Position numbers and translations under genes: made by a program. From the NCBI RefSeq assembly GCF_004011095.1, contig NZ_CP028129.1:992001-1056000 (forward strand): DNA of 64,000 nucleotides, in the 5' to 3' direction. The notes under the pieces are model-generated. The model was not told where the DNA came from. It made no database searches and saw nothing but the letters and a program-made list of their open reading frames with translations. This DNA is from Rathayibacter rathayi (GTDB lineage Bacteria; Actinomycetota; Actinomycetes; Actinomycetales; Microbacteriaceae). Shown here in pieces: positions 1 through 64,000 of the stretch. Position 1 is the first letter of the stretch; each line of letters begins with the position of its first letter.

Positions 1-518
1 CGACCCTCCTGGTCACCGGCGGCTCCCTCGGCGCCCGACGAATCAACGCGACCGTGTATGCCGCTGCCCCCGCCCTGCTCGCCACCGGCTTCCAGATCCT
101 GCACATCACCGGCGGCCGCGCGGAAATCACTGATCCGGGTCTCGCCGGCTACCACCTCCTCTCCTACTGCGACCGGATGGACCTCGCGCTCTCGGCCGCG
201 GACGTCGCCGTCTCCCGTGCCGGCGCGGCGACGGTCAGTGAGCTGACCGCGCTGGGCCTGCCCGCGGTCTACGTCCCGTACCCGGTCGGCAATGGCGAGC
301 AGCGCTTCAACGCGCGCGGCGTGGTCGATGCTCGGGGAGCCGTCCTCGTCGAGGACGCGGCTTTTCTCCCCGGCTGGGTCGAGCGCGAGCTCGTCCCGCT
401 GCTGGGCGACGCCGCGCGCCGCGACGAGATGGCGCGCAGGGCCGCTCGCATCGGCGTCCGCGACGGCTCCGGGAGGCTCGTGGACCTGATCGAGTCGAGT
501 CTTACCGCGCCGCGATGA
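1..518 (+). CDS. murG: MurG, lipid II synthase (3' part)
   Basis: C-terminal part of undecaprenyldiphospho-muramoylpentapeptide beta-N-acetylglucosaminyltransferase, which adds GlcNAc to lipid I on the inner face of the membrane to make lipid II. The gene begins upstream of the window; the open frame runs from base 3. The visible part starts at the glycine-rich GGSLGA loop and contains the UDP-GlcNAc site region (SRAGAATVSELTALGLPAV, then YPVGNGEQRFNA), both typical of MurG/GT28 proteins. It stops at 516-518, and murC follows after about 110 bp in the usual dcw order. Identification is firm; the N-terminal domain cannot be examined. Confidence 0.93.
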   Translation, partial: TLLVTGGSLGARRINATVYAAAPALLATGFQILHITGGRAEITDPGLAGYHLLSYCDRMDLALSAADVAVSRAGAATVSELTALGLPAVYVPYPVGNGEQRFNARGVVDARGAVLVEDAAFLPGWVERELVPLLGDAARRDEMARRAARIGVRDGSGRLVDLIESSLTAPR

Positions 519-560
519 GTTCGCTCAGCGCGGCTCGGGAGCGCACTCCCGCCCACCGCC

Positions 561-566
561 TACACT
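561..566 (+). promoter_or_regulatory. Putative -10 box upstream of murC
   Basis: TACACT, which fits the actinobacterial TAnnnT -10 consensus, lies in the murG-murC gap about 63 bp before the murC start. No clear -35 box is visible. It suggests murC can be transcribed separately from murG. This is inference from the motif only. Confidence 0.35.
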
Positions 567-629
567 GATCCGGCGCACCGAGCAAGGCCCCCGTCCGTCC
601 GCCCCGTCCCACCCGAAAGCGAGAGCACC

Positions 630-2042
630 GTGATCAAGCCCGACCTCGGCATCACCGTCCCCGACGAGATCGGCTCTGTCCACTTCATCGGCATCGGCGG
701 CTCCGGGATGAGCGGGATCGCACGCCTGTTCCAGCACGCCGGCCACCGGGTGACCGGCTCGGACGTGCGCGAGTCGCACCCGATCGAGCAGCTGCGTGAG
801 CTCGGCATTCCCGTCGCGATCGGGCACGACGCGGCGCACCTGGGCGATGCCGAAGCGGTCGTGGTCACCTCCGCGCTCTGGCCGGACAACCCCGAGTACC
901 TGCTCGCGAAAGACCGCGGCCTGCCCGTGCTGCACCGCTCGCAGGCGCTCGCCTGGCTGGTGCGCGGCAAGCGCCTGGTCGCGGTCGCTGGTGCGCACGG
1001 CAAGACCACGTCGACCGGGATGATCGTGACGGGCCTGCTCGGCGTCGACGCCGACCCCAGCTTCGTCAACGGCGGGATCATCGAGAGCCTCGGCACGTCC
1101 TCCGCTGCCGGAGCGGGCGAGGTCTTCGTGGTCGAGGCGGACGAGTCCGACGGCAGCTTCCTCCTCTACAACTCCGCCGTCGCGCTCATCACGAACGTCG
1201 ACCCGGACCACCTCGACCACTACGGCTCGCTCGAGGCCTTCGAAGAGGCGTTCGTCACGTTTGCCTCCTCCGCGAGCGAGCTGGTCGTCATCTCCTCCGA
1301 CGATCCGGGTGCCGTCCGCGTCGCCGAGCGGCTCGTCGACCGCCGGGTGCTGACCTTCGGCGAGGACGCGGGAGCGGATGTCCGCGTCGTCGATCTCGAG
1401 CTGGTGGGCCCGGTCGGCTTCTCGCTCGAGTACCAGGGTCGCCGCTACTCCGCGCGCCTGCGCATCCCTGGGCGGCACAACGCGATCAATGCGGCCGGTG
1501 CCTTCGCGGTGCTGGTGGGCCTGGGTTTCGACCCGGCGGCGTCGCTCGAGGCCGTGTCGGCCTTTGGAGGAACGGAGCGTCGCTTCGAGCTGCACGGAGC
1601 GGTCCGCGGTGTCAGCGTGTACGACGACTACGCCCACCACCCCACCGAGGTGGCCGCCGCGCTCTCTGCCGCGCGCACCGTGGTCGGCGAGGGTCGCATC
1701 ATCGCCCTGCATCAGCCGCACCTCTACAGCCGCACCCGCCTCTTTGCCCGCGAGTTCGCCGAGACGCTGGAGCGCTACGCCGACGAGACGGTCGTCCTCG
1801 ACGTGTACGGTGCGCGCGAGGACCCGGAGCCCGGAGTCACCGGCGCGCTGGTCAGCGAGAAGTTCGCCGACCCGTCCCGCGTCTCGTTCGTACCGGACTG
1901 GGCGGAGGCTGCCCGCCGCACTGCCGAGATCGCGCGCGAGGGCGACTTCGTCATCACGCTCGGCTGCGGCGACGTCTACCGGATCATCCCGCAGGTGCTC
2001 GAATCGCTCGGTGCGAGCGAGGCCGCGCCGGTCGTTCGATGA
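630..2042 (+). CDS. murC: MurC, UDP-N-acetylmuramate--L-alanine ligase
   Basis: Cytoplasmic ATP-dependent ligase that adds L-alanine to UDP-MurNAc, the first step of peptide-stem synthesis. The 470-residue product is normal length. It has the Mur N-terminal dinucleotide-like loop GIGGSGMSG (residues 21-29), the ATP-binding loop AHGKTTSTG near residue 121, the central-domain motif EADESDGSF and the C-terminal [10 protein letters not shown]. The start is GTG at 630. It lies between murG and ftsQ as in other actinobacterial dcw clusters. Function is assigned with high certainty from the motifs and position. Confidence 0.97.
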
Positions 2043-2076
2043 CCGCAGTCCGCACGCCCACCGCGGGGGAGCGGCT

Positions 2077-2949
2077 GTGAAGCGGCCCGACGGCAGCCAT
2101 GCACCCGCGCCCGGCCGCCTGGACCGGGCCGGCGACGGCGTCCGCCGTGCCCTCACCGGCCTCCGGCTGCCGGGCGCTGAGCGCCGCGCCGTCTCCCGGG
2201 CCGCGCGGGCGCGCAGACGATACGAGCGCGGTGAGGTCCGCCGCTTCACCAGGCGCGCTCGTCGGCGACGCCTGATCGCCCTTGTCGTCGCCGGGTCGTT
2301 GGTCGCCCTCGCGGTGATCGTCGGTGTCTCCGCGTACTCGCCGCTGATGGCGGTGCGCACGATCGAGATCGTGGGCACCCAGCGCGTCGATGCTGCCGCT
2401 GTGCAGAGCGCGCTCGGCGACCAGCTCGGCGTGCCGCTCACCCTCGTCGATCGGGACGAGGTCGGCCGGGTGCTGGGGGCCTCCCCCCTCATCCAGAGCT
2501 ACTCGGTACAGACCCGGCCGCCGAGTACCCTCGTCGTCTCGATCGTCGAGCGCAGCCCGCTCGGCGTGATTGCGAAGGGCGGCCGGTTCGAGTTGGTCGA
2601 TGCGGCCGGAGTGGTCATCGAGTCGGCGGACGCGCCGCAGCCGGGCTATCCGGTCCTGACCACCGCCTCGGGCGACGAATCCGGAGCCGGCTTCCGCGCC
2701 ACCGCGCGCGTGCTGCACGCCCTGCCCGCCTCGCTCGCGCCGCAGGTCACGGCCGCCACCGCCACGACCGGCGACGATGTCGCGCTCACCCTGCAGAACG
2801 GTGCGTCCGTGGTGTGGGGCGGCTCCGATGAGTCTGCGCTGAAGGCCGTCGTGCTCGAGAAATTGATGGCCGCGACCGATTCGGCCACCGTCGGCAGCTA
2901 CGACGTGTCCTCGCCGGAGGCCGCCGTCGTTGCACCCCGGCCGAGATGA
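2077..2949 (+). CDS. ftsQ: FtsQ, divisome membrane protein (POTRA domain)
   Basis: Bitopic division protein that links the FtsZ ring to the septal peptidoglycan machinery. The start is taken as GTG at 2077, behind a GGGGGAG ribosome-binding site at about 2065-2071; the open frame extends much further upstream but that part is a shadow of murC. The 290-residue product has a long basic cytoplasmic N-terminus, one transmembrane helix (about residues 65-85), then a POTRA-like stretch starting at VRTIEIVGTQRVDAAAV and an FtsQ beta domain (VVSIVERSPLGVI). It sits between murC and ftsZ, as expected. Sequence similarity in FtsQ is low in general, so position contributes to the call. Confidence 0.92.
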   Translation: MKRPDGSHAPAPGRLDRAGDGVRRALTGLRLPGAERRAVSRAARARRRYERGEVRRFTRRARRRRLIALVVAGSLVALAVIVGVSAYSPLMAVRTIEIVGTQRVDAAAVQSALGDQLGVPLTLVDRDEVGRVLGASPLIQSYSVQTRPPSTLVVSIVERSPLGVIAKGGRFELVDAAGVVIESADAPQPGYPVLTTASGDESGAGFRATARVLHALPASLAPQVTAATATTGDDVALTLQNGASVVWGGSDESALKAVVLEKLMAATDSATVGSYDVSSPEAAVVAPRPR

Positions 2950-3040
2950 CCCGCGGATCGGCGCGTTCTTTCAAGAGTTGCGGGCGTGTCTGCTGGGAGC
3001 GCGACCGGACTCCGCCTACCGTCAGAGCCGAACCCCAAAT

Positions 3041-3087
3041 GCATACTCAGCATAACTTTAAGCCTCAACTACAGGTTTAGAGTTCAG
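3041..3087 (+). promoter_or_regulatory. AT-rich leader region upstream of ftsZ
   Basis: The 154-bp ftsQ-ftsZ gap contains a markedly AT-rich stretch, unlike its surroundings, with several TAnnnT-like hexamers (for example TAGAGT at 3078-3083). In other actinobacteria ftsZ has its own promoters in this gap. I cannot choose the true -10/-35 pair, so this marks a likely promoter region and not a mapped site. Confidence 0.4.
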
Positions 3088-3103
3088 CCCGGAGGCCGGA
3101 GAC

Positions 3104-4270
3104 GTGACTTCAAACCAGAACTACCTCGCCGTGATTAAGGTCGTCGGCATCGGCGGCGGCGGCGTCAACGCCGTCAATCGCATGATCGAGCTCGGCCTGC
3201 GCGGTGTCGAATTCATCGCGATCAACACGGACGCCCAGGCGCTCCTGCTCAGCGACGCCGACGTCAAGCTCGACGTCGGACGCGAGCTGACCCGCGGTCT
3301 CGGCGCAGGTGCCGACCCCGAGGTCGGCCGCCGTGCCGCCGAGGACCACGCCGAGGAGATCGAGGAGGTCCTCGCCGGAGCCGACATGGTCTTCGTCACC
3401 GCGGGCGAGGGCGGCGGCACCGGCACCGGAGGCGCGCCCGTTGTCGCGCGCATCGCGAAGTCGATCGGTGCGCTGACCATCGGCGTCGTGACCAAGCCCT
3501 TCGGGTTTGAGGGCCGCCGCCGCCAGACGCAGGCCGAGGCCGGCGTCGCGACTCTGAAGAACGAGGTCGACACCCTCATCGTCGTCCCGAACGACCGTCT
3601 GCTCGAGATCAGCGACCGCGGCATCTCGATGCTCGAGGCCTTCGCGACGGCCGATCAGGTGCTCCTCGCCGGTGTCCAGGGCATCACCGACCTCATCACG
3701 ACCCCTGGCCTCATCAACCTTGACTTCGCCGACGTGAAGTCGGTCATGCAGGGCGCCGGTTCGGCCCTGATGGGTATCGGCTCCTCGCGCGGCGCCGATC
3801 GGGCGATCAAGGCGGCCGAGCTGGCCGTCGCCTCTCCGTTGCTGGAGGCCAGTATCGACGGCGCGCACGGCGTGCTGCTCTCGATCCAGGGCGGCTCGAA
3901 CCTCGGCATCTTCGAGATCAACGATGCGGCCCGCCTCGTGCAGGAGGCGGTGCACGCCGAGGCGAACATCATCTTCGGCGCGGTGATTGATGACACGCTC
4001 GGCGACGAGGTGCGCGTGACCGTCATCGCCGCGGGCTTCGACGGCGGCGAGCCGGGCGGAACCGCCCCGGCCGCAATCGCTCAGCCGCGCCAGCAGCAGA
4101 GCTCCGCGTCCGAGGCGGCCGCCGAGCCGATTCCGGTGACGGCTCCCGCCGAGCCGGCCGCTACCGGCTCGATCTGGTCGAGCACCCCCGTCGCCGCTCC
4201 GGCCCCTGTCGCCGACCCGTCCTTCGACGAGGACGACAGCGACCTGGACATCCCCGACTTCCTCAAGTAG
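3104..4270 (+). CDS. ftsZ: FtsZ, tubulin-like cell division GTPase
   Basis: Forms the cytokinetic Z ring and recruits the divisome. The 388-residue product has the phosphate-binding loop near the N-terminus ([13 protein letters not shown]), the tubulin signature [11 protein letters not shown] near residue 104, the T7/synergy-loop region ([11 protein letters not shown]), a low-complexity Ala/Pro linker and the conserved C-terminal peptide ending DLDIPDFLK, which binds SepF and other partners. GTG start with the upstream sequence CCCGGAGG. It is followed at 2 bp by yggS and then sepF, so Z-ring genes are co-transcribed. Certain. Confidence 0.99.
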
Positions 4271-4272
4271 CC

Positions 4273-4950
4273 GTGGCCGATCCGGAGCTGGCCGCGCGCT
4301 GGGCCGAGGTCTCCGAGCGGGTCGCCGACGCGACCCGCTCGGCCGGTCGCGAGGCCGCCTCCGTCACGACCGTGGTCGTCACCAAGTTCCATCCGGTGTC
4401 GCTGCTGCGCGACCTCCTCGAGCTGGGTGTCGTCGACTTCGGCGAGAACAGGCATCAGGAGGCGCAAGAGAAGTCGGTCGAACTCGCGGACACATCTGCG
4501 CGCTGGCACTACATCGGCCAGTTGCAGAGTAAGAAAGCCCGGCAGGTCCGCCGCTACGCGAGCGCGGTCCACTCCGTCGACCGGCTCGCACTCGTCCCGC
4601 TGCTGGACGCGGGCGAGGAACCGCTCGATGTCTTCCTCCAGGTCAACCTCACCGAGGACCCGGAGCGCGGGGGAGCGGCCCCGGCCGAGATCGAGCCGCT
4701 CGCCGAGGCCCTCGCGGAGGCTTCCGGGCTGACGCTGCGCGGAGTGATGGCGGTCGCTCCGCTGGGAGAGGAGCCGCGTCCCGCCTTCGCCCGGCTGCGC
4801 GCGATCTCGGAGCGGCTGCTCTCGATAGACCCAGCTGCGACAGCGATCTCGGCGGGGATGTCACACGATTTTACCGAGGCTATCGCCGAGGGTGCGACAC
4901 ACCTGCGAATCGGGACGGCAATCACCGGAGAACGCCCCGCTCGCGCCTAA
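4273..4950 (+). CDS. YggS/PLPBP family pyridoxal phosphate homeostasis protein
   Basis: Small PLP-binding TIM-barrel protein thought to buffer intracellular vitamin B6 and amino acid pools; it has no known catalytic reaction. At 225 residues it is normal length. The PLP-lysine strand VVVTKFHP is near residue 36, followed by the family motifs FGENRHQEAQEK and WHYIGQLQSKKA, and the C-terminal phosphate-binding region SAGMSHDFTEAI with LRIGTAI. GTG start 2 bp after the ftsZ stop indicates translational coupling. The ftsZ-yggS-sepF order is widespread in Actinobacteria and Firmicutes. Confidence 0.95.
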   Translation: MADPELAARWAEVSERVADATRSAGREAASVTTVVVTKFHPVSLLRDLLELGVVDFGENRHQEAQEKSVELADTSARWHYIGQLQSKKARQVRRYASAVHSVDRLALVPLLDAGEEPLDVFLQVNLTEDPERGGAAPAEIEPLAEALAEASGLTLRGVMAVAPLGEEPRPAFARLRAISERLLSIDPAATAISAGMSHDFTEAIAEGATHLRIGTAITGERPARA

Positions 4951-4997
4951 CCTCATGATGACCCACCTGTGGGAGCACACACGACACGGAGGACATC

Positions 4998-5510
4998 ATG
5001 GCCAACCCGCTCAAGAAGACGATGGTCTACCTCGGACTCGCCGATGAAGAGGTCGAGTACGAGCGCGCAGAGCCCGTCGAGGCGGCGCCGGCGACGGCCC
5101 ACCGCGCACCGGTCTCCCCGGTCCAGCCCGTCTCGCCCGTCGAGCCGATGCAGCAGCCGCGCGCGACGGTCACCCCGCTCCGTAAGCCCACCCCCCCGAC
5201 CCCGAAGGCGACGGCACACGCCGAGATGAACGAGATCCTCACCGTCCACCCGAAGCAGTACCGTGACGCCCAGGTCATCGCGGAGAACTTCCGCGACGGC
5301 ATCCCCGTGATCATCAACCTGTCCCAGATGAGCGATGCGGACGCCCGCCGCCTCATCGACTTCGCGAGCGGACTCTCGCAGGGCCTCTACGGGCGGATCG
5401 AGCGGGTGACGAGCAAGGTCTTCCTGCTGTCCCCGTCGCACATCACCGTCGCCGGTGACTCAGCCTCCGCCGAGAGCGACGCCGACGCGTCGTTCTTCGC
5501 GAAGTCCTGA
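4998..5510 (+). CDS. sepF: SepF, membrane anchor of the FtsZ ring
   Basis: Cytoplasmic protein that tethers FtsZ to the membrane and serves as the FtsA substitute in actinobacteria. At 170 residues it has an N-terminal amphipathic stretch ([16 protein letters not shown]), a variable Pro-rich linker (about residues 30-75) and the C-terminal SepF/DUF552 domain with [20 protein letters not shown] and [17 protein letters not shown] start with GGAGGACATC upstream. Its partner peptide is the FtsZ C-terminus encoded just upstream. Confidence 0.97.
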
Positions 5511-5532
5511 TCCTGGGGAGCCCTGGCCCCCG

Positions 5533-5838
5533 GTGAACTCCGTCATCTCGCTCCTCGGGAGCGTCCTCTACTTCGTGCTTCTGCTCTACTTCTTCGCGAT
5601 GTGGGCGCGATTCGTGCTCGACCTCGTCCGCGTCATTCGTCGCGATTGGCGCCCCCGCGGTGCCGGCCTCGTCGCCGCGGAAGGCGTCTACACGGTCACG
5701 GACCCGCCAATTCGCTTCTTCCGCCGGGTGATCAAGCCGGTCTCGATCGGCCCGGTCGCCCTCGACTTCGGCTGGAGTCTGACCATGCTCTGCGTCATCG
5801 TGGGCATGTACATCGCGACGTGGCTCCAGCGCGCCTGA
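5533..5838 (+). CDS. YggT family membrane protein
   Basis: About 101 residues, with two hydrophobic segments (one near the N-terminus, SLLGSVLYFVLLLYFFAMW, and one at the C-terminus) and the YggT-family motif TDPPIRFFRRVIKP followed by a short PVALDFGWS turn. The role is poorly defined; YggT genes sit between sepF and divIVA in many bacteria, and homologues have been linked to division or osmotic tolerance. I chose GTG 5533 because the upstream open frame to 5455 overlaps sepF; GGGGAG at 5515-5520 is a possible ribosome-binding site at a rather long distance. Confidence 0.88.
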   Translation: MNSVISLLGSVLYFVLLLYFFAMWARFVLDLVRVIRRDWRPRGAGLVAAEGVYTVTDPPIRFFRRVIKPVSIGPVALDFGWSLTMLCVIVGMYIATWLQRA

Positions 5839-5844
5839 ACGTCC

Positions 5845-5887
5845 CGTATCGTTGGTCTGTCCTCTCGTCGGCATGTCGTATCGTTGG
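5845..5887 (+). repeat. Two 11-bp direct repeats upstream of wag31
   Basis: CGTATCGTTGG occurs at 5845-5855 and again at 5877-5887, 32 bp apart (about three helical turns), in the yggT-wag31 gap and 50-90 bp upstream of the putative wag31 -35 box. The spacing suggests a protein-binding site, but there is no direct evidence. Confidence 0.4.
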
Positions 5888-5936
5888 CACGTCCGGACGT
5901 TCCCCGCGGTGTCAACACTGCGCCGTGCGCCTGAAG

Positions 5937-5965
5937 TTGCTAGCTTTAGTCGCGCGTTGTTAAAC
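5937..5965 (+). promoter_or_regulatory. Putative promoter of wag31
   Basis: TTGCTA (5937-5942) and TTAAAC (5960-5965) are separated by exactly 17 bp, matching the actinobacterial SigA layout, about 32 bp before the wag31 start. An AAGGTGGA ribosome-binding site follows at about 5985-5992. Confidence 0.5.
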
Positions 5966-5997
5966 GTGTACCTACTTGAAATCGAAGGTGGAAAGCC

Positions 5998-6651
5998 ATG
6001 GCGCTCACTCCCGAAGACGTTGTCAATAAGCGGTTCCAGCCGACCAAGTTCCGCGAGGGATACGACCAGGACGAGGTCGACGACTTCCTCGACGAGGTCG
6101 TCGTGGAACTCCGCCGCCTGAACCAGGAGAACGAGGAACTGCGTCAGCGCCTCTCCTCCGGCGACAGCCGCCCGTCGGATGCGCGCGTCTCCGACGCCCC
6201 GCGCGAGAGCACTCCGGCTCCCGCCCCGGTCGTCGACGAGGCGCCCGAGCCGCAGCTCGAGCCCGAGCCCACCCCGGCTCCCGCGTCGGTCACTGCTCCG
6301 GTCGGCGCGCAGCAGTCGAGCCCGGTCGATGAGGCCGAGAGCTCCAGCGGGTTGCTCCAGTTGGCTCGCCGCCTGCACGAGGAGCACGTACGTGAGGGTG
6401 CCGAGAAGCGCGACGCCCTGGTCGCCGAGGGCCGTGCGACGGCCGCGCGTCTGGTCGCCGAGGCCGAGGCCAAGCAGCGCCAGCAGATCGCGAAGCTCGA
6501 GGAGGAGCGGGCGGGCGTCGAACACCGGATCGACGAGCTGCGCACCTTCGAGCGCGAGTACCGCCAGAAGCTCAAGAGCTACATCGAGGGTCAGCTCCGC
6601 GACCTCGACTCTCAGCCGGCGGAGGCCTCGCTGTCGGGTTTTGGGGCGTAG
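5998..6651 (+). CDS. wag31: Wag31/DivIVA, polar growth and division-site coiled-coil protein
   Basis: Polar scaffold that organises cell-wall growth in actinobacteria. The 217-residue product has the DivIVA lipid-binding N-domain (MALTPEDVVNKRFQPTKFRE, then YDQDEVDDFLDEVV), a first coiled coil, an Ala/Pro/Glu linker (about residues 55-115) and a second long coiled coil (about 118-205). It ends the dcw region as in relatives. It has its own predicted promoter, which fits the high expression usual for this scaffold. Confidence 0.96.
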   Translation: MALTPEDVVNKRFQPTKFREGYDQDEVDDFLDEVVVELRRLNQENEELRQRLSSGDSRPSDARVSDAPRESTPAPAPVVDEAPEPQLEPEPTPAPASVTAPVGAQQSSPVDEAESSSGLLQLARRLHEEHVREGAEKRDALVAEGRATAARLVAEAEAKQRQQIAKLEEERAGVEHRIDELRTFEREYRQKLKSYIEGQLRDLDSQPAEASLSGFGA

Positions 6652-7228
6652 TTCCGCCGCAGCGGACGTCAGGCCGAGGGTGCTCGTCACCCTCGGCCTC
6701 GTTGCGCTCGCGGTCTTCGCGATTGACCAGACCGCGAAGTTCCTGGTCACGACGAACCTGACGCTCGGTGAGGACGTCCACGTCCTCGGCGACGTGCTGA
6801 TCCTGCACTACATAAAGAATCCGGGTGCGGCCTTCTCTCTGGCGAGCGGATCGACGTGGATCTTCTCGATCATCGCCGCCTGCGTCGTCGTCGCTGTCGT
6901 CTGGTTCTCTCGCCGCATCCGATCGCTGGCGTGGGCCGTCTTCTTCGGGCTGCTGCTCGGTGGTACGCTCGGCAACCTCTTCGACCGGCTGTTCCGGGAG
7001 CCCTCCTTCGGGCTCGGACACGTTGTCGACTTCCTCTTCACGCCGTGGCTGCTCCCGGCGATTTACAACGTCGCCGACATCGCGATCTGCACGGCGATGG
7101 CCCTGTTCGTCCTGCTGAGCCTGCGCGGCATCGGTCTCGACGGCAGCCACGACCGCGAAAACCCCGTCGGGCGGACGGAGGGCGCCGACGAGGCGGCCCA
7201 CGACGCCGACCACTCTGGCGGACGCTGA
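6641..7228 (+). CDS. lspA: LspA, signal peptidase II
   Basis: Membrane aspartic protease that removes signal peptides from diacylated prolipoproteins. It has four transmembrane helices, and the two catalytic aspartates lie in NLFDRLF and [16 protein letters not shown] is also conserved. The start is ambiguous. TTG 6641 overlaps the wag31 end and gives a positively charged N-terminus (RPRVLVTLG) that suits the topology; GTG 6680 would give 182 residues without it. Neither has a good ribosome-binding site, so translational coupling to wag31 is likely. The acidic hydrophilic C-terminal tail is family-variable. Confidence 0.93.
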
Positions 7229-8151
7229 TGGTGCAGTTCCGAGAGCTGCCGGTCCCGGACGGGCTCGACGGCCTGCGCGTGGATGCGGCGGTCGCCAGGT
7301 TGCTTGGCTTCTCGCGCACGTTCGCGGCCGAGGTCGCCGAGGCCGGCGGAGTGAGCGCCGACGGCCGCGTCCTGGACAAGAGCGATCGGGTGCGCTCCGG
7401 CGCCTGGCTGAGTGTCGAGTGGACCCCGCGCGAGGAGCCGCGGATCGTGCCGATTGCGGTTCCGGACCTGGTCATCGTGCACGACGACGACGACATCGTG
7501 GTGATCGACAAGCCGGTCGGAGTCGCCGCCCACCCCGCGGTGGGCTGGGAGGGCCCGACGGTGCTGGGCGCCCTCGCCGCCGCTGGTTTCCGGATCTCGA
7601 CCTCCGGAGCGGCCGAGCGGGCCGGCATCGTCCATCGCCTCGACGCCGGAACGAGCGGCCTCATGGTCGTCGCGAAGTCGGAGCGGGCGTACACCCACCT
7701 CAAGCGCGCGTTCCACGACCGCACGGTCGAGAAGGTGTACCACGCCGTCGTGCAGGGCCATCCGGATCCGCTCGCGGGCACGATCGACGCTCCGCTCGGC
7801 CGCCATCCGTCCTCGGACTGGAAGTTCGCGGTCCGCGCCGACGGAAAGCCTTCGGTGACGCACTACGAGACGATCGAGGCCTTCCCCTTCGCCTCCCTGC
7901 TCGAGATCCACCTCGAAACCGGCCGCACCCACCAGATCCGCGTGCACATGGCTGCCCAGCGCCACCCGTGCGTCGGCGACGCGATGTACGGCGCCGATCC
8001 GACCCTCTCGAAGCGCCTCGGCCTCACCCGCCAGTGGCTCGACGCGGTCCGGCTCGGATTCACGCATCCGGGCACGGGGGAGTGGGTGCAGTTCGAGGCC
8101 GCCTACCCTGACGACCTCGCGGACGCCCTCGAGATGCTTCGGGGGGAGTGA
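7228..8151 (+). CDS. RluA/RluD-family pseudouridine synthase
   Basis: Converts uridine to pseudouridine in rRNA (an RluD-like role in 23S rRNA is probable). The 307-residue product has an N-terminal S4-like RNA-binding region (about 1-75) and the RluA catalytic core with [11 protein letters not shown], whose aspartate is the nucleophile, plus [13 protein letters not shown]. Its ATG overlaps the lspA stop (TGATG), the lspA-rluD coupling seen widely in bacteria. Exact target uridines cannot be deduced. Confidence 0.95.
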
Positions 8152-8188
8152 TCTGCGCCCTCCCGGCGAGAGCCGCACCCGGCGCGGT

Positions 8189-8194
8189 TAGACT
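8189..8194 (+). promoter_or_regulatory. Putative -10 box for dnaE
   Basis: TAGACT, the hexamer that recurs in front of several genes of this window, lies about 80 bp before the dnaE start codon. A GGAGG ribosome-binding site (8260-8264) sits 7 bp before the TTG start. No clear -35. Confidence 0.4.
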
Positions 8195-8271
8195 TCTTCC
8201 CGTCGTGCCCACGGGCCCTCCCTGGTCGCCGACCGTCCCTCTCCTGCCCGCAGTCCGCCGGAGGCGCATCC

Positions 8272-11784
<3,513 letters not shown>

Positions 11785-11804
11785 TTTCCGAGTTGTCATG
11801 ATTT

Positions 11805-11829
11805 CCGAGCCGGTCCCTGCCCGGCTCGG
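11805..11829 (+). terminator. Hairpin after dnaE
   Basis: Perfect 9-bp stem CCGAGCCGG / CCGGCTCGG with a 7-nt loop, 20 bp after the dnaE stop. No T-run follows, so termination is plausible but not assured. The 9-mer ATTTCCGAG occurs twice just here (11784 and 11801 region). The rest of the 210-bp gap to hisD shows no gene. Confidence 0.5.
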
Positions 11830-11980
11830 CGCGGTTGGCTGGGGTGGGTGGCCGGGTTACGTAGAGCGTCGTGCGTTCGGCTACGGCGATCCGCTGGGAC
11901 GCGGATCGGCGGTTCGCCTCGGGGGTGCGGCGAAGGGGTGGAGGGGCGACCGAGGGCGAAGGCCCGAGGAGGGCGGCGCG

Positions 11981-11986
11981 TAGACT
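11981..11986 (+). promoter_or_regulatory. Putative leaderless promoter -10 of hisD
   Basis: TAGACT ends 9 nt before the hisD ATG and there is no Shine-Dalgarno sequence in that gap, so transcription would start at or next to the A of the ATG. This arrangement is common in actinobacteria. Confidence 0.55.
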
Positions 11987-11995
11987 GGGGCGGCC

Positions 11996-13300
11996 ATGAT
12001 TCAGACTCTCGACCTCCGCGGCCGTCGTCCCTCCGCCGCCGAGCTCCTCGACCTCGTGCCCCGCAATCCAGGCACCTCCGCTGCCGTCGGGCCCGTCGTC
12101 GCCGAGCTGATCGCCGATGTCCGCGCACGCGGTGCCGAGGCGCTGCTGGATCAGTCGGAGCGGTTGGACGGCGTGCGCCCTCCGCATCTCCGCGTTCCCG
12201 CCGAGCAGATCGCGGAGGCTCTGGACCGCCTCGACCCCGCCATCCGCCGCGCCCTCGAGGAGGCGATCGCCCGCGTCCGCCGCGCCAGCGCCGCGCAGAT
12301 CCCGCCGCCTCGCACGACCGAAATCGACGACGGCGCCACCGTCACCCAGCGCTGGCAGCCCGTCGCCCGCGCCGGCCTCTATGTCCCCGGTGGCAAAGCG
12401 GTCTATCCCTCCAGCGTCGTGATGAACGCGGTGCCCGCGCAGGCCGCCGGAGTTGCCTCCATCGCCCTGGTCTCGCCGCCGCAGAAGACGTTCGGCGGCT
12501 CCGTGCACCCCACGATCCTCGCGGCTGCCTCCCTGCTCGGCATCGACGAGGTCTACGCGCTCGGAGGCGCCGGCGCGGTTGCCGCGCTCGCCTACGGCGT
12601 CGACTCGATCGGCCTCGATCCCGTCAGCATCATCACGGGCCCGGGCAACATCTGGGTCACTACTGCGAAGCGCCAGGTGCTCGGCCAGGTCGGCATCGAC
12701 TCCGAGGCCGGTCCGACCGAGATCCTCGTCATCGCCGACGACTCCGCCGACCCGCGCCTGGTTGCCGCCGACCTGGTCAGCCAGGCCGAGCACGACGAGG
12801 CTGCGTCGGCCGTCCTGGTCACGGACAGCGCCGATCTCGCCGCGGCCGTGCAGCGCGAGGTCGCCGAGCAGGCCGCGAGCACGCATCACGCCGAGCGGGT
12901 CGCGATCGCGCTCGACGGCCCGCAGTCCGCTCTCGTGATCGTTGACGACCTCGACCTCGCCTGCGCGTTCAGCGACGCCTATGGCCCCGAACACCTCGAG
13001 CTGCACACGGTCGACCCCGCCGCGACGGCCGAGCGGATCCACGACGCCGGCGCGATCTTCCTCGGCCCCACCACCCCGGTGAGCCTGGGCGACTACCTCG
13101 CCGGCTCCAACCATGTGCTGCCGACGCTCGGACAGGCGCGCTTCTCCTCGGGGCTCGGCGCCTATACGTTCCTCCGCCCGCAGCAGCTGATCTCGTATGA
13201 CCGCGCGGCGCTCGAGCGGGTTGCCCCGCACATCCGCGCTCTCAGCGACGCCGAGGCTCTGCCCGCCCACGGCGACGCCGTCGACGCCCGCTTCGCCTGA
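11996..13300 (+). CDS. hisD: HisD, histidinol dehydrogenase
   Basis: Zn- and NAD-dependent enzyme catalysing the last two steps of histidine synthesis (histidinol to histidine). The 434-residue product is normal length. Family motifs include [20 protein letters not shown], the NAD-binding [12 protein letters not shown] region, [24 protein letters not shown] and the Zn/catalytic GPEHLELH and GSNHVLPT segments. ATG start, probably leaderless. The rest of the his operon is not here; hisD stands alone with nrdR and pyrD downstream. Confidence 0.97.
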
Positions 13301-13316
13301 GACCGAGAGGCCCTCG

Positions 13317-13793
13317 ATGTTTTGCCCCTTCTGCCGGCACCCCGACTCCCGCGTGATCGACTCCCGCACGAGTGACGACGGTCTCTCGATCCGCCGCCGC
13401 CGCCAGTGCCCGTCCTGCGGCCGCCGCTTCTCAACCACCGAGACCGCGAGCCTCGTCGTCATCAAGCGCAGCGGAGTCGTGGAGCCGTTCAGTCGCGAGA
13501 AGATCGTCAGCGGTGTCCGGAAGGCGTGCCAGGGACGTCCCGTCACCGACTCCGATCTGGCGGTGCTCGCGCAGCGGGTGGAGGAGAGCATCCGCTCGAC
13601 CGGTGCCTCCCAGATCGACGCGAACGACATCGGCCTCGCCACCCTGCCGCCGCTGCGCGAGCTCGACGAAGTCGCTTACCTCCGCTTCGCGAGCGTCTAC
13701 CAGGCGTTCGACTCGCTCGACGACTTCGAGTCAGCAATCATGCAGCTCCGCGTCGAACGCAGCTCCATGCTGAACCGCGCCGACGAGATCTGA
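13317..13793 (+). CDS. nrdR: NrdR, ribonucleotide reductase repressor
   Basis: Zn-finger plus ATP-cone repressor of ribonucleotide reductase genes that senses ATP/dATP. The 158-residue product starts with the zinc ribbon (CPFC then CPSC, about residues 3-6 and 31-34), followed by the ATP-cone ([20 protein letters not shown]) and the C-terminal [16 protein letters not shown]. The start is ATG 13317; the upstream open frame overlaps hisD. It binds NrdR boxes of nrd operons, none of which I see here. Confidence 0.97.
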
Positions 13794-13799
13794 GGCCCG

Positions 13800-14819
13800 G
13801 TGTACTCGCTGCTGTTCCGCACCCTCCTGCGTCGCCTCGACCCCGAGCAGGCGCACCACCTCAGCTTCCCGGTGATCAGGGCTCTCGGAGCCGTCGCCCC
13901 GGCGCTGCGGCGCCTGACCGTTCCGCGCGGCACCCCGTCGGTCGAGGCGCTCGGACTCCGCTTCGAGACGCCCTTCGGGGTCGCCGCCGGTTTCGATAAG
14001 GACGCCACCGCGGTCCTGGGCTTCGGCGCACTGGGATTCGGTCACGTCGAGGTGGGGACGCTGACCGCTCGCGCCCAGCCGGGCAACGACCGGCCGCGCC
14101 TGTTTCGTGTGATCGCCGATCGCGCCGTCATCAACCGGATGGGCTTCAACAATCACGGAGCGCAGGCCGCGGCGAAGCGCCTCGTCCGCCTTCGCAGCGT
14201 GCGCCACCGACCCGTGATCGGTGTGAATATCGGCAAGAGCCGCGTGGTCGAGGTGGACGATGCGATCGAGGACTACCTGATCAGCACGCGGCTCCTCGCG
14301 CCGCTTGCCGACTACCTCGTCGTGAACGTGAGTTCGCCGAACACCCCGGGGCTGCGCGGTCTGCAGGAGATCGACCGACTCGAGCCCCTCCTCGCCGCCG
14401 TCAAGGACGCCGCCGACGCAACGCCCCTGCTCGTCAAGATCGCCCCCGACCTCTCCGATGACGAGGTCGGCCGCGTCGCCGAACTCGCCGTCCGGCTGGG
14501 CCTGGACGGCATCATCGCGACGAATACCACGCTCTCGCGCGAGGGCCTCGCCACCGACCGGTCCGCCATCGAGGCGGCCGGAGCCGGGGGCCTCTCCGGC
14601 GCTCCGCTGGCCACCCGGTCGCTTGAGGTGCTGCGCGTGATCCGAGCCACCGTCCCCGCGGCGTTCTGCGTGATCTCGGTCGGTGGAGTCGAGACGGCCG
14701 CTGACGTGCAGCAGCGCCTCGACGCCGGCGCCACCCTCGTGCAGGGCTATACCGCCTTCATCTACCGCGGACCCCTGTGGGCCCGGACCATCAATCGGGG
14801 ACTGGCCCGCGCCTCCTGA
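13800..14819 (+). CDS. pyrD: PyrD, quinone-dependent dihydroorotate dehydrogenase
   Basis: Class 2 membrane-associated flavoenzyme oxidising dihydroorotate to orotate in pyrimidine synthesis with electrons to the quinone pool. It has 339 residues. The N-terminal hydrophobic helix region (LLFRTLLRRLDPEQAHHL) is the quinone-tunnel extension that distinguishes class 2. Other motifs are GVAAGFDKD, FNNHG, VNVSSPNTPGLR with the class-2 catalytic Ser, and GLSGAPL. GTG start 6 bp after nrdR. Nucleotide-supply genes nrdR and pyrD are thus paired. Confidence 0.96.
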   Translation: MYSLLFRTLLRRLDPEQAHHLSFPVIRALGAVAPALRRLTVPRGTPSVEALGLRFETPFGVAAGFDKDATAVLGFGALGFGHVEVGTLTARAQPGNDRPRLFRVIADRAVINRMGFNNHGAQAAAKRLVRLRSVRHRPVIGVNIGKSRVVEVDDAIEDYLISTRLLAPLADYLVVNVSSPNTPGLRGLQEIDRLEPLLAAVKDAADATPLLVKIAPDLSDDEVGRVAELAVRLGLDGIIATNTTLSREGLATDRSAIEAAGAGGLSGAPLATRSLEVLRVIRATVPAAFCVISVGGVETAADVQQRLDAGATLVQGYTAFIYRGPLWARTINRGLARAS

Positions 14820-14855
14820 GCCGCCCGATGATCGTCCCTCGGTCTTCCCGCCCGG

Positions 14856-15425
14856 TTACTCGGGGAAGGCGCCGCGCTTGACCTGGGGCTTGGGCAGGCG
14901 CATCACCCGCAACTGCAGGGCGCGCATCGCGGCGTACCAGCGAATGCCCTTCTCGACCTTGTCGGCGCCGTAGCGCTCCGCCAACTTCCGTCGCATCCGG
15001 ATGCCGAGGAGGATGCAGTCGATCACCGCGACGAGGAAGAACACCCAGAGGATGACGAGCGTCACATCCTGCAGCTCAGGCTGCGGGAAGAAGCTCAGCA
15101 GGAGGACCACGACCATCACCGGGATGAGGAACTCACCCAGGCTGAAGCGTGCGTCCACCCAGTCGCGGACGAACCTGCGCTGGGGGCCCTTGTCACGCAG
15201 CGGCAGGTAACGCTGGTCGCCGGCGGCGAGTCCGAGGCGAGCCTGCTCGCGAGAGACCGCGGCCTTCTCGCGGGCGTCGCGGGCGGCCTGCTTGCGGTCG
15301 GTGACGACGAGCGGACGCTTGCGGGCCAGCTCCTGCTCGCGCCGGGTCGGCGTCGGCCGCCCCTTGCCGGCGCCGGGGGAGCCGGCGTCGTCGGGCGTGT
15401 CGGTTGCGATCGGGTGCTTGGCCAC
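14856..15425 (-). CDS. DUF3043 family membrane protein
   Basis: Actinobacterial conserved membrane protein of unknown function, 189 residues. It has a long basic/charged N-terminus (RKQAARDAREKAAVSREQAR) and two transmembrane helices near residues 110-150 (FLIPVMVVVLLLSFF and ILWVFFLVAVIDCILLG). It ends in a basic region (RALQLRVMRLPKPQVKRG). The start is GTG at 15425, with AAGGA 8 bp upstream on the minus strand; the longer upstream frame is a shadow of the peptidase gene. Convergent with pyrD and divergent from the M20 peptidase gene. Confidence 0.85.
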   Translation of the reverse strand: MAKHPIATDTPDDAGSPGAGKGRPTPTRREQELARKRPLVVTDRKQAARDAREKAAVSREQARLGLAAGDQRYLPLRDKGPQRRFVRDWVDARFSLGEFLIPVMVVVLLLSFFPQPELQDVTLVILWVFFLVAVIDCILLGIRMRRKLAERYGADKVEKGIRWYAAMRALQLRVMRLPKPQVKRGAFPE

Positions 15426-15454
15426 GGGGAACGTCCTTGGATTCGGGGGTCTCT

Positions 15455-15460
15455 TAAGAT
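15455..15460 (+). promoter_or_regulatory. Putative leaderless promoter -10 of the M20 peptidase gene
   Basis: TAAGAT ends 7 nt before the ATG at 15468, with no ribosome-binding site between, which indicates a leaderless transcript. Confidence 0.5.
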
Positions 15461-15467
15461 TACCTGC

Positions 15468-16883
15468 ATGGCTCACGACGCTCCGACTCCGTCCGTACTC
15501 TCCTCCGACGAGGAGGCCGTCCTCGCCGCCGTCCGCGATGACCTTCCGCGCTCGCTCGCTCAACTCGGGCAGCTGGTGCGGATCCCGTCCGTCTCGTGGG
15601 ACGGCTTCGACGCCACCCGGGTGGCCGCCAGCGCCGAGGCCGTCGCCGAGCTCGCGCGAGAGACCGGCGTCTTCGACGACGTCGCGATCCACAGCGCCAC
15701 GATCGACGGCACCGACGTGCTCGGCCAGCCCGCGGTGCTCGCGACCCGCGCCGCCCGCAACGGGGCGCCGACGGTCCTGCTCTACGCTCACCACGACGTG
15801 CAGCCCCAGGGTGCAGAGTCGGCGTGGGAGACCCCTCCGTTCGAGCCGACCGTGCGCGGCGACCGCCTCTACGGGCGCGGTGCCGCCGACGACAAGGCCG
15901 GTGTCGTCTCGCACCTCGCCGCGGTCCGTGCGCTGCGCGAGGTCGCGGGCGAGGACCTCGAGCTCGGGCTCGTCCTCTTCATCGAGGGAGAGGAGGAGTT
16001 TGGCTCTCGCTCCTTCCCCACCTTCCTTCGCAAGCACCACAGCGCCCTCCGGGCCGACGCGATCATCGTTGCCGACAGCGACAATTGGGACGTCGACACC
16101 CCCGCGCTGACGGTGGGCCTGCGCGGCAATGTCACGTTCACCCTCACGATCAGCACCCTCGCCCACGCCTCGCACTCGGGCATGCTCGGCGGAGCTGTCC
16201 CGGACGCGATGCTCGCGGCGGTCCGCCTGCTCTCGACGCTCTGGAACGAGGACGGCTCGGTCGCGATCGCCGGCCTCACCGAACACGACGGTGCTGTCCC
16301 CGAGACGACAGAGGAGGACCTGCGCCGCGACTCCGGGCTGCTCGACGGCGTCTCGCCGATCGGATCCGGCGCGATCCTCTCGCGCCTGTGGTCGAAGCCG
16401 GCGGTCACCGTCACCGGGATCGACGCCCCCGCCGTCGTCGACGCCTCCAACACTCTCGTGCCGTCGGTGCGGGTGAAGATCAGCGCGCGGATTGCCCCGG
16501 GCCAGGACGCGGCGCAGGCGTACGCCGCGATCGAGCGCCACCTGCACGCCAACGCCCCGTTCGGCGCGCACCTCGCGATCGACGACGTCAGCACCGGAAA
16601 TCCCTTCCTCGTTGACGCGACCGGATGGGCGGTCGACCTGATCAAGCGCGCGATGGCGGACGCCTGGGGCCGCGGGCCGCTGGAGACAGGAATTGGCGGA
16701 AGCATCCCCTTCATCCCCGATCTGGTGCGCGAGTTCCCCGAGGCGCAGATCCTGGTCACCGGAGTCGAGGACCCCGACTCGCGCGCGCACAGCCCGAACG
16801 AGTCGCTGCACCTGGGCGTCTTCACGCGGGCCGCGCAGACCGAGGCGCTGTTCCTCCTGCGTGCGGCCGCCCATCGCGACTGA
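15468..16883 (+). CDS. M20 family dipeptidase/metallopeptidase
   Basis: Zn-dependent exopeptidase, probably acting on dipeptides in the cytoplasm. The 471-residue product has M20 motifs: YAHHDVQPQG (metal His and catalytic Asp), YGRGAADDKAG (metal Asp), FIEGEEEFGS (catalytic Glu and metal Glu) and HSPNESL near the C-terminus (metal His). The inserted dimerisation (lid) domain spans about residues 210-370. The start is ATG 15468 at the leaderless promoter; the open frame reaches further upstream. Substrate cannot be fixed from sequence. Confidence 0.93.
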   Translation: MAHDAPTPSVLSSDEEAVLAAVRDDLPRSLAQLGQLVRIPSVSWDGFDATRVAASAEAVAELARETGVFDDVAIHSATIDGTDVLGQPAVLATRAARNGAPTVLLYAHHDVQPQGAESAWETPPFEPTVRGDRLYGRGAADDKAGVVSHLAAVRALREVAGEDLELGLVLFIEGEEEFGSRSFPTFLRKHHSALRADAIIVADSDNWDVDTPALTVGLRGNVTFTLTISTLAHASHSGMLGGAVPDAMLAAVRLLSTLWNEDGSVAIAGLTEHDGAVPETTEEDLRRDSGLLDGVSPIGSGAILSRLWSKPAVTVTGIDAPAVVDASNTLVPSVRVKISARIAPGQDAAQAYAAIERHLHANAPFGAHLAIDDVSTGNPFLVDATGWAVDLIKRAMADAWGRGPLETGIGGSIPFIPDLVREFPEAQILVTGVEDPDSRAHSPNESLHLGVFTRAAQTEALFLLRAAAHRD

Positions 16884-16927
16884 CCGCCGGCGAGGGAATA
16901 CCCCGGTGCGCAGCCGGGTTGCAGCCG

Positions 16928-16933
16928 TAGAAT
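16928..16933 (+). promoter_or_regulatory. Putative -10 box of erpA
   Basis: TAGAAT, 45 bp before the erpA ATG; GAGGAGAG lies just before the start as ribosome-binding site. Confidence 0.4.
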
Positions 16934-16978
16934 TCCGGAAGGCACGACGACCGTTCCGCCCGTCCCCTGAGGAGAGAC

Positions 16979-17362
16979 ATGTCAGACTCACTGACCGACC
17001 AGACGGCGACCCCCGTCGCCACCCAGCCCAGCACGGCCCACGGCGTCTCGATGACTCCGACCGCCGCCGCGAAGGTCAGGAGCCTGCTCGAGCAGGAGGG
17101 CCGCGACGACCTCCGCCTGCGGGTCGCGGTGCAGCCCGGCGGCTGCTCCGGCCTGATCTACCAGCTCTACTTCGACGAGCGCACTCTCGACGGTGATGCC
17201 GCGGTGGAGTTCGAGGGTGTCGGCCTCGTCGTCGACAAGATGAGCGTGCCCTACCTCGACGGCGCCTCGATCGACTTCGAGGACACCATCCAGAAGCAGG
17301 GTTTCACCATCGACAACCCCAACGCGGGCGGCAGCTGCGCCTGCGGCGATAGCTTCCACTGA
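16979..17362 (+). CDS. erpA: ErpA-type iron-sulfur cluster insertion protein
   Basis: A-type carrier that delivers Fe-S clusters to apoproteins. It has 127 residues; after a variable 25-residue N-terminus comes the HesB/IscA fold, with the three cluster-ligand cysteines in QPGGCSGLIYQL and GGSCACGDSFH. Next to the respiratory genes, whose Rieske protein needs Fe-S clusters; erpA upstream of ctaC is a conserved actinobacterial neighbourhood. Strong RBS (GAGGAGAG). Confidence 0.96.
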   Translation: MSDSLTDQTATPVATQPSTAHGVSMTPTAAAKVRSLLEQEGRDDLRLRVAVQPGGCSGLIYQLYFDERTLDGDAAVEFEGVGLVVDKMSVPYLDGASIDFEDTIQKQGFTIDNPNAGGSCACGDSFH

Positions 17363-17366
17363 CTCC

Positions 17367-17390
17367 GAGCGGCCCTGCGCCGGGCCGCTC
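17367..17390 (+). terminator. Hairpin terminator after erpA
   Basis: Perfect 9-bp GC-rich stem GAGCGGCCC / GGGCCGCTC with a 6-nt loop, starting 5 bp after the erpA stop; no T-tract follows. Confidence 0.65.
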
Positions 17391-17480
17391 GTCGTGACTG
17401 CACCACTCGGGCACGACGTCAAGAGCGGGGCGGAGTGCACCGGGGTGCCGAAGCGGAAGGGTAGGCTTGAGCCGGTCTAA

Positions 17481-17486
17481 TACAGT
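17481..17486 (+). promoter_or_regulatory. Putative -10 box of the ctaCDF operon
   Basis: TACAGT, 40 bp before the ctaC GTG, followed by an AAAGG ribosome-binding site (17515-17519) 6 nt before the start. Confidence 0.45.
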
Positions 17487-17525
17487 TTCGTGTGAACTGG
17501 TCCCCAGTCTTCCGAAAGGTCACCG

Positions 17526-18407
17526 GTGCGCTTTAATCGCCGAATCCGCAGATGGGTCGCTGCACCCGTCGCAGGAGCCCTCGCCCTCGTTCTCGCGGGC
17601 TGCACGCAGGAGCAGCTTCAGGGCTGGCTCCCCACCGAACCCGGCACGACGAACCACGTCGACCGGGTAATCGGACTCTGGGTCACCTCCTGGATCGTCC
17701 TGCTCGCCGTCGGTGTCATTACGTGGGGTCTCACCATCTGGGCGGTGGTCGTCTACCGCCGTCGTAAGGGCCAAACCGGCCTGCCGGTCCAGCTGCGCTA
17801 CAACATGCCGATCGAGATTTTCTACACGATCGTGCCGCTGATCCTCGTAATCGGCTTCTTCGCTTTCACCGCGCGCGACCAGGCCGCCATCGAGCAGCCC
17901 TACGACGACCCGGACGAGACCATTCAGGTCTACGGCAAGCAGTGGGCCTGGGACTTCAATTACGTCGACGAGGACGTCTACTCCGCGGGTATCCAGGGCC
18001 AGTACCAGGAGGGTGGCGACGACGCCGGTTCGCTCGTCGAGTCCGAGGTGCCCACCCTGTACCTGCCCGTCGGTCAGAAGATCAAGATCCAGCTCGACGC
18101 GCGTGATGTGATCCACTCCTTCTGGGTCGTCGATTTCCTGTACAAGAAGGACATGATCCCCGGCAAGACGAACTACATGTACGTCACGCCGCTCAAGGAG
18201 GGGACCTACGCCGGCAAGTGCGCCGAACTCTGCGGCCAATACCACTCCGCGATGCTCTTCACTGTCAAGGTCGTCTCGCAGGGCGAGTACGACGACTACA
18301 TCCAATCACTGCGCGACGCGGGCCATACCGGTCAGCTCGGCGCGGAGTACAACCGCAATTTGAACCTTCCGGGAACCGGTGCGCCGGCCCGCGAGAACGA
18401 GGAGTAA
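17526..18407 (+). CDS. ctaC: Cytochrome c oxidase subunit II (CtaC)
   Basis: Electron-entry subunit of the aa3 oxidase. The 293-residue product begins with a lipoprotein-type signal (lipobox LAGC near residue 26). Two transmembrane helices follow (about 55-80 and 98-118), then a periplasmic cupredoxin domain with the CuA ligands in CAELCGQYHSAM and an upstream DVIHSFWV histidine. GTG start with AAAGG. First gene of ctaC-ctaD-ctaF; in actinobacteria the oxidase forms a supercomplex with bcc reductase, encoded convergently downstream. Confidence 0.97.
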   Translation: MRFNRRIRRWVAAPVAGALALVLAGCTQEQLQGWLPTEPGTTNHVDRVIGLWVTSWIVLLAVGVITWGLTIWAVVVYRRRKGQTGLPVQLRYNMPIEIFYTIVPLILVIGFFAFTARDQAAIEQPYDDPDETIQVYGKQWAWDFNYVDEDVYSAGIQGQYQEGGDDAGSLVESEVPTLYLPVGQKIKIQLDARDVIHSFWVVDFLYKKDMIPGKTNYMYVTPLKEGTYAGKCAELCGQYHSAMLFTVKVVSQGEYDDYIQSLRDAGHTGQLGAEYNRNLNLPGTGAPARENEE

Positions 18408-18413
18408 GGGAGC

Positions 18414-20138
18414 ATGAGCACCGCCACGGCACCCCGCCCGACGCGCACCACCGGCATTCCGCCGGTCCAGCGCAAGGCGAACATCCTCGTCCGCTGGATG
18501 ACGTCGACCGACCATAAGGTCATCGGGTACATGTACCTGATCACGTCGTTCATTTACTTCTGCCTTGGGGGCGTGATGGCTTTGGTCATTCGCGCCCAGC
18601 TGTTCGAGCCCGGCCTGAACGTGGTCGAGACGCGCGAGCAGTACAACCAGCTCTTCACGATGCATGGCACGATCATGCTGCTGATGTTCGCGACGCCGCT
18701 CTTCGCCGGATTCGCCAACTTCCTGATGCCGTTGCAGATCGGCGCCCCGGACGTCGCGTTCCCCCGCCTGAATGCGTTCGCGTACTGGCTCTATAGCTTC
18801 GGCTCGCTTATCGCGGTCGCCGGCTTCGTCACCCCGCAGGGTGCGGCGTCATTCGGATGGTTCGCCTACGCGCCATTGTCGAGCACGACGTTCTCGCCGG
18901 GGTTGGGCGGCAATCTCTGGGTGTTCGGCCTAGCCCTCTCCGGCTTTGGCACCATCCTTGGAGCGGTGAACTTCATCACCACGATCATTACGATGCGCGC
19001 TCCGGGCATGACCATGTTCCGGATGCCGATCTTCACCTGGAACATTCTGGTGACGTCGATCCTGGTTCTGCTGGCTTTCCCGGTGCTCGCGGCCGCGATG
19101 TTCGCCCTCGGCGCCGACCGCGTCTTCGACGCCCACATCTACGACGCGGCCAATGGCGGCGTCCTTCTCTGGCAGCACCTGTTCTGGTTCTTCGGGCACC
19201 CCGAGGTGTACATCATTGCGCTGCCGTTCTTCGGGATCGTCTCCGAGGTCTTCCCGGTATTCAGCCGCAAGCCGATCTTTGGCTACAAGACGCTGATCTA
19301 TGCGACGATCTCTATCGCCGCCCTGTCCGTGACGGTGTGGGCCCACCACATGTACGTCACCGGCTCCGTGCTGCTGCCATTCTTCTCGCTGATGACGATG
19401 CTGATCGCTGTCCCGACCGGTGTGAAGATCTTCAATTGGGTCGGTACGATGTGGCGCGGTTCAGTGACCTTCGAGACGCCGATGATCTGGGCGATCGGCT
19501 TCCTGATCACCTTCACCTTCGGCGGCCTCACCGGTGTCATCCTCGCCTCGCCTCCGCTGGACTTTCATGTGTCCGATTCCTACTTCGTCGTGGCGCACTT
19601 CCACTACGTCGTCTTCGGCACTGTGGTCTTCGCGATGTTCTCGGGCTTCTACTTCTGGTGGCCCAAGTGGACCGGCAAGATGCTCAACGAGACGCTGGGC
19701 AAATGGCACTTCTGGCTCCTGTTCATCGGTTTCCACACCACCTTCCTCATTCAGCACTGGCTCGGCGTCGTGGGCATGCCCCGCCGCTACGCCAGCTATC
19801 TACCCGAGGACGGCTTTACCTGGATGAACCAGGTGTCGACGGTCGGAGCGATGATCCTTGCGGTCTCGCTGATCCCGTTCTTCCTGAACGTCTACATCAC
19901 GGCCCGCAGGGCGCCCAAGGTGACGGTGAACGACCCGTGGGGCTTCTCGCGCTCGCTCGAATGGGCGACTTCGTGCCCCCCACCGCGTCACAACTTCACT
20001 TCGATTCCGCGCATCCGCAGCGAGGCCCCGGCATTCGACCTCAACCACCCCGAGGCCGGCATCCCCGTCGGCATCGGCCCGGCGAAGGATGCTCCGGACG
20101 CCCCCACGTACGACAAGTCCGAAGGCACGGTGAAGTAG
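18414..20138 (+). CDS. ctaD: Cytochrome c oxidase subunit I (CtaD)
   Basis: Catalytic heme aa3/CuB subunit that reduces O2 to water and pumps protons. The 574-residue product has 12 predicted helices. Conserved elements seen are the low-spin heme ligand region ([11 protein letters not shown]), the CuB/Tyr segment [11 protein letters not shown], the paired His in WAHHMYVTG, and [10 protein letters not shown] with heme ligands. ATG 6 bp after ctaC with GGGAGC upstream. Confidence 0.98.
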
Positions 20139-20142
20139 GGCC

Positions 20143-20559
20143 ATGCGCGCCAACGTCAATCTGTTCTGGCTCCTCGCGGGCTTCTTCCTCCTCGCCGACG
20201 TCACCTACATCGTCTGGTCCCTGCTGGACACCGGCCGGGTGGAATGGGTCGGCGCAATGGCGATCGGCCTCTCGGCCGTCCTGGGCGCGTTCATCGCGTT
20301 CTACGTCGGCCGTGTGCACAAGGCGCAGGGAGCTGAGCTGCCCGAGGATCGCCTCGACGCCGACATCGACGACGGAGACCCTGAGCTGGGCTTCTTCAGC
20401 CCGTGGAGCTGGTGGCCGCTGATCCTCGGCGGCTCCGCGGCTCTGGGGTTCCTCGGCCTGGCTGTCGGCTTCTGGATCACCTATATCGCGGTCGGCCTGT
20501 TCCTGGTCGCCATCGCGGGCTGGGTGTACGAGTACTACCGCGGGTACTTCGCGCGCTAA
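20143..20559 (+). CDS. ctaF: Cytochrome c oxidase subunit 4 (CtaF, actinobacterial type)
   Basis: Small accessory subunit of the actinobacterial aa3 oxidase, 138 residues, with four predicted transmembrane helices (two at about 5-50 and two at about 90-130) separated by an acidic loop (DADIDDGDPELGF). ATG 4 bp after ctaD. The DUF/CtaF family is assigned by size, topology, the PEDRLDADIDDG-like loop and operon position. Confidence 0.93.
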   Translation: MRANVNLFWLLAGFFLLADVTYIVWSLLDTGRVEWVGAMAIGLSAVLGAFIAFYVGRVHKAQGAELPEDRLDADIDDGDPELGFFSPWSWWPLILGGSAALGFLGLAVGFWITYIAVGLFLVAIAGWVYEYYRGYFAR

Positions 20560-20577
20560 GCGCACATCTCGGCCTGG

Positions 20578-20619
20578 GGCCGGGTGCACGAGGCTTCGGG
20601 CCCGGGCACCCGGCCTTTT
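20578..20619 (+). terminator. Rho-independent terminator of ctaCDF
   Basis: GGCCGGGTGC pairs perfectly with GCACCCGGCC (20606-20615), followed at once by TTTT. It begins 19 bp after the ctaF stop. Confidence 0.85.
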
Positions 20620-20752
20620 CGTGTACCGCGTGACGGGTCGGTGGACGATCCGCAGCGTCCGGGGCACGCTGATTGACGTGGAGAGGAAAGGCCCGGCACC
20701 GAGTGTCGGGATAGCCCGCGTCCCACAACGCCGCAGGTCTTCAGGGGCGACG

Positions 20753-20786
20753 AAAGGGCCCGGACGAATGAACGTCCGGGCCCTTT
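20753..20786. terminator. Bidirectional terminator between ctaCDF and qcrB
   Basis: Perfect 14-bp stem AAAGGGCCCGGACG / CGTCCGGGCCCTTT with loop AATGAA. It ends T-rich in both directions and lies 19 bp beyond the qcrB stop (minus strand), so it mainly ends the ctaE-qcrCAB transcript. Confidence 0.85.
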
Positions 20787-20804
20787 CGAGGAGAGGGAAG
20801 AGGC

Positions 20805-22469
20805 TCAGTGCTCGCTGTGCGAGCTCTCGAGTTCCCTCTGGGTGACAGGGGTAATCCGGTCCTCGAAGAACCAGCGAGACAGGCCAGCACGCACGCGCTG
20901 CGGGGCGGTGATACGACCGCGCGAATCCGGGCGGATCATCAGCGGCTCGTACTCGTCCTGACCGACCAGCTTCCAGCGCTCGTACTCGTCGAGCTGCTGG
21001 TGGACCTCGATGAACTCGCCGCCGGGGAGGCGGACGATGCGGCCCGACTCGAAGCCGTGCAGGGCGATCTCGCGGTCCTTCTTCTGCAGTGCGAGGCAGA
21101 TGCGCTTGGTGATGAAGTACGCGATGAACGGTCCCGCGATCAGCAGGAACTGCAGGCCGTGGATCACTCCCTCCATCGTGAGGTGGAAGTGGGTCGCGAT
21201 GAGGTCAGACGACGCAGCGGCCCAGAGGACGGCGTAGAAGCTGACTCCAGCGGCACCGATAGCGGTGCGAGTCGCGGCATTGCGCGGGCGGTCGAGCAGA
21301 TGGTGCTCACGCTTGTCGCCGGTGATCCACGCCTCGAGGAACGGGTACAGCATGACCACGGCGATGAACAGTCCGAGGCCGACCAGCGGTATGAGGATGT
21401 TGAACGACAGGGTGCCGATGCCGGGGATCGCCCACTCCAGTCCCGGCGGGACCAGACGCAGTGCGCCGTCGGCGAAGCCGATGTACCAGTCGGGCTGGGT
21501 TCCCGCGGAGACAGGGGAGGGGTCGTAGGGGCCGTAGTTCCAGATCGGGTTGATCGTGAACAGCGAGGCGATGAGGACGACGACGCCGAAGACGATGAAG
21601 AAGAATCCACCCGCCTTAGCGGCGTAGACCGGCAGCACCGGGTAGCCGACGACGTTCTGCTCCGTCTTGCCCGCACCGGGGAACTGGGTGTGCTTGTGGA
21701 CGACCACGAACACGAGGTGCAGCGCGATGAACGCGAGCACCAGCGCCGGCAGCAGCAGGATGTGCAGGGTATAGAGGCGGCCGACGATATCGGTGCCCGG
21801 AAACTCGCCGCCGAAGAGGAGGAACGAGATCCAGGTGCCGACGATCGGGATGCCCTTGACCATGCCGTCGATGATGCGCAGGCCGTTGCCCGAGAGCAGA
21901 TCGTCGGGGAGGGAGTAGCCCGTGAAGCCCTCGGCCATCGCAAGGATGAAGAGGACGAAGCCGATCACCCAGTTGAGCTCGCGCGGCTTGCGGAACGCAC
22001 CGGTAAAGAAGATGCGCAGCATGTGCAGGCCGATCGAGGCCACGAACAGCAGCGCCGCCCAGTGATGGATCTGCCGCATCAGCAGGCCGCCGCGGATATC
22101 GAACGAGATGTCCAACGAGGAGGACATGGCCGCCGACATCTCGATGCCCTTGAGGGGCAGATAGCTGCCCTCGTAGTGCGTCTCGACCATCGAGGCCTGG
22201 AAGAAGAAGGTGAGGAAGGTGCCCGACAGCAGGATGATGACGAAGCTGTAGAGCGCGACCTCACCGAGGAGGAAGGACCAGTGGTCGGGGAAGATCTTGC
22301 GACCGAACTCCTTGACCACCGCGGAGATACTGGTGCGCTCGTCGATGTAGTTCGACGCCGCTCCTACGTAGCCCTTCTGGAACGTGCCGGATCCGAGGAT
22401 GACGCCGTCCTCGGGCTCCGCGGGGGAACTCGAGGGGCGTGAGGGGGTGGTGGTGGACATGTCAGTCAT
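20805..22469 (-). CDS. qcrB: Cytochrome bc1 complex cytochrome b subunit (QcrB)
   Basis: Membrane subunit of menaquinol:cytochrome c reductase, which carries both b hemes and the quinol sites. The 554-residue product has the heme-ligand His pairs in RQIHHWAALLFVASIGLHML and LALVLAFIALHLV-like helices (HILLLPALVLAFIALH), plus the extended C-terminus found in actinobacteria. The start ATG overlaps the qcrA stop (ATGA); a second ATG lies 3 codons downstream. It is the target class of Q203-like inhibitors. Confidence 0.97.
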   Translation of the reverse strand: MTDMSTTTPSRPSSSPAEPEDGVILGSGTFQKGYVGAASNYIDERTSISAVVKEFGRKIFPDHWSFLLGEVALYSFVIILLSGTFLTFFFQASMVETHYEGSYLPLKGIEMSAAMSSSLDISFDIRGGLLMRQIHHWAALLFVASIGLHMLRIFFTGAFRKPRELNWVIGFVLFILAMAEGFTGYSLPDDLLSGNGLRIIDGMVKGIPIVGTWISFLLFGGEFPGTDIVGRLYTLHILLLPALVLAFIALHLVFVVVHKHTQFPGAGKTEQNVVGYPVLPVYAAKAGGFFFIVFGVVVLIASLFTINPIWNYGPYDPSPVSAGTQPDWYIGFADGALRLVPPGLEWAIPGIGTLSFNILIPLVGLGLFIAVVMLYPFLEAWITGDKREHHLLDRPRNAATRTAIGAAGVSFYAVLWAAASSDLIATHFHLTMEGVIHGLQFLLIAGPFIAYFITKRICLALQKKDREIALHGFESGRIVRLPGGEFIEVHQQLDEYERWKLVGQDEYEPLMIRPDSRGRITAPQRVRAGLSRWFFEDRITPVTQRELESSHSEH

Positions 22470-23524
22470 CGCTCCCAGAAGGACGGTCCGACGGGCTCCG
22501 TGAAGTCGCTTCTGGCGACCAGGTAACCCTCGGCGTCGACGGTGATGGGGAGCTGCGGAAGCGGACGCTTCGCCGGGCCGAAAATGACGGCGGCCTCGCG
22601 CGTGATGTCGAATTGCGACTGGTGGCACGGGCACAGCAGGTGGTGGGTCTGCTGCTCGTACAGTGCCACGGGGCAGCCGACGTGCGTGCAGATCTTGGAG
22701 TAGGCGACGATTCCGTCGTAGTTCCAGGTCTCGCGACCCTCACTGACGATGAGGTCCTCCGGCTTCAGGCGCATCAGGAGGACGGCGGCCTTAGCCTTCT
22801 CCTCCAGCTTGCCCTCGGCATCGTCGAGGCCCTCGGGGATCACATGGAAGGCGGATCCGAGGGTGACGTCCGACGCGAGGATCGGCGCTCCCGACGGGTC
22901 CAGGGTGAGCCTCGTGCCCTCTCGCCACAGCGTGGTCTTGAGGAGGTCGACGGGGTTCTGGTCCTGCGGGCCGAGGCCCCGGAACAGGATCACGGCGGGC
23001 AGGGGGAACACGACGAGGGACGCGATCAGGCTGTTCCGAACGAGCGAGCGGCGACCGAAGCCGGACTCCTTGTCGGACTGGTCGAAGATCTCGAGCGCAC
23101 GGGCGCGGGTGGGCTCCGCGCTGCGAACGGGGTGGCGGATGTCGATGCCCTCGTGGTCCGACATCAGCTGCTTGCCCCAGTGGACGGCGGCGATGCCGAT
23201 GCCCAGCAGGGCGAGGGACATGCCCAGGCCGATGAACAGCGTGTTCAGGCGGACCGACGCGACGTCCTCCGTGATCGGGAACGCCATGTACGCGGCGACC
23301 GCAAAGATGGAGCCCGCGAAGGAGAGGTAGAAGAGCGTGTATACCGTGCGCTCGGCACGCTTCTCGACCCTGGGGTCGAGGTCGGTCATCCGGGGACGGT
23401 GCGGCGGGAGTCCCGGGTCTTGGATGCGTCCCCGCGTCACGACCGCGGTGCCGGCCGGTGCCGTCCCGTGCCCGGTGGCCGACGAGGTGGCGAGGTCTGT
23501 GCCACCCTCATCGTGCTCTGCCAT
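22466..23524 (-). CDS. qcrA: Rieske iron-sulfur subunit of bc1 complex (QcrA)
   Basis: Transfers electrons from menaquinol to the diheme cytochrome QcrC. The 352-residue product has three N-terminal transmembrane helices (about 65-85, 100-120, 160-185), as in actinobacterial QcrA, and a C-terminal Rieske fold with ligands in CTHVGCPV and CPCHQSQFD. I chose ATG 23524, preceded by AGGAGAATC on the minus strand; an upstream GTG in frame lacks a ribosome-binding site. Its stop overlaps the qcrB start. Confidence 0.97.
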   Translation of the reverse strand: MAEHDEGGTDLATSSATGHGTAPAGTAVVTRGRIQDPGLPPHRPRMTDLDPRVEKRAERTVYTLFYLSFAGSIFAVAAYMAFPITEDVASVRLNTLFIGLGMSLALLGIGIAAVHWGKQLMSDHEGIDIRHPVRSAEPTRARALEIFDQSDKESGFGRRSLVRNSLIASLVVFPLPAVILFRGLGPQDQNPVDLLKTTLWREGTRLTLDPSGAPILASDVTLGSAFHVIPEGLDDAEGKLEEKAKAAVLLMRLKPEDLIVSEGRETWNYDGIVAYSKICTHVGCPVALYEQQTHHLLCPCHQSQFDITREAAVIFGPAKRPLPQLPITVDAEGYLVARSDFTEPVGPSFWER

Positions 23525-23599
23525 GATTCTCCTTTTCACGCCGTATCGGCACCAGCCGGTGCCGTGGGTCAGTCGCGCCCGTTAGGGCGCTGTAGTCGT

Positions 23600-24406
23600 C
23601 TAGTTGGATCGTGCGGTGATCCACACCGTCAGGGCCACGATCGCACCGAGGCCGAAGATCCAGAGGAACAGGCCCTCCGCGACCGGCCCGAGGGAGCCGA
23701 GCGCAAACCCACCCGGCGACGGGTTGGCCTCGATGTACTTGAGGTACGAGATGATGTCGCGCTTGTCCTCGGGCGAAATGTTCAGGTCGTTGAAGACCGG
23801 CATGTTCTGCGGGCCGGTGACCATCGCCTCGTAGATGTGTGCCTCGGTCACGCCGCCCAGCGGGGGAGCGAACTTGCCCTCGGTGAGCGCGCCACCGGCT
23901 CCGGCGACGTTGTGGCACATCGCGCAGTTGATGCGGAACACCTCGGCGCCGTTGGCGGAGTCACCCTGTCCGTCGAGAACCTCACCCTCGGGGATCGCGG
24001 GGCCGGGCGCCAGCGACGCGACGTAGGCGGCGAGCTCGCCGACCTGCTCGTCGGTGAACTGGACCGGCTTCTCGAGAGCCTGCGGGCCGTGCATCTGCAT
24101 CGGCATGCGACCCGTACCGACCTGGAAGTCGACGGAGGCGGCGCCCACGCCGATCAGCGAGGGGGCGTTGTCGGTGCCCGCGGCGTCGAGACCGTGGCAG
24201 CTGGCGCAGTTCGCCGAGAAGAGCTTGGAGCCCTCGTCGATCGTCTGCTGGCTGGTGGAGGAGGTCTCGGCCGACGCCGACGTAGCGACGCCGACCGCTG
24301 CGTAGGTTCCGCCGGTGATCCCGAGACCGATGGCGATCAGGGCCAGGGTGGCGAGCGGGTGCCGGCGACCCTTCTTGGCTCGGCTCTTCGTCTTCGGGGA
24401 AGCCAT
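23600..24406 (-). CDS. qcrC: Diheme cytochrome c subunit (QcrC)
   Basis: Membrane-anchored diheme cytochrome c that replaces soluble cytochrome c in the actinobacterial bcc-aa3 supercomplex. At 268 residues it has a basic N-terminus and one transmembrane helix (about 22-45), then two cytochrome c domains with CASCH and CAMCH heme-binding motifs. The distal axial Met is seen in TGRMPMQM and QNMPVF, and there is a C-terminal transmembrane anchor. Start ATG 24406 (MASPKTK), with AAGGACGCC upstream. Confidence 0.97.
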   Translation of the reverse strand: MASPKTKSRAKKGRRHPLATLALIAIGLGITGGTYAAVGVATSASAETSSTSQQTIDEGSKLFSANCASCHGLDAAGTDNAPSLIGVGAASVDFQVGTGRMPMQMHGPQALEKPVQFTDEQVGELAAYVASLAPGPAIPEGEVLDGQGDSANGAEVFRINCAMCHNVAGAGGALTEGKFAPPLGGVTEAHIYEAMVTGPQNMPVFNDLNISPEDKRDIISYLKYIEANPSPGGFALGSLGPVAEGLFLWIFGLGAIVALTVWITARSN

Positions 24407-24459
24407 CGAGGCGTCCTTCCTGCGGGGGTCGGGAGTGGAGTGGGGCATCGGCGGGCGCG

Positions 24460-25089
24460 TCACTTCAGGAAGTAGATGACGGCGAACAGGCCGACCCAGA
24501 CGACGTCGACGAAGTGCCAGTAATACGAGACGACGATGGCGCTCGTCGCCTCTTTGTGGCCAAAGTTCTTGACCGCGAAGCCGCGGCCGATGACGAGGAG
24601 GAACGCGAGGAGGCCACCGGTGACGTGCAGGGCGTGGAAGCCGGTCGTCAGGTAAAAGGCGGAGCCGTAGGCGCTGCTGGAGAGGGTGACGCCTTCGGAT
24701 ACGAGGGTCGCGTACTCGAGGACCTGGCCCGAGACGAAGACGGCGCCGAGTGCGTAGGTGAGGAAGAACCACTCGACCATGCCCCACTTGAACGGGCTGA
24801 GGCCCGTCGCGCGCGGCTGGAGACGTTCGGCGGCGAACACACCGAACTGGCAGCTAAAGGACGAGGCGACGAGGATCACGGTGTTCACGCCCGCGTAGGG
24901 CACGTTGAGGATCTGAGTCTCGGCGCCCCACAGCTCGGGCGACGTGCTGCGCAGGGTGAAGTAGATCGCGAAGAGGCCCGCGAAGAACATGACCTCACTG
25001 CCCAGCCAGACGATCGTTCCGACCGCGACCGGGTTGGGTCGGTTCACTACGGGCGCGGTGGCCGTGGGGGAGAGAGAGGTGCTCGTCAC
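24460..25089 (-). CDS. ctaE: Cytochrome c oxidase subunit III (CtaE)
   Basis: Five-helix aa3 oxidase subunit. The 209-residue product has conserved [28 protein letters not shown] and [16 protein letters not shown] place the start at GTG 25089, because a CATAAT -10 box ends 7 nt before it on the minus strand; a possible ATG at 25098 overlaps that box. First gene of ctaE-qcrC-qcrA-qcrB, divergent from trpD. Confidence 0.96.
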
Positions 25090-25096
25090 ACAGACC

Positions 25097-25102
25097 ATTA
25101 TG
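25097..25102 (-). promoter_or_regulatory. Putative leaderless promoter -10 of ctaE-qcrCAB
   Basis: CATAAT on the minus strand, 7 nt before GTG 25089 and with no Shine-Dalgarno between. Confidence 0.5.
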
Positions 25103-25151
25103 GCCGATGCCCGGCGCCGAACTCGCACTAGCCGGGAGGCGATCCTCGTCG

Positions 25152-25159
25152 CATAATCT
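25152..25159 (+). promoter_or_regulatory. Putative leaderless promoter -10 of trpD
   Basis: CATAATCT lies 7-9 nt before the trpD ATG at 25167, 50 bp from the divergent ctaE -10 box. GGGAG is present but only 2 nt from the ATG, too close to act as a normal ribosome-binding site. Confidence 0.45.
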
Positions 25160-25166
25160 GGGAGCC

Positions 25167-26237
25167 ATGTCGGAAACCCTGTCCTGGCCGCACGTTCTCA
25201 GCGCACTCCTTGAGTCCTCCGATCTGAGCGTCTCCGAGGCGACGTGGGCGATGGAGCAGGTGATGGAGGGTTCGGCCACGCCGGCGCAGCTCGCGGGTCT
25301 GCTGGTGGCGCTGCGCGCGAAGGGCGAGACGGTCGATGAGATCGTGGGCTTCCGCGACGCCATCCTCGATCACGCGGTGCCGCTGGATGTGGATCCGATG
25401 GCACTGGACATCGTCGGCACGGGCGGTGACCGCTTCGGGACGGTCAACATCTCCTCTACCGCGTCGATCATCGCGGCGGCAGCGGGGACACCCGTGGTGA
25501 AGCACGGGAACAAGGCCGCGTCCTCCTCGTCCGGTTCCTCCGAAGTGCTCGCTGCGCTCGGCGTCGATCTGTCCCTCTCGCCGGAGCGGGTCGCCGAGGT
25601 GTTCCGTCGCACGGGGATGGCGTTCGTCTTCGCCTCGCTCTTTCACCCGGGCTTCCGGCACGCCGGACCGGTCCGCGCGGAGCTGGGCGTGCCGACCGTC
25701 TTCAACTTCCTCGGACCGCTCTGCAATCCGGCGCGGCCGGAGGCGTCCGCGGTCGGGGTCGCGCACCTCGACCGCGTACCGCTGGTCGTGGGGGTGTTCC
25801 AGACCCGTGGGGCGACGGCTCTGGTGTTCCGGGGCGACGACGGCCTCGATGAGCTCACCACCACGGGCCACAGCCACATTTGGGAGGTCTCGCGCGGATC
25901 CGTCGTCGAGCACGACCTGGACCCGCGCGACCTCGGGCTGCGCCGCGCGCGGATCGAGGAGTTGCGCGGCCGTGACGCCGCCTACAACGCGAGCGTGGTG
26001 CGCTCGGTACTCGCCGGCGCCGGCGGCCCGGTGCGCGACATCGTGCTGCTGAACGCCGCGGCCGGTCTCGCCGCGTTCGACCTAGCGCGCGATCCAGATC
26101 TGGTGCGCACGCCCATCGTGGAGCGCCTGCGCACGTCGATGGAGCGGGCGGCCGAGGTCGTCGACTCCGGTGCCGCCACGGCCAAGCTCGAGGAGTGGGT
26201 GCGCGAGACGCAGCACACCGTCCTGCCGCTGTCATAG
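25167..26237 (+). CDS. trpD: TrpD, anthranilate phosphoribosyltransferase
   Basis: Second step of tryptophan synthesis: anthranilate plus PRPP to phosphoribosyl-anthranilate. The 356-residue product has the PRPP-binding GTGGD, NISSTAS and [13 protein letters not shown] motifs, and [11 protein letters not shown]. It stands alone, not in a trp operon, next to the divergent ctaE, an arrangement conserved in actinobacteria. The open frame upstream of ATG 25167 is excluded by the promoter. Confidence 0.96.
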
Positions 26238-26309
26238 GCCCGCGCGACAGGGCGTACCGTGGGCATGCTGTTCGCGACGATGCGGGCGGCGACGCTGGAG
26301 GAGACCTCG

Positions 26310-27311
26310 ATGAAGAAGCTGATCAACGACCCAAAGAACGTCGTCACGGAGTCGGTGGCCGGCTTCGGACTCGCGCACGCCGACCTGGTCCGGGTGGTGT
26401 CCGATCCGCTGGTCGTGATGCGAGCGGACGCTCCCCGGCCGGGCAAGGTCGGCATCCTCAGCGGGGGCGGCAGCGGGCACGAACCGCTGCACGCGGGCTT
26501 CGTCGGATTCGGGATGCTCGACGCCGCCGTTCCCGGCCCCGTCTTCACCTCGCCCACTCCCGATCCGATCGTCGCGGCGACGCAGGCCGTGGACGGCGGC
26601 GCGGGCGTGCTGCACATCGTGAAGAACTACACCGGCGACGTCTTGAACTTTGAGACCGCCGCCGACCTCGCCGGCGCCGAGGGGATCGAGGTCCGCAGCG
26701 TGATCGTGGACGACGACGTCGCGGTCAAGGATTCCCTGTACACCGCCGGCCGACGCGGTGTGGCGGGCTCCGTCCTCGTCGAGCGGATCGCGGGTGCAGC
26801 GGCCGAGCGGGGCGACTCCCTCGAGGAGGTCGCGACGATCGCCGAGACGGTGATCGCGAACGTGCGTTCGATGGGCGTCGCCCTCACTCCGTGCGTCGTC
26901 CCGCACGCCGGCGAGCCGAGCTTCGAGCTGGGCGAAGACGAGATCGAGATCGGCATCGGGATCCACGGGGAGCCGGGCCGCGAGAAGATCGCGCTGGAAG
27001 CCGCCGATCGCATCGTCGACCGCATCCTCGGCCCGATCCTCGAGGACCTGCCCTTCTCCTCCGGCGACGACGTGCTGCTTCTGGTGAACGGGATGGGCGG
27101 CACTCCGCAGATCGAGCTCTACCTCGCCTACCGTCGGGCTGCCGAGGCGCTGGCAGAGAAGGGAATCACGGTTACCCGCAGCCTCGTCGGCAACTACACG
27201 ACCTCGCTCGAGATGCAGGGCTTCTCCCTGACGGTGCTGAAGCTCGACGACGCGCTCACCGCGCTGTGGGACTCCCCGGTGCAGACGGCGGCGCTGCGCT
27301 GGGGACGCTGA
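26310..27311 (+). CDS. dhaK: DhaK, dihydroxyacetone kinase substrate-binding subunit
   Basis: Binds dihydroxyacetone as a covalent hemiaminal for PTS-driven phosphorylation to DHAP. It has 333 residues. The conserved [15 protein letters not shown] is near residue 50; His219 in GIGIHGEPG matches the substrate-binding histidine of the E. coli enzyme by position. ATG 26310 is chosen for the GGAGGAG ribosome-binding site 6 nt upstream. First gene of dhaK-dhaL-dhaM. Confidence 0.96.
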
Positions 27312-27376
27312 GGGGCGACGCGCACACCATGATCGGGACCAGAGCCGCGCAGGCGGCGCACGAGGAGGAGACGACG

Positions 27377-28045
27377 ATGCAGGAGTCACAGGAGTCACAG
27401 GAGTCACAGGACGCCGGGCTCGAAGGGGCGTGGGCGACGGCGTGGATCCGCCTCGCCGCCCAGGCGATCGCGGAGCACCGGGTCGAGCTGATCACGCTGG
27501 ATCGGGCAATCGGCGACGGCGACCACGGCGAGAACATGGACCGTGGCTTCCAGGCCGTCGTCGCAAAACTCGCGGGCGCACCCGAACCGGCAGCACCGTC
27601 GGACGTGCTGAAGCTGGTGGCGACGACCCTCATCTCGACCGTCGGCGGTGCGTCCGGTCCGTTGTTCGGTACGGCGTTCCTCAAGGCCTCCGGCGCGGTC
27701 GCGGGTCGGGACGTCCTCGAGGGTGCGGACGTCGCGGCCCTGCTGGCAGCGGCACGGGACGGCATCGTCCTCCGCGGCAAGGCTGAGGTGGGCGATAAGA
27801 CGATGATCGACGCCTGGACGCCGGCGGTGGACGCCGCCACAGCATCGGCCGACGCAGGCGCCTCCCCCGCAGCGGTCCTCGCCGCAGCGGCCGAGGCGGC
27901 GCAAAGCGGAGCCGAGTCCACGGATCCGCTGGTCGCCCGGAAGGGGCGCGCCAGCTACCTCGGCGAGCGCGCTGTCGGACACCGCGATCCGGGCAGCGTG
28001 TCGACGGTGCTGCTGCTGCGCGCGGCGGCCGAGGCAGCGGAGTGA
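27377..28045 (+). CDS. dhaL: DhaL, dihydroxyacetone kinase ADP-binding subunit
   Basis: Carries ADP as a permanent cofactor that is rephosphorylated by DhaM and passes phosphate to dihydroxyacetone on DhaK. The 222-residue product has the Mg/ADP motifs DRAIGDGDHGENM, GGASGPLFGTAFL and a C-terminal GRASYLGERAVGHRDPG. Start ATG 27377, behind GAGGAGGAG. The N-terminus is odd: three copies of a 9-bp unit (CAGGAGTCA) encode QES repeats right after the start. Confidence 0.95.
   Translation: MQESQESQESQDAGLEGAWATAWIRLAAQAIAEHRVELITLDRAIGDGDHGENMDRGFQAVVAKLAGAPEPAAPSDVLKLVATTLISTVGGASGPLFGTAFLKASGAVAGRDVLEGADVAALLAAARDGIVLRGKAEVGDKTMIDAWTPAVDAATASADAGASPAAVLAAAAEAAQSGAESTDPLVARKGRASYLGERAVGHRDPGSVSTVLLLRAAAEAAE
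27380..27406 (+). repeat. In-frame 9-bp tandem repeat at the dhaL 5' end
   Basis: Three exact copies of CAGGAGTCA encode Gln-Glu-Ser repeats immediately after the start codon. The purine-rich unit contains AGGAG, a ribosome-binding-like core. Confidence 0.85.
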
Positions 28046-28713
28046 GCGTCGGCCTGGTCCTGGTCTCGCACAGCGCCCGCCTGGCCGAGGGGCTGGTCGA
28101 GCTCGCGCGGCAGATGGCGGCGACGGTCGCGCTGGTGCCGGCCGGCGGGACGGATGAGGGCGGGATCGGCACCAGCTTTGAGCGTATTACGGCGGCGCTC
28201 GGCGAAGCCGACTCCGGCGAGGGAGTCGTCGTGCTCTGCGACCTGGGCTCGGCGATCATGACGGCCGAGACGGCGATGGAGTTCCTCGATGACGAGATGC
28301 GCTCCCGGGTGCGGATCGCCGACGCTCCGCTGGTCGAGGGCGCCGTCGCTGCCGCCGTCGCAGCGGGAACGGGAGCGCCACTGGACGAGGTGCTCGCCGC
28401 CGCGGAGTCTGCCGGGGGTGATGTGCCCGCTACCGCCGAGAGCGAGCCCTCCGACGAGCGGGTGCAGCGCCGTGTCCGGCTGATCAACCCGAACGGACTG
28501 CACGCCCGGCCGGCCGCCGACTTCGTGCCCCTCGCCGCGCGCTTCGACGCCCGCATCGACGTGAACGGCAAGGACGCCACGAGCCTGCTCGGCGTGATGT
28601 CGCTGGGGCTGGACCGTGGCGACGAGGTCGTGCTCTCGGCGACCGGGCCCGAGGCCCAGGAGGCAGTGGGTCGGCTCGGCGACCTGGTCGAGTCTGGCTT
28701 CGGCGAGGTTTAG
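28042..28713 (+). CDS. dhaM: DhaM, PTS phosphodonor for DHA kinase (IIA-HPr fusion)
   Basis: Phosphorelay protein that rephosphorylates DhaL-ADP. The 223-residue product has an N-terminal mannose-type IIA domain (about 1-125; phospho-His10 in LVSHSARLAEG). An HPr domain follows (about 140-223; phospho-His154 in NGLHARPAADF, LLGVMSLGLDRGD). The enzyme I-like domain of E. coli DhaM is absent, so general enzyme I must charge it. GTG start overlaps the dhaL stop (GTGA). Confidence 0.94.
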   Translation: MSVGLVLVSHSARLAEGLVELARQMAATVALVPAGGTDEGGIGTSFERITAALGEADSGEGVVVLCDLGSAIMTAETAMEFLDDEMRSRVRIADAPLVEGAVAAAVAAGTGAPLDEVLAAAESAGGDVPATAESEPSDERVQRRVRLINPNGLHARPAADFVPLAARFDARIDVNGKDATSLLGVMSLGLDRGDEVVLSATGPEAQEAVGRLGDLVESGFGEV

Positions 28714-28716
28714 CAG

Positions 28717-30318
28717 ATGGCCCTGCGTGGAACCCGACCCCCATCCGTCCTGCTCCGCCGGCTCGTCACGGTTCCGCGCGTCGTGCGCCGGGCGGATGCA
28801 CGCGCGGCTCGCCGTCTGAACGCGCGGCGCTCCTCGCCCCTGATCGACGGTGCCCTCGTCGGGCTCTCCCGCTCCGCCGACCACGGCCTGCTCTGGGTCG
28901 GCGTGGGTGTGCTGCTCCTGCTGGCCGGTCGCCCGCGCGAGGCTCTGCGCGGGACCGCGTCGCTGGCCGCTGCCAGTGCTCTCGCGAACGCGGTCGGCAA
29001 GCGGCTCTTTGGTGGCGATCGACCCCTCCTCGTCGACGTCCCGGTCGGTCGGCGTCTGGCGACGGTGCCGACCTCGGCGTCCTTCCCCTCGGGTCATGCG
29101 GCGAGCGCCGCCGCCTTCGCCGCGGGAGTGGCGCTCGAGTCGCCGCGGGTGGGTGCGATCGTCGCTCCGCTCGCCGCCGGGGTTGCGTTCTCGCGCCTGC
29201 ATGTGGGAGTCCACTGGCTCTCGGACGTGCTCGGCGGCGCGGTGCTCGGCGCTGCGGTCGCGGTCCTCGGCAGGCTCGTCCTGCCCGCCGAGCCGCGCCA
29301 TGTCCCGGTCTCGGAGCGCTCGCTGCGGCCTCCGGTGGACCGCAGCCCACTCGGCGACGGCGCGACGCTGCTCGTGGTGCTCAACCCCAGCGCGGGACGC
29401 GACTCGCACCGGTCCGACCCTGAGCCGCTGATCCGCGGACGTTTTCCGAAGGCGCGAGTGCACCGGCTCGCCGATGGCGAGGATCTCGCCGAGGTGGTGC
29501 ACGCGGCCCGCGCCACACAGGCTCCGCCGACGGTGCTCGGGATCTACGGCGGAGACGGCACCGTGTCGGTCGGCGCAGCGCTCGCCCGTGCCGAAGGGAT
29601 GACTCTGCTCGTGCTGCCGGGCGGAACGATGAACCACTTCGCGAAGGCGCTGGGGCTGCTCACTGTTCAGGACGCTCTGGACGCGGCGACGATCGGCGAG
29701 CGCCGGGACGTCGATGTGGCCGAGGTCGTCGCCGACGGGGGAGACCCGGTGACGGTGTTGAACACCGTCTCGATCGGTGTCTACCCCGAGTTCGTCGCGG
29801 CCAGGGAGACGCGCGAGAAGCGGATCGGCAAATCGCTCGCCGCAGTGATCGCGGCCTTCTCCGTCGTCCGACGTACCGACCCGTTCGAGCTTCGGCGCGA
29901 TGGACGCACGCAGCTGGTCTGGTCATACTTCGTCGGCGTGAACCAGGAGCACCCTCGCACGGCTGCTCCGTTGGCACGGCGACGGCTCGACGACGGCCAC
30001 CTCGATGTGCGCATCCTGCACGCGGGACGGACTCCGCGTACTCGCGGCGCGTTCTCGCTCCTGCTCGGCCGCACGGCCACTCCAGTGCTCGGGCGCGTGC
30101 CCGGCTGGCGGTCGCCGGTGGTGGAGTCGTTCTCTACGCCGGAGATCGCTGTCGGGGCGCGCAGGCCCGCGGGGGACGACCCGGAGTGGGCGCACGACGG
30201 CGAGACGGAGTGCTTCGACGGGTCCCGAGACGGCTTCGACGAGGCCGTGGTGCGGATCGTCCCGCTCGGCCTGCGCGTGTACGCGACGGCGGACGGAGGG
30301 CGCACCGCGCGGCCGTGA
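28717..30318 (+). CDS. PAP2 phosphatase / diacylglycerol kinase-like fusion protein
   Basis: 533 residues with two domains. Residues about 1-195 form a multi-helix PAP2 lipid phosphatase with KRLFGGDRP, FPSGHAAS and SRLHVGVHWLSDVLGG, the three catalytic motifs. Residues about 215-525 form a DAGK/LCB5 lipid kinase with VVLNPSAGRDS, GIYGGDGTVSVGA and VLPGGTMNHFAK. Both catalytic centres look intact. Likely role: lipid phosphate turnover or polyprenyl/lipid salvage in the membrane; substrates are not deducible. It starts 3 bp after dhaM, so it may be co-transcribed with the DHA kinase. Confidence 0.93.
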   Translation: MALRGTRPPSVLLRRLVTVPRVVRRADARAARRLNARRSSPLIDGALVGLSRSADHGLLWVGVGVLLLLAGRPREALRGTASLAAASALANAVGKRLFGGDRPLLVDVPVGRRLATVPTSASFPSGHAASAAAFAAGVALESPRVGAIVAPLAAGVAFSRLHVGVHWLSDVLGGAVLGAAVAVLGRLVLPAEPRHVPVSERSLRPPVDRSPLGDGATLLVVLNPSAGRDSHRSDPEPLIRGRFPKARVHRLADGEDLAEVVHAARATQAPPTVLGIYGGDGTVSVGAALARAEGMTLLVLPGGTMNHFAKALGLLTVQDALDAATIGERRDVDVAEVVADGGDPVTVLNTVSIGVYPEFVAARETREKRIGKSLAAVIAAFSVVRRTDPFELRRDGRTQLVWSYFVGVNQEHPRTAAPLARRRLDDGHLDVRILHAGRTPRTRGAFSLLLGRTATPVLGRVPGWRSPVVESFSTPEIAVGARRPAGDDPEWAHDGETECFDGSRDGFDEAVVRIVPLGLRVYATADGGRTARP

Positions 30319-30359
30319 AAGGATCGGCAGGACCCGCCCGCGACCGCACGGAGTGAAGC

Positions 30360-31724
30360 ATGCACGATCTCGAGATCCTCCGGCTGTTGCGAGTCGCGCT
30401 CGGGGACATGGTGGTGACCGAGGGGCCGGAGTTCGACGGAGTGCACACCGACAAATCGGGCTACGCCGCACAGGGGCGCGCGCTTGCGCTCGTCACGGCA
30501 CGCAGCATCGCCGATGTCCAGGCGGCCCTGCGCTTCGCGACGCAGTACCGGATCCCGGTAGTGCCGCGTGGGGCGGGGACGGGGCTGGCTGCCGGGGGAG
30601 TCGCGAGCGAGGGGGCCCTCGTGCTCTCGACCGCCGCGATGGACCGGATCCTCGAAGTGTCGCTCGAGGACGAGCTGGCGGTCGTCGAGCCCGGCGTGAT
30701 CAACCAGGCGCTCTCGGACGTCGTGGCGCCGCACGGACTGGTGTTCTCGCCCGATCCCGCGAGCAAGGCGATCTCGAGTATCGGCGGCAACATCGCGACC
30801 AACGCGGGCGGACTGCTGTGCGCCAAGTACGGCGTGACCCGGGAGGCGGTGCTCGGCCTGGCCGTCGTGCTCGCCGACGGCCGCCTCCTCCGCACCGGCC
30901 GACGCAGCGTGAAGGGTGTCACCGGTTACGACCTCACCGCGCTGCTGACGGGCTCGGAGGGGACCCTGGGCGTGATCGTGGAGGCGACAGTGAGGCTGCG
31001 GCCGATCCCGAGCGGCGGCATGGTGACCGTCGGCGCGTACTTCCCGAGCGTGGTCGCCGCAGCCGCCGCCTCCGCCGCGATCACTGCCGCACGGCTCCGA
31101 CCCGCGGTGATGGAGCTGATGGACGAGGCGGCGCTCGCTGCGATCGCGCGCTACACAGGTGCAGCGCTGAACCGCGGGGCGGCCTACCTGCTCGTGCAGG
31201 CGGACGGCGGCGCAGCGGCGGAGGAGTCGCAGCGGATCCTCGAGATCATCACCGCGTCCGGAGGCGTCGCTGAGGCGACCGAGGATCCGGCCGAGGGCGA
31301 GGCGCTGCTGGCCGTCCGCCGAGCCTTCCACCCGGCGCTCGAGGCCGAGGGCCGGGTGGTGATCGAGGACGTCTGCGTCCCCCGCTCCGCGCTATCGGCG
31401 ATGTTCGCGGCGATCCGAGGCATCGAACAGCGCACGGGGCTCGACATCCCCACGGTCGCGCACGCGGGAGACGGGAACCTGCACCCGAACTTCGTGCTGC
31501 CCGCGGGCAACGACCCGGTGAGCGAGGAGGTGTGGGCGGCGGCGGCGGAACTCTTCCGCACCGCCCTGTCCCTGGGCGGGACGCTCACGGGCGAGCACGG
31601 CGTGGGTCTGCTCAAGCGGCGTTGGCTGGCGCAGGAGCTGGGCGAGGACTCGATGGCTCTCCAGCGAGGCATCAAGGAGGTGTTCGACCCGCTGGGGATC
31701 ATGAATCCGGGGAAGGTGCTCTGA
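30360..31724 (+). CDS. GlcD-like FAD-binding oxidoreductase
   Basis: 454-residue flavoprotein of the glycolate/D-lactate oxidase (VAO/PCMH) family. Residues about 35-215 bind FAD (PRGAGTGLAAGG, SSIGGNIATNAGGLLCAKYG, GSEGTLGVI). The C-terminal FAD-oxidase domain ends with TLTGEHGVGLLKRRWL and FDPLGIMNPGKVL. It is complete and of normal length. Likely oxidises a 2-hydroxyacid (glycolate or D-lactate); no GlcE/GlcF partners are adjacent. It follows the lipid kinase gene by 41 bp. Confidence 0.93.
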   Translation: MHDLEILRLLRVALGDMVVTEGPEFDGVHTDKSGYAAQGRALALVTARSIADVQAALRFATQYRIPVVPRGAGTGLAAGGVASEGALVLSTAAMDRILEVSLEDELAVVEPGVINQALSDVVAPHGLVFSPDPASKAISSIGGNIATNAGGLLCAKYGVTREAVLGLAVVLADGRLLRTGRRSVKGVTGYDLTALLTGSEGTLGVIVEATVRLRPIPSGGMVTVGAYFPSVVAAAAASAAITAARLRPAVMELMDEAALAAIARYTGAALNRGAAYLLVQADGGAAAEESQRILEIITASGGVAEATEDPAEGEALLAVRRAFHPALEAEGRVVIEDVCVPRSALSAMFAAIRGIEQRTGLDIPTVAHAGDGNLHPNFVLPAGNDPVSEEVWAAAAELFRTALSLGGTLTGEHGVGLLKRRWLAQELGEDSMALQRGIKEVFDPLGIMNPGKVL

Positions 31725-31734
31725 CGGGCTCGGA

Positions 31735-32610
31735 TCAGTCGCCCAGGCGGCGCAGGAACGGGGCCGAGACCGCCTCGGCCACCGTAATCACGTTCTCGGC
31801 CAGTGCCCGCTGCCGTGATCGGCGTCGGGGCGGATCGGGATAGGTGGCCGTCGGGTCGAAGACGGGGGAGTTCTGCAGCTCGGAGGAACGGACTATCCGG
31901 GCGGCCTGGAGCTCCGGGTCGGCCGGCGGGGTGAGGCCGCGCCGCCGGTACCACTGCTCGGCCGAGCCCTTCTCGTGCCCGAAGAGCACGGCGTCGGGGC
32001 CGCTCGCCGCCCGCACTGCCAGACGCCCTTCGACCTGCTGAGCCGTCCGGTATTGGTAGTGCCGCAGCCGGATCCGCGTGGTCGCGGGATGCGCGAGTCC
32101 GAGCGGCCACACGGTGTGCTGCGGCCAGAGCGTGCGTGGGCGGTGCTGCACGAAGCGAATCTCGGAGTGGTTGCAGAGGTACCAGGACATCGCGGAGTGG
32201 TCCGGTCCGCTCTCCCGCTCGCGGGCGAGATCCTCCTCGGTGAGAAAGAACTGGAACGATGCGCTGAAGACGTGGTCGACGCGGGAGGGCAGGCCCTCGA
32301 GGAACCGCCTCGGGTCGTCGAGGTAGAACTCGTCGGCGTCGAGACGGCACCACCAGTCGCCCGGTGCCGAGAGGTGCCGGAAGTCGGCGAAGATCTGCTG
32401 GCGGAGCGAGTCTCGGAACCGCCCGAGGAAGCGGCCCCAGAGCACCACGCGCTCCTCGGAGGCGGCGAGCCGCTCCAGCGTCTCCCACGTCCCGTCGGTG
32501 CTGCCGTTGTCCATCACCAGGACCAGATCCGCCCAGGACAGCGCGGCACGGATCACGTCCTCGACGATGTCTGCTTCGTCTTTGACCGTCATCGCGGCGA
32601 AGATCTTCAT
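31735..32610 (-). CDS. Family 2 glycosyltransferase
   Basis: 291-residue GT-A protein without membrane helices. It starts MKIFAAMTVKDEADIVEDV, typical for GT2, with VLVMDNGSTDGTWE (nucleotide-binding) and the metal-binding RLDADEFYLDD. Substrate is unknown; similar stand-alone GT2 proteins act in surface polysaccharide or glycolipid synthesis. Convergent with the FAD oxidase gene and the last host gene before the mobile element. Confidence 0.88.
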   Translation of the reverse strand: MKIFAAMTVKDEADIVEDVIRAALSWADLVLVMDNGSTDGTWETLERLAASEERVVLWGRFLGRFRDSLRQQIFADFRHLSAPGDWWCRLDADEFYLDDPRRFLEGLPSRVDHVFSASFQFFLTEEDLARERESGPDHSAMSWYLCNHSEIRFVQHRPRTLWPQHTVWPLGLAHPATTRIRLRHYQYRTAQQVEGRLAVRAASGPDAVLFGHEKGSAEQWYRRRGLTPPADPELQAARIVRSSELQNSPVFDPTATYPDPPRRRSRQRALAENVITVAEAVSAPFLRRLGD

Positions 32611-32920
32611 CGCATTGCTCCACTTTCCCGCGCCGGTGTCGGCGGTCGGGTCTACCCGACCGTCGCTCCGGGTCGCTGGTGAGAGTAGGCGGGCGGAGGC
32701 GCTCCGAGGGGCCGCAGGCGCGGGGAGGGGAGTTCGAGGCGCGAACCGTGGGCATCAGCCAGAACAGGATCGTCTCGCGCCACGAGCCGACGGAGTCCAG
32801 CACGGGCATCGGGTGCGAGGGCCCAGCCAGCGGCGACTCCGAGGCCGACCAAGCGTAGGTCGAGCGGCAACCCGTCGAGGCCGAGCGCGCCGGAGACGGC
32901 AGGAGAGCGGCCCACCAGAG
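32611..32920. other. Intergenic region next to the element, no convincing gene
   Basis: 310 bp between the glycosyltransferase start and the element. Open frames exist on both strands, but they run into the tRNA-derived att sequence and lack family motifs or ribosome-binding sites. A degraded gene is possible, but I see nothing to identify it. No terminator for the interrupted tRNA is obvious on this side. Confidence 0.4.
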
Positions 32921-32967
32921 GGTGGGCGATACCGGACTCGAACCGATGACCTCTTCCGTGTGAAGGA
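32921..32967. repeat. Left attachment site (3' tRNA-Val fragment)
   Basis: 47 bp identical to the 3' part of the tRNA-Val gene at 39744-39790, from the anticodon loop to the first two C of the CCA end. No 5' half follows here, so it is the duplicated att core and not a tRNA gene. Confidence 0.95.
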
Positions 32968-32970
32968 CTC

Positions 32971-32994
32971 GGAACCTGCTGCGCAGCGGGTTCC
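32971..32994. repeat. 24-bp near-perfect palindrome beside the left att site
   Basis: GGAACCTGCTGC followed by GCAGCGGGTTCC; all pairs match except one symmetric mismatch (T/G). It lies 3 bp inside the element and is a candidate binding site for integrase or excisionase, or a hairpin protecting the left end. Confidence 0.5.
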
Positions 32995-33046
32995 ATACGG
33001 TGATTTCGTTGCATCTGCTGCGGGGATTGGTCGTCGTTTGCACGGT

Positions 33047-33067
33047 GGGGGTGCGCCGGGGGTGCGC
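33047..33067 (+). repeat. Left copy of 21-bp terminal repeat (candidate arm site)
   Basis: Contains two GGGGGTGCGC decamers separated by one C. The identical 21 bp recur in the same orientation at 39649-39669. This copy is 80 bp inside the left att core, just before the rep start codon. Confidence 0.5.
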
Positions 33068-33072
33068 ACGAT

Positions 33073-34233
33073 ATGACCTCCACGGGCACATCTGGCCTAC
33101 CGTCCGATGATGTCCTCGCCGCGATCCGCTCGCACATCTGCGCTCGTCCGTACGAGGTCGAGCCTGGCCGGTTCATTCGGTGTCAGTCTCGCCGTACAGC
33201 GGTGTGTCCGTCGTGCGCTGGTCTATATCGTGGCGATTGGCAGCGCATCGCACGGTCGGGCATCTACGACGCCGACGGGCACCCGCTCCCGTTGTACAAG
33301 TACTTCTTCATCACGCTGTCCGCTCCATCGTTCGGCTCGGTGCATCTGGTGCCGAAATGGGAGCGCGATGCGGGCAAGCGTTGCAAGTGCGGGCAGACTC
33401 ATGGGCACGATGACGTGCACCTACGCGGGCTGCCGATTGATCCGGATTCGTACCGGTATGAGGATCAGGTGCGGTGGCACGGGGCGCTCGGGCGGCTGTG
33501 GAAGTCGGCGGCTGCGGCGATGCGGCGGCTCTGCCCGGATGCGGAGTATTACGCCGTACGAGAGTTACAACACCGCATGGCGCTGCACCTCCACATCGTC
33601 TTGAGAGTTCCTGTGGGGGCAGCCGTCGATGCCGAGACGATGGGACACGCTGCGCGTATGGCGACAGCGACGCATCCCGTTACGGGCGAGGTTGTCGAGT
33701 GGGGCAAGCGGGGTGTGCAGGATCGAGAGATTCGGGCGCGAGTCACGGAGTCGGATGACGTGACGCCGGACATGTCGCGGGCTGCTGCACGCATCGTCTC
33801 GTACGTTTCGAAGTGCCTTGCGTATTCGACCAAGGACATCACGCCGGGGGAACGTGACGAAACGGCGACGCCTGAGCGGGTCGAGTTCGTCAAGCGGATG
33901 CGACAGGCCGCGCGGATCGGTGTGCGTTGCGTGGACTGCCCTCCTGGCGGGCCATCGGATTGCCCTCGACGGGCGCATGACAACCTCGGATATGGCGGCC
34001 ACGTCGTGACGGTTTCGCGTCCGACTGAGCAGCGCGAGGGATGGAGCCTGTCGCACCTAACGCGGAAGCGATTGAGGGAGGAACGCGCGGCCTGGATGGA
34101 GGCGAATCGGCCTGCTGACGTCGGCGGCGGATTGAGTGACGGTGATGTGAGGTTGGCGGAGTGGCTGGCTGAGCAAGCGGCGCGGCGTGCTCGTGAGGCT
34201 TGGAGCGCGAAGCAGCACGCGCGGGCACCGTAA
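33073..34233 (+). CDS. RepSA-like rolling-circle replication initiator
   Basis: 386 residues, resembling the Rep proteins of actinomycete integrative elements. There is an N-terminal Cys-rich region (CQSRRTAVCPSCAGLYRGDW, about residues 38-57, then CKCG). The motif-1-like FFITLSAPSFGSVH follows, then the HUH motif H172-L-H174 in ALHLHIVL, and the catalytic tyrosine motif Y244-V-S-K247. A second Cys cluster, CVDCPPGGPSDC, lies near residue 300. Expected to nick the element at its double-strand origin once excised. ATG start; the upstream GGGGGTG is the likely ribosome-binding site. Confidence 0.85.
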   Translation: MTSTGTSGLPSDDVLAAIRSHICARPYEVEPGRFIRCQSRRTAVCPSCAGLYRGDWQRIARSGIYDADGHPLPLYKYFFITLSAPSFGSVHLVPKWERDAGKRCKCGQTHGHDDVHLRGLPIDPDSYRYEDQVRWHGALGRLWKSAAAAMRRLCPDAEYYAVRELQHRMALHLHIVLRVPVGAAVDAETMGHAARMATATHPVTGEVVEWGKRGVQDREIRARVTESDDVTPDMSRAAARIVSYVSKCLAYSTKDITPGERDETATPERVEFVKRMRQAARIGVRCVDCPPGGPSDCPRRAHDNLGYGGHVVTVSRPTEQREGWSLSHLTRKRLREERAAWMEANRPADVGGGLSDGDVRLAEWLAEQAARRAREAWSAKQHARAP

Positions 34234-34406
34234 CTCTGCGCACCGGGCATGAGGGTTGGCGGCTACGGCTGTCGGCCCTATTTGGCGTGCTTGGTTTGCG
34301 TCGTCGTCGAGGGCAAGGGCCGCTTGCGGCGCGCGGCAGCACTGATGCGGTCGGAATTGACGGGGAAGCGGCCCCAGACAGGGCGGCGTGACCCTGCGGG
34401 CGGGGT

Positions 34407-34455
34407 GCGTGTGCGCCGCGAACGGCCGAAGGCCGCACGCGCAAGGCGCACACGC
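34407..34455. other. Nested stem-loop downstream of rep (candidate origin or clt)
   Basis: Outer perfect 11-bp inverted repeat GCGTGTGCGCC / GGCGCACACGC (34407-34417, 34445-34455) encloses an inner CGGCC-GAA-GGCCG hairpin (34423-34435). It lies in a 350-bp gene-free stretch (34234-34582) after rep. Two copies of CGCGTCAGCGCCC (34469-34481, 34524-34536) follow. Such structure-rich DNA beside rep is where rolling-circle origins or transfer loci are found; function is inferred. Confidence 0.45.
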
Positions 34456-34464
34456 TCACCCGCA

Positions 34465-34489
34465 CGGGCGCGTCAGCGCCCGTCTTGTT
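34465..34489 (+). terminator. Hairpin terminator after rep
   Basis: Perfect 7-bp stem CGGGCGC / GCGCCCG, loop GTCA, followed by TCTTGTT. It is on the plus strand downstream of rep. Confidence 0.6.
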
Positions 34490-34582
34490 CGTGTGGGGCG
34501 TCTTTTCCCGGCAAGGCCGGATACGCGTCAGCGCCCCCCCCGATATGGGGACGCCGGTCGCTGGCCCGATCGGAATGAGCGC

Positions 34583-35209
34583 CTACTGCCGAAGTCCGGC
34601 AACTTCGTCGTAAGTCAGTCCGTCGACGGTGCCGAACAGGACTCCGTAGACCTTCTTCGCGTCTACTGGGTCGAGTCCGATATCTCGACGCGCTAGCGCG
34701 ATTGCTTCGGTAGTAAGCATGGCCAGCTGCGCTTTGCGCGGTCCGAGTTCAAGCGTGACGGTGGCGTTGGCATCTCCGAGCGCTGCGCGCTGGCGAGCAA
34801 TTTCGTCTCGATATTCTGCGCCAATAGCGTCGATTAGGAGTGTTCTGTCCGCGAGCTTGTCAAGTAACTCGGACGATCCCCACGTCACAATATTTGCGCG
34901 CATCGGGAGATCGACATCTTGGAGATTTAGGCCTTGCATTACTACCGCGGTCGCGTTTGAGATGAAGCTTTCAAGAGCATCACGGGACTTCTCATCAACT
35001 GCCTGGATGCGCACGTCCGACCAAGTTTGAACGCCGAACACTGCCGCAGCTGAGGCTAGCGATGCGGGTACGGCGGTGGTCGCGAACCCGATCAAGGCGG
35101 GGTTGTCCGAGAGTAGTCCGACTATGAGTAGGGCAATTCCGCCGGAGAAGGTCAGCGTGGCTGCGCCGGTGACGATGGTTCGCAGGGCTGTCTTGCTTGG
35201 ATGTCGCAC
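34583..35209 (-). CDS. Element-encoded membrane protein of unknown function
   Basis: 208 residues from GTG 35209, chosen because AGAGG lies 7 nt upstream; a TTG start at 35278 would be longer but passes over the likely promoter. Two hydrophobic helices (about residues 12-32 and 38-60: TLTFSGGIALLIVGLLS and FATTAVPASLASAAAVFGV) are followed by a 145-residue cytoplasmic domain rich in charged helices, ending VDGLTYDEVAGLRQ. I recognise no family. Base composition is far from the host genes. It could be cargo (for example immunity or exclusion), but there is no sequence proof. Confidence 0.7.
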   Translation of the reverse strand: MRHPSKTALRTIVTGAATLTFSGGIALLIVGLLSDNPALIGFATTAVPASLASAAAVFGVQTWSDVRIQAVDEKSRDALESFISNATAVVMQGLNLQDVDLPMRANIVTWGSSELLDKLADRTLLIDAIGAEYRDEIARQRAALGDANATVTLELGPRKAQLAMLTTEAIALARRDIGLDPVDAKKVYGVLFGTVDGLTYDEVAGLRQ

Positions 35210-35234
35210 TGTATGGCCTCTTCCGCTCAGACTG

Positions 35235-35240
35235 AGTGTA
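35235..35240 (-). promoter_or_regulatory. Putative -10 box for the element membrane protein
   Basis: TACACT on the minus strand, about 25 bp upstream of the GTG start and ahead of its ribosome-binding site. It gives this gene its own promoter, separate from the regulator gene upstream. Confidence 0.4.
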
Positions 35241-35280
35241 TCGTCCGCGTTCTCTCGGTTAGGCCCGCATCCCGGCAACG

Positions 35281-35312
35281 AAAAGCCCCTGACCTGCGAA
35301 CAGGCCAGGGGC
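35281..35312 (-). terminator. Terminator of the element regulator gene
   Basis: On the minus strand GCCCCTGGCCTG pairs with CAGGTCAGGGGC around a TTCG loop (one mismatch), followed by TTTT. It lies 15 bp after the stop of the 35327-35728 gene. Confidence 0.8.
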
Positions 35313-35326
35313 AGAGGACGCGCCGA

Positions 35327-35728
35327 TTAGTCGGGTATGTCGTCATGTGTCAGCGGGTCGTGTGCCCACCGACCGATGGATGCTTGCCCGACCGTGCCGA
35401 TGGGGGTTGCCGTCGGGTCGTCAAGCGTGCCGTTGAGTGCACGGGCAGCTTCGCGTTGTGAGAGGTGGCCTCCCAACAGCGCGACCTCAACTGTGAGGCG
35501 CTGCGCAATCTCGGCATCACGTCTAACGATGGCGAGGCTCGACAACGCGTCACCCAGGCGCTCGCGCGAGGTGCGGCCCTTCGCAGTCACGACTTCGCCC
35601 ATCGCTTGCCTCGCCGTCGCGATAATGCGCTCGAAGTATGGCGCGAGATTGCTGGGATCGTCGGCCAGTCCGGGCGCGACGTAGTTGCGTGCTGGTTGAT
35701 AAGTCGGAGGAAGCTCGTTCGCGCTCAT
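35327..35728 (-). CDS. Putative HTH regulator of the element
   Basis: 133 residues, no family recognised with certainty. Residues about 88-125 (GGHLSQREAARALNGT, then GQASIGRWAHDP) read like a helix-turn-helix with an inserted loop. The gene is divergent from the Pra-like/transfer operon, and the 155-bp gap holds two related palindromes over a promoter. That layout suggests an autoregulated repressor of transfer, in the manner of KorSA-type regulators. Function is inferred from context plus the weak HTH. Confidence 0.6.
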   Translation of the reverse strand: MSANELPPTYQPARNYVAPGLADDPSNLAPYFERIIATARQAMGEVVTAKGRTSRERLGDALSSLAIVRRDAEIAQRLTVEVALLGGHLSQREAARALNGTLDDPTATPIGTVGQASIGRWAHDPLTHDDIPD

Positions 35729-35809
35729 GAGGCAACGCTAGCAGAGCGCGCCAGTTTGGTGCAGATGAACGTGCAAGAACGTTGCGAAGACGAGCAATCA
35801 ACAAGATTC

Positions 35810-35830
35810 GTTGAACCAACACGGTTCGAC
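35810..35830. promoter_or_regulatory. Candidate operator 1 (imperfect palindrome)
   Basis: GTTGAACC-N5-GGTTCGAC, 7 of 8 arm positions symmetric, overlapping the putative -35 box of the transfer operon. It shares its GAACCAA...GGTTC core with operator 2. Confidence 0.55.
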
Positions 35831-35840
35831 GTGGTACGTT
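35811..35840 (+). promoter_or_regulatory. Putative promoter of the element transfer operon
   Basis: TTGAAC (35811-35816), 18-bp spacer, TACGTT (35835-35840), about 44 bp before the first gene of the operon. Both operator-like palindromes overlap or flank it. Confidence 0.55.
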
Positions 35841-35844
35841 GCAG

Positions 35845-35867
35845 TGGTGAACCAAACTGGTTCACCA
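35845..35867. promoter_or_regulatory. Candidate operator 2 (perfect palindrome)
   Basis: TGGTGAACCA-N3-TGGTTCACCA, 10 perfect pairs, centred 36 bp from operator 1 and placed where transcription would start. Ideal for repression of the 35884-39696 operon. Confidence 0.65.
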
Positions 35868-35883
35868 GGACGAGAGGAACACC

Positions 35884-36213
35884 ATGTTCAAGATTGATGA
35901 GTCTGAGGACATCCGGGCGCTGTCGTTTCAGCCGAAGATCGCGGATCGCAAGACGGGTGAGCAGAAGATCGACCGGGTGAGCAACCTGCCCGTGTGGTCG
36001 GTGACTGCGCTGAAGATGAGCGATGACCCACTGGAGAAGCCGGAGTTGATCACGGTCTCTATAACGTCCCGTACGGAGCCGGAGATTCTGCCGCTGGCGA
36101 CGGGCTTCGAGGGCCTGGAGGTCGGCAACTATGCGATCCCCGGCGACGGTGGCGGCATTCAGGCTGCTGGACTGTTCTTCCGGGCATCCGCTCTCGTGGC
36201 GTTGGAGGCGTGA
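35884..36213 (+). CDS. Pra-like plasmid replication/integration/excision activator (putative)
   Basis: 109 residues. The stretch FQPKIADRKTGEQKIDR, then NLPVWSVTALKM, and the final EGLEVGNYAIP resemble the small proteins placed upstream of the FtsK-like transfer gene in actinomycete elements and often labelled activators of replication, integration and excision. I recall the family pattern but cannot align it here. First gene of the rightward operon, behind the operator/promoter region; GAGAGGAACACC gives the ribosome-binding site. Confidence 0.5.
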   Translation: MFKIDESEDIRALSFQPKIADRKTGEQKIDRVSNLPVWSVTALKMSDDPLEKPELITVSITSRTEPEILPLATGFEGLEVGNYAIPGDGGGIQAAGLFFRASALVALEA

Positions 36214-36215
36214 TC

Positions 36216-36767
36216 ATGTCGAAGCTCGTTCAGGTCGGGCGTCGCGTGACGGTTTGTGCGTTTGCTGCTGCGGCGGTTGTGGTGCTGGCGGCGTGTTCGG
36301 CGGCTGCGCCCGTTGAGGTGGATACTCCGGCGCGGGAGGGCACAGAGGTGCAGATTCGCTCACTTCCTGGGGACGAGTACGGAATTCGTCTCGGTGAGGT
36401 GGTCGAAGGCAGCGAACCGGGAACGGCAAGGGCTGAGGTGTGGCTGCCATCGTATGGGGGCGGCGGGGTTTGGTTCCGAGTCTCGACTGTCGAAGGAAAT
36501 TCACCGTTTCTAAGCACTCTGTGTGAGGGAGCGGTGCTGTTCTGGGGCGAGATTCGTCTTGATGGTAGTGACGCCTGCGGATACTCCGTCGCGATGAAGG
36601 GCGATCTACGAGAGGGTGTGACGCTCTCACTGAACGATGTTCCGGCGAATTCGTCGGTGCACTACGAGGTGGAGGTTCGCTCTCTGGCAGACGGCACCGG
36701 CTACCAGCCGGAGCTTCGCTCGGTGTTCATGATCGGCAAGTTGATTCCCTCGGGGTCTGCACGATGA
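36216..36767 (+). CDS. Putative secreted lipoprotein of the element
   Basis: 183 residues with a basic N-terminus, a hydrophobic core (VCAFAAAAVVVLA) and a lipobox LAAC, so probably exported and diacylated (the host has lspA at 6.6 kb). The mature part is about 155 residues, predicted beta-rich, with two further cysteines (LCEGA and DACGYS). No family recognised. ATG 36216 is preferred to GTG 36210, because GGAGG is 7 nt upstream. Its stop overlaps the translocase start (ATGA), so the two are co-translated. A surface role in transfer or exclusion is a guess. Confidence 0.7.
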   Translation: MSKLVQVGRRVTVCAFAAAAVVVLAACSAAAPVEVDTPAREGTEVQIRSLPGDEYGIRLGEVVEGSEPGTARAEVWLPSYGGGGVWFRVSTVEGNSPFLSTLCEGAVLFWGEIRLDGSDACGYSVAMKGDLREGVTLSLNDVPANSSVHYEVEVRSLADGTGYQPELRSVFMIGKLIPSGSAR

Positions 36768-38152
36768 GCGCCCTGCTGAGGTCGTGGGGTTGGTGGCTAA
36801 CGAAGGGCGTCGGGCGCTCCCTTCTCGCGTTCGGGTACACCGCCGCCTATGTTGTCATCGTCGTCGCATCGCTCATGCAGGCGCGCACGAGCGTGGCGGC
36901 ACTGCTGCTCGCGATTGTGTTGCTGGCTGCGGGTGTGGCTGCCCTGATTTGGTTTCCGAGGTTCGCACCAGGGGTTGGTGATTGGCGGCGCTGGCTTAGA
37001 GCGCGGGCTACTCGTCGTGCAGCGGTGCAGGGCTACCGGCATGCCGTGGGGATGCGACTGATCCCGGCGCTGTCGGATGACGACTACGAGTGGGCGAGGC
37101 GGAGGCCGGTGAAGCGGCTGCCTTCGGCGCGTTTCCGTGTGATGCCGGATTGGGTCGTGCTCACGGTGGCGCAGACTCAGGCCGCGACGACGGATGAGTT
37201 GGTCAAGCGCGCTGAGTCGTATGCTCCGGTGGTGGCGGCGCCTGCTGATTGGGTGACGGTGCAACGACAGACCGATGCCGTGGTGCGGATCGTATGGCGT
37301 CGCGCTGCCCCGGTCGATCAGCTTGCTGAGAGCATCCCGTTCCAGGTGGGGCCGGCGTCGGCTGATCCGATTGCGCCAGTGCTGGTGGGGCGCACGGACG
37401 CCGGCGCTGAGTACCGGGTCAACGTGTTCGACCGTCAGACTCTGGTACTTGGGGCGTCCGGTGCCGGAAAGGGTTCGTGGCTATGGTCTACCGTCCTTGC
37501 GCTGACGCCGCATATCAAGGCTGGGACTGTCGAAGTCTGGGGAGCCGATTTGAAGGGCGGCGTGGAGCTGTCAGCCGCGTTGCCGATGTTCGCACGTACG
37601 GCGACCACGTTCGAGCAGGCAGCGGAGATGATCGCCGCGCTGCGTGCCGAGGTGGATCGGCGGCTCGAGCACATGTTGTCAGTCGGTTCACGTAAGCATG
37701 TGCCGACGCCGGAACAGCCCGCCCGGCTGATGATCTTCGACGAGTTCGCTTCGCTGGTCTATAGCGCTCCGAGTAGCAAGGAGAAGGCTGCGGTTGAAGC
37801 TGATATCAAGTCGATCACCTCGCGCGGACGAGCAGCCCGGGTCTGTTTGCTCGCGTTCGGCCAGGATCCTCGTGCTGACTCACTACTGGCACGTCCGCTG
37901 TTCACGAACGTCGTAGGCCTTCGGTTCCGGACTGCCGATGATACGAAGCTGGCGATTGGTCCGGCTGCGTATGATGCGGGGGCCAAGTGCGAGTTGATCC
38001 CGCAGTCCACGCCTGGCGTCGGGTACGCGATGGATGAGGAGTCGGGGACGGTGCAGCGCGTGCGGGCGTTCTGGGTGTCGGATGAGGTGCTTGCTGAGGC
38101 CTCGGCAGACATGGAGCGGTTCGCGGCCCTGCGGGAAGGGGCGGCATCATGA
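36764..38152 (+). CDS. FtsK/TraSA-like DNA translocase (conjugal transfer)
   Basis: Single-protein double-strand DNA pump used by actinomycete elements for cell-to-cell transfer. The 462-residue product has two N-terminal transmembrane helices (about 18-40 and 43-65), a linker domain, and an FtsK-type motor: Walker A GASGAGKG at residues 230-237, DLKGGVE, Walker B LMIFDEFA with D326-E327, and GQDPRAD. It lacks an obvious gamma winged-helix tail in the last residues. It overlaps the lipoprotein gene upstream and the 38149 gene downstream by 4 bp each. Confidence 0.9.
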   Translation: MSALLRSWGWWLTKGVGRSLLAFGYTAAYVVIVVASLMQARTSVAALLLAIVLLAAGVAALIWFPRFAPGVGDWRRWLRARATRRAAVQGYRHAVGMRLIPALSDDDYEWARRRPVKRLPSARFRVMPDWVVLTVAQTQAATTDELVKRAESYAPVVAAPADWVTVQRQTDAVVRIVWRRAAPVDQLAESIPFQVGPASADPIAPVLVGRTDAGAEYRVNVFDRQTLVLGASGAGKGSWLWSTVLALTPHIKAGTVEVWGADLKGGVELSAALPMFARTATTFEQAAEMIAALRAEVDRRLEHMLSVGSRKHVPTPEQPARLMIFDEFASLVYSAPSSKEKAAVEADIKSITSRGRAARVCLLAFGQDPRADSLLARPLFTNVVGLRFRTADDTKLAIGPAAYDAGAKCELIPQSTPGVGYAMDEESGTVQRVRAFWVSDEVLAEASADMERFAALREGAAS

Positions 38153-38418
38153 ACGCTGCACCTGACGATCTGACGAACTACTCGCTGGAAGACTTGAACG
38201 CCTTCATTCGGCGCATGGAGCTCGGTGCGATAGCTGCGGCGATGCGCGGTCAGGGTCCGGAGGCTGCCGACACGCTGGGTGAGCTTTACGAGCTTCGGGA
38301 CCGTGTTTGGGAGCGTCAGCGTGCGCAGGAGTGGGAGCTTCAGCGTGAGTGTGACTGGCACGCAGAAATTGAGGCTGCGGCTGACCGCGAGTTTGAAGAG
38401 GGGCGCGATGATGACTGA
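38149..38418 (+). CDS. Small acidic protein of unknown function
   Basis: 89 residues, strongly charged and predicted all-helical (LEDLNAFIRRMELGAIAAAM, then LYELRDRVWERQRAQEWELQ), with an acidic tail ending EEGRDDD. No family recognised. Its ATG overlaps the translocase stop (ATGA) and its end overlaps the excisionase start, so it is a real coupled gene. Could be an accessory to the translocase or the excisionase. Confidence 0.7.
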   Translation: MNAAPDDLTNYSLEDLNAFIRRMELGAIAAAMRGQGPEAADTLGELYELRDRVWERQRAQEWELQRECDWHAEIEAAADREFEEGRDDD

Positions 38419-38605
38419 TCACACGGCCTCGTCAGATGACCGGTTGTTTATTTCTGAGCGCGATCTCGCGGCGCATTTGGGGTGCCACCCTAGTACCCTC
38501 ACGAGGCTTGCTCAGCAAGGCAAGCTCCCGGTGCAGCCGGTCTATGTCGGGCATCGCCGCGTGTACCCCCGCGCGGCAGTTGAGAAGCTGGCGGGGGTGG
38601 CGTGA
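38408..38605 (+). CDS. xis: Excisionase-like HTH protein (Xis)
   Basis: 65 residues with a MerR/excisionase-type winged helix: FISERDLAAHLGCHPSTL, then the wing VYVGHRRVYPRAAVEKL. It directly precedes and overlaps the integrase gene (TGATG), the usual xis-int order of AICEs. Starts at ATG 38408 or 38411; AGAGGGG precedes. Expected to direct integrase toward excision. Confidence 0.85.
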   Translation: MMTDHTASSDDRLFISERDLAAHLGCHPSTLTRLAQQGKLPVQPVYVGHRRVYPRAAVEKLAGVA

Positions 38606-39696
38606 TGGCATTCGTTCGTAAGACGGATGCGGGCCGCTGGCGGGGTATCGCCAAGCGAGGTCGGGTGGTGCTGGGATCGCGCACTTTCGATCTGCGCCGC
38701 GACGCAATCGCGTGGGCCGAACGTACGGAGGCGCAAGCGGTCGGCGGTGTCGACCTGCGGGCTGGGAAGGTGCTGATACGCGATCTGCTGCCGGAATGGC
38801 TGGAGCATCGTCGGGCGACGGTGACGCCACAGGCTGCGGCGACGGACGGTCAGTTGATTCGGCTCATGTCGCCGTCGCTGGGGGCGCGTGCTGTGGCCTC
38901 GGTGCTACCGGTCGATGTCGAACGTTGGTACGTCTACCTGCGTCAGCATCAGCATCAGTCGGACGGGTCGATGAAGCGCTATCGCGGGTCGCTGTCGGCG
39001 TTCTTCGCGTGGTGCATCGCTGAGGGTCGCACGGCACAGAATCCGGTGACCGCATCACGGCTTCCCGCGCCAGTCGGCCCGCCGTCCGAGATGCGTCCGC
39101 TCTCTGAGGCTGATTTGTTCGATGTAGTGGAGAAGGTGCGCGCACGCTGCGAGCATTGCGCTGACCTCGTGACGGTTCTCGCCTGGACCGGAGCAAGATT
39201 TGGGGAGGCCCGCGAGCTTAGAGTGAAGGACGTCAGCGAGCAGCCCACGCCGTCGCTACGGGTCGCGCGGAGCCGGTCAGAGGGCGAGCCGGTCAAGAGC
39301 ACGAAGGGCCGTCGAGTTCGACGTGTGCCGCTCGCCGAACCAGCCTGGGCGATCGTTCGCGAACTCATGCGCTTGAAGCGTCCGGATGACTTGTTGCTGA
39401 CGGGTGAGCACGGCGGGCAACTTTGGCGGTCGCAGTTCCTGCGTTCGTCGGGCTTCACGGAGGCCTCGGGCGGGCGTCGAATTCACGATCTACGGCACAC
39501 GTTCGCCACGCTGGCTCTGGCTCGTGGTGTCGATCTAGCGACGGTCTCCAAGTGGCTCGGACACGGGTCGGTGTCGATCACGGATCGGTACATGCACTAC
39601 CTCGGCACCCAAGCTGATATGGCTGGCCTGGCGCTGCTGAATAGCGGCGGGGGTGCGCCGGGGGTGCGCGTCGATGAGAGCGAGGCGGGGCTATGA
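38605..39696 (+). CDS. int: Tyrosine integrase
   Basis: Site-specific recombinase of 363 residues. It has an N-terminal arm-binding-like domain (about 1-60), a core-binding SAM-like domain (about 65-160) and a catalytic domain with R198 (TGARFGEA), a Lys in KSTKGRRV, H294-x-x-R297 (HDLRHTFA), H320 (LGHGS) and the nucleophile Y329 (DRYMHYLG). All catalytic residues are present. GTG 38602 is an alternative start. The gene points at the tRNA-Val att site 48 bp away; its last codons contain the right 21-bp terminal repeat. Confidence 0.95.
   Translation: MAFVRKTDAGRWRGIAKRGRVVLGSRTFDLRRDAIAWAERTEAQAVGGVDLRAGKVLIRDLLPEWLEHRRATVTPQAAATDGQLIRLMSPSLGARAVASVLPVDVERWYVYLRQHQHQSDGSMKRYRGSLSAFFAWCIAEGRTAQNPVTASRLPAPVGPPSEMRPLSEADLFDVVEKVRARCEHCADLVTVLAWTGARFGEARELRVKDVSEQPTPSLRVARSRSEGEPVKSTKGRRVRRVPLAEPAWAIVRELMRLKRPDDLLLTGEHGGQLWRSQFLRSSGFTEASGGRRIHDLRHTFATLALARGVDLATVSKWLGHGSVSITDRYMHYLGTQADMAGLALLNSGGGAPGVRVDESEAGL
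39649..39669 (+). repeat. Right copy of 21-bp terminal repeat (candidate arm site)
   Basis: Identical to 33047-33067 and in the same orientation, 74 bp inside the right att core. It overlaps the C-terminal codons of int. In the excised circle the two copies would flank the core at nearly equal distances. Confidence 0.5.
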
Positions 39697-39704
39697 GGGC
39701 GGCG

Positions 39705-39735
39705 AAAAGCCCTTCTACCAAGCGGCAGAAGGGCT
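39705..39735 (-). terminator. Terminator for tRNA-Val(CAC), lying inside the element
   Basis: On the minus strand, AGCCCTTCT and AGAAGGGCT form a perfect 9-bp stem (39708-39716 with 39727-39735) followed by TTTT, 8 bp beyond the tRNA 3' end. It is in element DNA, between int and the right att site. Confidence 0.8.
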
Positions 39736-39743
39736 GTTCGGAT

Positions 39744-39790
39744 GGTGGGCGATACCGGACTCGAACCGATGACCTCTTCCGTGTGAAGGA
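39744..39790. repeat. Right attachment site within the intact tRNA-Val gene
   Basis: 47-bp copy identical to 32921-32967. It spans the anticodon loop to the 3' end of the tRNA-Val gene, so the integrated element restores a full tRNA. Confidence 0.95.
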
Positions 39791-39818
39791 AGCGCGCTAC
39801 CAACTGCGCCAATCGCCC
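39746..39818 (-). tRNA. tRNA-Val(CAC)
   Basis: 73-nt cloverleaf on the minus strand. The acceptor GGGCGAT pairs with ATCGCCC; the anticodon stem CTTCC/GGAAG holds loop TTCACAC with anticodon CAC; the T-loop is TTCGAGT. CCA is encoded next (39743-39745). Integration target of the element. Confidence 0.97.
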
Positions 39819-40086
39819 AGGGGGACGTGCTGGACGACCCGAAAGATGATCGTAGCGGATCCGCGGGGTCCGGATACGCCACGCTCACCCGCCACGCCCG
39901 GGAGAACGGGCGGCGACGAGCGGGTTTCACGCGGAAAGCCGCGGAACCGACGTCCGGTGACGAGATCGGTGCCCGCTCGATTTGGAAACCAGCACTCGTG
40001 TCGTATACATTCTTCTAGGTCGAGCCGGGCAGTGAAAGCGCCGGGGAGATGAGTATTAGCACCAGCAACACCAGCACGACCTACAT
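39819..40086. other. Intergenic region between divergent tRNA genes
   Basis: 268 bp between tRNA-Val(CAC) (minus) and tRNA-Gly (plus). No gene or clear family motif. Promoters for both tRNA directions should be here, but I cannot single out convincing -35/-10 pairs. Confidence 0.5.
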
Positions 40087-40158
40087 GCGGATGTGGCGCA
40101 GCGGTAGCGCATCACCTTGCCAAGGTGAGGGTCGCGAGTTCGAATCTCGTCATCCGCT
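40087..40158 (+). tRNA. tRNA-Gly(GCC)
   Basis: 72 nt. Acceptor GCGGATG / CATCCGC, anticodon loop TTGCCAA (anticodon GCC), T-loop TTCGAAT. CCA is not encoded. First of a Gly-Cys-Val cluster common in actinobacteria. Confidence 0.97.
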
Positions 40159-40254
40159 CGAACATCGGTCTCCGGGCCGTTGTCATCGGGAAAGCACCCT
40201 CGGGTGCCTCCCACCACGTCGGCCTTCGGGTCGCCGACACCGAATCCCGTACAC

Positions 40255-40325
40255 GGTGGATTGGCCGAGAGGCGAGGCAGCGGCCTGCAAAGCCGTCTAC
40301 ACGGGTTCGAATCCCGTATCCACCT
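40255..40325 (+). tRNA. tRNA-Cys(GCA)
   Basis: 71 nt. Acceptor GGTGGAT / ATCCACC, anticodon loop CTGCAAA (anticodon GCA), T-arm GGGTTCGAATCCC. CCA is not encoded. Confidence 0.97.
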
Positions 40326-40363
40326 CGATCGTTCACCGAACGAGGAGCTCTGCACGGAGCAGC

Positions 40364-40435
40364 GGGCGATTGGCGCAGCGGTAGCGCGCTTCCCTGACAC
40401 GGAAGAGGTCACTGGTTCGATCCCAGTATCGCCCA
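40364..40435 (+). tRNA. tRNA-Val(GAC)
   Basis: 72 nt. Acceptor GGGCGAT / ATCGCCC, anticodon loop CTGACAC (anticodon GAC), T-loop TTCGATC; CCA encoded at 40436-40438. It shares the acceptor and anticodon stem with tRNA-Val(CAC) but differs in the T-arm, so it does not match the element's 47-bp core. Confidence 0.97.
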
Positions 40436-40546
40436 CCACGAGACCCCCACCGCCAGAACCCTCGGCGGTCGGCCGGGCGGCAGCGGAGAGCATCGTCCGA
40501 GGCGTTTCGACAGCGCCGGTATCGAGCCTCCGGGAGGGATGCGCCC

Positions 40547-41419
40547 GTGATAGTGCGGCACATCGGCGGACGAGAGTTCGATTTCGAGCGGCAGGTCGCC
40601 GTCATGGCGGTCGTGAACCGCACCCCCGACTCCTTTTACGACAAGGGCTCCACTTTCGCCCTGGACAGCGCGATCCAAGCGGCGGTGCGCGCCGCGGAGT
40701 CCGGCGCCGACTGGGTCGACATCGGTGGGGTGCCCTTCGGCCGCGGCCCGGCCGTCTCGCTGCAGGAGGAGCTCGACCGGGTCGTCCCGGTCGTAGCGGG
40801 TATCGCCGAGCGGAGCGACGTGGTGGTCTCGGTCGACACCACGCGCGCCGAGGTCGCCCGCTCGAGCATCGCAGCGGGGGCCGGCGTGGTCAACGACACG
40901 AGCGGGTTGCACGATCCGGGGATGCTCGATGTCGTCGTGTCCTCCTCCGCCCAGCTCGTGATCACCCACAGCGTGGGCGCCCCTCGCAGCGAGCCCGAGC
41001 GGCCCGAGTACAACGATGTGGTGGCGACGGTCGTCGACTATCTGCGCAGCCGCGTTGAGCTCGCACTCGCCGGTGGAGTGCCGGCCGAGCGGATCATTGT
41101 CGACCCGGGCCACGACCTCAACAAGAACACCCTGCACACCCTCGAACTCACTCGACGGCTGGGCGAGGTGGCCGCGCTGGGCTTGCCGGTCCTCGCGGCG
41201 GTCTCGAATAAGGACTTCATCGGCGAGGTGCTGGACCGGCCGCAGGGGGAGCGGCTTGAGGGCTCGCTCGCTGCGGCGGTGATCTGCATCCTCCACGGCG
41301 CGCGGATCATCCGGATGCACGACGTCCGCCAGGCGGTGGACGCGGTGCGGCTGACGGAGGCGGTACTGGGCTGGCGTGCGCCCGCCTTCCTCCGCCACAA
41401 TATGGGGCCGGCCGCGTGA
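40547..41419 (+). CDS. Dihydropteroate synthase-like protein (FolP2 type)
   Basis: 290-residue TIM-barrel protein of the pterin-binding family. Conserved pterin-site parts are present: NRTPDSFYDKG, SVDTTRAEVA, a DPGHDLNKN version of DPGxGF, and RMHDV. The second loop of true DHPS (GGESTRPG) is replaced by GGVPFGRGP, and the GxSRK motif by AVSNKDF. This pattern recalls mycobacterial FolP2, which is not a functional DHPS, so classical sulfonamide-target activity is doubtful. GTG start; its stop overlaps the RibD-like gene (GTGA). Confidence 0.85.
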   Translation: MIVRHIGGREFDFERQVAVMAVVNRTPDSFYDKGSTFALDSAIQAAVRAAESGADWVDIGGVPFGRGPAVSLQEELDRVVPVVAGIAERSDVVVSVDTTRAEVARSSIAAGAGVVNDTSGLHDPGMLDVVVSSSAQLVITHSVGAPRSEPERPEYNDVVATVVDYLRSRVELALAGGVPAERIIVDPGHDLNKNTLHTLELTRRLGEVAALGLPVLAAVSNKDFIGEVLDRPQGERLEGSLAAAVICILHGARIIRMHDVRQAVDAVRLTEAVLGWRAPAFLRHNMGPAA

Positions 41420-42159
41420 GCACACGCATCGACGGACTCGTGCCCACGGGTCGCGACCTCTCGGACGAGGCCCTGCTGGCCCTGTACGCGAACGGGACGG
41501 GCGCGGAGTGGCTCCGGGTCAATTTCGTCGCGAGTATCGATGGAGCGGTCACCCGCGGCGGAGTCTCCGGTGATCTCGGCGGCGAGGCGGACCTGCGCGT
41601 CTTCGACCTCCTCCGTCGGCTCGCCGACGTCGTGCTCGTCGCGGCGGGCACGGTGCGGATCGAGGGTTACGGGCCGATGCTCCTCGCCGACGAAGCGGTC
41701 CGCGCTCGGCGGAGCGCCGGGCTGGCGCCGCACCCGGTCTTCGCGATCGTCTCGGGTTCGCTCGAGCTCGACCCCGGCTCGCGCATCTTCACCGAGGCGC
41801 CGGTGCGCCCCGTGGTGGTGACAATCGGATCCGCCCCGGTGCGCCGCCGAGCAGAGCTCGCTGAGGTGAGCGACGTGCTGATCTGCGGCGAGGAGCGGCT
41901 CGACGTGCGGCGGATGCGGGCGCAGCTCGCCGAGCGCGGACTGGGCCGGATCCACTGCGAGGGCGGCCCGTCATTGCTGGGCGCCCTCCTCGCCGAGGAC
42001 GCCGTCGATGAGCTCTGCCTCACCGTCAGCCCGACGCTCGAGGCGGGGGACTCTGGGCGACTCGTGAGCGGGGACGTCCCCGGACCACGCCCGCAGCACC
42101 TGGCGCATGTGCTCAGCGCCGGCGACACGCTGCTGCTGCGCTATCTGCGGTGGCGCTGA
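41416..42159 (+). CDS. RibD C-terminal/DHFR-fold pyrimidine reductase family protein
   Basis: 247-residue NADPH-binding reductase of the RibD_C family without the RibD deaminase domain. Motifs: VNFVASIDGAVTR, LRRLADVVLVAAGTVR and HCEGGPSLLGALL, with the substrate/NADPH loops of the fold. Relatives in actinobacteria include proteins with dihydrofolate-reductase-like activity. GTG start is coupled to the FolP-like gene, so a joint role in pterin metabolism is likely; direct riboflavin synthesis is less likely given the neighbour. Confidence 0.85.
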   Translation: MSTRIDGLVPTGRDLSDEALLALYANGTGAEWLRVNFVASIDGAVTRGGVSGDLGGEADLRVFDLLRRLADVVLVAAGTVRIEGYGPMLLADEAVRARRSAGLAPHPVFAIVSGSLELDPGSRIFTEAPVRPVVVTIGSAPVRRRAELAEVSDVLICGEERLDVRRMRAQLAERGLGRIHCEGGPSLLGALLAEDAVDELCLTVSPTLEAGDSGRLVSGDVPGPRPQHLAHVLSAGDTLLLRYLRWR

Positions 42160-42192
42160 TCTGCGGTAGCGCTGATCTGCGGTGGCGCTGAT
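42145..42192 (+). repeat. Three 16-bp tandem repeats across the reductase stop codon
   Basis: CTGCGGTGGCGCTGAT three times (the middle copy has A for G at position 8). Each copy contains a TGA, so expansion or contraction leaves the protein end almost unchanged. Confidence 0.9.
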
Positions 42193-42197
42193 CCGCT

Positions 42198-43736
42198 CTA
42201 CTCGCGGCGGCGTTCGTTCTCGTCACGTTTGGCTTCGGAGGCGGGGCGCGCCGCAATCACGGGGTGAGCGCCCGTAAAGCCGTCGCGGGCGGCGGTGATG
42301 GACAGGATGCGTGGCTTGGCCACGTTCCAGCCGACGATGAGGGCCGGGACACCGATCACGGCGACGATCCCCACGGTCCAGGTGCCCGTCGGGAAGTCGA
42401 TGGCGATCAGGACGACGACGATCACCAGGAAGGCCAGGGTGATCCACGAGCTGACGGGAGCACCCGGCATACGGAAGGAGGGGCGCTGAAGGCGGCCCTG
42501 GGCGGCCCAGCGCTGGAGCTGCATCTGACAGAGGACGATCATCGCCCAGCCGGTGACGATGCCCAGCGCCGAGACATTGAGGACGATCTCGAACGCTTCC
42601 GCCGGCACGAAGAGGTTGAGCACGATGCCGACCAGGGTGATGCTCGCGGTGAGCAAGATGCCGCCGTAGGGGACTCCCTGCTTGTTCATCCGCCCCGTGA
42701 AAGCGGGAGCGGAGCCGTTGAGGGCCATCGAGCGCAGGATCCGGCCCGTCGAGTAGAGTCCGGCGTTGATGCTCGAGAGCGCGGCCGTCAGGACGACGAA
42801 GTTCATGATCGATCCCGCGATCTCGCCCGACGAGCCGTCGCCGAGCGAGCTGAAGAACGTGACGAACGGGCTCTCGCCCTTCGAGTAGGCCGTAAAGGGC
42901 AGCAGCAAGGTCAGCAGCAGCACCGAGCCGACGTAGAAGACGGCGATGCGCAGGATGACCGAGTTGATCGCCCGAGGGATCACCTTCGCCGGCTCGGCGG
43001 TCTCGCCCGCCGCCGTGCCGACCAGCTCGACGCCCGAATAGGCGAAGACGACTCCCTGGACGACCAGCACGCTCGCGATCAGACCGCCCGGGAAGACGCC
43101 GCCGTTGTTGTGCCACAGGCTGATCCCTGGATCGACAGTGACGGTACCGGTCTGCAACGGCCAGCCCGCGGCGAGGACGACGACTCCGATCAGGAGGAAG
43201 ACCACCAGCGCGGTCACCTTGATGAGCGCGAACCAGAACTCCAGCTCGCCGAAGACCTTCACCGAGACCAGGTTGAGCGAGAGCACCGCGACCAGCGCGA
43301 TCAGGGCGAGCAGCCACTGGGGCACGGAGGAGAACAGCGACCAGTACTTCACGTAGAGGGCCACCGCGGTGACGTCGGCGATCGCTGTCATCGCCCAGTT
43401 CAGGAAGTACATCCAGCCCGCCACGAAGGCGGCCTTCTCGCCCAGGAACTCGCGGGCATAGGAGATGAAGGACCCTGAGCTTGGCCGGTGCAGCACGAGT
43501 TCGCCGAGCGCGCGCAGGATGAGGTAGGCAAAGATGCCGCAGACCGCGTAGACCACCACGAGCGAGGGGCCCGCGGAGGCGAGACGGCCACCCGCGCCGA
43601 GGAAGAGACCGGTGCCGATCGCGCCGCCGATAGCGATCATTTGCAGCTGTCGGGGCTTGAGGCCTGGCCGGTAGCCCTCCTGCTCCCTGGAGAAGTCGGG
43701 CTGCGCCGGCTCAAGGTCGTCGTCGCTCTGCGTCAA
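42198..43736 (-). CDS. APC-family amino acid permease
   Basis: 512-residue, 12-helix transporter of the AnsP/CycA/GabP group. The N-terminal substrate loop is [33 protein letters not shown] and [13 protein letters not shown] are also typical. The start is TTG 43736, behind AAGGAA; the upstream in-frame extension has no ribosome-binding site. Imports neutral amino acids by proton symport; precise substrate (asparagine, D-serine/glycine, or other) cannot be set. Confidence 0.92.
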
Positions 43737-44171
43737 GGGGGTTCCTTCGTCACCGGGCGCGTGGAGCGGCTGCTCCAGCACGCCCAAAAGGGTAGGGGCG
43801 GGCTATTTGCAGGATCCAATTGGCGCGCGATGCGGCTTGCAGATGTTTTCCCGGTCCTGCCGCTCACCCTGGGGGCATGGGTGGACCGTATCTGACACGG
43901 CGACCCTCACTCGAGGGCTTCCGGATCCCTGAACTGGCGCGTATTTTGCACGGCGGGACCGATCCGGGCTCGTCTGGCGCGACCGACTCGACGGCCTAGC
44001 CTTCCGCGTGGCCGAGGGCTCCCTGCGCTGGAATGCGCTCTCAACGGGCGTGAATCTTAGGCGCGAGATCGCACATCTGCGCGGACTGAAGGGCCGAGTC
44101 ATCGTGCCGCGGATCCTCGCCGAGGTCGGGTCGCGCCCGACGACGAGCCTTCTGGCCAGCCGAGTCCTGAC
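43737..44171. other. Intergenic region, no convincing gene
   Basis: 435 bp between the permease and the YihY gene, both on the minus strand. Plus-strand open frames here have no motif or start signal. The permease promoter should be in the first part, but I see no clear -10/-35 pair. Confidence 0.4.
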
Positions 44172-45260
44172 TCAACCCTTCTCCGCGTCCTCGCCGTGGT
44201 CGTCGGCGTCGCCGCGGTTCTCGCTGGACAAGCGCAGCCAGCGGCCGTCGCGGACGTCCTTGTCGTGCGCCGCCGCCTTCTTGTCACTCGCCGCCGTGTC
44301 GCGCGGGGGGAGCTGGACGGTCTCCTCCGCCTCGATGCCGGCCTGGAGCTCACGGCCGCGCTCGAGTTCCGCGTCGAACTCGGCTCCGAAGAGCAGAGCG
44401 ATGTTGGTGATCCAGACCCAGAGCAGGAACACGATCACCGCTCCGAGCGAGCCGTAGGTTGTGTTGTAGTTGGAGAAGTTGGCCACATAGAACGCGAATC
44501 CGGTCGAGGCGATCAGCCAGATCGCGAGCGCGACGATCGAGCCGACGCTGATCCACCGAAACTTCGGCTGGCGGATGTTGGGCGCCCAGTAGTAAAGGAT
44601 CGCGATGATCACGACGGCAATGATGACCAGCACCGGCCATTTGGCGATGTTCCACACGGTGAGTGCGGCGGGGCCCAGGCCCACCACGTCACCGACGGCC
44701 GAGGCGACGGGCCCGCTGAGCACCAGGATCAGCGCGGCGACGACGATCAGGACGACGGTCACGACAGTGACACCGAGCATCGTCGGGCGGAGCTTCCAGA
44801 ACGGACGGCCCTCGTCGATCTGGTAGATGCGGTTCATCGCTCGGCCGAAAGCGCCCACATAGCCGGAGGCGGACCAGATCGCGCCGACGACACCCGTCAC
44901 GAAAGCAAGACCCGCGGCGGAGGAGCTGGTCAGTGCCTGGATCGGGTCGCGCAGCAGGTCGACGACCTGGCCGGATGCGAGGTTACCGATCAGGTCGAGG
45001 ACCAGGTCGGTCGTGGCCTGCGCCTGGCCGAAGAGTCCGAGCACTGACACGATCGCCAGCAGGGCCGGGAAGAGCGCGAGCACGGCGTAGTAGGTGAGCG
45101 CGGCGGCGAGGTCGGTGCACTGGTCGGCGCCGAACTCCCGCGCCGTCTTCTTGAGGACGTAAAACCAGGAGCGCTTGGTGATGTCGGTGATGGCATCCGG
45201 CTTGCGGGAGTCGTCAGGATCGGGCGCAGTCTTCTCGCGGGTCGTGCTCTGCTCGGCCAT
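44172..45260 (-). CDS. YihY/virulence factor BrkB family membrane protein
   Basis: 362 residues with six predicted helices. The family core is ALTYYAVLALFPALLAIVS, then IWSASGYVGAFGRAMNRIY, and a C-terminal LWVWITNIALLFGAEFDAEL. The hydrophilic Lys/Asp-rich tail (about residues 300-362) is typical of actinobacterial members. Often mislabelled RNase BN; the actual function is unclear, probably envelope related. Confidence 0.93.
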   Translation of the reverse strand: MAEQSTTREKTAPDPDDSRKPDAITDITKRSWFYVLKKTAREFGADQCTDLAAALTYYAVLALFPALLAIVSVLGLFGQAQATTDLVLDLIGNLASGQVVDLLRDPIQALTSSSAAGLAFVTGVVGAIWSASGYVGAFGRAMNRIYQIDEGRPFWKLRPTMLGVTVVTVVLIVVAALILVLSGPVASAVGDVVGLGPAALTVWNIAKWPVLVIIAVVIIAILYYWAPNIRQPKFRWISVGSIVALAIWLIASTGFAFYVANFSNYNTTYGSLGAVIVFLLWVWITNIALLFGAEFDAELERGRELQAGIEAEETVQLPPRDTAASDKKAAAHDKDVRDGRWLRLSSENRGDADDHGEDAEKG

Positions 45261-45304
45261 GCCGACACGCTACGGGTCCGACAGATGTCGCACGGCCCCC
45301 TTGA

Positions 45305-45389
45305 CTCTCCGACCGGTCTGACTCTCCGACCGGTCTGAGTCTCCGACGGGTCTGGCTCTCCGACGGGTCTGGCTCTCCGACCGGTCGCG
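45305..45389. repeat. Five 17-bp tandem repeats between yihY and the MFS gene
   Basis: Unit CTCTCCGACCGGTCTGA, five copies in a row with substitutions in the last three (for example GACGGG for GACCGG). It occupies most of the 136-bp gap upstream of the YihY start and downstream of the MFS stop. Confidence 0.9.
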
Positions 45390-45396
45390 TCGATGG

Positions 45397-46584
45397 TCAC
45401 GCTCGGCGCTGGCGCGCCGCGGCGAGGGTCCCGAAGAGGAGGAAGGAGCTGGTGGCGGCGAGCACCGTCACCAGCGGCGCCTCCCAGCCCCCGCTCGCGT
45501 CGTGCGCGAATCCGATGACGGTGGGCGCTGTCGCCGCCACCGCGTAGCCGATGCCCTGCACCGTGGCCGAGAGTCGTGATGCGTGCGCGTCCGAACGCGA
45601 GAGCCGCACCACGAGAACGAACACCACCGTGAATCCGCCGCCCTGCGCTGCCCCGCCCAGAAAGCACCAGAGGGCCCAGAGCTGCGGTGCCAGCAGCAGC
45701 CCCGCCGGGACCGTGCACCAGAGCAGGCCTACCAGCACGATGCTGCCCAGGGCCCTCAGTCGGCGCACCAGGAGCGGCACGCCGAGGGCGCCGGCGACCG
45801 CCGCGAGCTGGAACACGGACGCGCTCGCTCCGGCCGTCGCGCTCGAGAAGCCGTTGCGGTCGACCAGCAGCGAGGGCAGCCAGGCGGTCACTCCGTAGTA
45901 CGAGAACGCCTGGCTCGAGAAGCAGAGCGCGAGGGCGAGCACGGTGGCGCTGCGGAAGATGCGCGGGCGGGCGCGGCCGGCCCCGGGCGGCGCGGGCGGG
46001 GCGCGGCGCCGGCAGCAGGGCTGCCCGGGGCCGACAGCGAGGAGCCAGCCCCCGAGCGCGAGCGCGTTGAGCGCGAGCCAGACGAGCAGGGCGCTACGCC
46101 AGCCGAGGGCCACGGCGAGCGGAGCGGTCCCGAGGGAGGTGATCGTGGACCCGACGTTGAGGGCCGCGGTGTACACGCCGGTCGTCAGCTCGATGCGTGC
46201 GGGTGGGACGTCGCGGCGGATCACGACGGGGAGGACGACATTGCCGATCGTGATGGACACGCCGATCAGGATCGTTCCCGCGACGACGGGCACGACGTCG
46301 CCGACCGAGCGCACGACCGTGCCGAGTGCGACTCCGAGCACCGTGACGGTGACGGCGGCGTCCGGCCCGGCCCGGCGGATCACCAGCAGCGCGAGTGGGG
46401 TCGCCAGGGCGAAGCACAGCACAGGGATGCTGGTGAGGATCCCCGCTTGGCCGGAGGAGAGCTGAAGGTCCTCCCGTACCGCGTCGATCACCGGTGCGAC
46501 CGCGACGATCGGTCCGCGCAGGACCAGGGCGGCGAGCGCGACCGCGACGACGACGAGCCAGGGCGCGCTCCGGCGGGCGGTCAA
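45397..46584 (-). CDS. CynX/NimT-type MFS transporter
   Basis: 395-residue, 12-helix major facilitator of the cyanate/nitroimidazole transporter group: LVLRGPIVAVAPVIDAVREDL, then SSGQAGILTSIPVLCFAL, and RLSATVQGIGYAVAATAP. The start is TTG 46584, which overlaps the stop of the upstream small membrane protein gene (TTGA). A basic loop (CCRRRAPPAPPGAGRARPR) joins the two halves. Substrate unknown. Confidence 0.9.
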   Translation of the reverse strand: MTARRSAPWLVVVAVALAALVLRGPIVAVAPVIDAVREDLQLSSGQAGILTSIPVLCFALATPLALLVIRRAGPDAAVTVTVLGVALGTVVRSVGDVVPVVAGTILIGVSITIGNVVLPVVIRRDVPPARIELTTGVYTAALNVGSTITSLGTAPLAVALGWRSALLVWLALNALALGGWLLAVGPGQPCCRRRAPPAPPGAGRARPRIFRSATVLALALCFSSQAFSYYGVTAWLPSLLVDRNGFSSATAGASASVFQLAAVAGALGVPLLVRRLRALGSIVLVGLLWCTVPAGLLLAPQLWALWCFLGGAAQGGGFTVVFVLVVRLSRSDAHASRLSATVQGIGYAVAATAPTVIGFAHDASGGWEAPLVTVLAATSSFLLFGTLAAARQRRA

Positions 46585-46958
46585 CCGGCCAGGCCGACGA
46601 GTCCGCCGGAAAGGTTGCCGGAAAGCCCGCCGGAAAGGTTGCCCACGAAGGTGAACACCCCCGAGACCAGACCGACAATGCCGGTGACCAGCCCGCCGGT
46701 CGCGAGTCCGCGTCCGGCGCCCACTGTCGCCGCGGACGTCCGCCCGCGCACCGAGAACACGATCGCCAGGATCGACGGGATCAGCAGGGGATTGATCAGC
46801 AGGCTCAGGATCCCGAGCACGAGGCTCGTGAGCGCTATCGGGTTGCGCCCGGCCGAGGAGGACGGCGCCGACGGGTAGGCGTACAGCTCCTGCTCCGGGG
46901 TGCCCTCGGGCACGCCGTCTGCGGGACCGGGCGCGGGCACAGCGGAGTCGTCGGGCAT
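46581..46958 (-). CDS. Small DUF4190-like membrane protein
   Basis: 125 residues. A 38-residue acidic/proline-rich N-terminus is followed by two or three hydrophobic helices (ALTSLVLGILSLLINPLLIP, then a GLVTGIVGLVSGVFTFV stretch). The pattern of N-terminal disorder plus LGI-rich helices resembles DUF4190 proteins. The C-terminus repeats GNLSGGL, from a 24-bp duplicated DNA unit. It is the first gene of an apparent two-gene operon with the MFS transporter. Function unknown. Confidence 0.7.
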   Translation of the reverse strand: MPDDSAVPAPGPADGVPEGTPEQELYAYPSAPSSSAGRNPIALTSLVLGILSLLINPLLIPSILAIVFSVRGRTSAATVGAGRGLATGGLVTGIVGLVSGVFTFVGNLSGGLSGNLSGGLVGLAG

Positions 46959-47286
46959 GCGCTGATTCTAGGGCGGCGCCGGAGCCTGCCTGCGTCCGAA
47001 GGCGCGACGGAATGGCCTCGACTGCGCCCCGATGACGAGACGAGCCCCACCGAGCGGACCCGGCTCTGCCCGCAGGGCGTCCGGGGAGATGCAGGAGGAG
47101 AAGGTGCTCCTGCACCAGCTGGAGCGCAGCTCACTGGTCCTTCCCGGTGCCGACAGCGACGAGCTGGCCTGCGCCCTGCGAGCACTCGGCGCCCGGGTCT
47201 GCGACGCGCTCGCCTAGAGCCCGCCGCCGACTCGCCCGCCGCCGACTACAGTCGAGGGGTCAGCCGAGCCCGAGGAGTGCCCGTAC
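46959..47286. other. Intergenic region upstream of thrS, one doubtful small ORF
   Basis: 328 bp. A plus-strand frame of 61 codons (47032-47217) ends in MQEEKVLLHQLERSSLVLPG, then a helical stretch; it could be a small protein, but its start lacks a spaced ribosome-binding site and I know no family. The rest holds promoters for the flanking divergent genes. Confidence 0.3.
47247..47252 (+). promoter_or_regulatory. Putative -10 box of thrS
   Basis: TACAGT, 34 bp upstream of the thrS GTG; CGAGGAG follows as ribosome-binding site. The short leader leaves no space for a T-box. Confidence 0.45.
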
Positions 47287-49290
47287 GTGTCGAACGAACC
47301 GTTGAATCCCGCAGAGAACGAGTCCCACGCGGTCGTCACCGAGGCGGGTACGGGATTCACGCACTTCACCGACCGGGCCGTGGTCGCCATCCGCATCAAC
47401 GGTGAGCTCAAGGACCTGGCCGCCGACGTCGTCCCCGGCGATCGCATCGAACCGGTGCTGATCTCCTCGCCCGATGGTCTGAACGTCCTCCGGCACTCCG
47501 CCGCTCATGTGCTCGCGCAGGCCGTGCAGCAGATCAACCCGGAGGCGAGGCTGGGCATCGGCCCGCCCATCACCGACGGCTTCTACTACGACTTCGATGT
47601 CGAGGAGCCCTTCACGCCCGAGGCGATGAAGGCGCTCGAGAAGGCGATGGACCGGATCGTGCGCCAGGGCCAGCGGTTCGTCCGCCGCGTCGTCACCGAG
47701 GAGGAGGCGCGCGCCGAGCTCGCCGGTGAGCCCTACAAGCTCGAGCTGATCGGCATCAAAGGTGGCGGAGCCGAGGACGAGAGCGTCGAGGTGGGCGGCG
47801 CCGAGCTGACCATCTACGACAACGTCGACCCGCGCTCGGGTGAGACGGTGTGGAAGGACCTCTGCCGCGGCCCGCACCTGCCCAACACCCGCATGATCGG
47901 CAACGGCTACGCCCTGACCCGCAATGCGGCGGCGTATTGGCGCGGCTCCGAAAAGAACCCGCAACTTCAGCGCGTGTACGGCACCGCCTGGCCCACGAAG
48001 GACGAGCTGCGCGAGTACCAGGCCCGGCTCGAGGAGGCGGCCCGCCGCGACCACCGCAAGCTCGGCCACGAGCTCGATCTGTTCTCGTTCCCGGACGAGA
48101 TCGGCTCCGGCCTGGCGGTGTTCCACCCCAGGGGCGGGATCATCCGCTACGAGATCGAGCAGTACATGCGCGAGCAGCTGCTCGCCCACGACTACGAGCT
48201 GGTCTACACGCCCCACATCACCAAGGGCGACCTGTTCACGACTAGCGGGCACCTCCAGTGGTATTCCGAGGGGATGTTCCCCCCGATGCACCTCGACGAG
48301 CTGCAGGACGAGGACGGCAACGTCACCCGCCAGGGCCAGGACTACTACCTCAAGCCCATGAACTGCCCGTTCCACAATCTGATCTTCCGCTCGCGCGGCC
48401 GCAGCTACCGCGAGCTCCCGCTGCGCCTGGCCGAGTTCGGTACGGTCTACCGCTACGAGAAGAGCGGCACGCTGCAGGGCCTCACCCGCGTCCGCGGACT
48501 CACCCAGGATGACGCCCACATCTACGTCACGCAGGAGGACGTGTCGGCCGAGCTGACCCGCAACCTCGAATTCGTGCTGCAGGTGCTGCGCGACTACGGC
48601 CTCGACGACTTCTACCTCGAGCTCTCCACCAACGAGGAGGGCAACCCGAAGTTCGTCGGCGCGCCCGAGCAGTGGGAGGAGGCGATCGAGTCGCTGCGCG
48701 CGGTCGCCGTCGCCTCCGGTCTCGAGCTGGTGCCCGACCCGGGCGGAGCCGCGTTCTACGGCCCGAAGATTTCGGTGCAGGCGCGCGACGCGATCGGCCG
48801 CACCTGGCAGATGTCGACCATCCAGCTCGACTTCAATCAGCCCGAGCGCTTCGAGCTCGAGTACACGGCGTCCGACGGATCCAAGAAGCGCCCGGTGATG
48901 ATCCACCGCGCGCTCTTCGGCTCGATCGAGCGCTTCTTCGCCATCCTCACCGAGCACTACGCGGGTGCATTCCCGGTCTGGCTGTCGCCGGTGCAGGTCG
49001 TGGGCATCCCGATAGCCGACGAGTACCTGCCCTACCTCGAGGACGTCGTCGGTGAGCTCAAGCGCTCCGGGATCCGCGCCGAGATCGACTACTCCAGCGA
49101 CCGGATGCAGAAGAAGATCCGCAATGCCACGCTGCAGAAGGTGCCGTTTCAGATGATCGTGGGTGAGAAGGACCGTGACGCCGGGGCCGTCAGCTTCCGA
49201 TTCCGCGACGGGACGCAGGAGAACGCGATCCCGGTCGCCGACGCTGTCGCGCGCATCCGTGAGGCCGTCGCCACGAAGGCGCAGGTCTGA
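47287..49290 (+). CDS. thrS: Threonyl-tRNA synthetase
   Basis: Class II synthetase charging tRNA-Thr. The 667-residue product has an N-terminal TGS-like region, the second additional (editing) domain with [10 protein letters not shown] near residue 75, and the catalytic core with the Zn-ligand Cys in MNCPFHN. Motif 2 is [19 protein letters not shown], motif 3 is [12 protein letters not shown], and the C-terminal anticodon-binding domain follows ([13 protein letters not shown]). GTG start. Followed at 2 bp by the HIT gene. Confidence 0.98.
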
Positions 49291-49292
49291 GC

Positions 49293-49895
49293 GTGCCCGA
49301 CCTCGTGCCCGACGGCGCGGAGGGCTCCGCGCACCTCGCGGGCGTGCCGGATGAGTTCCAGCGGCTGTGGACGCCGCACCGCATGGTCTACATCCAGAAG
49401 GGACAGCTAGGCCAGAAGGGACAGCTAGGCCAGAAGGGACAGCTCGGCCAGAAGGGACAGCTCGGCGCCGACGACTGCCCCTTCTGCGTGGCCCCCACGC
49501 TGAGTGACGAGGAGGCCCTGATCGTTGCTCGCGGGGAGCACGCCTACGTGCTGCTCAACCTGTTCCCCTACAACTCCGGCCACCTCCTGGTCTGCCCGTA
49601 CCGGCACATCCCGCTCTACGACGAGGCCACTGCGGAGGAAGTGGCCGACATCGGGTCGCTCACTCAGACGGCGATGCGCGTCGTGCGCTCGGTGTCGAAC
49701 AACGACGGCTTCAACCTCGGAATGAACCAGGGCGCGGTCGCCGGAGCCGGGATCGCCGCGCATCTGCATCAGCACGTCGTTCCGCGGTGGGCGACCGACG
49801 CCAACTTCTTCCCGATCATCGCCCGCACGAAGGCGCTCCCGCAGTTGCTCGGCGACGTGCGCACGAGCCTTGCAGCGGCCTGGCCGGCCCGGTAG
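49293..49895 (+). CDS. HIT-domain nucleotide phosphorylase/hydrolase
   Basis: Histidine-triad protein of about 200 residues, related to the actinobacterial Ap4A phosphorylase encoded next to thrS. Zn-binding CPFC is near residue 63, and the HIT motif HLHQHVVPRW is near residue 153. Unusual: residues about 35-58 consist of four copies of QKGQLG, encoded by 18-bp tandem repeats, between the first helix and CPFC. GTG start 2 bp after thrS. Ap4A is a by-product of tRNA synthetases, so the pairing makes sense. Confidence 0.92.
   Translation: MPDLVPDGAEGSAHLAGVPDEFQRLWTPHRMVYIQKGQLGQKGQLGQKGQLGQKGQLGADDCPFCVAPTLSDEEALIVARGEHAYVLLNLFPYNSGHLLVCPYRHIPLYDEATAEEVADIGSLTQTAMRVVRSVSNNDGFNLGMNQGAVAGAGIAAHLHQHVVPRWATDANFFPIIARTKALPQLLGDVRTSLAAAWPAR
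49395..49466 (+). repeat. In-frame 18-bp x4 tandem repeat in the HIT gene
   Basis: Unit CAGAAGGGACAGCTAGGC; copies 3 and 4 carry CTCGGC in place of CTAGGC. Each encodes QKGQLG, so copy-number change keeps the frame. Confidence 0.95.
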
Positions 49896-49910
49896 GCCCG
49901 GCCGCCCCGG

Positions 49911-49916
49911 TAGACT
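49911..49916 (+). promoter_or_regulatory. Putative -10 box of pdxST
   Basis: TAGACT, 30 bp before the pdxS ATG. Same hexamer as at hisD, dnaE, yebC and ruvA. Confidence 0.5.
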
Positions 49917-49946
49917 GGGACGCCGCATAGAACAGGACTCGCGAAC

Positions 49947-50864
49947 ATGACCGACACCACCACTTCGTCCTCGTCCGCCTCGGAGCAGTTCGGTTCGAGC
50001 CGCGTCAAGCGCGGTCTCGCCGAGATGCTTAAGGGCGGCGTCATCATGGACGTCGTCAACGCCGAGCAGGCCCGCATCGCGGAAGAAGCCGGCGCGGTCG
50101 CCGTGATGGCGCTCGAGCGCGTCCCCGCCGACATTCGCTCGCAGGGCGGAGTCGCGCGGATGAGCGACCCCGACCTGATCGACGGCATCGTCTCGGCCGT
50201 CTCGATCCCCGTCATGGCGAAGGCGCGCATCGGCCACTTCGTCGAGGCGCAGATCCTGCAGGAACTCGGCGTCGACTACATCGACGAGTCCGAGGTCCTC
50301 TCGCCCGCCGACTACGTGAACCACATCGACAAATGGAACTTCACCGTCCCCTTCGTCTGCGGCGCGACCAACCTGGGCGAGGCGCTGCGCCGCATCACCG
50401 AGGGCGCGGCGATGATCCGCTCGAAGGGTGAGGCCGGCACGGGCGACGTCTCCGAGGCGACCAAGCACATCCGCACCATCTCGGCCGAGGTCAACCGCCT
50501 CAAGGCGATGACGAAGGACGAGCTCTACGTCGCGGCCAAGGAACTGCAGGCGCCCTACGACCTGGTCGCCGAGATCGCGCGGACCGGCAAGCTCCCCGTC
50601 GTCCTCTTCACCGCTGGCGGGGTCGCGACTCCGGCCGACGCGGCACTGATGATGCAACTGGGCGCGGACGGCGTGTTCGTCGGGTCGGGCGTCTTTAAGT
50701 CGGGTGAGCCCGCCAAGCGTGCGGCCGCGATCGTGAAGGCGACCACCTTCTTCGACGACGCGAAGGTCGTCGCGGAGGCCTCGCGCGGCCTGGGCGAGGC
50801 GATGGTCGGCATCAACGTGGCCGATGTGCCCGCGCCGCACCGCCTCGCCGAGCGTGGCTGGTAG
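49947..50864 (+). CDS. pdxS: PdxS, pyridoxal 5'-phosphate synthase lyase subunit
   Basis: Makes PLP from ribose 5-phosphate, glyceraldehyde 3-phosphate and ammonia supplied by PdxT. The 305-residue product has motifs [40 protein letters not shown] (active-site Lys), a second conserved Lys in the [10 protein letters not shown] loop, and [12 protein letters not shown]. pdxT overlaps its 3' end by 11 bp. Confidence 0.98.
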
Positions 50865-51510
50865 CGGCGACGCGCCCCTCGCGGGTGCAGGACTGACGCG
50901 GGAGTCCCTCGACGGGCTCCGCGTCGGTGTCCTCGCACTGCAAGGCGATGTCCGCGAGCACGCGCACGTCCTGCGCGAACTCGGCGCCGAGGTGCTGCTG
51001 GTGCGCCGTCCGGAGGAGTTCGCGTCCGTCGCGGGCCTGATCATCCCGGGCGGCGAGTCGACGGTGATGGACAAGCTCTCGCGGCTCTTCGGACTCGCGG
51101 AGCCGGTGGCCGACGCGATCGAGGCCGGTCTGCCCGTCTACGGCACCTGCGCAGGGCTGATCATGCTCGCGGACCGGGTGCTCGACCGGATCGACGGCCA
51201 GCGCAGCTTCGGTGGCCTGGACGTGTCGGTCCGCCGGAACGCCTTCGGCAACCAGCTCGACTCCTTCGAGACCGACCTGGATGTGCCGGCGATCGGCGAT
51301 CCTCCTGTGCACGCGGTCTTCATTCGTGCGCCGGTCGTCGAGGAGCTGGGGGAGCGGGCGACCGCGCTCGCGAGCGTCGCCGACGGTCGCGTCGTGGCGG
51401 TCGAGCAGGGCAATGTGCTCGGCACGGCCTTCCATCCTGAGATCACCGGCGACTACCGCTTCCACGAGCTGTTCCTGCGGAAGGTCGCGGCGACGCGCTT
51501 CGGCGCCTGA
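50854..51510 (+). CDS. pdxT: PdxT, PLP synthase glutaminase subunit
   Basis: Class I glutamine amidotransferase feeding ammonia to PdxS. It has about 218 residues from GTG 50854; an earlier in-frame start exists inside pdxS. Signature [19 protein letters not shown], the oxyanion region IIPGGEST, nucleophile Cys in YGTCAGLI, and the His-Glu pair in AFHPEITGD. The N-terminus is about 15 residues longer than usual, so a later start cannot be excluded. Confidence 0.96.
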
Positions 51511-51571
51511 CACCCCCGCGGGTCGTCCGGCCGGGGTGGACGGTGTCGGAGCTGCGCGGCACGGTGGTCGC

Positions 51572-52432
51572 ATGCCCGAACTCCCCGAGGTCCAGGCGCT
51601 CGCCCTCGACCTGAACGCGCGTCTCGGTGGACGTGTGCTCGAACGGCTCGACGTGTTCGCGGTCTCCGCGTTGAAGACGGTGGCGATCTCGCCCTCGGCC
51701 CTGGCCGGCGAGGTCGTGCACGCAGTGACGCGGCACGGCAAATTCCTCGACCTCGCCGTCGGAGACGCGCACGTCCTGCTGCACCTGGCCCGCGCCGGCT
51801 GGGTCCGCTGGCGTCCGGAGCGGCCGACGGCCCCGGTGAAGCCCGGTCGGGGCCCGCTCGCCGCGCGGCTGATCCTCGCTGACGGGTCCGGCTTCGACGT
51901 GACGGAGGCAGGCACGAAGAAGAGTCTGGCGCTCTCGATCGTCGCCGACCCGCTCGATGTGCCGGGCGTCGCCCGCCTGGGCCCCGATCCGCTCGATCCG
52001 GCTTTCACGAAGGAGATCTTCGGCGCGATCCTCGCCACCGCGGGCCGGGCGCAGCTGAAGGGCGTCCTCCGCGATCAGTCGCGCATCGCCGGGATCGGCA
52101 ACGCCTACTCCGACGAGATTCTGCATGTCGCTCGGATGTCTCCTTTCAAGCCCGCCGCGCTCACTGGCGACGAGCTCGACCGTCTCTACTCGGCGCTCCG
52201 CTACACCCTGGAGGAGGCGCTCGCTCGCGCGGAGGGCCTGCACGCCGCCGACCTCAAGCGGGAGAAGAAGCTCGGGATGCGGGTCCACGGCCGCACCGGC
52301 GAAGCCTGCCCGGTCTGCGGCGACACCGTCCGCCAGGTGATCTTCCACGACTCCACGCTTCAGTACTGCCCCACCTGCCAGACCGGCGGCAAGGTCCTCG
52401 CCGACCGCGTGCTGTCGCGGCTGCTCCGATAG
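51572..52432 (+). CDS. Fpg/Nei family DNA glycosylase
   Basis: Base-excision repair enzyme for oxidised bases. The 286-residue product starts MPELPEVQ, giving the catalytic Pro2 and Glu3 after Met removal. A helix-two-turn-helix region follows (LRDQSRIAGIGNAYSDEIL), then a C-terminal zinc finger with CPVC and CPTC. The ATG is well placed and the upstream frame is a shadow. Whether it prefers 8-oxoG (Fpg) or pyrimidines (Nei) is not clear. Confidence 0.94.
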   Translation: MPELPEVQALALDLNARLGGRVLERLDVFAVSALKTVAISPSALAGEVVHAVTRHGKFLDLAVGDAHVLLHLARAGWVRWRPERPTAPVKPGRGPLAARLILADGSGFDVTEAGTKKSLALSIVADPLDVPGVARLGPDPLDPAFTKEIFGAILATAGRAQLKGVLRDQSRIAGIGNAYSDEILHVARMSPFKPAALTGDELDRLYSALRYTLEEALARAEGLHAADLKREKKLGMRVHGRTGEACPVCGDTVRQVIFHDSTLQYCPTCQTGGKVLADRVLSRLLR

Positions 52433-52466
52433 CGGGCGGGGGCGGCGGTGCACGAGGGGCGCCGAA

Positions 52467-53804
52467 TCAGAAGGGGGGAGGGGTGTCGACGAAGTGAGGG
52501 CGGGCGCGCGGGGGAGCGCCGGGCAGAGCGGGTGGCCTGGTGGTGACGCGGCGGCCGGTCGGGGTGGTCCAGTCGGCTGTGCCGTCGGCGTGGAGTACGT
52601 AGGTCCAGCGATCGCCGTGACGGACGTGATGGTGGGCGACGCAGAGGCTGAGGAGATTATGGAGGGCCGTCTCGCCGCCATTGCGCCACTCAAGCGCGTG
52701 GTCTGCCTCGGTGGTCGACGCAGGCCGGGCGCAACCGGGGAAGCGACAGGTCACGTCCCGCAGTTGAAGATGGAGCCGCATGCGCGGGGGCGGTACGCGG
52801 AGGGTGCGCCCGACCGAGAGGACCGCACCGGTAACCGGATCCGTCAGGACGCGGGTGAAGGAGGTCGCGACGCTCGCGAGCTCGCGAGCGACCACGGCGG
52901 GGATTAGTCCGTATCCGTCGAGGTGTGCCGGGCCATCGTCGAGTCCGGCGGCGGTCCGGGCGGGGAGGGTCAAGCGGACCTCGGCGCGCACACCGGGCAC
53001 GAAGGTTCGGTCGAGCTCGTTGCCGCCGGGGGTCGACCCTGAGACGTCGCCGTCGCAGAGCAGATCGGTGAGGGCATCGGCACGCAGCTGCGCCAACGTG
53101 CGCACCTCCCCGTCGCGCTCCTGCCCGGGGGTGCTTCCGCTCTCGCGGAGGGTCCGGGCGATGCGGTCGAGCCGATCGAATGCTCCGAGCGCGACGGGCG
53201 CCGGCAGTCGGGCACACAGCGTGGCCATCCCGTCGACGTCTGCTCCGACCCAGACACTCCGGTCGTCGCGGGCGCGAGTGTGCCGTTCGGCAAGCGGCTC
53301 CTCGTGCACCTCGTCCCGCAGCCGCGCGACCGCACTCCGCAGGCGTGTCGGCGTCAGCGAGGCGGCCGCATCGGCCGCCCGCTGGTCGAACGCGGCCCGG
53401 GAAGCGGCAGGCAGGGTCCGCGCGACTCCGCAGATCACTTGCCCGGCCTCCCACCGGATCCGCGCTTCTGCAAGCGCTGCGCGGGTGCGGGGCAGATCCT
53501 CCGCCAGTAGCTGCGCCTGCTCGAGCTCTCGAGCCGCGACACGCTCGGAGACTCCCAGTGAGACCGCCAACTCGGCGCGGATCGACCGCTCGACGAGGTC
53601 GCCCGCCTCGCTACGCGAGAGGCTGCGACCTCGGGCGAACGACTCAGGGTGGGCGAGGGCGGCGGTGTAGCTCGCGTACAGTTCGTCTGCCGCCGCGAGC
53701 AAGACGGGCGCGGCGGAGCGGACGAGCGCGGACGCGCGATCCGCCCGCGCCCGCACCTCCTCGAGCGCCGTCTCCGACGCCTCCGCGCTCACTGTCCATC
53801 CCAT
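52467..53804 (-). CDS. DUF222 / HNH endonuclease-domain protein
   Basis: 445 residues: helical DUF222 domain (about 20-320) followed by a C-terminal HNH nuclease motif, CRFPGCARPASTTEADHALE with NLLSLCVAHHHVRHGD. Very common in multiple copies in actinobacterial genomes and often linked to repeats or mobile DNA; function unproven. The start is ATG 53804 (MGWTVS); TATACA lies 1 nt upstream, so a slightly later GTG (53792) is possible. Convergent with the glycosylase gene. Confidence 0.9.
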   Translation of the reverse strand: MGWTVSAEASETALEEVRARADRASALVRSAAPVLLAAADELYASYTAALAHPESFARGRSLSRSEAGDLVERSIRAELAVSLGVSERVAARELEQAQLLAEDLPRTRAALAEARIRWEAGQVICGVARTLPAASRAAFDQRAADAAASLTPTRLRSAVARLRDEVHEEPLAERHTRARDDRSVWVGADVDGMATLCARLPAPVALGAFDRLDRIARTLRESGSTPGQERDGEVRTLAQLRADALTDLLCDGDVSGSTPGGNELDRTFVPGVRAEVRLTLPARTAAGLDDGPAHLDGYGLIPAVVARELASVATSFTRVLTDPVTGAVLSVGRTLRVPPPRMRLHLQLRDVTCRFPGCARPASTTEADHALEWRNGGETALHNLLSLCVAHHHVRHGDRWTYVLHADGTADWTTPTGRRVTTRPPALPGAPPRARPHFVDTPPPF

Positions 53805-53990
53805 ATGTATATTGAACCAGGGACCACCGACATCTGCCCGGTGAGATCGTCCCAACGGGAGAACTGACCGCCTTCGACCACCTGTGGAGGAGTTTTCCCG
53901 CCGTGCAGCCGCCCGTCGATCCGATCTGCTGCACACCGCGCGAACCTCGCTCCTGCTGCGCACCCACCTCGGATGGCCGACTGCGGAGAG

Positions 53991-54118
53991 CCGGGCAGGG
54001 ACCGGCTCTCGAATGGGCACCGACGCCGGGCAGGGACCGGCTCTCGAATGGGCACCGACGCCGGGCAGGGACCGGCTCTCGAACGGGCACCGACGCCGGG
54101 CGGGGACCGGCTCTCGAA
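53991..54118 (+). repeat. 35-bp tandem repeat array upstream of yebC
   Basis: Three full copies and one partial copy of a 35-bp unit that begins CCGGGCAGGGACCGG and ends GGGCACCGACG. The copies are almost identical (one T/C and one A/G change). The partial fourth copy runs straight into the yebC -10 box. The rest of the 380-bp gap (53805-53990) shows no gene. Confidence 0.95.
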
Positions 54119-54124
54119 TAGACT
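54119..54124 (+). promoter_or_regulatory. Putative -10 box of yebC
   Basis: TAGACT formed at the broken end of the 35-bp repeat array; in each full repeat the equivalent position reads GGGCAC or similar, so only the last copy carries a -10. Confidence 0.5.
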
Positions 54125-54185
54125 GGTCCCTGCCATCAGCGGCGCCCTCGGGGGTCGCACGCAACGAGATTTCCGAGGGAGCACC

Positions 54186-54947
54186 GTGTCCGGGCATTCC
54201 AAGTGGGCCACGACCAAGCACCAGAAGGCGATCAAGGACTCGCGTCGCGCGAAATCCTTCGCCAAGCTGATCAAGAACATTGAGGTGGCCGCCAAGATCG
54301 GCGGCGCCGATCTCTCCGGCAATCCGACGCTCGTCGATGCCGTGCAAAAGGCGAAGAAGACGTCGGTACCCAACGACAATATCGACCGTGCGATCAAGCG
54401 CGGTGCGGGACTCACCGGCGAGGTCATCGACTACACGACCATCATGTACGAGGCCTACGGCCCGAACGGTATCGCGCTACTCGTGGAGTGCCTGACGGAC
54501 AATAAGAACCGCGCGGCGGCGGACGTGCGCACGGCGATGACGCGCAACGGCGGCACGATGGCCGACCCGGGCAGCGTCGCCTACAACTTCACCAGGAAGG
54601 GCGTGATCTCGGTGCCGCACGGCGGGAACGTCACCGAGGACGATGTGCTCGGCGCGGTCCTCGACTTCGACGTGGACGACGTGCTCGACCACGGTGAGAG
54701 CTTCGAGGTGCGGGTCGAGCCGAGCGAGCTCGTGCCGGCGCGCTCCGCGCTGCAGGAGGCCGGTATCGACTACGACTCCGCCGATGTCGAGTTCGTCGCC
54801 TCGCTGCAGGTCGAGGCCGACGCCGAGACGGCCCGCAAGGTTTTCCGCCTCATCGACGCGCTCGAGGACTCGGATGACGTGCAGAACGTCTACACGAACC
54901 TCGACATCACGCCCGAGGTGCGCGCCGAGCTCGAGAACGAGGAGTGA
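54186..54947 (+). CDS. yebC: YebC/PmpR family protein
   Basis: 253-residue YebC family protein, described as a transcriptional regulator and more recently linked to translation of proline stretches. N-terminal [20 protein letters not shown], the middle [17 protein letters not shown] and [10 protein letters not shown] are diagnostic. GTG start with GAGGGAG upstream. Upstream of ruvCAB, as in most bacteria. Confidence 0.96.
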
Positions 54948-54983
54948 CGCGGTGAGCCCGGCCCGACCCCGGACGACGGCCTG

Positions 54984-55625
54984 ATGCGCGTCTTCGGGAT
55001 CGACCCCGGGCTCACCCGCTGCGGTGTCGGCATTGTCGACGTCGGCCGCGACCGCCGCGCGACTCTCGTTCACGTAACGGTCCTGCGCACGCCGCCAGAG
55101 CACGCCCTCGAGCGCCGCCTGCTTGCCCTGGGCGACGGACTCGAGGCGCTGCTGGATGAGTACCGCCCCGACTCCGTCGCGATCGAGCGGGTCTTCGCGC
55201 AGGACAACGTCAGGACCGTGATGAGTGTCGCGCAGATCAGCGGAGTCGCGATGGTCGCGGCCGCTCGACGCGGGCTGCCTGTCGGCATGCACACGCCGAG
55301 CGAGGTGAAGGCCGCTGTCACCGGCTACGGAGCGGCGGACAAGCGGCAGGTCACTGTCATGATCCAGCGCGTCCTCCGGCTCGATGCTCCACCGACGCCG
55401 GCCGACGCCGCCGATGCGCTCGCCCTCGCGGTCTGCCACGCCTGGCGGGCGTCGCTCGGGGCATCAGCCGACTCAGCGGCGGCGGTTCCCCCCGCAGCGG
55501 TTCCCCACGCAGCGGTTCCCGGCGCACCGGGTCCCGCCGAGGACGGCACCCCAGCCCAGCAGGCGTGGCGCGCCGCCGAGGCCGCGAGTCGAACGCCTGT
55601 TCGAGCATCTAGACTGGCGCGGTGA
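54984..55625 (+). CDS. ruvC: RuvC, Holliday junction resolvase
   Basis: Nuclease that cleaves the RuvAB-bound Holliday junction. The catalytic acidic residues are in [17 protein letters not shown] and [13 protein letters not shown]. The product is 213 residues, longer than the usual 170-190, because of an Ala/Pro tail (about residues 160-213). That tail contains three 15-bp repeats coding [10 protein letters not shown] and AAVPG. The ruvA start lies within its last codons. Core identification is certain; the tail is probably disordered. Confidence 0.96.
55479..55523 (+). repeat. In-frame 15-bp x3 repeat in the ruvC tail
   Basis: Units GCGGCGGTTCCCCCC, GCAGCGGTTCCCCAC and GCAGCGGTTCCCGGC, coding AAVP plus one variable residue. 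Confidence 0.9.
55610..55615 (+). promoter_or_regulatory. Putative leaderless promoter -10 of ruvAB
   Basis: TAGACT, inside the last codons of ruvC, ends 6 nt before the GTG of ruvA. It indicates a separate leaderless ruvAB transcript. Confidence 0.5.
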
Positions 55626-56227
55626 TCTCCTCCCTCCGCGGCACCGTCCTCTCCGCCCGCGGGAGTCTCGCCGTTCTCGATGTCCACGGCGTCGGCTACG
55701 CGGTGAACGTAACGCCGCAGCACGCGCTCGAGATGCGCGTCGGCGACGAGACGACGCTCAGCACCGTGCTCATCGTCCGAGAGGACTCGTTGACGCTCTA
55801 CGGCTTCCCCGACGAGGAGCAGCTCGAGATCTTCGAGCTGCTGATCGGAGTGACGGGGGTCGGCCCGAAGTCGGCTCTCGGCGTGCTCGGTGCGGTCGAG
55901 CCGGATCGGATCGCGCAGGCGGTCGCCGACGAGGATGACGCGGTGTTCCGCAAGGTGAGCGGCATCGGTCCCAAGACGGCGAAGCTCATCATCCTGTCGC
56001 TCGCCGGCAAGGTGAGTGTCCGGCCGCGCGCCGCGCGCGGCTCGGGTCCGGCGGCCACCGCCGCTCAGAACGTGCTCGCGGCCCTCATCGGTCTCGGCTG
56101 GCCCGAGCGCACCGCGTCCGAGGTGGTCGACGAGATCCTGCTCGACGCGCAGGCTTCCGACGCCGCGAACGTCCAGGCGCTGCTCCGCCTCGCCCTCGCC
56201 CGCCTCGGCCCGGCGGCACGCTCGTGA
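55622..56227 (+). CDS. ruvA: RuvA, Holliday junction-binding subunit
   Basis: 201 residues. The N-terminal OB fold is [11 protein letters not shown], then [16 protein letters not shown] sequence ([10 protein letters not shown]). Helix-hairpin-helix motifs ([33 protein letters not shown]) and a C-terminal RuvB-binding domain follow. GTG start, leaderless candidate; the stop overlaps ruvB by 4 bp. Confidence 0.97.
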
Positions 56228-57258
56228 GCGACGACGTGCTCGGCGCCGAGGTCGCCTCGGAGGCGGAGGTCGCCTTCGAGGGCGCCCTGCGGCCCAAGAA
56301 CCTGAGCGAGTTCGTCGGGCAGCGCAAGGTGCGCGGCCAGCTCGAACTGCTGCTCAAGGCCGCGGCGATGCAGGGGCGCACGCCGGACCACATCCTGCTA
56401 GCTGGCCCGCCCGGTCTTGGCAAGACGACCCTCGCGATGATCGTGGCGGAGGAGAGCTCGTCGCCGCTGCGCCTGTCTAGCGGCCCGGCGATCCAGCACG
56501 CGGGCGACCTCGCCGCCGTGCTCTCCTCGCTGCTGCCCGGCGAGATCCTCTTCATCGACGAGATCCACCGCATGGCGCGCTCCGCGGAGGAGATGCTCTA
56601 CCTCGCGATGGAGGACTTTCGGATCGACATCATGGTCGGCAAGGGTGCGGGAGCCACCTCCGTCCCGCTCGATCTCGCTCCGTTCACCCTCGTCGGGGCG
56701 ACAACGCGCTCGGGTCTGCTGCCGAATCCGTTGCGCGACCGCTTCGGTTTCACCGCGCACCTCGAGTTCTATGCGGAGGACGAGTTGCGTCAGGTCCTCG
56801 CGCGGGCGGCTCGGCTGCTCGAGCTCGACATCGGTGCGGACGCGGTGGCCGAGATCGCCGGGCGCTGCCGGGGCACTCCGCGCATCGCGAACCGGCTGCT
56901 CCGTCGCGTGCGTGACTTCGCTCTGGTGCACGGTGGTCGGGCCGATGTCACCGCCGTCCGTGCGGCGCTGGAGCTGTACGACGTCGATGCGCTCGGGCTC
57001 GATCGGCTCGATCGGGCGGTGATGGAGATCGTGCTGACCCGCTTCGATGGCGGGCCGGTCGGCCTGAACACCCTCGCCGTCTCGGTGGGGGAGGAGGCGG
57101 AGACGGTCGAGGCGGTCGTCGAGCCGTTCCTCGTGCGGATCGGGCTGCTCACCCGCACACCGCGGGGCCGCGTGGCCACTGCGGACGCCTACCGCCACTT
57201 CGGGATCGACCCCCGGGGAACGGCGGCCCAGCCGCCCCTGTTCCCCGATGATCTATGA
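56224..57258 (+). CDS. ruvB: RuvB, branch-migration ATPase
   Basis: AAA+ hexameric motor moving Holliday junctions. The 344-residue product has Walker [10 protein letters not shown] near residue 60, Walker [10 protein letters not shown], sensor 1 [11 protein letters not shown], the arginine finger LRDRFG, and a C-terminal winged helix ([18 protein letters not shown]). GTG start overlapping ruvA. Confidence 0.98.
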
Positions 57259-57259
57259 T
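57254..57259 (+). promoter_or_regulatory. Putative -10 box of yajC-secDF
   Basis: TATGAT overlaps the ruvB stop codon; the yajC ATG is about 90 bp further on. No clear -35. Confidence 0.4.
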
Positions 57260-57346
57260 TCTCTAGGCCCGACGGGCCGCTCGATTCGTTCCGCCTCGAT
57301 CTGAGGCCGTGCGGCGGATCGCCCATCCACTCCGGAAGGCCCACTC

Positions 57347-57751
57347 ATGGATCCGACGATCATCCTGCTCGTCCTGCTGCTCGTCGTGATGATCATTTTC
57401 ATGTTCCGCAACAACAAGAAGCGCCAGCGCGACGCAGAGAGCATGAAGAATAACCTTCAGCCGGGAGTGGAGCTGATGACCGGCTCCGGCCTCTTCGGCA
57501 CGGTCGTGTCGATCGACGACGAGGCGAACAAGATCGTCATCGAGTCGACCCCCGGCACGTTGCTGACCATCCACCGTCAGGCGATCGCGCGGCTCATCGA
57601 CCCGAGCGAGAATGCCGTCGAGACGTCGGACGAGGACGAGGTCGAGCCCCTTGCCGCGACCGGTTCGCCCGAGTTCGGCGAGCGCGACTCCGCGCACAGC
57701 GACCCGCTGGTGGACCCGGTCGAGCGCGACCGCCGTCCCGACGCGCAGTAG
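57347..57751 (+). CDS. yajC: YajC, preprotein translocase accessory subunit
   Basis: 134 residues with one N-terminal transmembrane helix (TIILLVLLLVVMIIFMF), the conserved RNNKKRQRDAESMKNNLQPG and the fold ending in LTIHRQAIARLI, plus an acidic C-terminal extension (about 95-134) variable in actinobacteria. Associates with SecDF. ATG start. secD begins about 100 bp downstream. Confidence 0.95.
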   Translation: MDPTIILLVLLLVVMIIFMFRNNKKRQRDAESMKNNLQPGVELMTGSGLFGTVVSIDDEANKIVIESTPGTLLTIHRQAIARLIDPSENAVETSDEDEVEPLAATGSPEFGERDSAHSDPLVDPVERDRRPDAQ

Positions 57752-57852
57752 TCTCCTGGGCGGGCTGGGCGCACCGGCGCCTGCCTGCCTTTCTCCGCGT
57801 CCGGGCGACCCCGGGCGCAACACCGTCGACCGAAGAGAAAGCTGAGCCCTGG

Positions 57853-59577
57853 GTGGCCGCATCAACCCCCGTCCGGAAGGCCCGCCGCTCCCTGAGTTGG
57901 CTCGGTGTCCTGATTCTCGCTCTCGTCGGACTCAACACGGCGGCCGTGCTGTGGGGCGGCGGCTCCTGGACGCCGAAGCTCGCCCTCGACCTCGAGGGCG
58001 GCACGCAGATCGTGCTGCAGCCGCAGCTGAACGACGGCGACACCGTCTCGTCCGAGCAGCTCACCCAGGCCGTCTCGATCATCCGCCAGCGCATCGACGC
58101 GTCGGGCGTCTCCGAGGCCGAGATCACGACCCAGGGCTCGAGCAACATCGTCGTCTCGATCCCGGGTACTCCCGATGACGAGACGCTCCAGCGCATCGAG
58201 GCCTCGGCGAAGCTCGACTTCCGGCCCGTGCTCGTCGCGAGTCAGGCCACCAACAGCTCGGTCGGCGGCGACGCGACCTCCTCGCCCACACCGACCCCGG
58301 TCGATCCGTCCCTCGCGACGGAGCCGACCGCCTCGCCCACCAGCGCGAGCGACCTCACCTACCTCACGCCGGCGCTCGAAGCCCAGTACACCTCGTTCGA
58401 CTGCGCCTTCCTGAACAACCAGGACCCGAACCTCGCGCCGGCCGACCAGCCGCTCATCACCTGCGACGACAGCGGCACGGTCAAGTACGTGCTCGGTCCC
58501 GTCGAGATCACCGGCGAAGACATCTCGGACGCATCGAACGGCCTGATGACCACCTCCTCAGGAGCGAGCACCGGCACCTGGGCCGTCAACCTCTCCTTCG
58601 ATGACCAGGGGACGCAGGCTTTCGGCGACGTGACCTCGCGCCTCGTCGCGCTGCAGGGAGCGCAGAACCAGTTCGCGATCGTGCTGGACGGCCGGGTCAT
58701 CTCGGCTCCGTCGACCAATGCAGCGATCACCGACGGCAACGCGCAGATCTCGGGATCCTTCACCCAGGCGTCGTCGAAGACGCTCGCCGACCAGCTCAAG
58801 TACGGCGCTCTGCCGATCGGCTTCCAAGTGCAGAGTTCCGACAGCATCTCCGCGACGCTCGGCTCGGCGCAGCTGGCCAGCGGCTTGCTGGCGGGCCTCA
58901 TCGGCCTGATCCTGGTGATCCTCTACTCCCTTGCGCAGTACCGCGTGCTCGGAGCCGTGACGATCGCCTCGCTGATGGTCGCCGCGGTCGTCACCTACCT
59001 TGTCGTCACACTGCTCTCCTGGCGGGAGGGACTGCGCCTCTCGCTCGCGGGAGTCGCGGGTCTGATCGTCGCGATCGGTATCACGGCCGACTCCTTCATC
59101 GTGTACTTCGAGCGCATCCGCGACGAGTTGCGGGACGGCCGCGGGCTCGAGTCCGCCGTCGAGGCCGGCTGGCGCCGGGCGCTGCGCACGATCTTCGCGT
59201 CCGACATGGTGAACCTGCTCGCCGCGGTGGTCCTCTTCGTCCTCGCCGTCGGCAGCGTGCGCGGCTTCGCGCTCACCCTCGGTATCACGACGATCATCGA
59301 CCTCGTCGTGGTGGCCCTCTTCACCCACCCCATGCTGCAATTGATGGCCACACGGCCGTTCTTCGCCGAGGGGCACAGGGCCTCGGGTCTGGATCCCCGG
59401 GCGCTCGGAGCGGTCTACCGCGGCCGGGCGGCGTTCCGCCCGCAGGACCAGGTGGTCGCCGGCAAGCGCTCCTCCGCTGCTCGGGAGGCCGCTAAGCGCC
59501 AGACCATCGCCGAGCGCAAGGCCGCCGAGGCCGCCGGCCTGCGCAACTCCACCGATTCGAACGGGAAGGACGCGTGA
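57853..59577 (+). CDS. secD: SecD, protein-export membrane protein
   Basis: RND-like subunit that uses the proton gradient to pull translocated proteins. The 574-residue product has one N-terminal helix, a large extracytoplasmic P1 region (ALDLEGGTQIVLQPQ; IIRQRIDASGVSEAEI) with a Ser/Thr/Pro insert (about residues 135-165), then five C-terminal helices (ITADSFIVYFERIRDEL is diagnostic). A basic cytoplasmic tail follows. GTG start. The stop overlaps secF (TGATG). Confidence 0.97.
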   Translation: MAASTPVRKARRSLSWLGVLILALVGLNTAAVLWGGGSWTPKLALDLEGGTQIVLQPQLNDGDTVSSEQLTQAVSIIRQRIDASGVSEAEITTQGSSNIVVSIPGTPDDETLQRIEASAKLDFRPVLVASQATNSSVGGDATSSPTPTPVDPSLATEPTASPTSASDLTYLTPALEAQYTSFDCAFLNNQDPNLAPADQPLITCDDSGTVKYVLGPVEITGEDISDASNGLMTTSSGASTGTWAVNLSFDDQGTQAFGDVTSRLVALQGAQNQFAIVLDGRVISAPSTNAAITDGNAQISGSFTQASSKTLADQLKYGALPIGFQVQSSDSISATLGSAQLASGLLAGLIGLILVILYSLAQYRVLGAVTIASLMVAAVVTYLVVTLLSWREGLRLSLAGVAGLIVAIGITADSFIVYFERIRDELRDGRGLESAVEAGWRRALRTIFASDMVNLLAAVVLFVLAVGSVRGFALTLGITTIIDLVVVALFTHPMLQLMATRPFFAEGHRASGLDPRALGAVYRGRAAFRPQDQVVAGKRSSAAREAAKRQTIAERKAAEAAGLRNSTDSNGKDA

Positions 59578-60587
59578 TGGCCAGCTTCTCGCAGTTCGGA
59601 AACGACCTCTACACCGGTGCGCGCTCGATCGACTTCGTCGGCCGCCGCCGCACCTGGTACTTAGTCTCCCTCGCTCTGATTCTGATCACGCTGCTCGGGA
59701 CACTCGCGCGCGGCGGGTTCAATTTCGGCATCGAGTTCACCGGGGGGTCGCAGTTCACGGTGTCCTCGCCGTCGAGCCTTGACCAGGCGACGGCCACCGA
59801 CGCGGTCACCTCGGTCGCCCCCGAGACCGTGCCGCGCGTGTCGATCGTCGGCGACGACTCCATTCGCGTGCAGACCGGCCAGCTCTCGACCGACGAGTCG
59901 ACCGCCGTCCGCAACGCGCTGTCCGACGCCTATGCGGTACCCACCGAGCAGGTCGCTTCCTCCTTCATCGGAGCGGCGTGGGGCAACGACGTCACCCAGC
60001 AGGCCCTGCGCGGCCTGGTCATCTTCGTGGTCCTGGCGGCCCTGGCTATGTGGGCGTACTTCCGCACCTGGAAGATGTCGCTCGCGGCGATCGTCGCGCT
60101 CCTGCACGACCTCGTGATCGTCGCCGGCGTCTATGGCATCACCGGCACCGAGGTCTCGCCGGCGGCGGTGATCGGTCTGCTCACCATCCTTGGCTACTCC
60201 CTCTACGACACGGTCGTGGTGTTCGATAAGATCCGCGAAAATACGGCTGAGGCGCTCAGCAGCACGACACGCACGTTCTCCGAGACGGTGAATCTGGCCG
60301 AGAATCAGACCCTCGTGCGCTCCATCAACACCTCCATCGTCGCCGCGCTCCCGGTGGCCGCGATCCTCGTGATCGGAGCTTTCGTCCTCGGCGCGGGCAC
60401 CCTCCGCGACATCTCCCTCGCCCTTCTGATCGGCATCATCGTCGGCACCTACTCGACGATCTTCGTTGCGGCTCCGCTCTACGCCCAGCTGCGCAGCCAC
60501 GAGGGCGAGATCGCGAAGCACGACAAGCGCGTGGAGTCGACTCGCGCGAAGGCGACCGCACCGGCGGCGCCAGCCGTGCAGGGCTGA
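59577..60587 (+). CDS. secF: SecF, protein-export membrane protein
   Basis: Partner of SecD. The 336-residue product has six helices and FNFGIEFTGGSQFTV near the N-terminus, then ILGYSLYDTVVVFDKIREN with the conserved acidic residue, and SINTSIVAALPVAAILV. ATG 59577 is chosen because AAGGA is 6 nt upstream; GTG 59574 is the alternative. Confidence 0.97.
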   Translation: MASFSQFGNDLYTGARSIDFVGRRRTWYLVSLALILITLLGTLARGGFNFGIEFTGGSQFTVSSPSSLDQATATDAVTSVAPETVPRVSIVGDDSIRVQTGQLSTDESTAVRNALSDAYAVPTEQVASSFIGAAWGNDVTQQALRGLVIFVVLAALAMWAYFRTWKMSLAAIVALLHDLVIVAGVYGITGTEVSPAAVIGLLTILGYSLYDTVVVFDKIRENTAEALSSTTRTFSETVNLAENQTLVRSINTSIVAALPVAAILVIGAFVLGAGTLRDISLALLIGIIVGTYSTIFVAAPLYAQLRSHEGEIAKHDKRVESTRAKATAPAAPAVQG

Positions 60588-60590
60588 ACC

Positions 60591-60932
60591 GTGGCGGAGT
60601 ACGCACAGGTCACCGCCGCCGATGCGATCGGCCTCGTCGAGCGCCAGGAGGTCTGGCTGCTGGATGTGCGGGAGGCGCACGAGTGGATGGCGGGGCACGC
60701 TCCGGCCGCCCACCACTTTCCGATGGGAGAGATCGGCGCACGCCAGGACGAGCTACCCGGCGATACGGCGATTCTGGTGGTCTGCCATTCCGGAGTCCGC
60801 TCCGCGATGGTCACCCAGGCGCTCGACGGAGCCGGCTACGAGGTCGCGAACATCGACGCCGGGATGACCGCCTGGGCCGCTGCGGGCGGCACCGTTGTCG
60901 ACGGCGAGGGGAACCCGGGCCGTATCGGCTGA
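60591..60932 (+). CDS. Rhodanese-like sulfurtransferase domain protein
   Basis: 113-residue single-domain rhodanese. The sequence WLLDVREAHEWMAGHAP and the catalytic loop VVCHSGVRSA, with the cysteine that carries persulfide, are clear. Probably cytoplasmic sulfur transfer or redox. GTG start 3 bp after secF, so co-transcribed. Confidence 0.92.
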   Translation: MAEYAQVTAADAIGLVERQEVWLLDVREAHEWMAGHAPAAHHFPMGEIGARQDELPGDTAILVVCHSGVRSAMVTQALDGAGYEVANIDAGMTAWAAAGGTVVDGEGNPGRIG

Positions 60933-60985
60933 CGTCGCGCGTGTTCGCCGGAGGCGCAGCGGTCATCGGCACCCTCCGCACGGGC

Positions 60986-60991
60986 GATAAT
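60986..60991 (+). promoter_or_regulatory. Putative -10 box of relA
   Basis: GATAAT, 20 nt before the GTG start of relA; GGAG (61000-61003) is the ribosome-binding site, so this transcript has a short leader. Confidence 0.45.
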
Positions 60992-61011
60992 GGGGCGATG
61001 GAGATCCCCGC

Positions 61012-63264
61012 GTGACGGAAACGACGACGACGTCCTCGACCGCTGCCCTGCGCAGATTGGTCCCCCGGATTTTCTCGCGCGCGCAGCCCTCCGGTGCGGT
61101 CGACACCCTCGTCCGCACCGTCCGAACGCACCATCCGAAGAGCGATATCGCGCTGATCGAACGTGCGTACTCCGTTGCGGAGCGGGCACACGCGAGCCAG
61201 AAGCGCCGCAGCGGCGAGCCGTACATCACGCATCCGCTCGCCGTCGCGCAAATCCTCGCCGATCTTGGCATCGGCTCGAAGACCATTGCGGCGGCGCTCC
61301 TGCACGACACGGTCGAGGACACCGACTACCAGCTCGACGAGTTACGCGCGGACTTCGGCGACGAGGTCGCGATGCTGGTCGACGGCGTCACCAAGCTCGA
61401 CAAGGTCAAGTACGGCGACAGTGCGCAGGCGGAGACGGTCCGCAAGATGATCGTGGCGATGTCAAAGGACATCCGCGTCCTGATCATCAAGCTCGCCGAT
61501 CGCCTCCACAACGCGCGTACCTGGGGCTTCGTCCCCGCCGCGTCCGCAGCGCGCAAGGCGACCGAGACGCTCGAGATCTATGCGCCGCTCGCACACCGCC
61601 TCGGCATCCAGGCGATCAAGTGGGAGCTCGAGGACCTGTCCTTTGCGGTGCTCTATCCCAAGATCTACAACGAGATCGAGAGCCTGGTGAAGCGGAGGAC
61701 TCCGCAGCGCGAGGAGTTCGTGCAGAACGTCATCGACCTGATCAGCGAGGATCTGCGCGCGGGCCGGATCCGCGGGCGCGTCGTCGGGCGGCCGAAGCAG
61801 TACTACTCGATCTACCAGAAGATGGTCATCCGCGGTCGCGAGTTCGACGAGATCTACGACCTGGTCGGCATTCGTGTGCTCGTCAACTCCGTTCGCGACT
61901 GCTATGCCGTGCTGGGCTCGATCCATGCCCGCTGGACGCCGATGCCGGGACGCTTCAAGGACTACATCGCGACGCCGAAGTTCAACCTCTATCAGTCGTT
62001 GCACACGACCGTGGTGGGGCCGAAGGGTCGTGCGGTCGAGATCCAGATCCGCACGAATGAGATGCACCAGCACGCCGAGTTCGGCATCGCGGCGCACTGG
62101 AAGTACAAGGAGCAGATGGCCACCGGTAAGGTGCCCACCTCCGGATCGAACGACACCGACCTCGCCTGGCTCGCGCATCTCTCCGACTGGCAGTCCGAGA
62201 CGACAGACCCGAACGAGTTCCTTGACTCCCTCCGCTTCGAGATCGGCGCGAAAGAGGTCTATGTCTTCACCCCGAAGGGGCGAGTGATCGGCCTCCCGAC
62301 GGGCGCGACTCCCGTCGACTTCGCCTACGCAGTGCACACCGAGGTCGGCCACCGGACGATGGGCGCGAAGGTCAACGGGCGCCTTGTGCCTCTAGAGTCC
62401 TCGCTGACCACGGGCGACGTGGTCGAGGTCTTCACCTCGAAGAACCCCGATTCCGGGCCGAGCCAGGACTGGCTGAACTTCGTGCAGAGCCCGCGGGCTC
62501 GCAACAAGATCCGCCAGTGGTTCACGAAGGAGCGGCGCGACGAGGCGATCGAGCAGGGCAAGGACTCCATCGCCCGCGCGATGCGTAAGCAGAACCTGCC
62601 GCTGCAGAAGTTGATGAGCCAGGACACCTTCACCGAGGTGGCCAGTCAGCTGCGCTACAACGATGTGGAGGCGATGTACGCGGCGGTCGGCGAGGGCCAT
62701 GTCTCGACTCAGTCGGTGCTCGAGAAGGTCGTCTCCTCCATCCAGGGCGATCCGGAGTCGGACGAGAACGAGGTCACTCTCCCGCGCTCGCCCCGTCCGC
62801 GCAGCCGGAGCAGCGAGTCGGGCGTTTTGGTCAAGGGCGCGCCGGACATCCTGGTGAAGCTCGCGAAATGTTGCACCCCGGTGCCGGGGGACCAGATCGT
62901 CGGCTTCGTGACCCGCGGCGCGGGCGTCTCGGTGCACCAGGCGAACTGCCACAACGTGCAGGAACTTTTGAAGGAGCCGGAGCGGATCGTCGATGTCGAA
63001 TGGGCGCCGTCCTCCAAGAGCATCTTCCTCGTGCAGATCCAGGTGGAGGCGCTGGACCGCTCCGGACTGCTGAGCGACGTCACGCGAGTGCTGTCGGAGT
63101 ATCACGTCAACATCCTTTCGGCCACCGTCTCGACCTCGAGCGATCGCCTGGCGATCAGCCGTTTCGTGTTCGAGATGGGCGACACGACCCACCTCGATCG
63201 TGTGCTCAACGCCGTGCGCCGGATTGATGCGGTCTATGACGTGTATCGGGTGAACGGGGGCTGA
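61012..63264 (+). CDS. relA: RelA/SpoT bifunctional (p)ppGpp synthetase/hydrolase
   Basis: Stringent-response enzyme of 750 residues. The HD hydrolase domain has HASQKRRSGEPYITHPLAVA, HDTVEDTD and ADRLHNARTWG. The synthetase domain has RGREFDEIYDLVGIRVLV and YQSLHTTVVGPKGR. A TGS domain (VYVFTPKGRVIGLPTGATPVDFAYAVHTE), an RIS/Zn-finger-like region (AKCCTPVPGD) and a C-terminal ACT domain follow. Both activities look intact. Its last 31 bp overlap the convergent 63234-63806 gene. Confidence 0.97.
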   Translation: MTETTTTSSTAALRRLVPRIFSRAQPSGAVDTLVRTVRTHHPKSDIALIERAYSVAERAHASQKRRSGEPYITHPLAVAQILADLGIGSKTIAAALLHDTVEDTDYQLDELRADFGDEVAMLVDGVTKLDKVKYGDSAQAETVRKMIVAMSKDIRVLIIKLADRLHNARTWGFVPAASAARKATETLEIYAPLAHRLGIQAIKWELEDLSFAVLYPKIYNEIESLVKRRTPQREEFVQNVIDLISEDLRAGRIRGRVVGRPKQYYSIYQKMVIRGREFDEIYDLVGIRVLVNSVRDCYAVLGSIHARWTPMPGRFKDYIATPKFNLYQSLHTTVVGPKGRAVEIQIRTNEMHQHAEFGIAAHWKYKEQMATGKVPTSGSNDTDLAWLAHLSDWQSETTDPNEFLDSLRFEIGAKEVYVFTPKGRVIGLPTGATPVDFAYAVHTEVGHRTMGAKVNGRLVPLESSLTTGDVVEVFTSKNPDSGPSQDWLNFVQSPRARNKIRQWFTKERRDEAIEQGKDSIARAMRKQNLPLQKLMSQDTFTEVASQLRYNDVEAMYAAVGEGHVSTQSVLEKVVSSIQGDPESDENEVTLPRSPRPRSRSSESGVLVKGAPDILVKLAKCCTPVPGDQIVGFVTRGAGVSVHQANCHNVQELLKEPERIVDVEWAPSSKSIFLVQIQVEALDRSGLLSDVTRVLSEYHVNILSATVSTSSDRLAISRFVFEMGDTTHLDRVLNAVRRIDAVYDVYRVNGG

Positions 63265-63806
63265 TCCCCGGGCGGGGTCGAGCCGAGCGCCGCCCGCAGA
63301 CGTCGTTCGACGATCCGCCGCGCGGCGACTCCGGGGCCGTCCTCTAGCCGCTGGAGGACCGGGCCGAGGCCGGTGCGGGTGCTTCGCGACAGTGCCTGGA
63401 GGACCCGTCCGTCGCCCGCCGTCCGTGCCAGGTCGATCATCGTGCGGACCGCGGACGTGACGGGGGTGCCGCCGAGCTGCACTACATCGGTCTCGTCGAG
63501 CAGCACCTCGTGGCAGCACAGACGGGCGCTCGTCGGCGGCTGGAGGCGTCTCCGCCGGTCGATCGAGGCGCTGTGCACCCGAGGAGGGTCGCGCAGCGCG
63601 CCGTGCACCCACGCAGCGGAGAGACGGTCGGCGACCGATCCCTGAGGAAGCAGCGATCCTAGAGCGGCACCGCGCTCCGGGGCACCGATCGGCAGATCGG
63701 CGACGAGGAACGCCTCGTCGAGGGCGATCAGCTCGCCGTCCAACCGGGCGGCGCAGAGTTCGGCCAGGGGGAGGTGCCCGGGCAGCAGGACGGAGGGGAG
63801 GCGCAT
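63234..63806 (-). CDS. AbiEi-like/conserved actinobacterial protein
   Basis: 190 residues, starting MRLPSVLLPGHLPLAELCAA, then SVADRLSAAWVHGAL, VLLDETDVVQLGGTPVTSAV and RTMIDLART. The layout matches proteins annotated as AbiEi antitoxin-like or as conserved hypothetical in Microbacteriaceae: a short N-domain with a winged-helix-like part and a C-terminal AbiEi_4-like region. No AbiEii toxin gene is adjacent, so it is not an obvious toxin-antitoxin pair. It ends inside the relA 3' end, antisense. Confidence 0.7.
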   Translation of the reverse strand: MRLPSVLLPGHLPLAELCAARLDGELIALDEAFLVADLPIGAPERGAALGSLLPQGSVADRLSAAWVHGALRDPPRVHSASIDRRRRLQPPTSARLCCHEVLLDETDVVQLGGTPVTSAVRTMIDLARTAGDGRVLQALSRSTRTGLGPVLQRLEDGPGVAARRIVERRLRAALGSTPPGDQPPFTRYTS

Positions 63807-63880
63807 GCAGCCATGCTGGCCGATGCGCCTGCCCTCCGGAGCGTTACGGGCGGATCTGTGGAGGGATCGCCCGAGCAGGT

Positions 63881-64000
63881 TCAGCCGATCGCGTCGAGCC
63901 AGACCCTACGAGCGTCTAGCGCCTCCTGCGCCTGGGCGATAGCGGCGCGGTCGCCGCGTGCCTTCGCCTCGTCGAGTTCGTCCTGAAGCTTCTGGATCGC
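63881..64000 (-). CDS. C-terminus of a DUF349-like coiled-coil protein (partial)
   Basis: The last 39 codons and TGA of a gene entering from the right edge on the minus strand. They read IQKLQDELDEAKARGD, then AAIAQAQEALDARRVWLDAIG, a charged helical tail that resembles the end of DUF349 proteins found next to relA in actinobacteria. Only the tail is visible, so the family is a suggestion. Confidence 0.6.
   Translation of the reverse strand, partial: AIQKLQDELDEAKARGDRAAIAQAQEALDARRVWLDAIG

What the first reader, a model, noticed from the sequence alone, without database searches (positions are those of the whole stretch)
32921..39790. Minimal pSAM2-type integrative element in a non-filamentous actinobacterium
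A 6.8-kb unit with exact 47-bp att repeats in tRNA-Val(CAC) carries rep, tra (FtsK), a Pra-like gene, xis and int, all intact. AICEs were mainly described in mycelial actinomycetes, where single-protein double-strand DNA transfer is tied to hyphal growth; if this host is a rod-shaped Microbacteriaceae, the transfer mode deserves attention. Several spread (Spd) genes are missing, which suits a unicellular host.
Basis: partly seen in the sequence, partly recalled or inferred. Interest (0 to 1): 0.75.

Follow-up and report, generated by a model that had tools for sequence, protein, structure and literature searches.

The report
Small tRNA-integrated conjugative element, Rathayibacter
A 6.9-kb piece of mobile DNA sits in a transfer-RNA gene of a rod-shaped bacterium and carries the genes to cut itself out, copy itself and probably pump itself as double-stranded DNA into another cell, a mode best known from thread-forming Streptomyces.

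Summary
[quoted passage not shown] The host is a Rathayibacter, which also carries a second, more pSAM2-like AICE. A sister in Microbacterium esteraromaticum uses the same 47-bp site; tra dN/dS is about 0.1; 11 of 14 other genus genomes have the site empty. Corrections: it is not strictly pSAM2-type (rep lies at attL, Pra match is weak), and AICEs were already reported in unicellular Mycobacterium. SpdB and DUF2637 were not found in either AICE of this host, and no SpdB match passed the cut-off in 398 Microbacteriaceae genomes. Beyond the finding: a candidate origin motif (CTTG[AT][TC]CnTGT[AG]) present once, on the rep strand, in 21 of 26 related elements and 0 times in their flanks; and a clade of Tra-less 3-9 kb rep-cargo-int islands whose slot often holds defence-type genes. 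Neither turned up in the papers searched. Excision, replication and transfer between single cells are inferred, not shown.

The parts
32921..32967 (+). attL, 47-bp core
   Evidence: exact repeat of 39744-39790; same 47 bp in L033 and L034, host sequence differs just outside
32971..32994 (.). hairpin just inside attL (10-bp stem with one T-G pair); possible Int/Xis or terminator site (role inferred)
   Evidence: conserved in L033 and L034 but for one loop base
33043..33067 (+). putative integrase arm-type repeat (two GGGGGTGCGC units), left arm
   Evidence: 96% copy at 39645-39669 (D10); 75 bp inside the left core, its partner 74 bp inside the right one; conserved in L033 and L034. Role inferred
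33073..34233 (+). rep: RepSA-family rolling-circle initiator (HUH, 386 aa)
   Evidence: PF20199 126 bits; H172-x-H174 and Y244 invariant in all 18 aligned sequences; that these are the catalytic residues is read from the HUH pattern
34464..34483 (+). hairpin (8-bp perfect stem) of the candidate double-strand origin
   Evidence: z -2.96 for the 61-nt region; conserved in L033, L034; such a hairpin stands before the motif in 8 of 24 elements scanned
34484..34505 (+). candidate origin nick-site motif CTTGTTCGTGTGGGGCGTCTTT
   Evidence: only match in the window, 0 in 100 shuffles; motif once in 21 of 26 elements, same strand as rep; 15 of 20 matches in 398 genomes lie in these elements, 5 hits for the reversed control
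34583..35278 (-). orfM231: orphan protein with hydrophobic N-terminal part, in the cargo slot (true start probably a GTG near 35210, my reading)
   Evidence: no family hit; three other marginal matches in 398 genomes; slot content differs in L033, L034, L024
35327..35728 (-). orfM133: probable DNA-binding regulator divergent from pra (my reading; no HTH family hit)
   Evidence: distant homologues in L034, L187, L188
35845..35867 (.). 10-bp-arm palindrome, candidate operator of the pra promoter
   Evidence: unlike palindrome of 8-bp arms in the same interval of L034; only 5-bp arms in L033
35884..36213 (+). pra-like activator (SCO3933 family, weak)
   Evidence: NCBIfam 31 bits, cut-off 80; identical protein in L034
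36210..36767 (+). predicted lipoprotein between pra and tra (lipobox LAAC, read by eye)
   Evidence: hydrophobic leader 9-38; homologues in L033, L034, L036
36764..38152 (+). tra: FtsK/SpoIIIE-type DNA translocase, hydrophobic segments 16-69, 462 aa
   Evidence: PF01580; nearest solved chains TcpA coupling protein and FtsK; dN/dS 0.10 and 0.09
38149..38418 (+). orf89, conserved small protein after tra
   Evidence: 91% and 88% identical in L033 and L034
38408..38605 (+). xis, excisionase-like HTH
   Evidence: PF12728 31 bits, PHROG 66
38602..39696 (+). int, tyrosine integrase
   Evidence: PF00589 64.7 bits
39645..39669 (+). putative integrase arm-type repeat, right arm
   Evidence: D10; L033 differs at one base
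39744..39790 (+). attR, 47-bp core inside tRNA-Val
39743..39818 (-). tRNA-Val(CAC), target gene kept whole

Best explanation
This is an intact integrated AICE of a RepSA lineage so far seen in Microbacteriaceae. Shown by sequence: site-specific insertion in tRNA-Val(CAC), open int, xis, rep and tra genes, purifying selection, a sister in another genus, and an empty site in most genus relatives. Inferred: the M133 regulator keeps the pra operon off; on release Pra allows expression; Int and Xis recombine the 47-bp cores with help of the symmetric arm repeats; Rep nicks the CTTG motif beside the hairpin at 34464-34505 and starts rolling-circle replication; the membrane-anchored FtsK-like Tra pumps double-stranded circular DNA into a touching cell; Int reseals it in the recipient's tRNA-Val. 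No spread (Spd) proteins are needed because there is no mycelium to spread through. The rep-pra interval is a cargo slot.
For: att and tRNA; families; same 47-bp pair in L033 and left copy in L034, with different host flanks; rep, tra and int 92-93% identical to L033 (lipoprotein 89%) while the only two flanking chromosomal genes with a counterpart in the window are 66 and 74%; dN/dS of tra 0.10/0.09, rep 0.13/0.12, int 0.08, pra 0.05/0, orf89 0.19/0.12, xis 0.22; left flank sits beside tRNA-Val with no element in 11 of 14 other genus genomes; Rep in a 100/100-supported clade of six Tra+ elements; origin motif; no VirB4-like AAA_10 match in the host genome.
Against: No attP, circular form, replication or transfer has been seen; no reads were available. 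The Tra match is modest (35 bits), its nearest solved chains are TcpA coupling proteins rather than a TraB, and no clt site was looked for. The flank comparison rests on two genes. The lipoprotein is poorly conserved with L034 (48%, dN/dS 0.46). Tra relatives at 24-33% identity occur in 13 contigs of the viral collection (context not examined). The origin motif is missing in two of the six Tra+ clade members (L035, L036).
Confidence: 0.8

Rival explanations
1. It is an integrative mobilizable element whose rolling-circle Rep acts as relaxase and whose FtsK-like protein is a TcpA-type coupling protein, sending single-stranded DNA through a T4SS supplied in trans (as with MobT/TcpA elements of Firmicutes).
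For: The nearest solved relatives of Tra are TcpA coupling-protein chains (6o1w/x/z, E 5e-13), slightly ahead of FtsK (2ius, 2e-12). Rep is a rolling-circle HUH protein. PMC5704250 (passages) describes such IMEs.
Against: No AAA_10/VirB4-like match in the host genome, while 10 of 14 control genomes ring, 3 over the cut-off; a helper in another cell is not excluded. The element has a Pra-like gene and pra-tra order as in AICEs.
Confidence: 0.08
2. It is a phage satellite (small tRNA-integrated rep-int element with cargo) that travels in a helper phage's particles.
For: Size, tRNA site, rep + int + cargo; Tra-less relatives of mostly 3-5 kb exist with defence-type cargo, and none of 14 hosts of those carries an AICE-like Tra elsewhere. 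Distant Tra relatives occur in 13 viral-collection contigs.
Against: No capsid or packaging gene among the nine proteins (a terminase-small PHROG overlaps the HTH of xis at 27 bits); Rep has no match in 50,697 phage records and one distant one in viral contigs; the origin motif in viral contigs is met in 17 records of 30-46% GC without rep or tra homologues. A conserved tra argues for conjugation.
Confidence: 0.05
3. It is an immobile remnant, kept by chance or for its cargo.
For: No direct evidence of mobility; AICEs are prone to decay (PMC9513070, passages).
Against: All nine frames open, exact att, low dN/dS across genera, same site used in another genus, patchy presence.
Confidence: 0.07

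Closest known systems
pSAM2-type AICEs (Streptomyces; RepSA-SAM2 subfamily)
   Same: tyrosine Int + Xis, RepSA-family Rep, Pra-like gene, single FtsK-like Tra, insertion at the 3' end of a tRNA gene
   Different: rep next to attL, not before xis-int; Rep below the RepSA equivalog cut-off; another type of regulator instead of GntR; lipoprotein between pra and tra; no SpdB/DUF2637. Compared with one Streptomyces AICE fetched here, L098, 10 kb; pSAM2 itself was not fetched
Second AICE of the same genome (L023, 10.9 kb, tRNA-Arg(ACG), 99-bp att)
   Same: AICE in the same host, also without a SpdB match
   Different: canonical RepSA (510 bits), order pra-tra-rep-int, no origin motif of the present type
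Elements of Microbacterium esteraromaticum B Mb 05.01 (L033) and Microbacterium sp. MYb62 (L034)
   Same: same att core, same backbone gene order, 88-89% (L033) and 79-91% (L034) nucleotide identity over the long backbone blocks
   Different: other content in the slot between rep and pra: no cargo gene beyond the regulator in L033, AbiTii in L034
AICEs of Mycobacterium/Mycolicibacterium
   Same: FtsK-type AICE in a unicellular actinobacterium (PMC3218068, PMC8190616, passages)
   Different: all Mycobacterium AICEs but one use serine recombinases, per PMC3218068

Membership tests
AICE (definition of Ghinet et al. 2011, PMC3218068) | Int, Rep and FtsK/SpoIIIE Tra genes together | tested here: met
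AICE (definition of Ghinet et al. 2011, PMC3218068) | int next to one att site, not between rep and tra | tested here: met
   47 bp between int and attR
AICE (general) | flanking direct repeats, empty site in relatives | tested here: met
   (11 of 14 genus genomes)
AICE (general) | excision and rolling-circle replication of the circle | not testable with these tools
   no reads; candidate origin only
AICE (general) | conjugative transfer of double-stranded DNA by Tra | not testable with these tools
   sequence only
pSAM2-type AICE | RepSA family, Pfam | tested here: met
   126 bits, cut-off 34
pSAM2-type AICE | RepSA equivalog, NCBIfam | tested here: not met
   79 bits, cut-off 700
pSAM2-type AICE | Pra of SCO3933 family | tested here: inconclusive
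   31 bits, cut-off 80; Streptomyces control 152.7
pSAM2-type AICE | spread genes (SpdB PF05122, DUF2637) | tested here: not met
   no match; control L098 matches both
pSAM2-type AICE | order pra-tra-rep-xis-int | tested here: not met
   rep is first, at attL; L098 and L023 have rep between tra and int
T4SS-dependent IME | helper T4SS (VirB4-like) in the host genome | tested here: not met
   AAA_10 0 matches in G000; helper in another cell not excluded
Phage satellite | packaging or capsid-hijacking genes | tested here: not met
   PHROGs scan of 9 proteins, phage records with Rep

The most novel reading that the evidence does not exclude
A Spd-free AICE lineage, with its own conserved origin and a lipoprotein next to tra, conjugates double-stranded DNA directly between single cells of unicellular rods, and kin of its backbone gave rise to a clade of Tra-less rep-cargo-int islands of 3-9 kb that shuttle defence-type genes through Microbacteriaceae with the same origin.
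Probability: 0.35. Interest if true: 0.72.

Novelty: new variant of a known kind. Interest (0 to 1): 0.5.

Why it matters
A 2017 review (PMC5704250, passage) states that TraB-type double-strand transfer is restricted to multicellular actinobacteria. An intact, selected, intergeneric AICE without recognisable spread genes in rods makes that statement testable with a 6-kb element in Microbacterium. The origin motif offers a tag by which such elements, also Tra-less ones, can be found in genomes, and the cargo slot is a place to look for unknown defence genes.

Tried and rejected
A T4SS in the host was looked for and not found. A phage link was looked for: no Rep match in phage records, one distant viral contig, 17 motif matches in viral contigs without rep or tra homologues, 13 viral contigs with distant Tra relatives that I did not examine further. 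Plasmids: 16 of 72,556 records hold distant Rep matches, none covering 80% of the query. Rep has no relative among solved structures. The HopW1-1 match of orfM133 (E 0.017, below cut-off) is taken as chance. orfM231 has no usable relatives; that it is a defence gene is guilt by association only. No background rate of defence genes outside these slots was measured, and many PADLOC hits (AAA ATPases, HTH control proteins) are unspecific. The origin motif was read from eight elements and then counted on 26 that include them, so 13 of the 18 others have it; the wider test is the genome scan. Dropped before the count as duplicates of the same contigs: L039 and L041-L045 (against L025-L028, L030, L187). 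Not put into that count: L037, L047, L050-L060, L174-L179, L182, L185, L186. My first codon-based gene caller missed most element genes and was replaced, which itself missed some. clt sites were not looked for. Tra was not searched in plasmids.
Full report
OBSERVATION. The window lies at 992001-1056000 of a 3,103,889-base single-contig genome. The claimed element is real: 47-bp exact repeats at 32921-32967 and 39744-39790, the right one covering the 3' part of tRNA-Val(CAC) c39743-39818. Seven + and two - ORFs lie between. Pfam and NCBIfam give RepSA (126 bits), FtsK_SpoIIIE, HTH_17, Phage_integrase and a weak SCO3933/Pra match; orfM231, orfM133, the lipoprotein and orf89 match nothing above a cut-off. 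PHROGs finds integrase, excisionase-type, FtsK-like and a few weak matches.

HOST. A chromosomal glycolate oxidase at 30360-31721 is 94% identical to Rathayibacter tritici and 82-90% to other named Rathayibacter, against at most 69% for named other genera among the best 120 of 1,627 proteins; family Microbacteriaceae. Species not determined. That Rathayibacter are non-mycelial rods is recalled.

SECOND AICE. The same genome holds a canonical RepSA (510 bits) at 2352276 in a 10.9-kb unit bounded by 99-bp repeats at tRNA-Arg(ACG), with pra, tra, rep and int.

SISTERS AND MOBILITY. Among the 80 loci kept from GTDB genomes the nearest Reps are in Microbacterium esteraromaticum (L033, 93%) and Microbacterium sp. 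MYb62 (L034, 85%). L033 is bounded by the same 47 bp in tRNA-Val(CAC), span 6.1 kb; L034's contig ends inside int, so only its left core is seen. The long backbone blocks are 88-89% identical in DNA to L033 and 79-91% to L034. The two chromosomal genes beside L033 that have a counterpart in the window are 66 and 74% identical in protein, against 92-93% for rep, tra and int. Outside the core the three hosts differ, inside they agree. dN/dS (NG86, window against L033 / L034): tra 0.10/0.09, rep 0.13/0.12, int 0.08, pra 0.05/0, orf89 0.19/0.12, xis 0.22, lipoprotein 0.13/0.46. In all 14 other genus genomes held, tRNA-Val is found; in 11 of 14 the left-flank block (32753-32903, or part of it) lies within about 0.8 kb of it, so the site is empty; in 3 (G200, G206, G207) the left neighbour differs. 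The nine of these genomes listed have no RepSA.

FINE STRUCTURE. (a) A 25-bp repeat of two GGGGGTGCGC units lies 75 and 74 bp inside the two cores and is conserved: probable integrase arm sites. (b) Behind rep a perfect 8-bp hairpin runs into CTTGTTCGTGTGGGGC. In 8 of 24 elements scanned a hairpin stands before the same kind of sequence. The motif CTTG[AT][TC]CnTGT[AG], without regard to a hairpin, is present once, in the direction of rep and int, in 21 of 26 elements and 0 times in 784,024 strand-bases of their flanks; 13 of the 18 elements not used to read it have it. In 398 family genomes the longer pattern CTTGWYCNTGTRNRGNNNNTTT hits 20 genomes once each; 15 of these lie in the RepSA elements, 5 do not, equal to the 5 hits of the reversed-pattern control. 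It is absent from L025 (decayed), L035, L036, L040 and the canonical L023. That pC194-like origins are nicked at CTTG is recalled; PMC3218068 (section 7) reports that pSAM2 was placed in the pC194 family by its motifs and nick site. (c) Between orfM133 and pra lies a 10-bp-arm palindrome; L034 has an unlike one with 8-bp arms, L033 only short ones. (d) The slot between rep and pra differs in the sisters.

FAMILY SURVEY. RepSA occurs in 26 of 398 Microbacteriaceae genomes (25 over the cut-off). Of these 26: 7 genomes hold 8 Tra+ elements (two in the present host; att found by my script for 4 of the 8); 14 hold a Tra-less unit, of which 12 are bounded by tRNA repeats, one (L190) lies at a contig end and one (L025, 26-bp repeat) is decayed; 5 could not be classed (G007, G295, G301, G302; G298 not fetched). 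In L184 no int was recognised. A Rep tree (42 rows, IQ-TREE) puts the window with L033, L034, L024, L035 and L036, all Tra+, in one clade (100/100), and 17 Tra-less Reps in another (98/99); the other 4 rows labelled Tra-less (L186, L047, L056, L185) lie outside it, several on long branches or at contig ends, so their label is unsure. In all 14 hosts of Tra-less units, FtsK-type matches reach at most 60 bits and lie in frames of over 800 aa, unlike an AICE Tra (17 genomes searched; G148, a Tra+ host in the same search, reached 514 bits).

CARGO. Twenty chosen proteins from the slots of 16 elements were scanned; not every slot gene was, and L183 and L038-L049 were not. PADLOC matches at E<=1e-3 were found in 8 of 11 Tra-less islands (HEC-01, TIR-TM, AbiU/AIPR, OLD/Gabija-like, a weak PDC-S02 on an Mrr-like protein, type II methyltransferase, PDC-S23, a weak DzbB) and 4 of 5 Tra+ elements (AbiTii in L034, methyltransferase in L024, PDC-S61 in L036, weak PDC-S06 in L023); L029, L030, L181 and, among the Tra+, L035 had none, though L030 has a PemK-like protein by Pfam. 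The window's own slot gene orfM231 matches nothing. Defence cargo in AICEs is known from Streptomyces (PMC9513070, passages).

SPD. A Streptomyces AICE (L098) scanned as control has SpdB 97.6 bits, DUF2637 76 bits and a GntR regulator. The nine proteins here have neither. SpdB passes its cut-off in 0 of 398 Microbacteriaceae genomes; 4 have matches of 21.5-23 bits, below 25 (none of the 14 built-in control genomes rang, so L098 is the positive control). By tblastn with L098's proteins, SpdB is met in 7 and DUF2637 in 14 of 71 loci (L098 itself counted), 0 of the 13 Microbacteriaceae Tra+ ones. Many loci from mycelial hosts also fail this single-query test, so absence is a trend, not proof.

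LITERATURE. PMC3218068 (abstract, sections 5, 7, 8 and passages): AICE definition, 144 putative AICEs, Mycobacterium among hosts. PMC8190616 (passages): an AICE-like contig in Mycolicibacterium. PMC7478629 (passages): few AICEs in Mycobacteriaceae. PMC5704250 (passages): single-protein transfer 'restricted to multicellular Actinobacteria'. PMC5526665 and PMC6579920 (passages): large ICEs of cheese actinobacteria; RUSTI has VirD4-type machinery. PMC11706625 (passages): AICEs near defence genes. No held paper has both AICE and Microbacteriaceae; none of the 12 of 24 listed holds Rathayibacter. Searches for RepSA origins and for rep-int islands in Microbacteriaceae (listings only) showed no title on this origin or these islands. 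Subscription papers, such as te Poele 2008, are not held, so prior description elsewhere is not excluded.

MECHANISM. Steps shown: anatomy, selection, site use, empty sites. Steps inferred: repression by M133, activation by Pra, excision by Int/Xis, rolling-circle copying from the CTTG origin, Tra-driven double-strand transfer, re-integration. A TcpA-like single-strand route is the main rival, weakened by the lack of a VirB4-like match.

VERDICT. A real, intact AICE; a new variant of a known kind. The surprise lies less in its presence than in the Spd-free family pattern, the shared origin motif and the Tra-less island clade beside it.

Noticed in passing
L026, L027, L028, L029, L030, L180, L181, L183, L184, L187, L188, L189, L190 (also L038, L040, L046, L048, L049): Tra-less rep-cargo-int islands of about 3-9 kb in tRNA-Phe or tRNA-Met of Microbacteriaceae, rep at the attL side, int at the attR side (no int recognised in L184), mostly one Rep clade, cargo slot often with defence-type genes. 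How they move is unknown.
   Followed up: partly
L026:13009-13401 and homologues in 9 other distinct islands: A conserved 130-aa protein (MADFR.ERMPSPEGEG...) directly before int in many Tra-less islands; possibly their excisionase or regulator.
   Followed up: no
L023 (G000:C1 about 2344632-2355494): Second, canonical RepSA AICE in the same genome with 99-bp att in tRNA-Arg(ACG).
   Followed up: partly
L037 (Rathayibacter tanaceti, 4.65-kb contig): A 58% Rep relative read in two frames, with tRNA-Ser(GCT) on the same contig; not examined further.
   Followed up: no
G200:C21:4719-4783 (L191): An exact 65-nt extra piece of tRNA-Val(CAC) on another contig of a genus relative, perhaps an att copy of an unrelated element.
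   Followed up: no
L180:8359-9130: Fragments of the 130-aa gene and of an integrase just left of attL, a hint of an older element at the same tRNA-Phe.
   Followed up: no
L025 / L039 (Microbacterium suaedae): A decayed 2.6-kb unit in tRNA-Met with rep split over two frames.
   Followed up: no
G106:C1:2524505-2525749 (L148): Canonical RepSA with one in-frame TGA, probably a decaying AICE.
   Followed up: no
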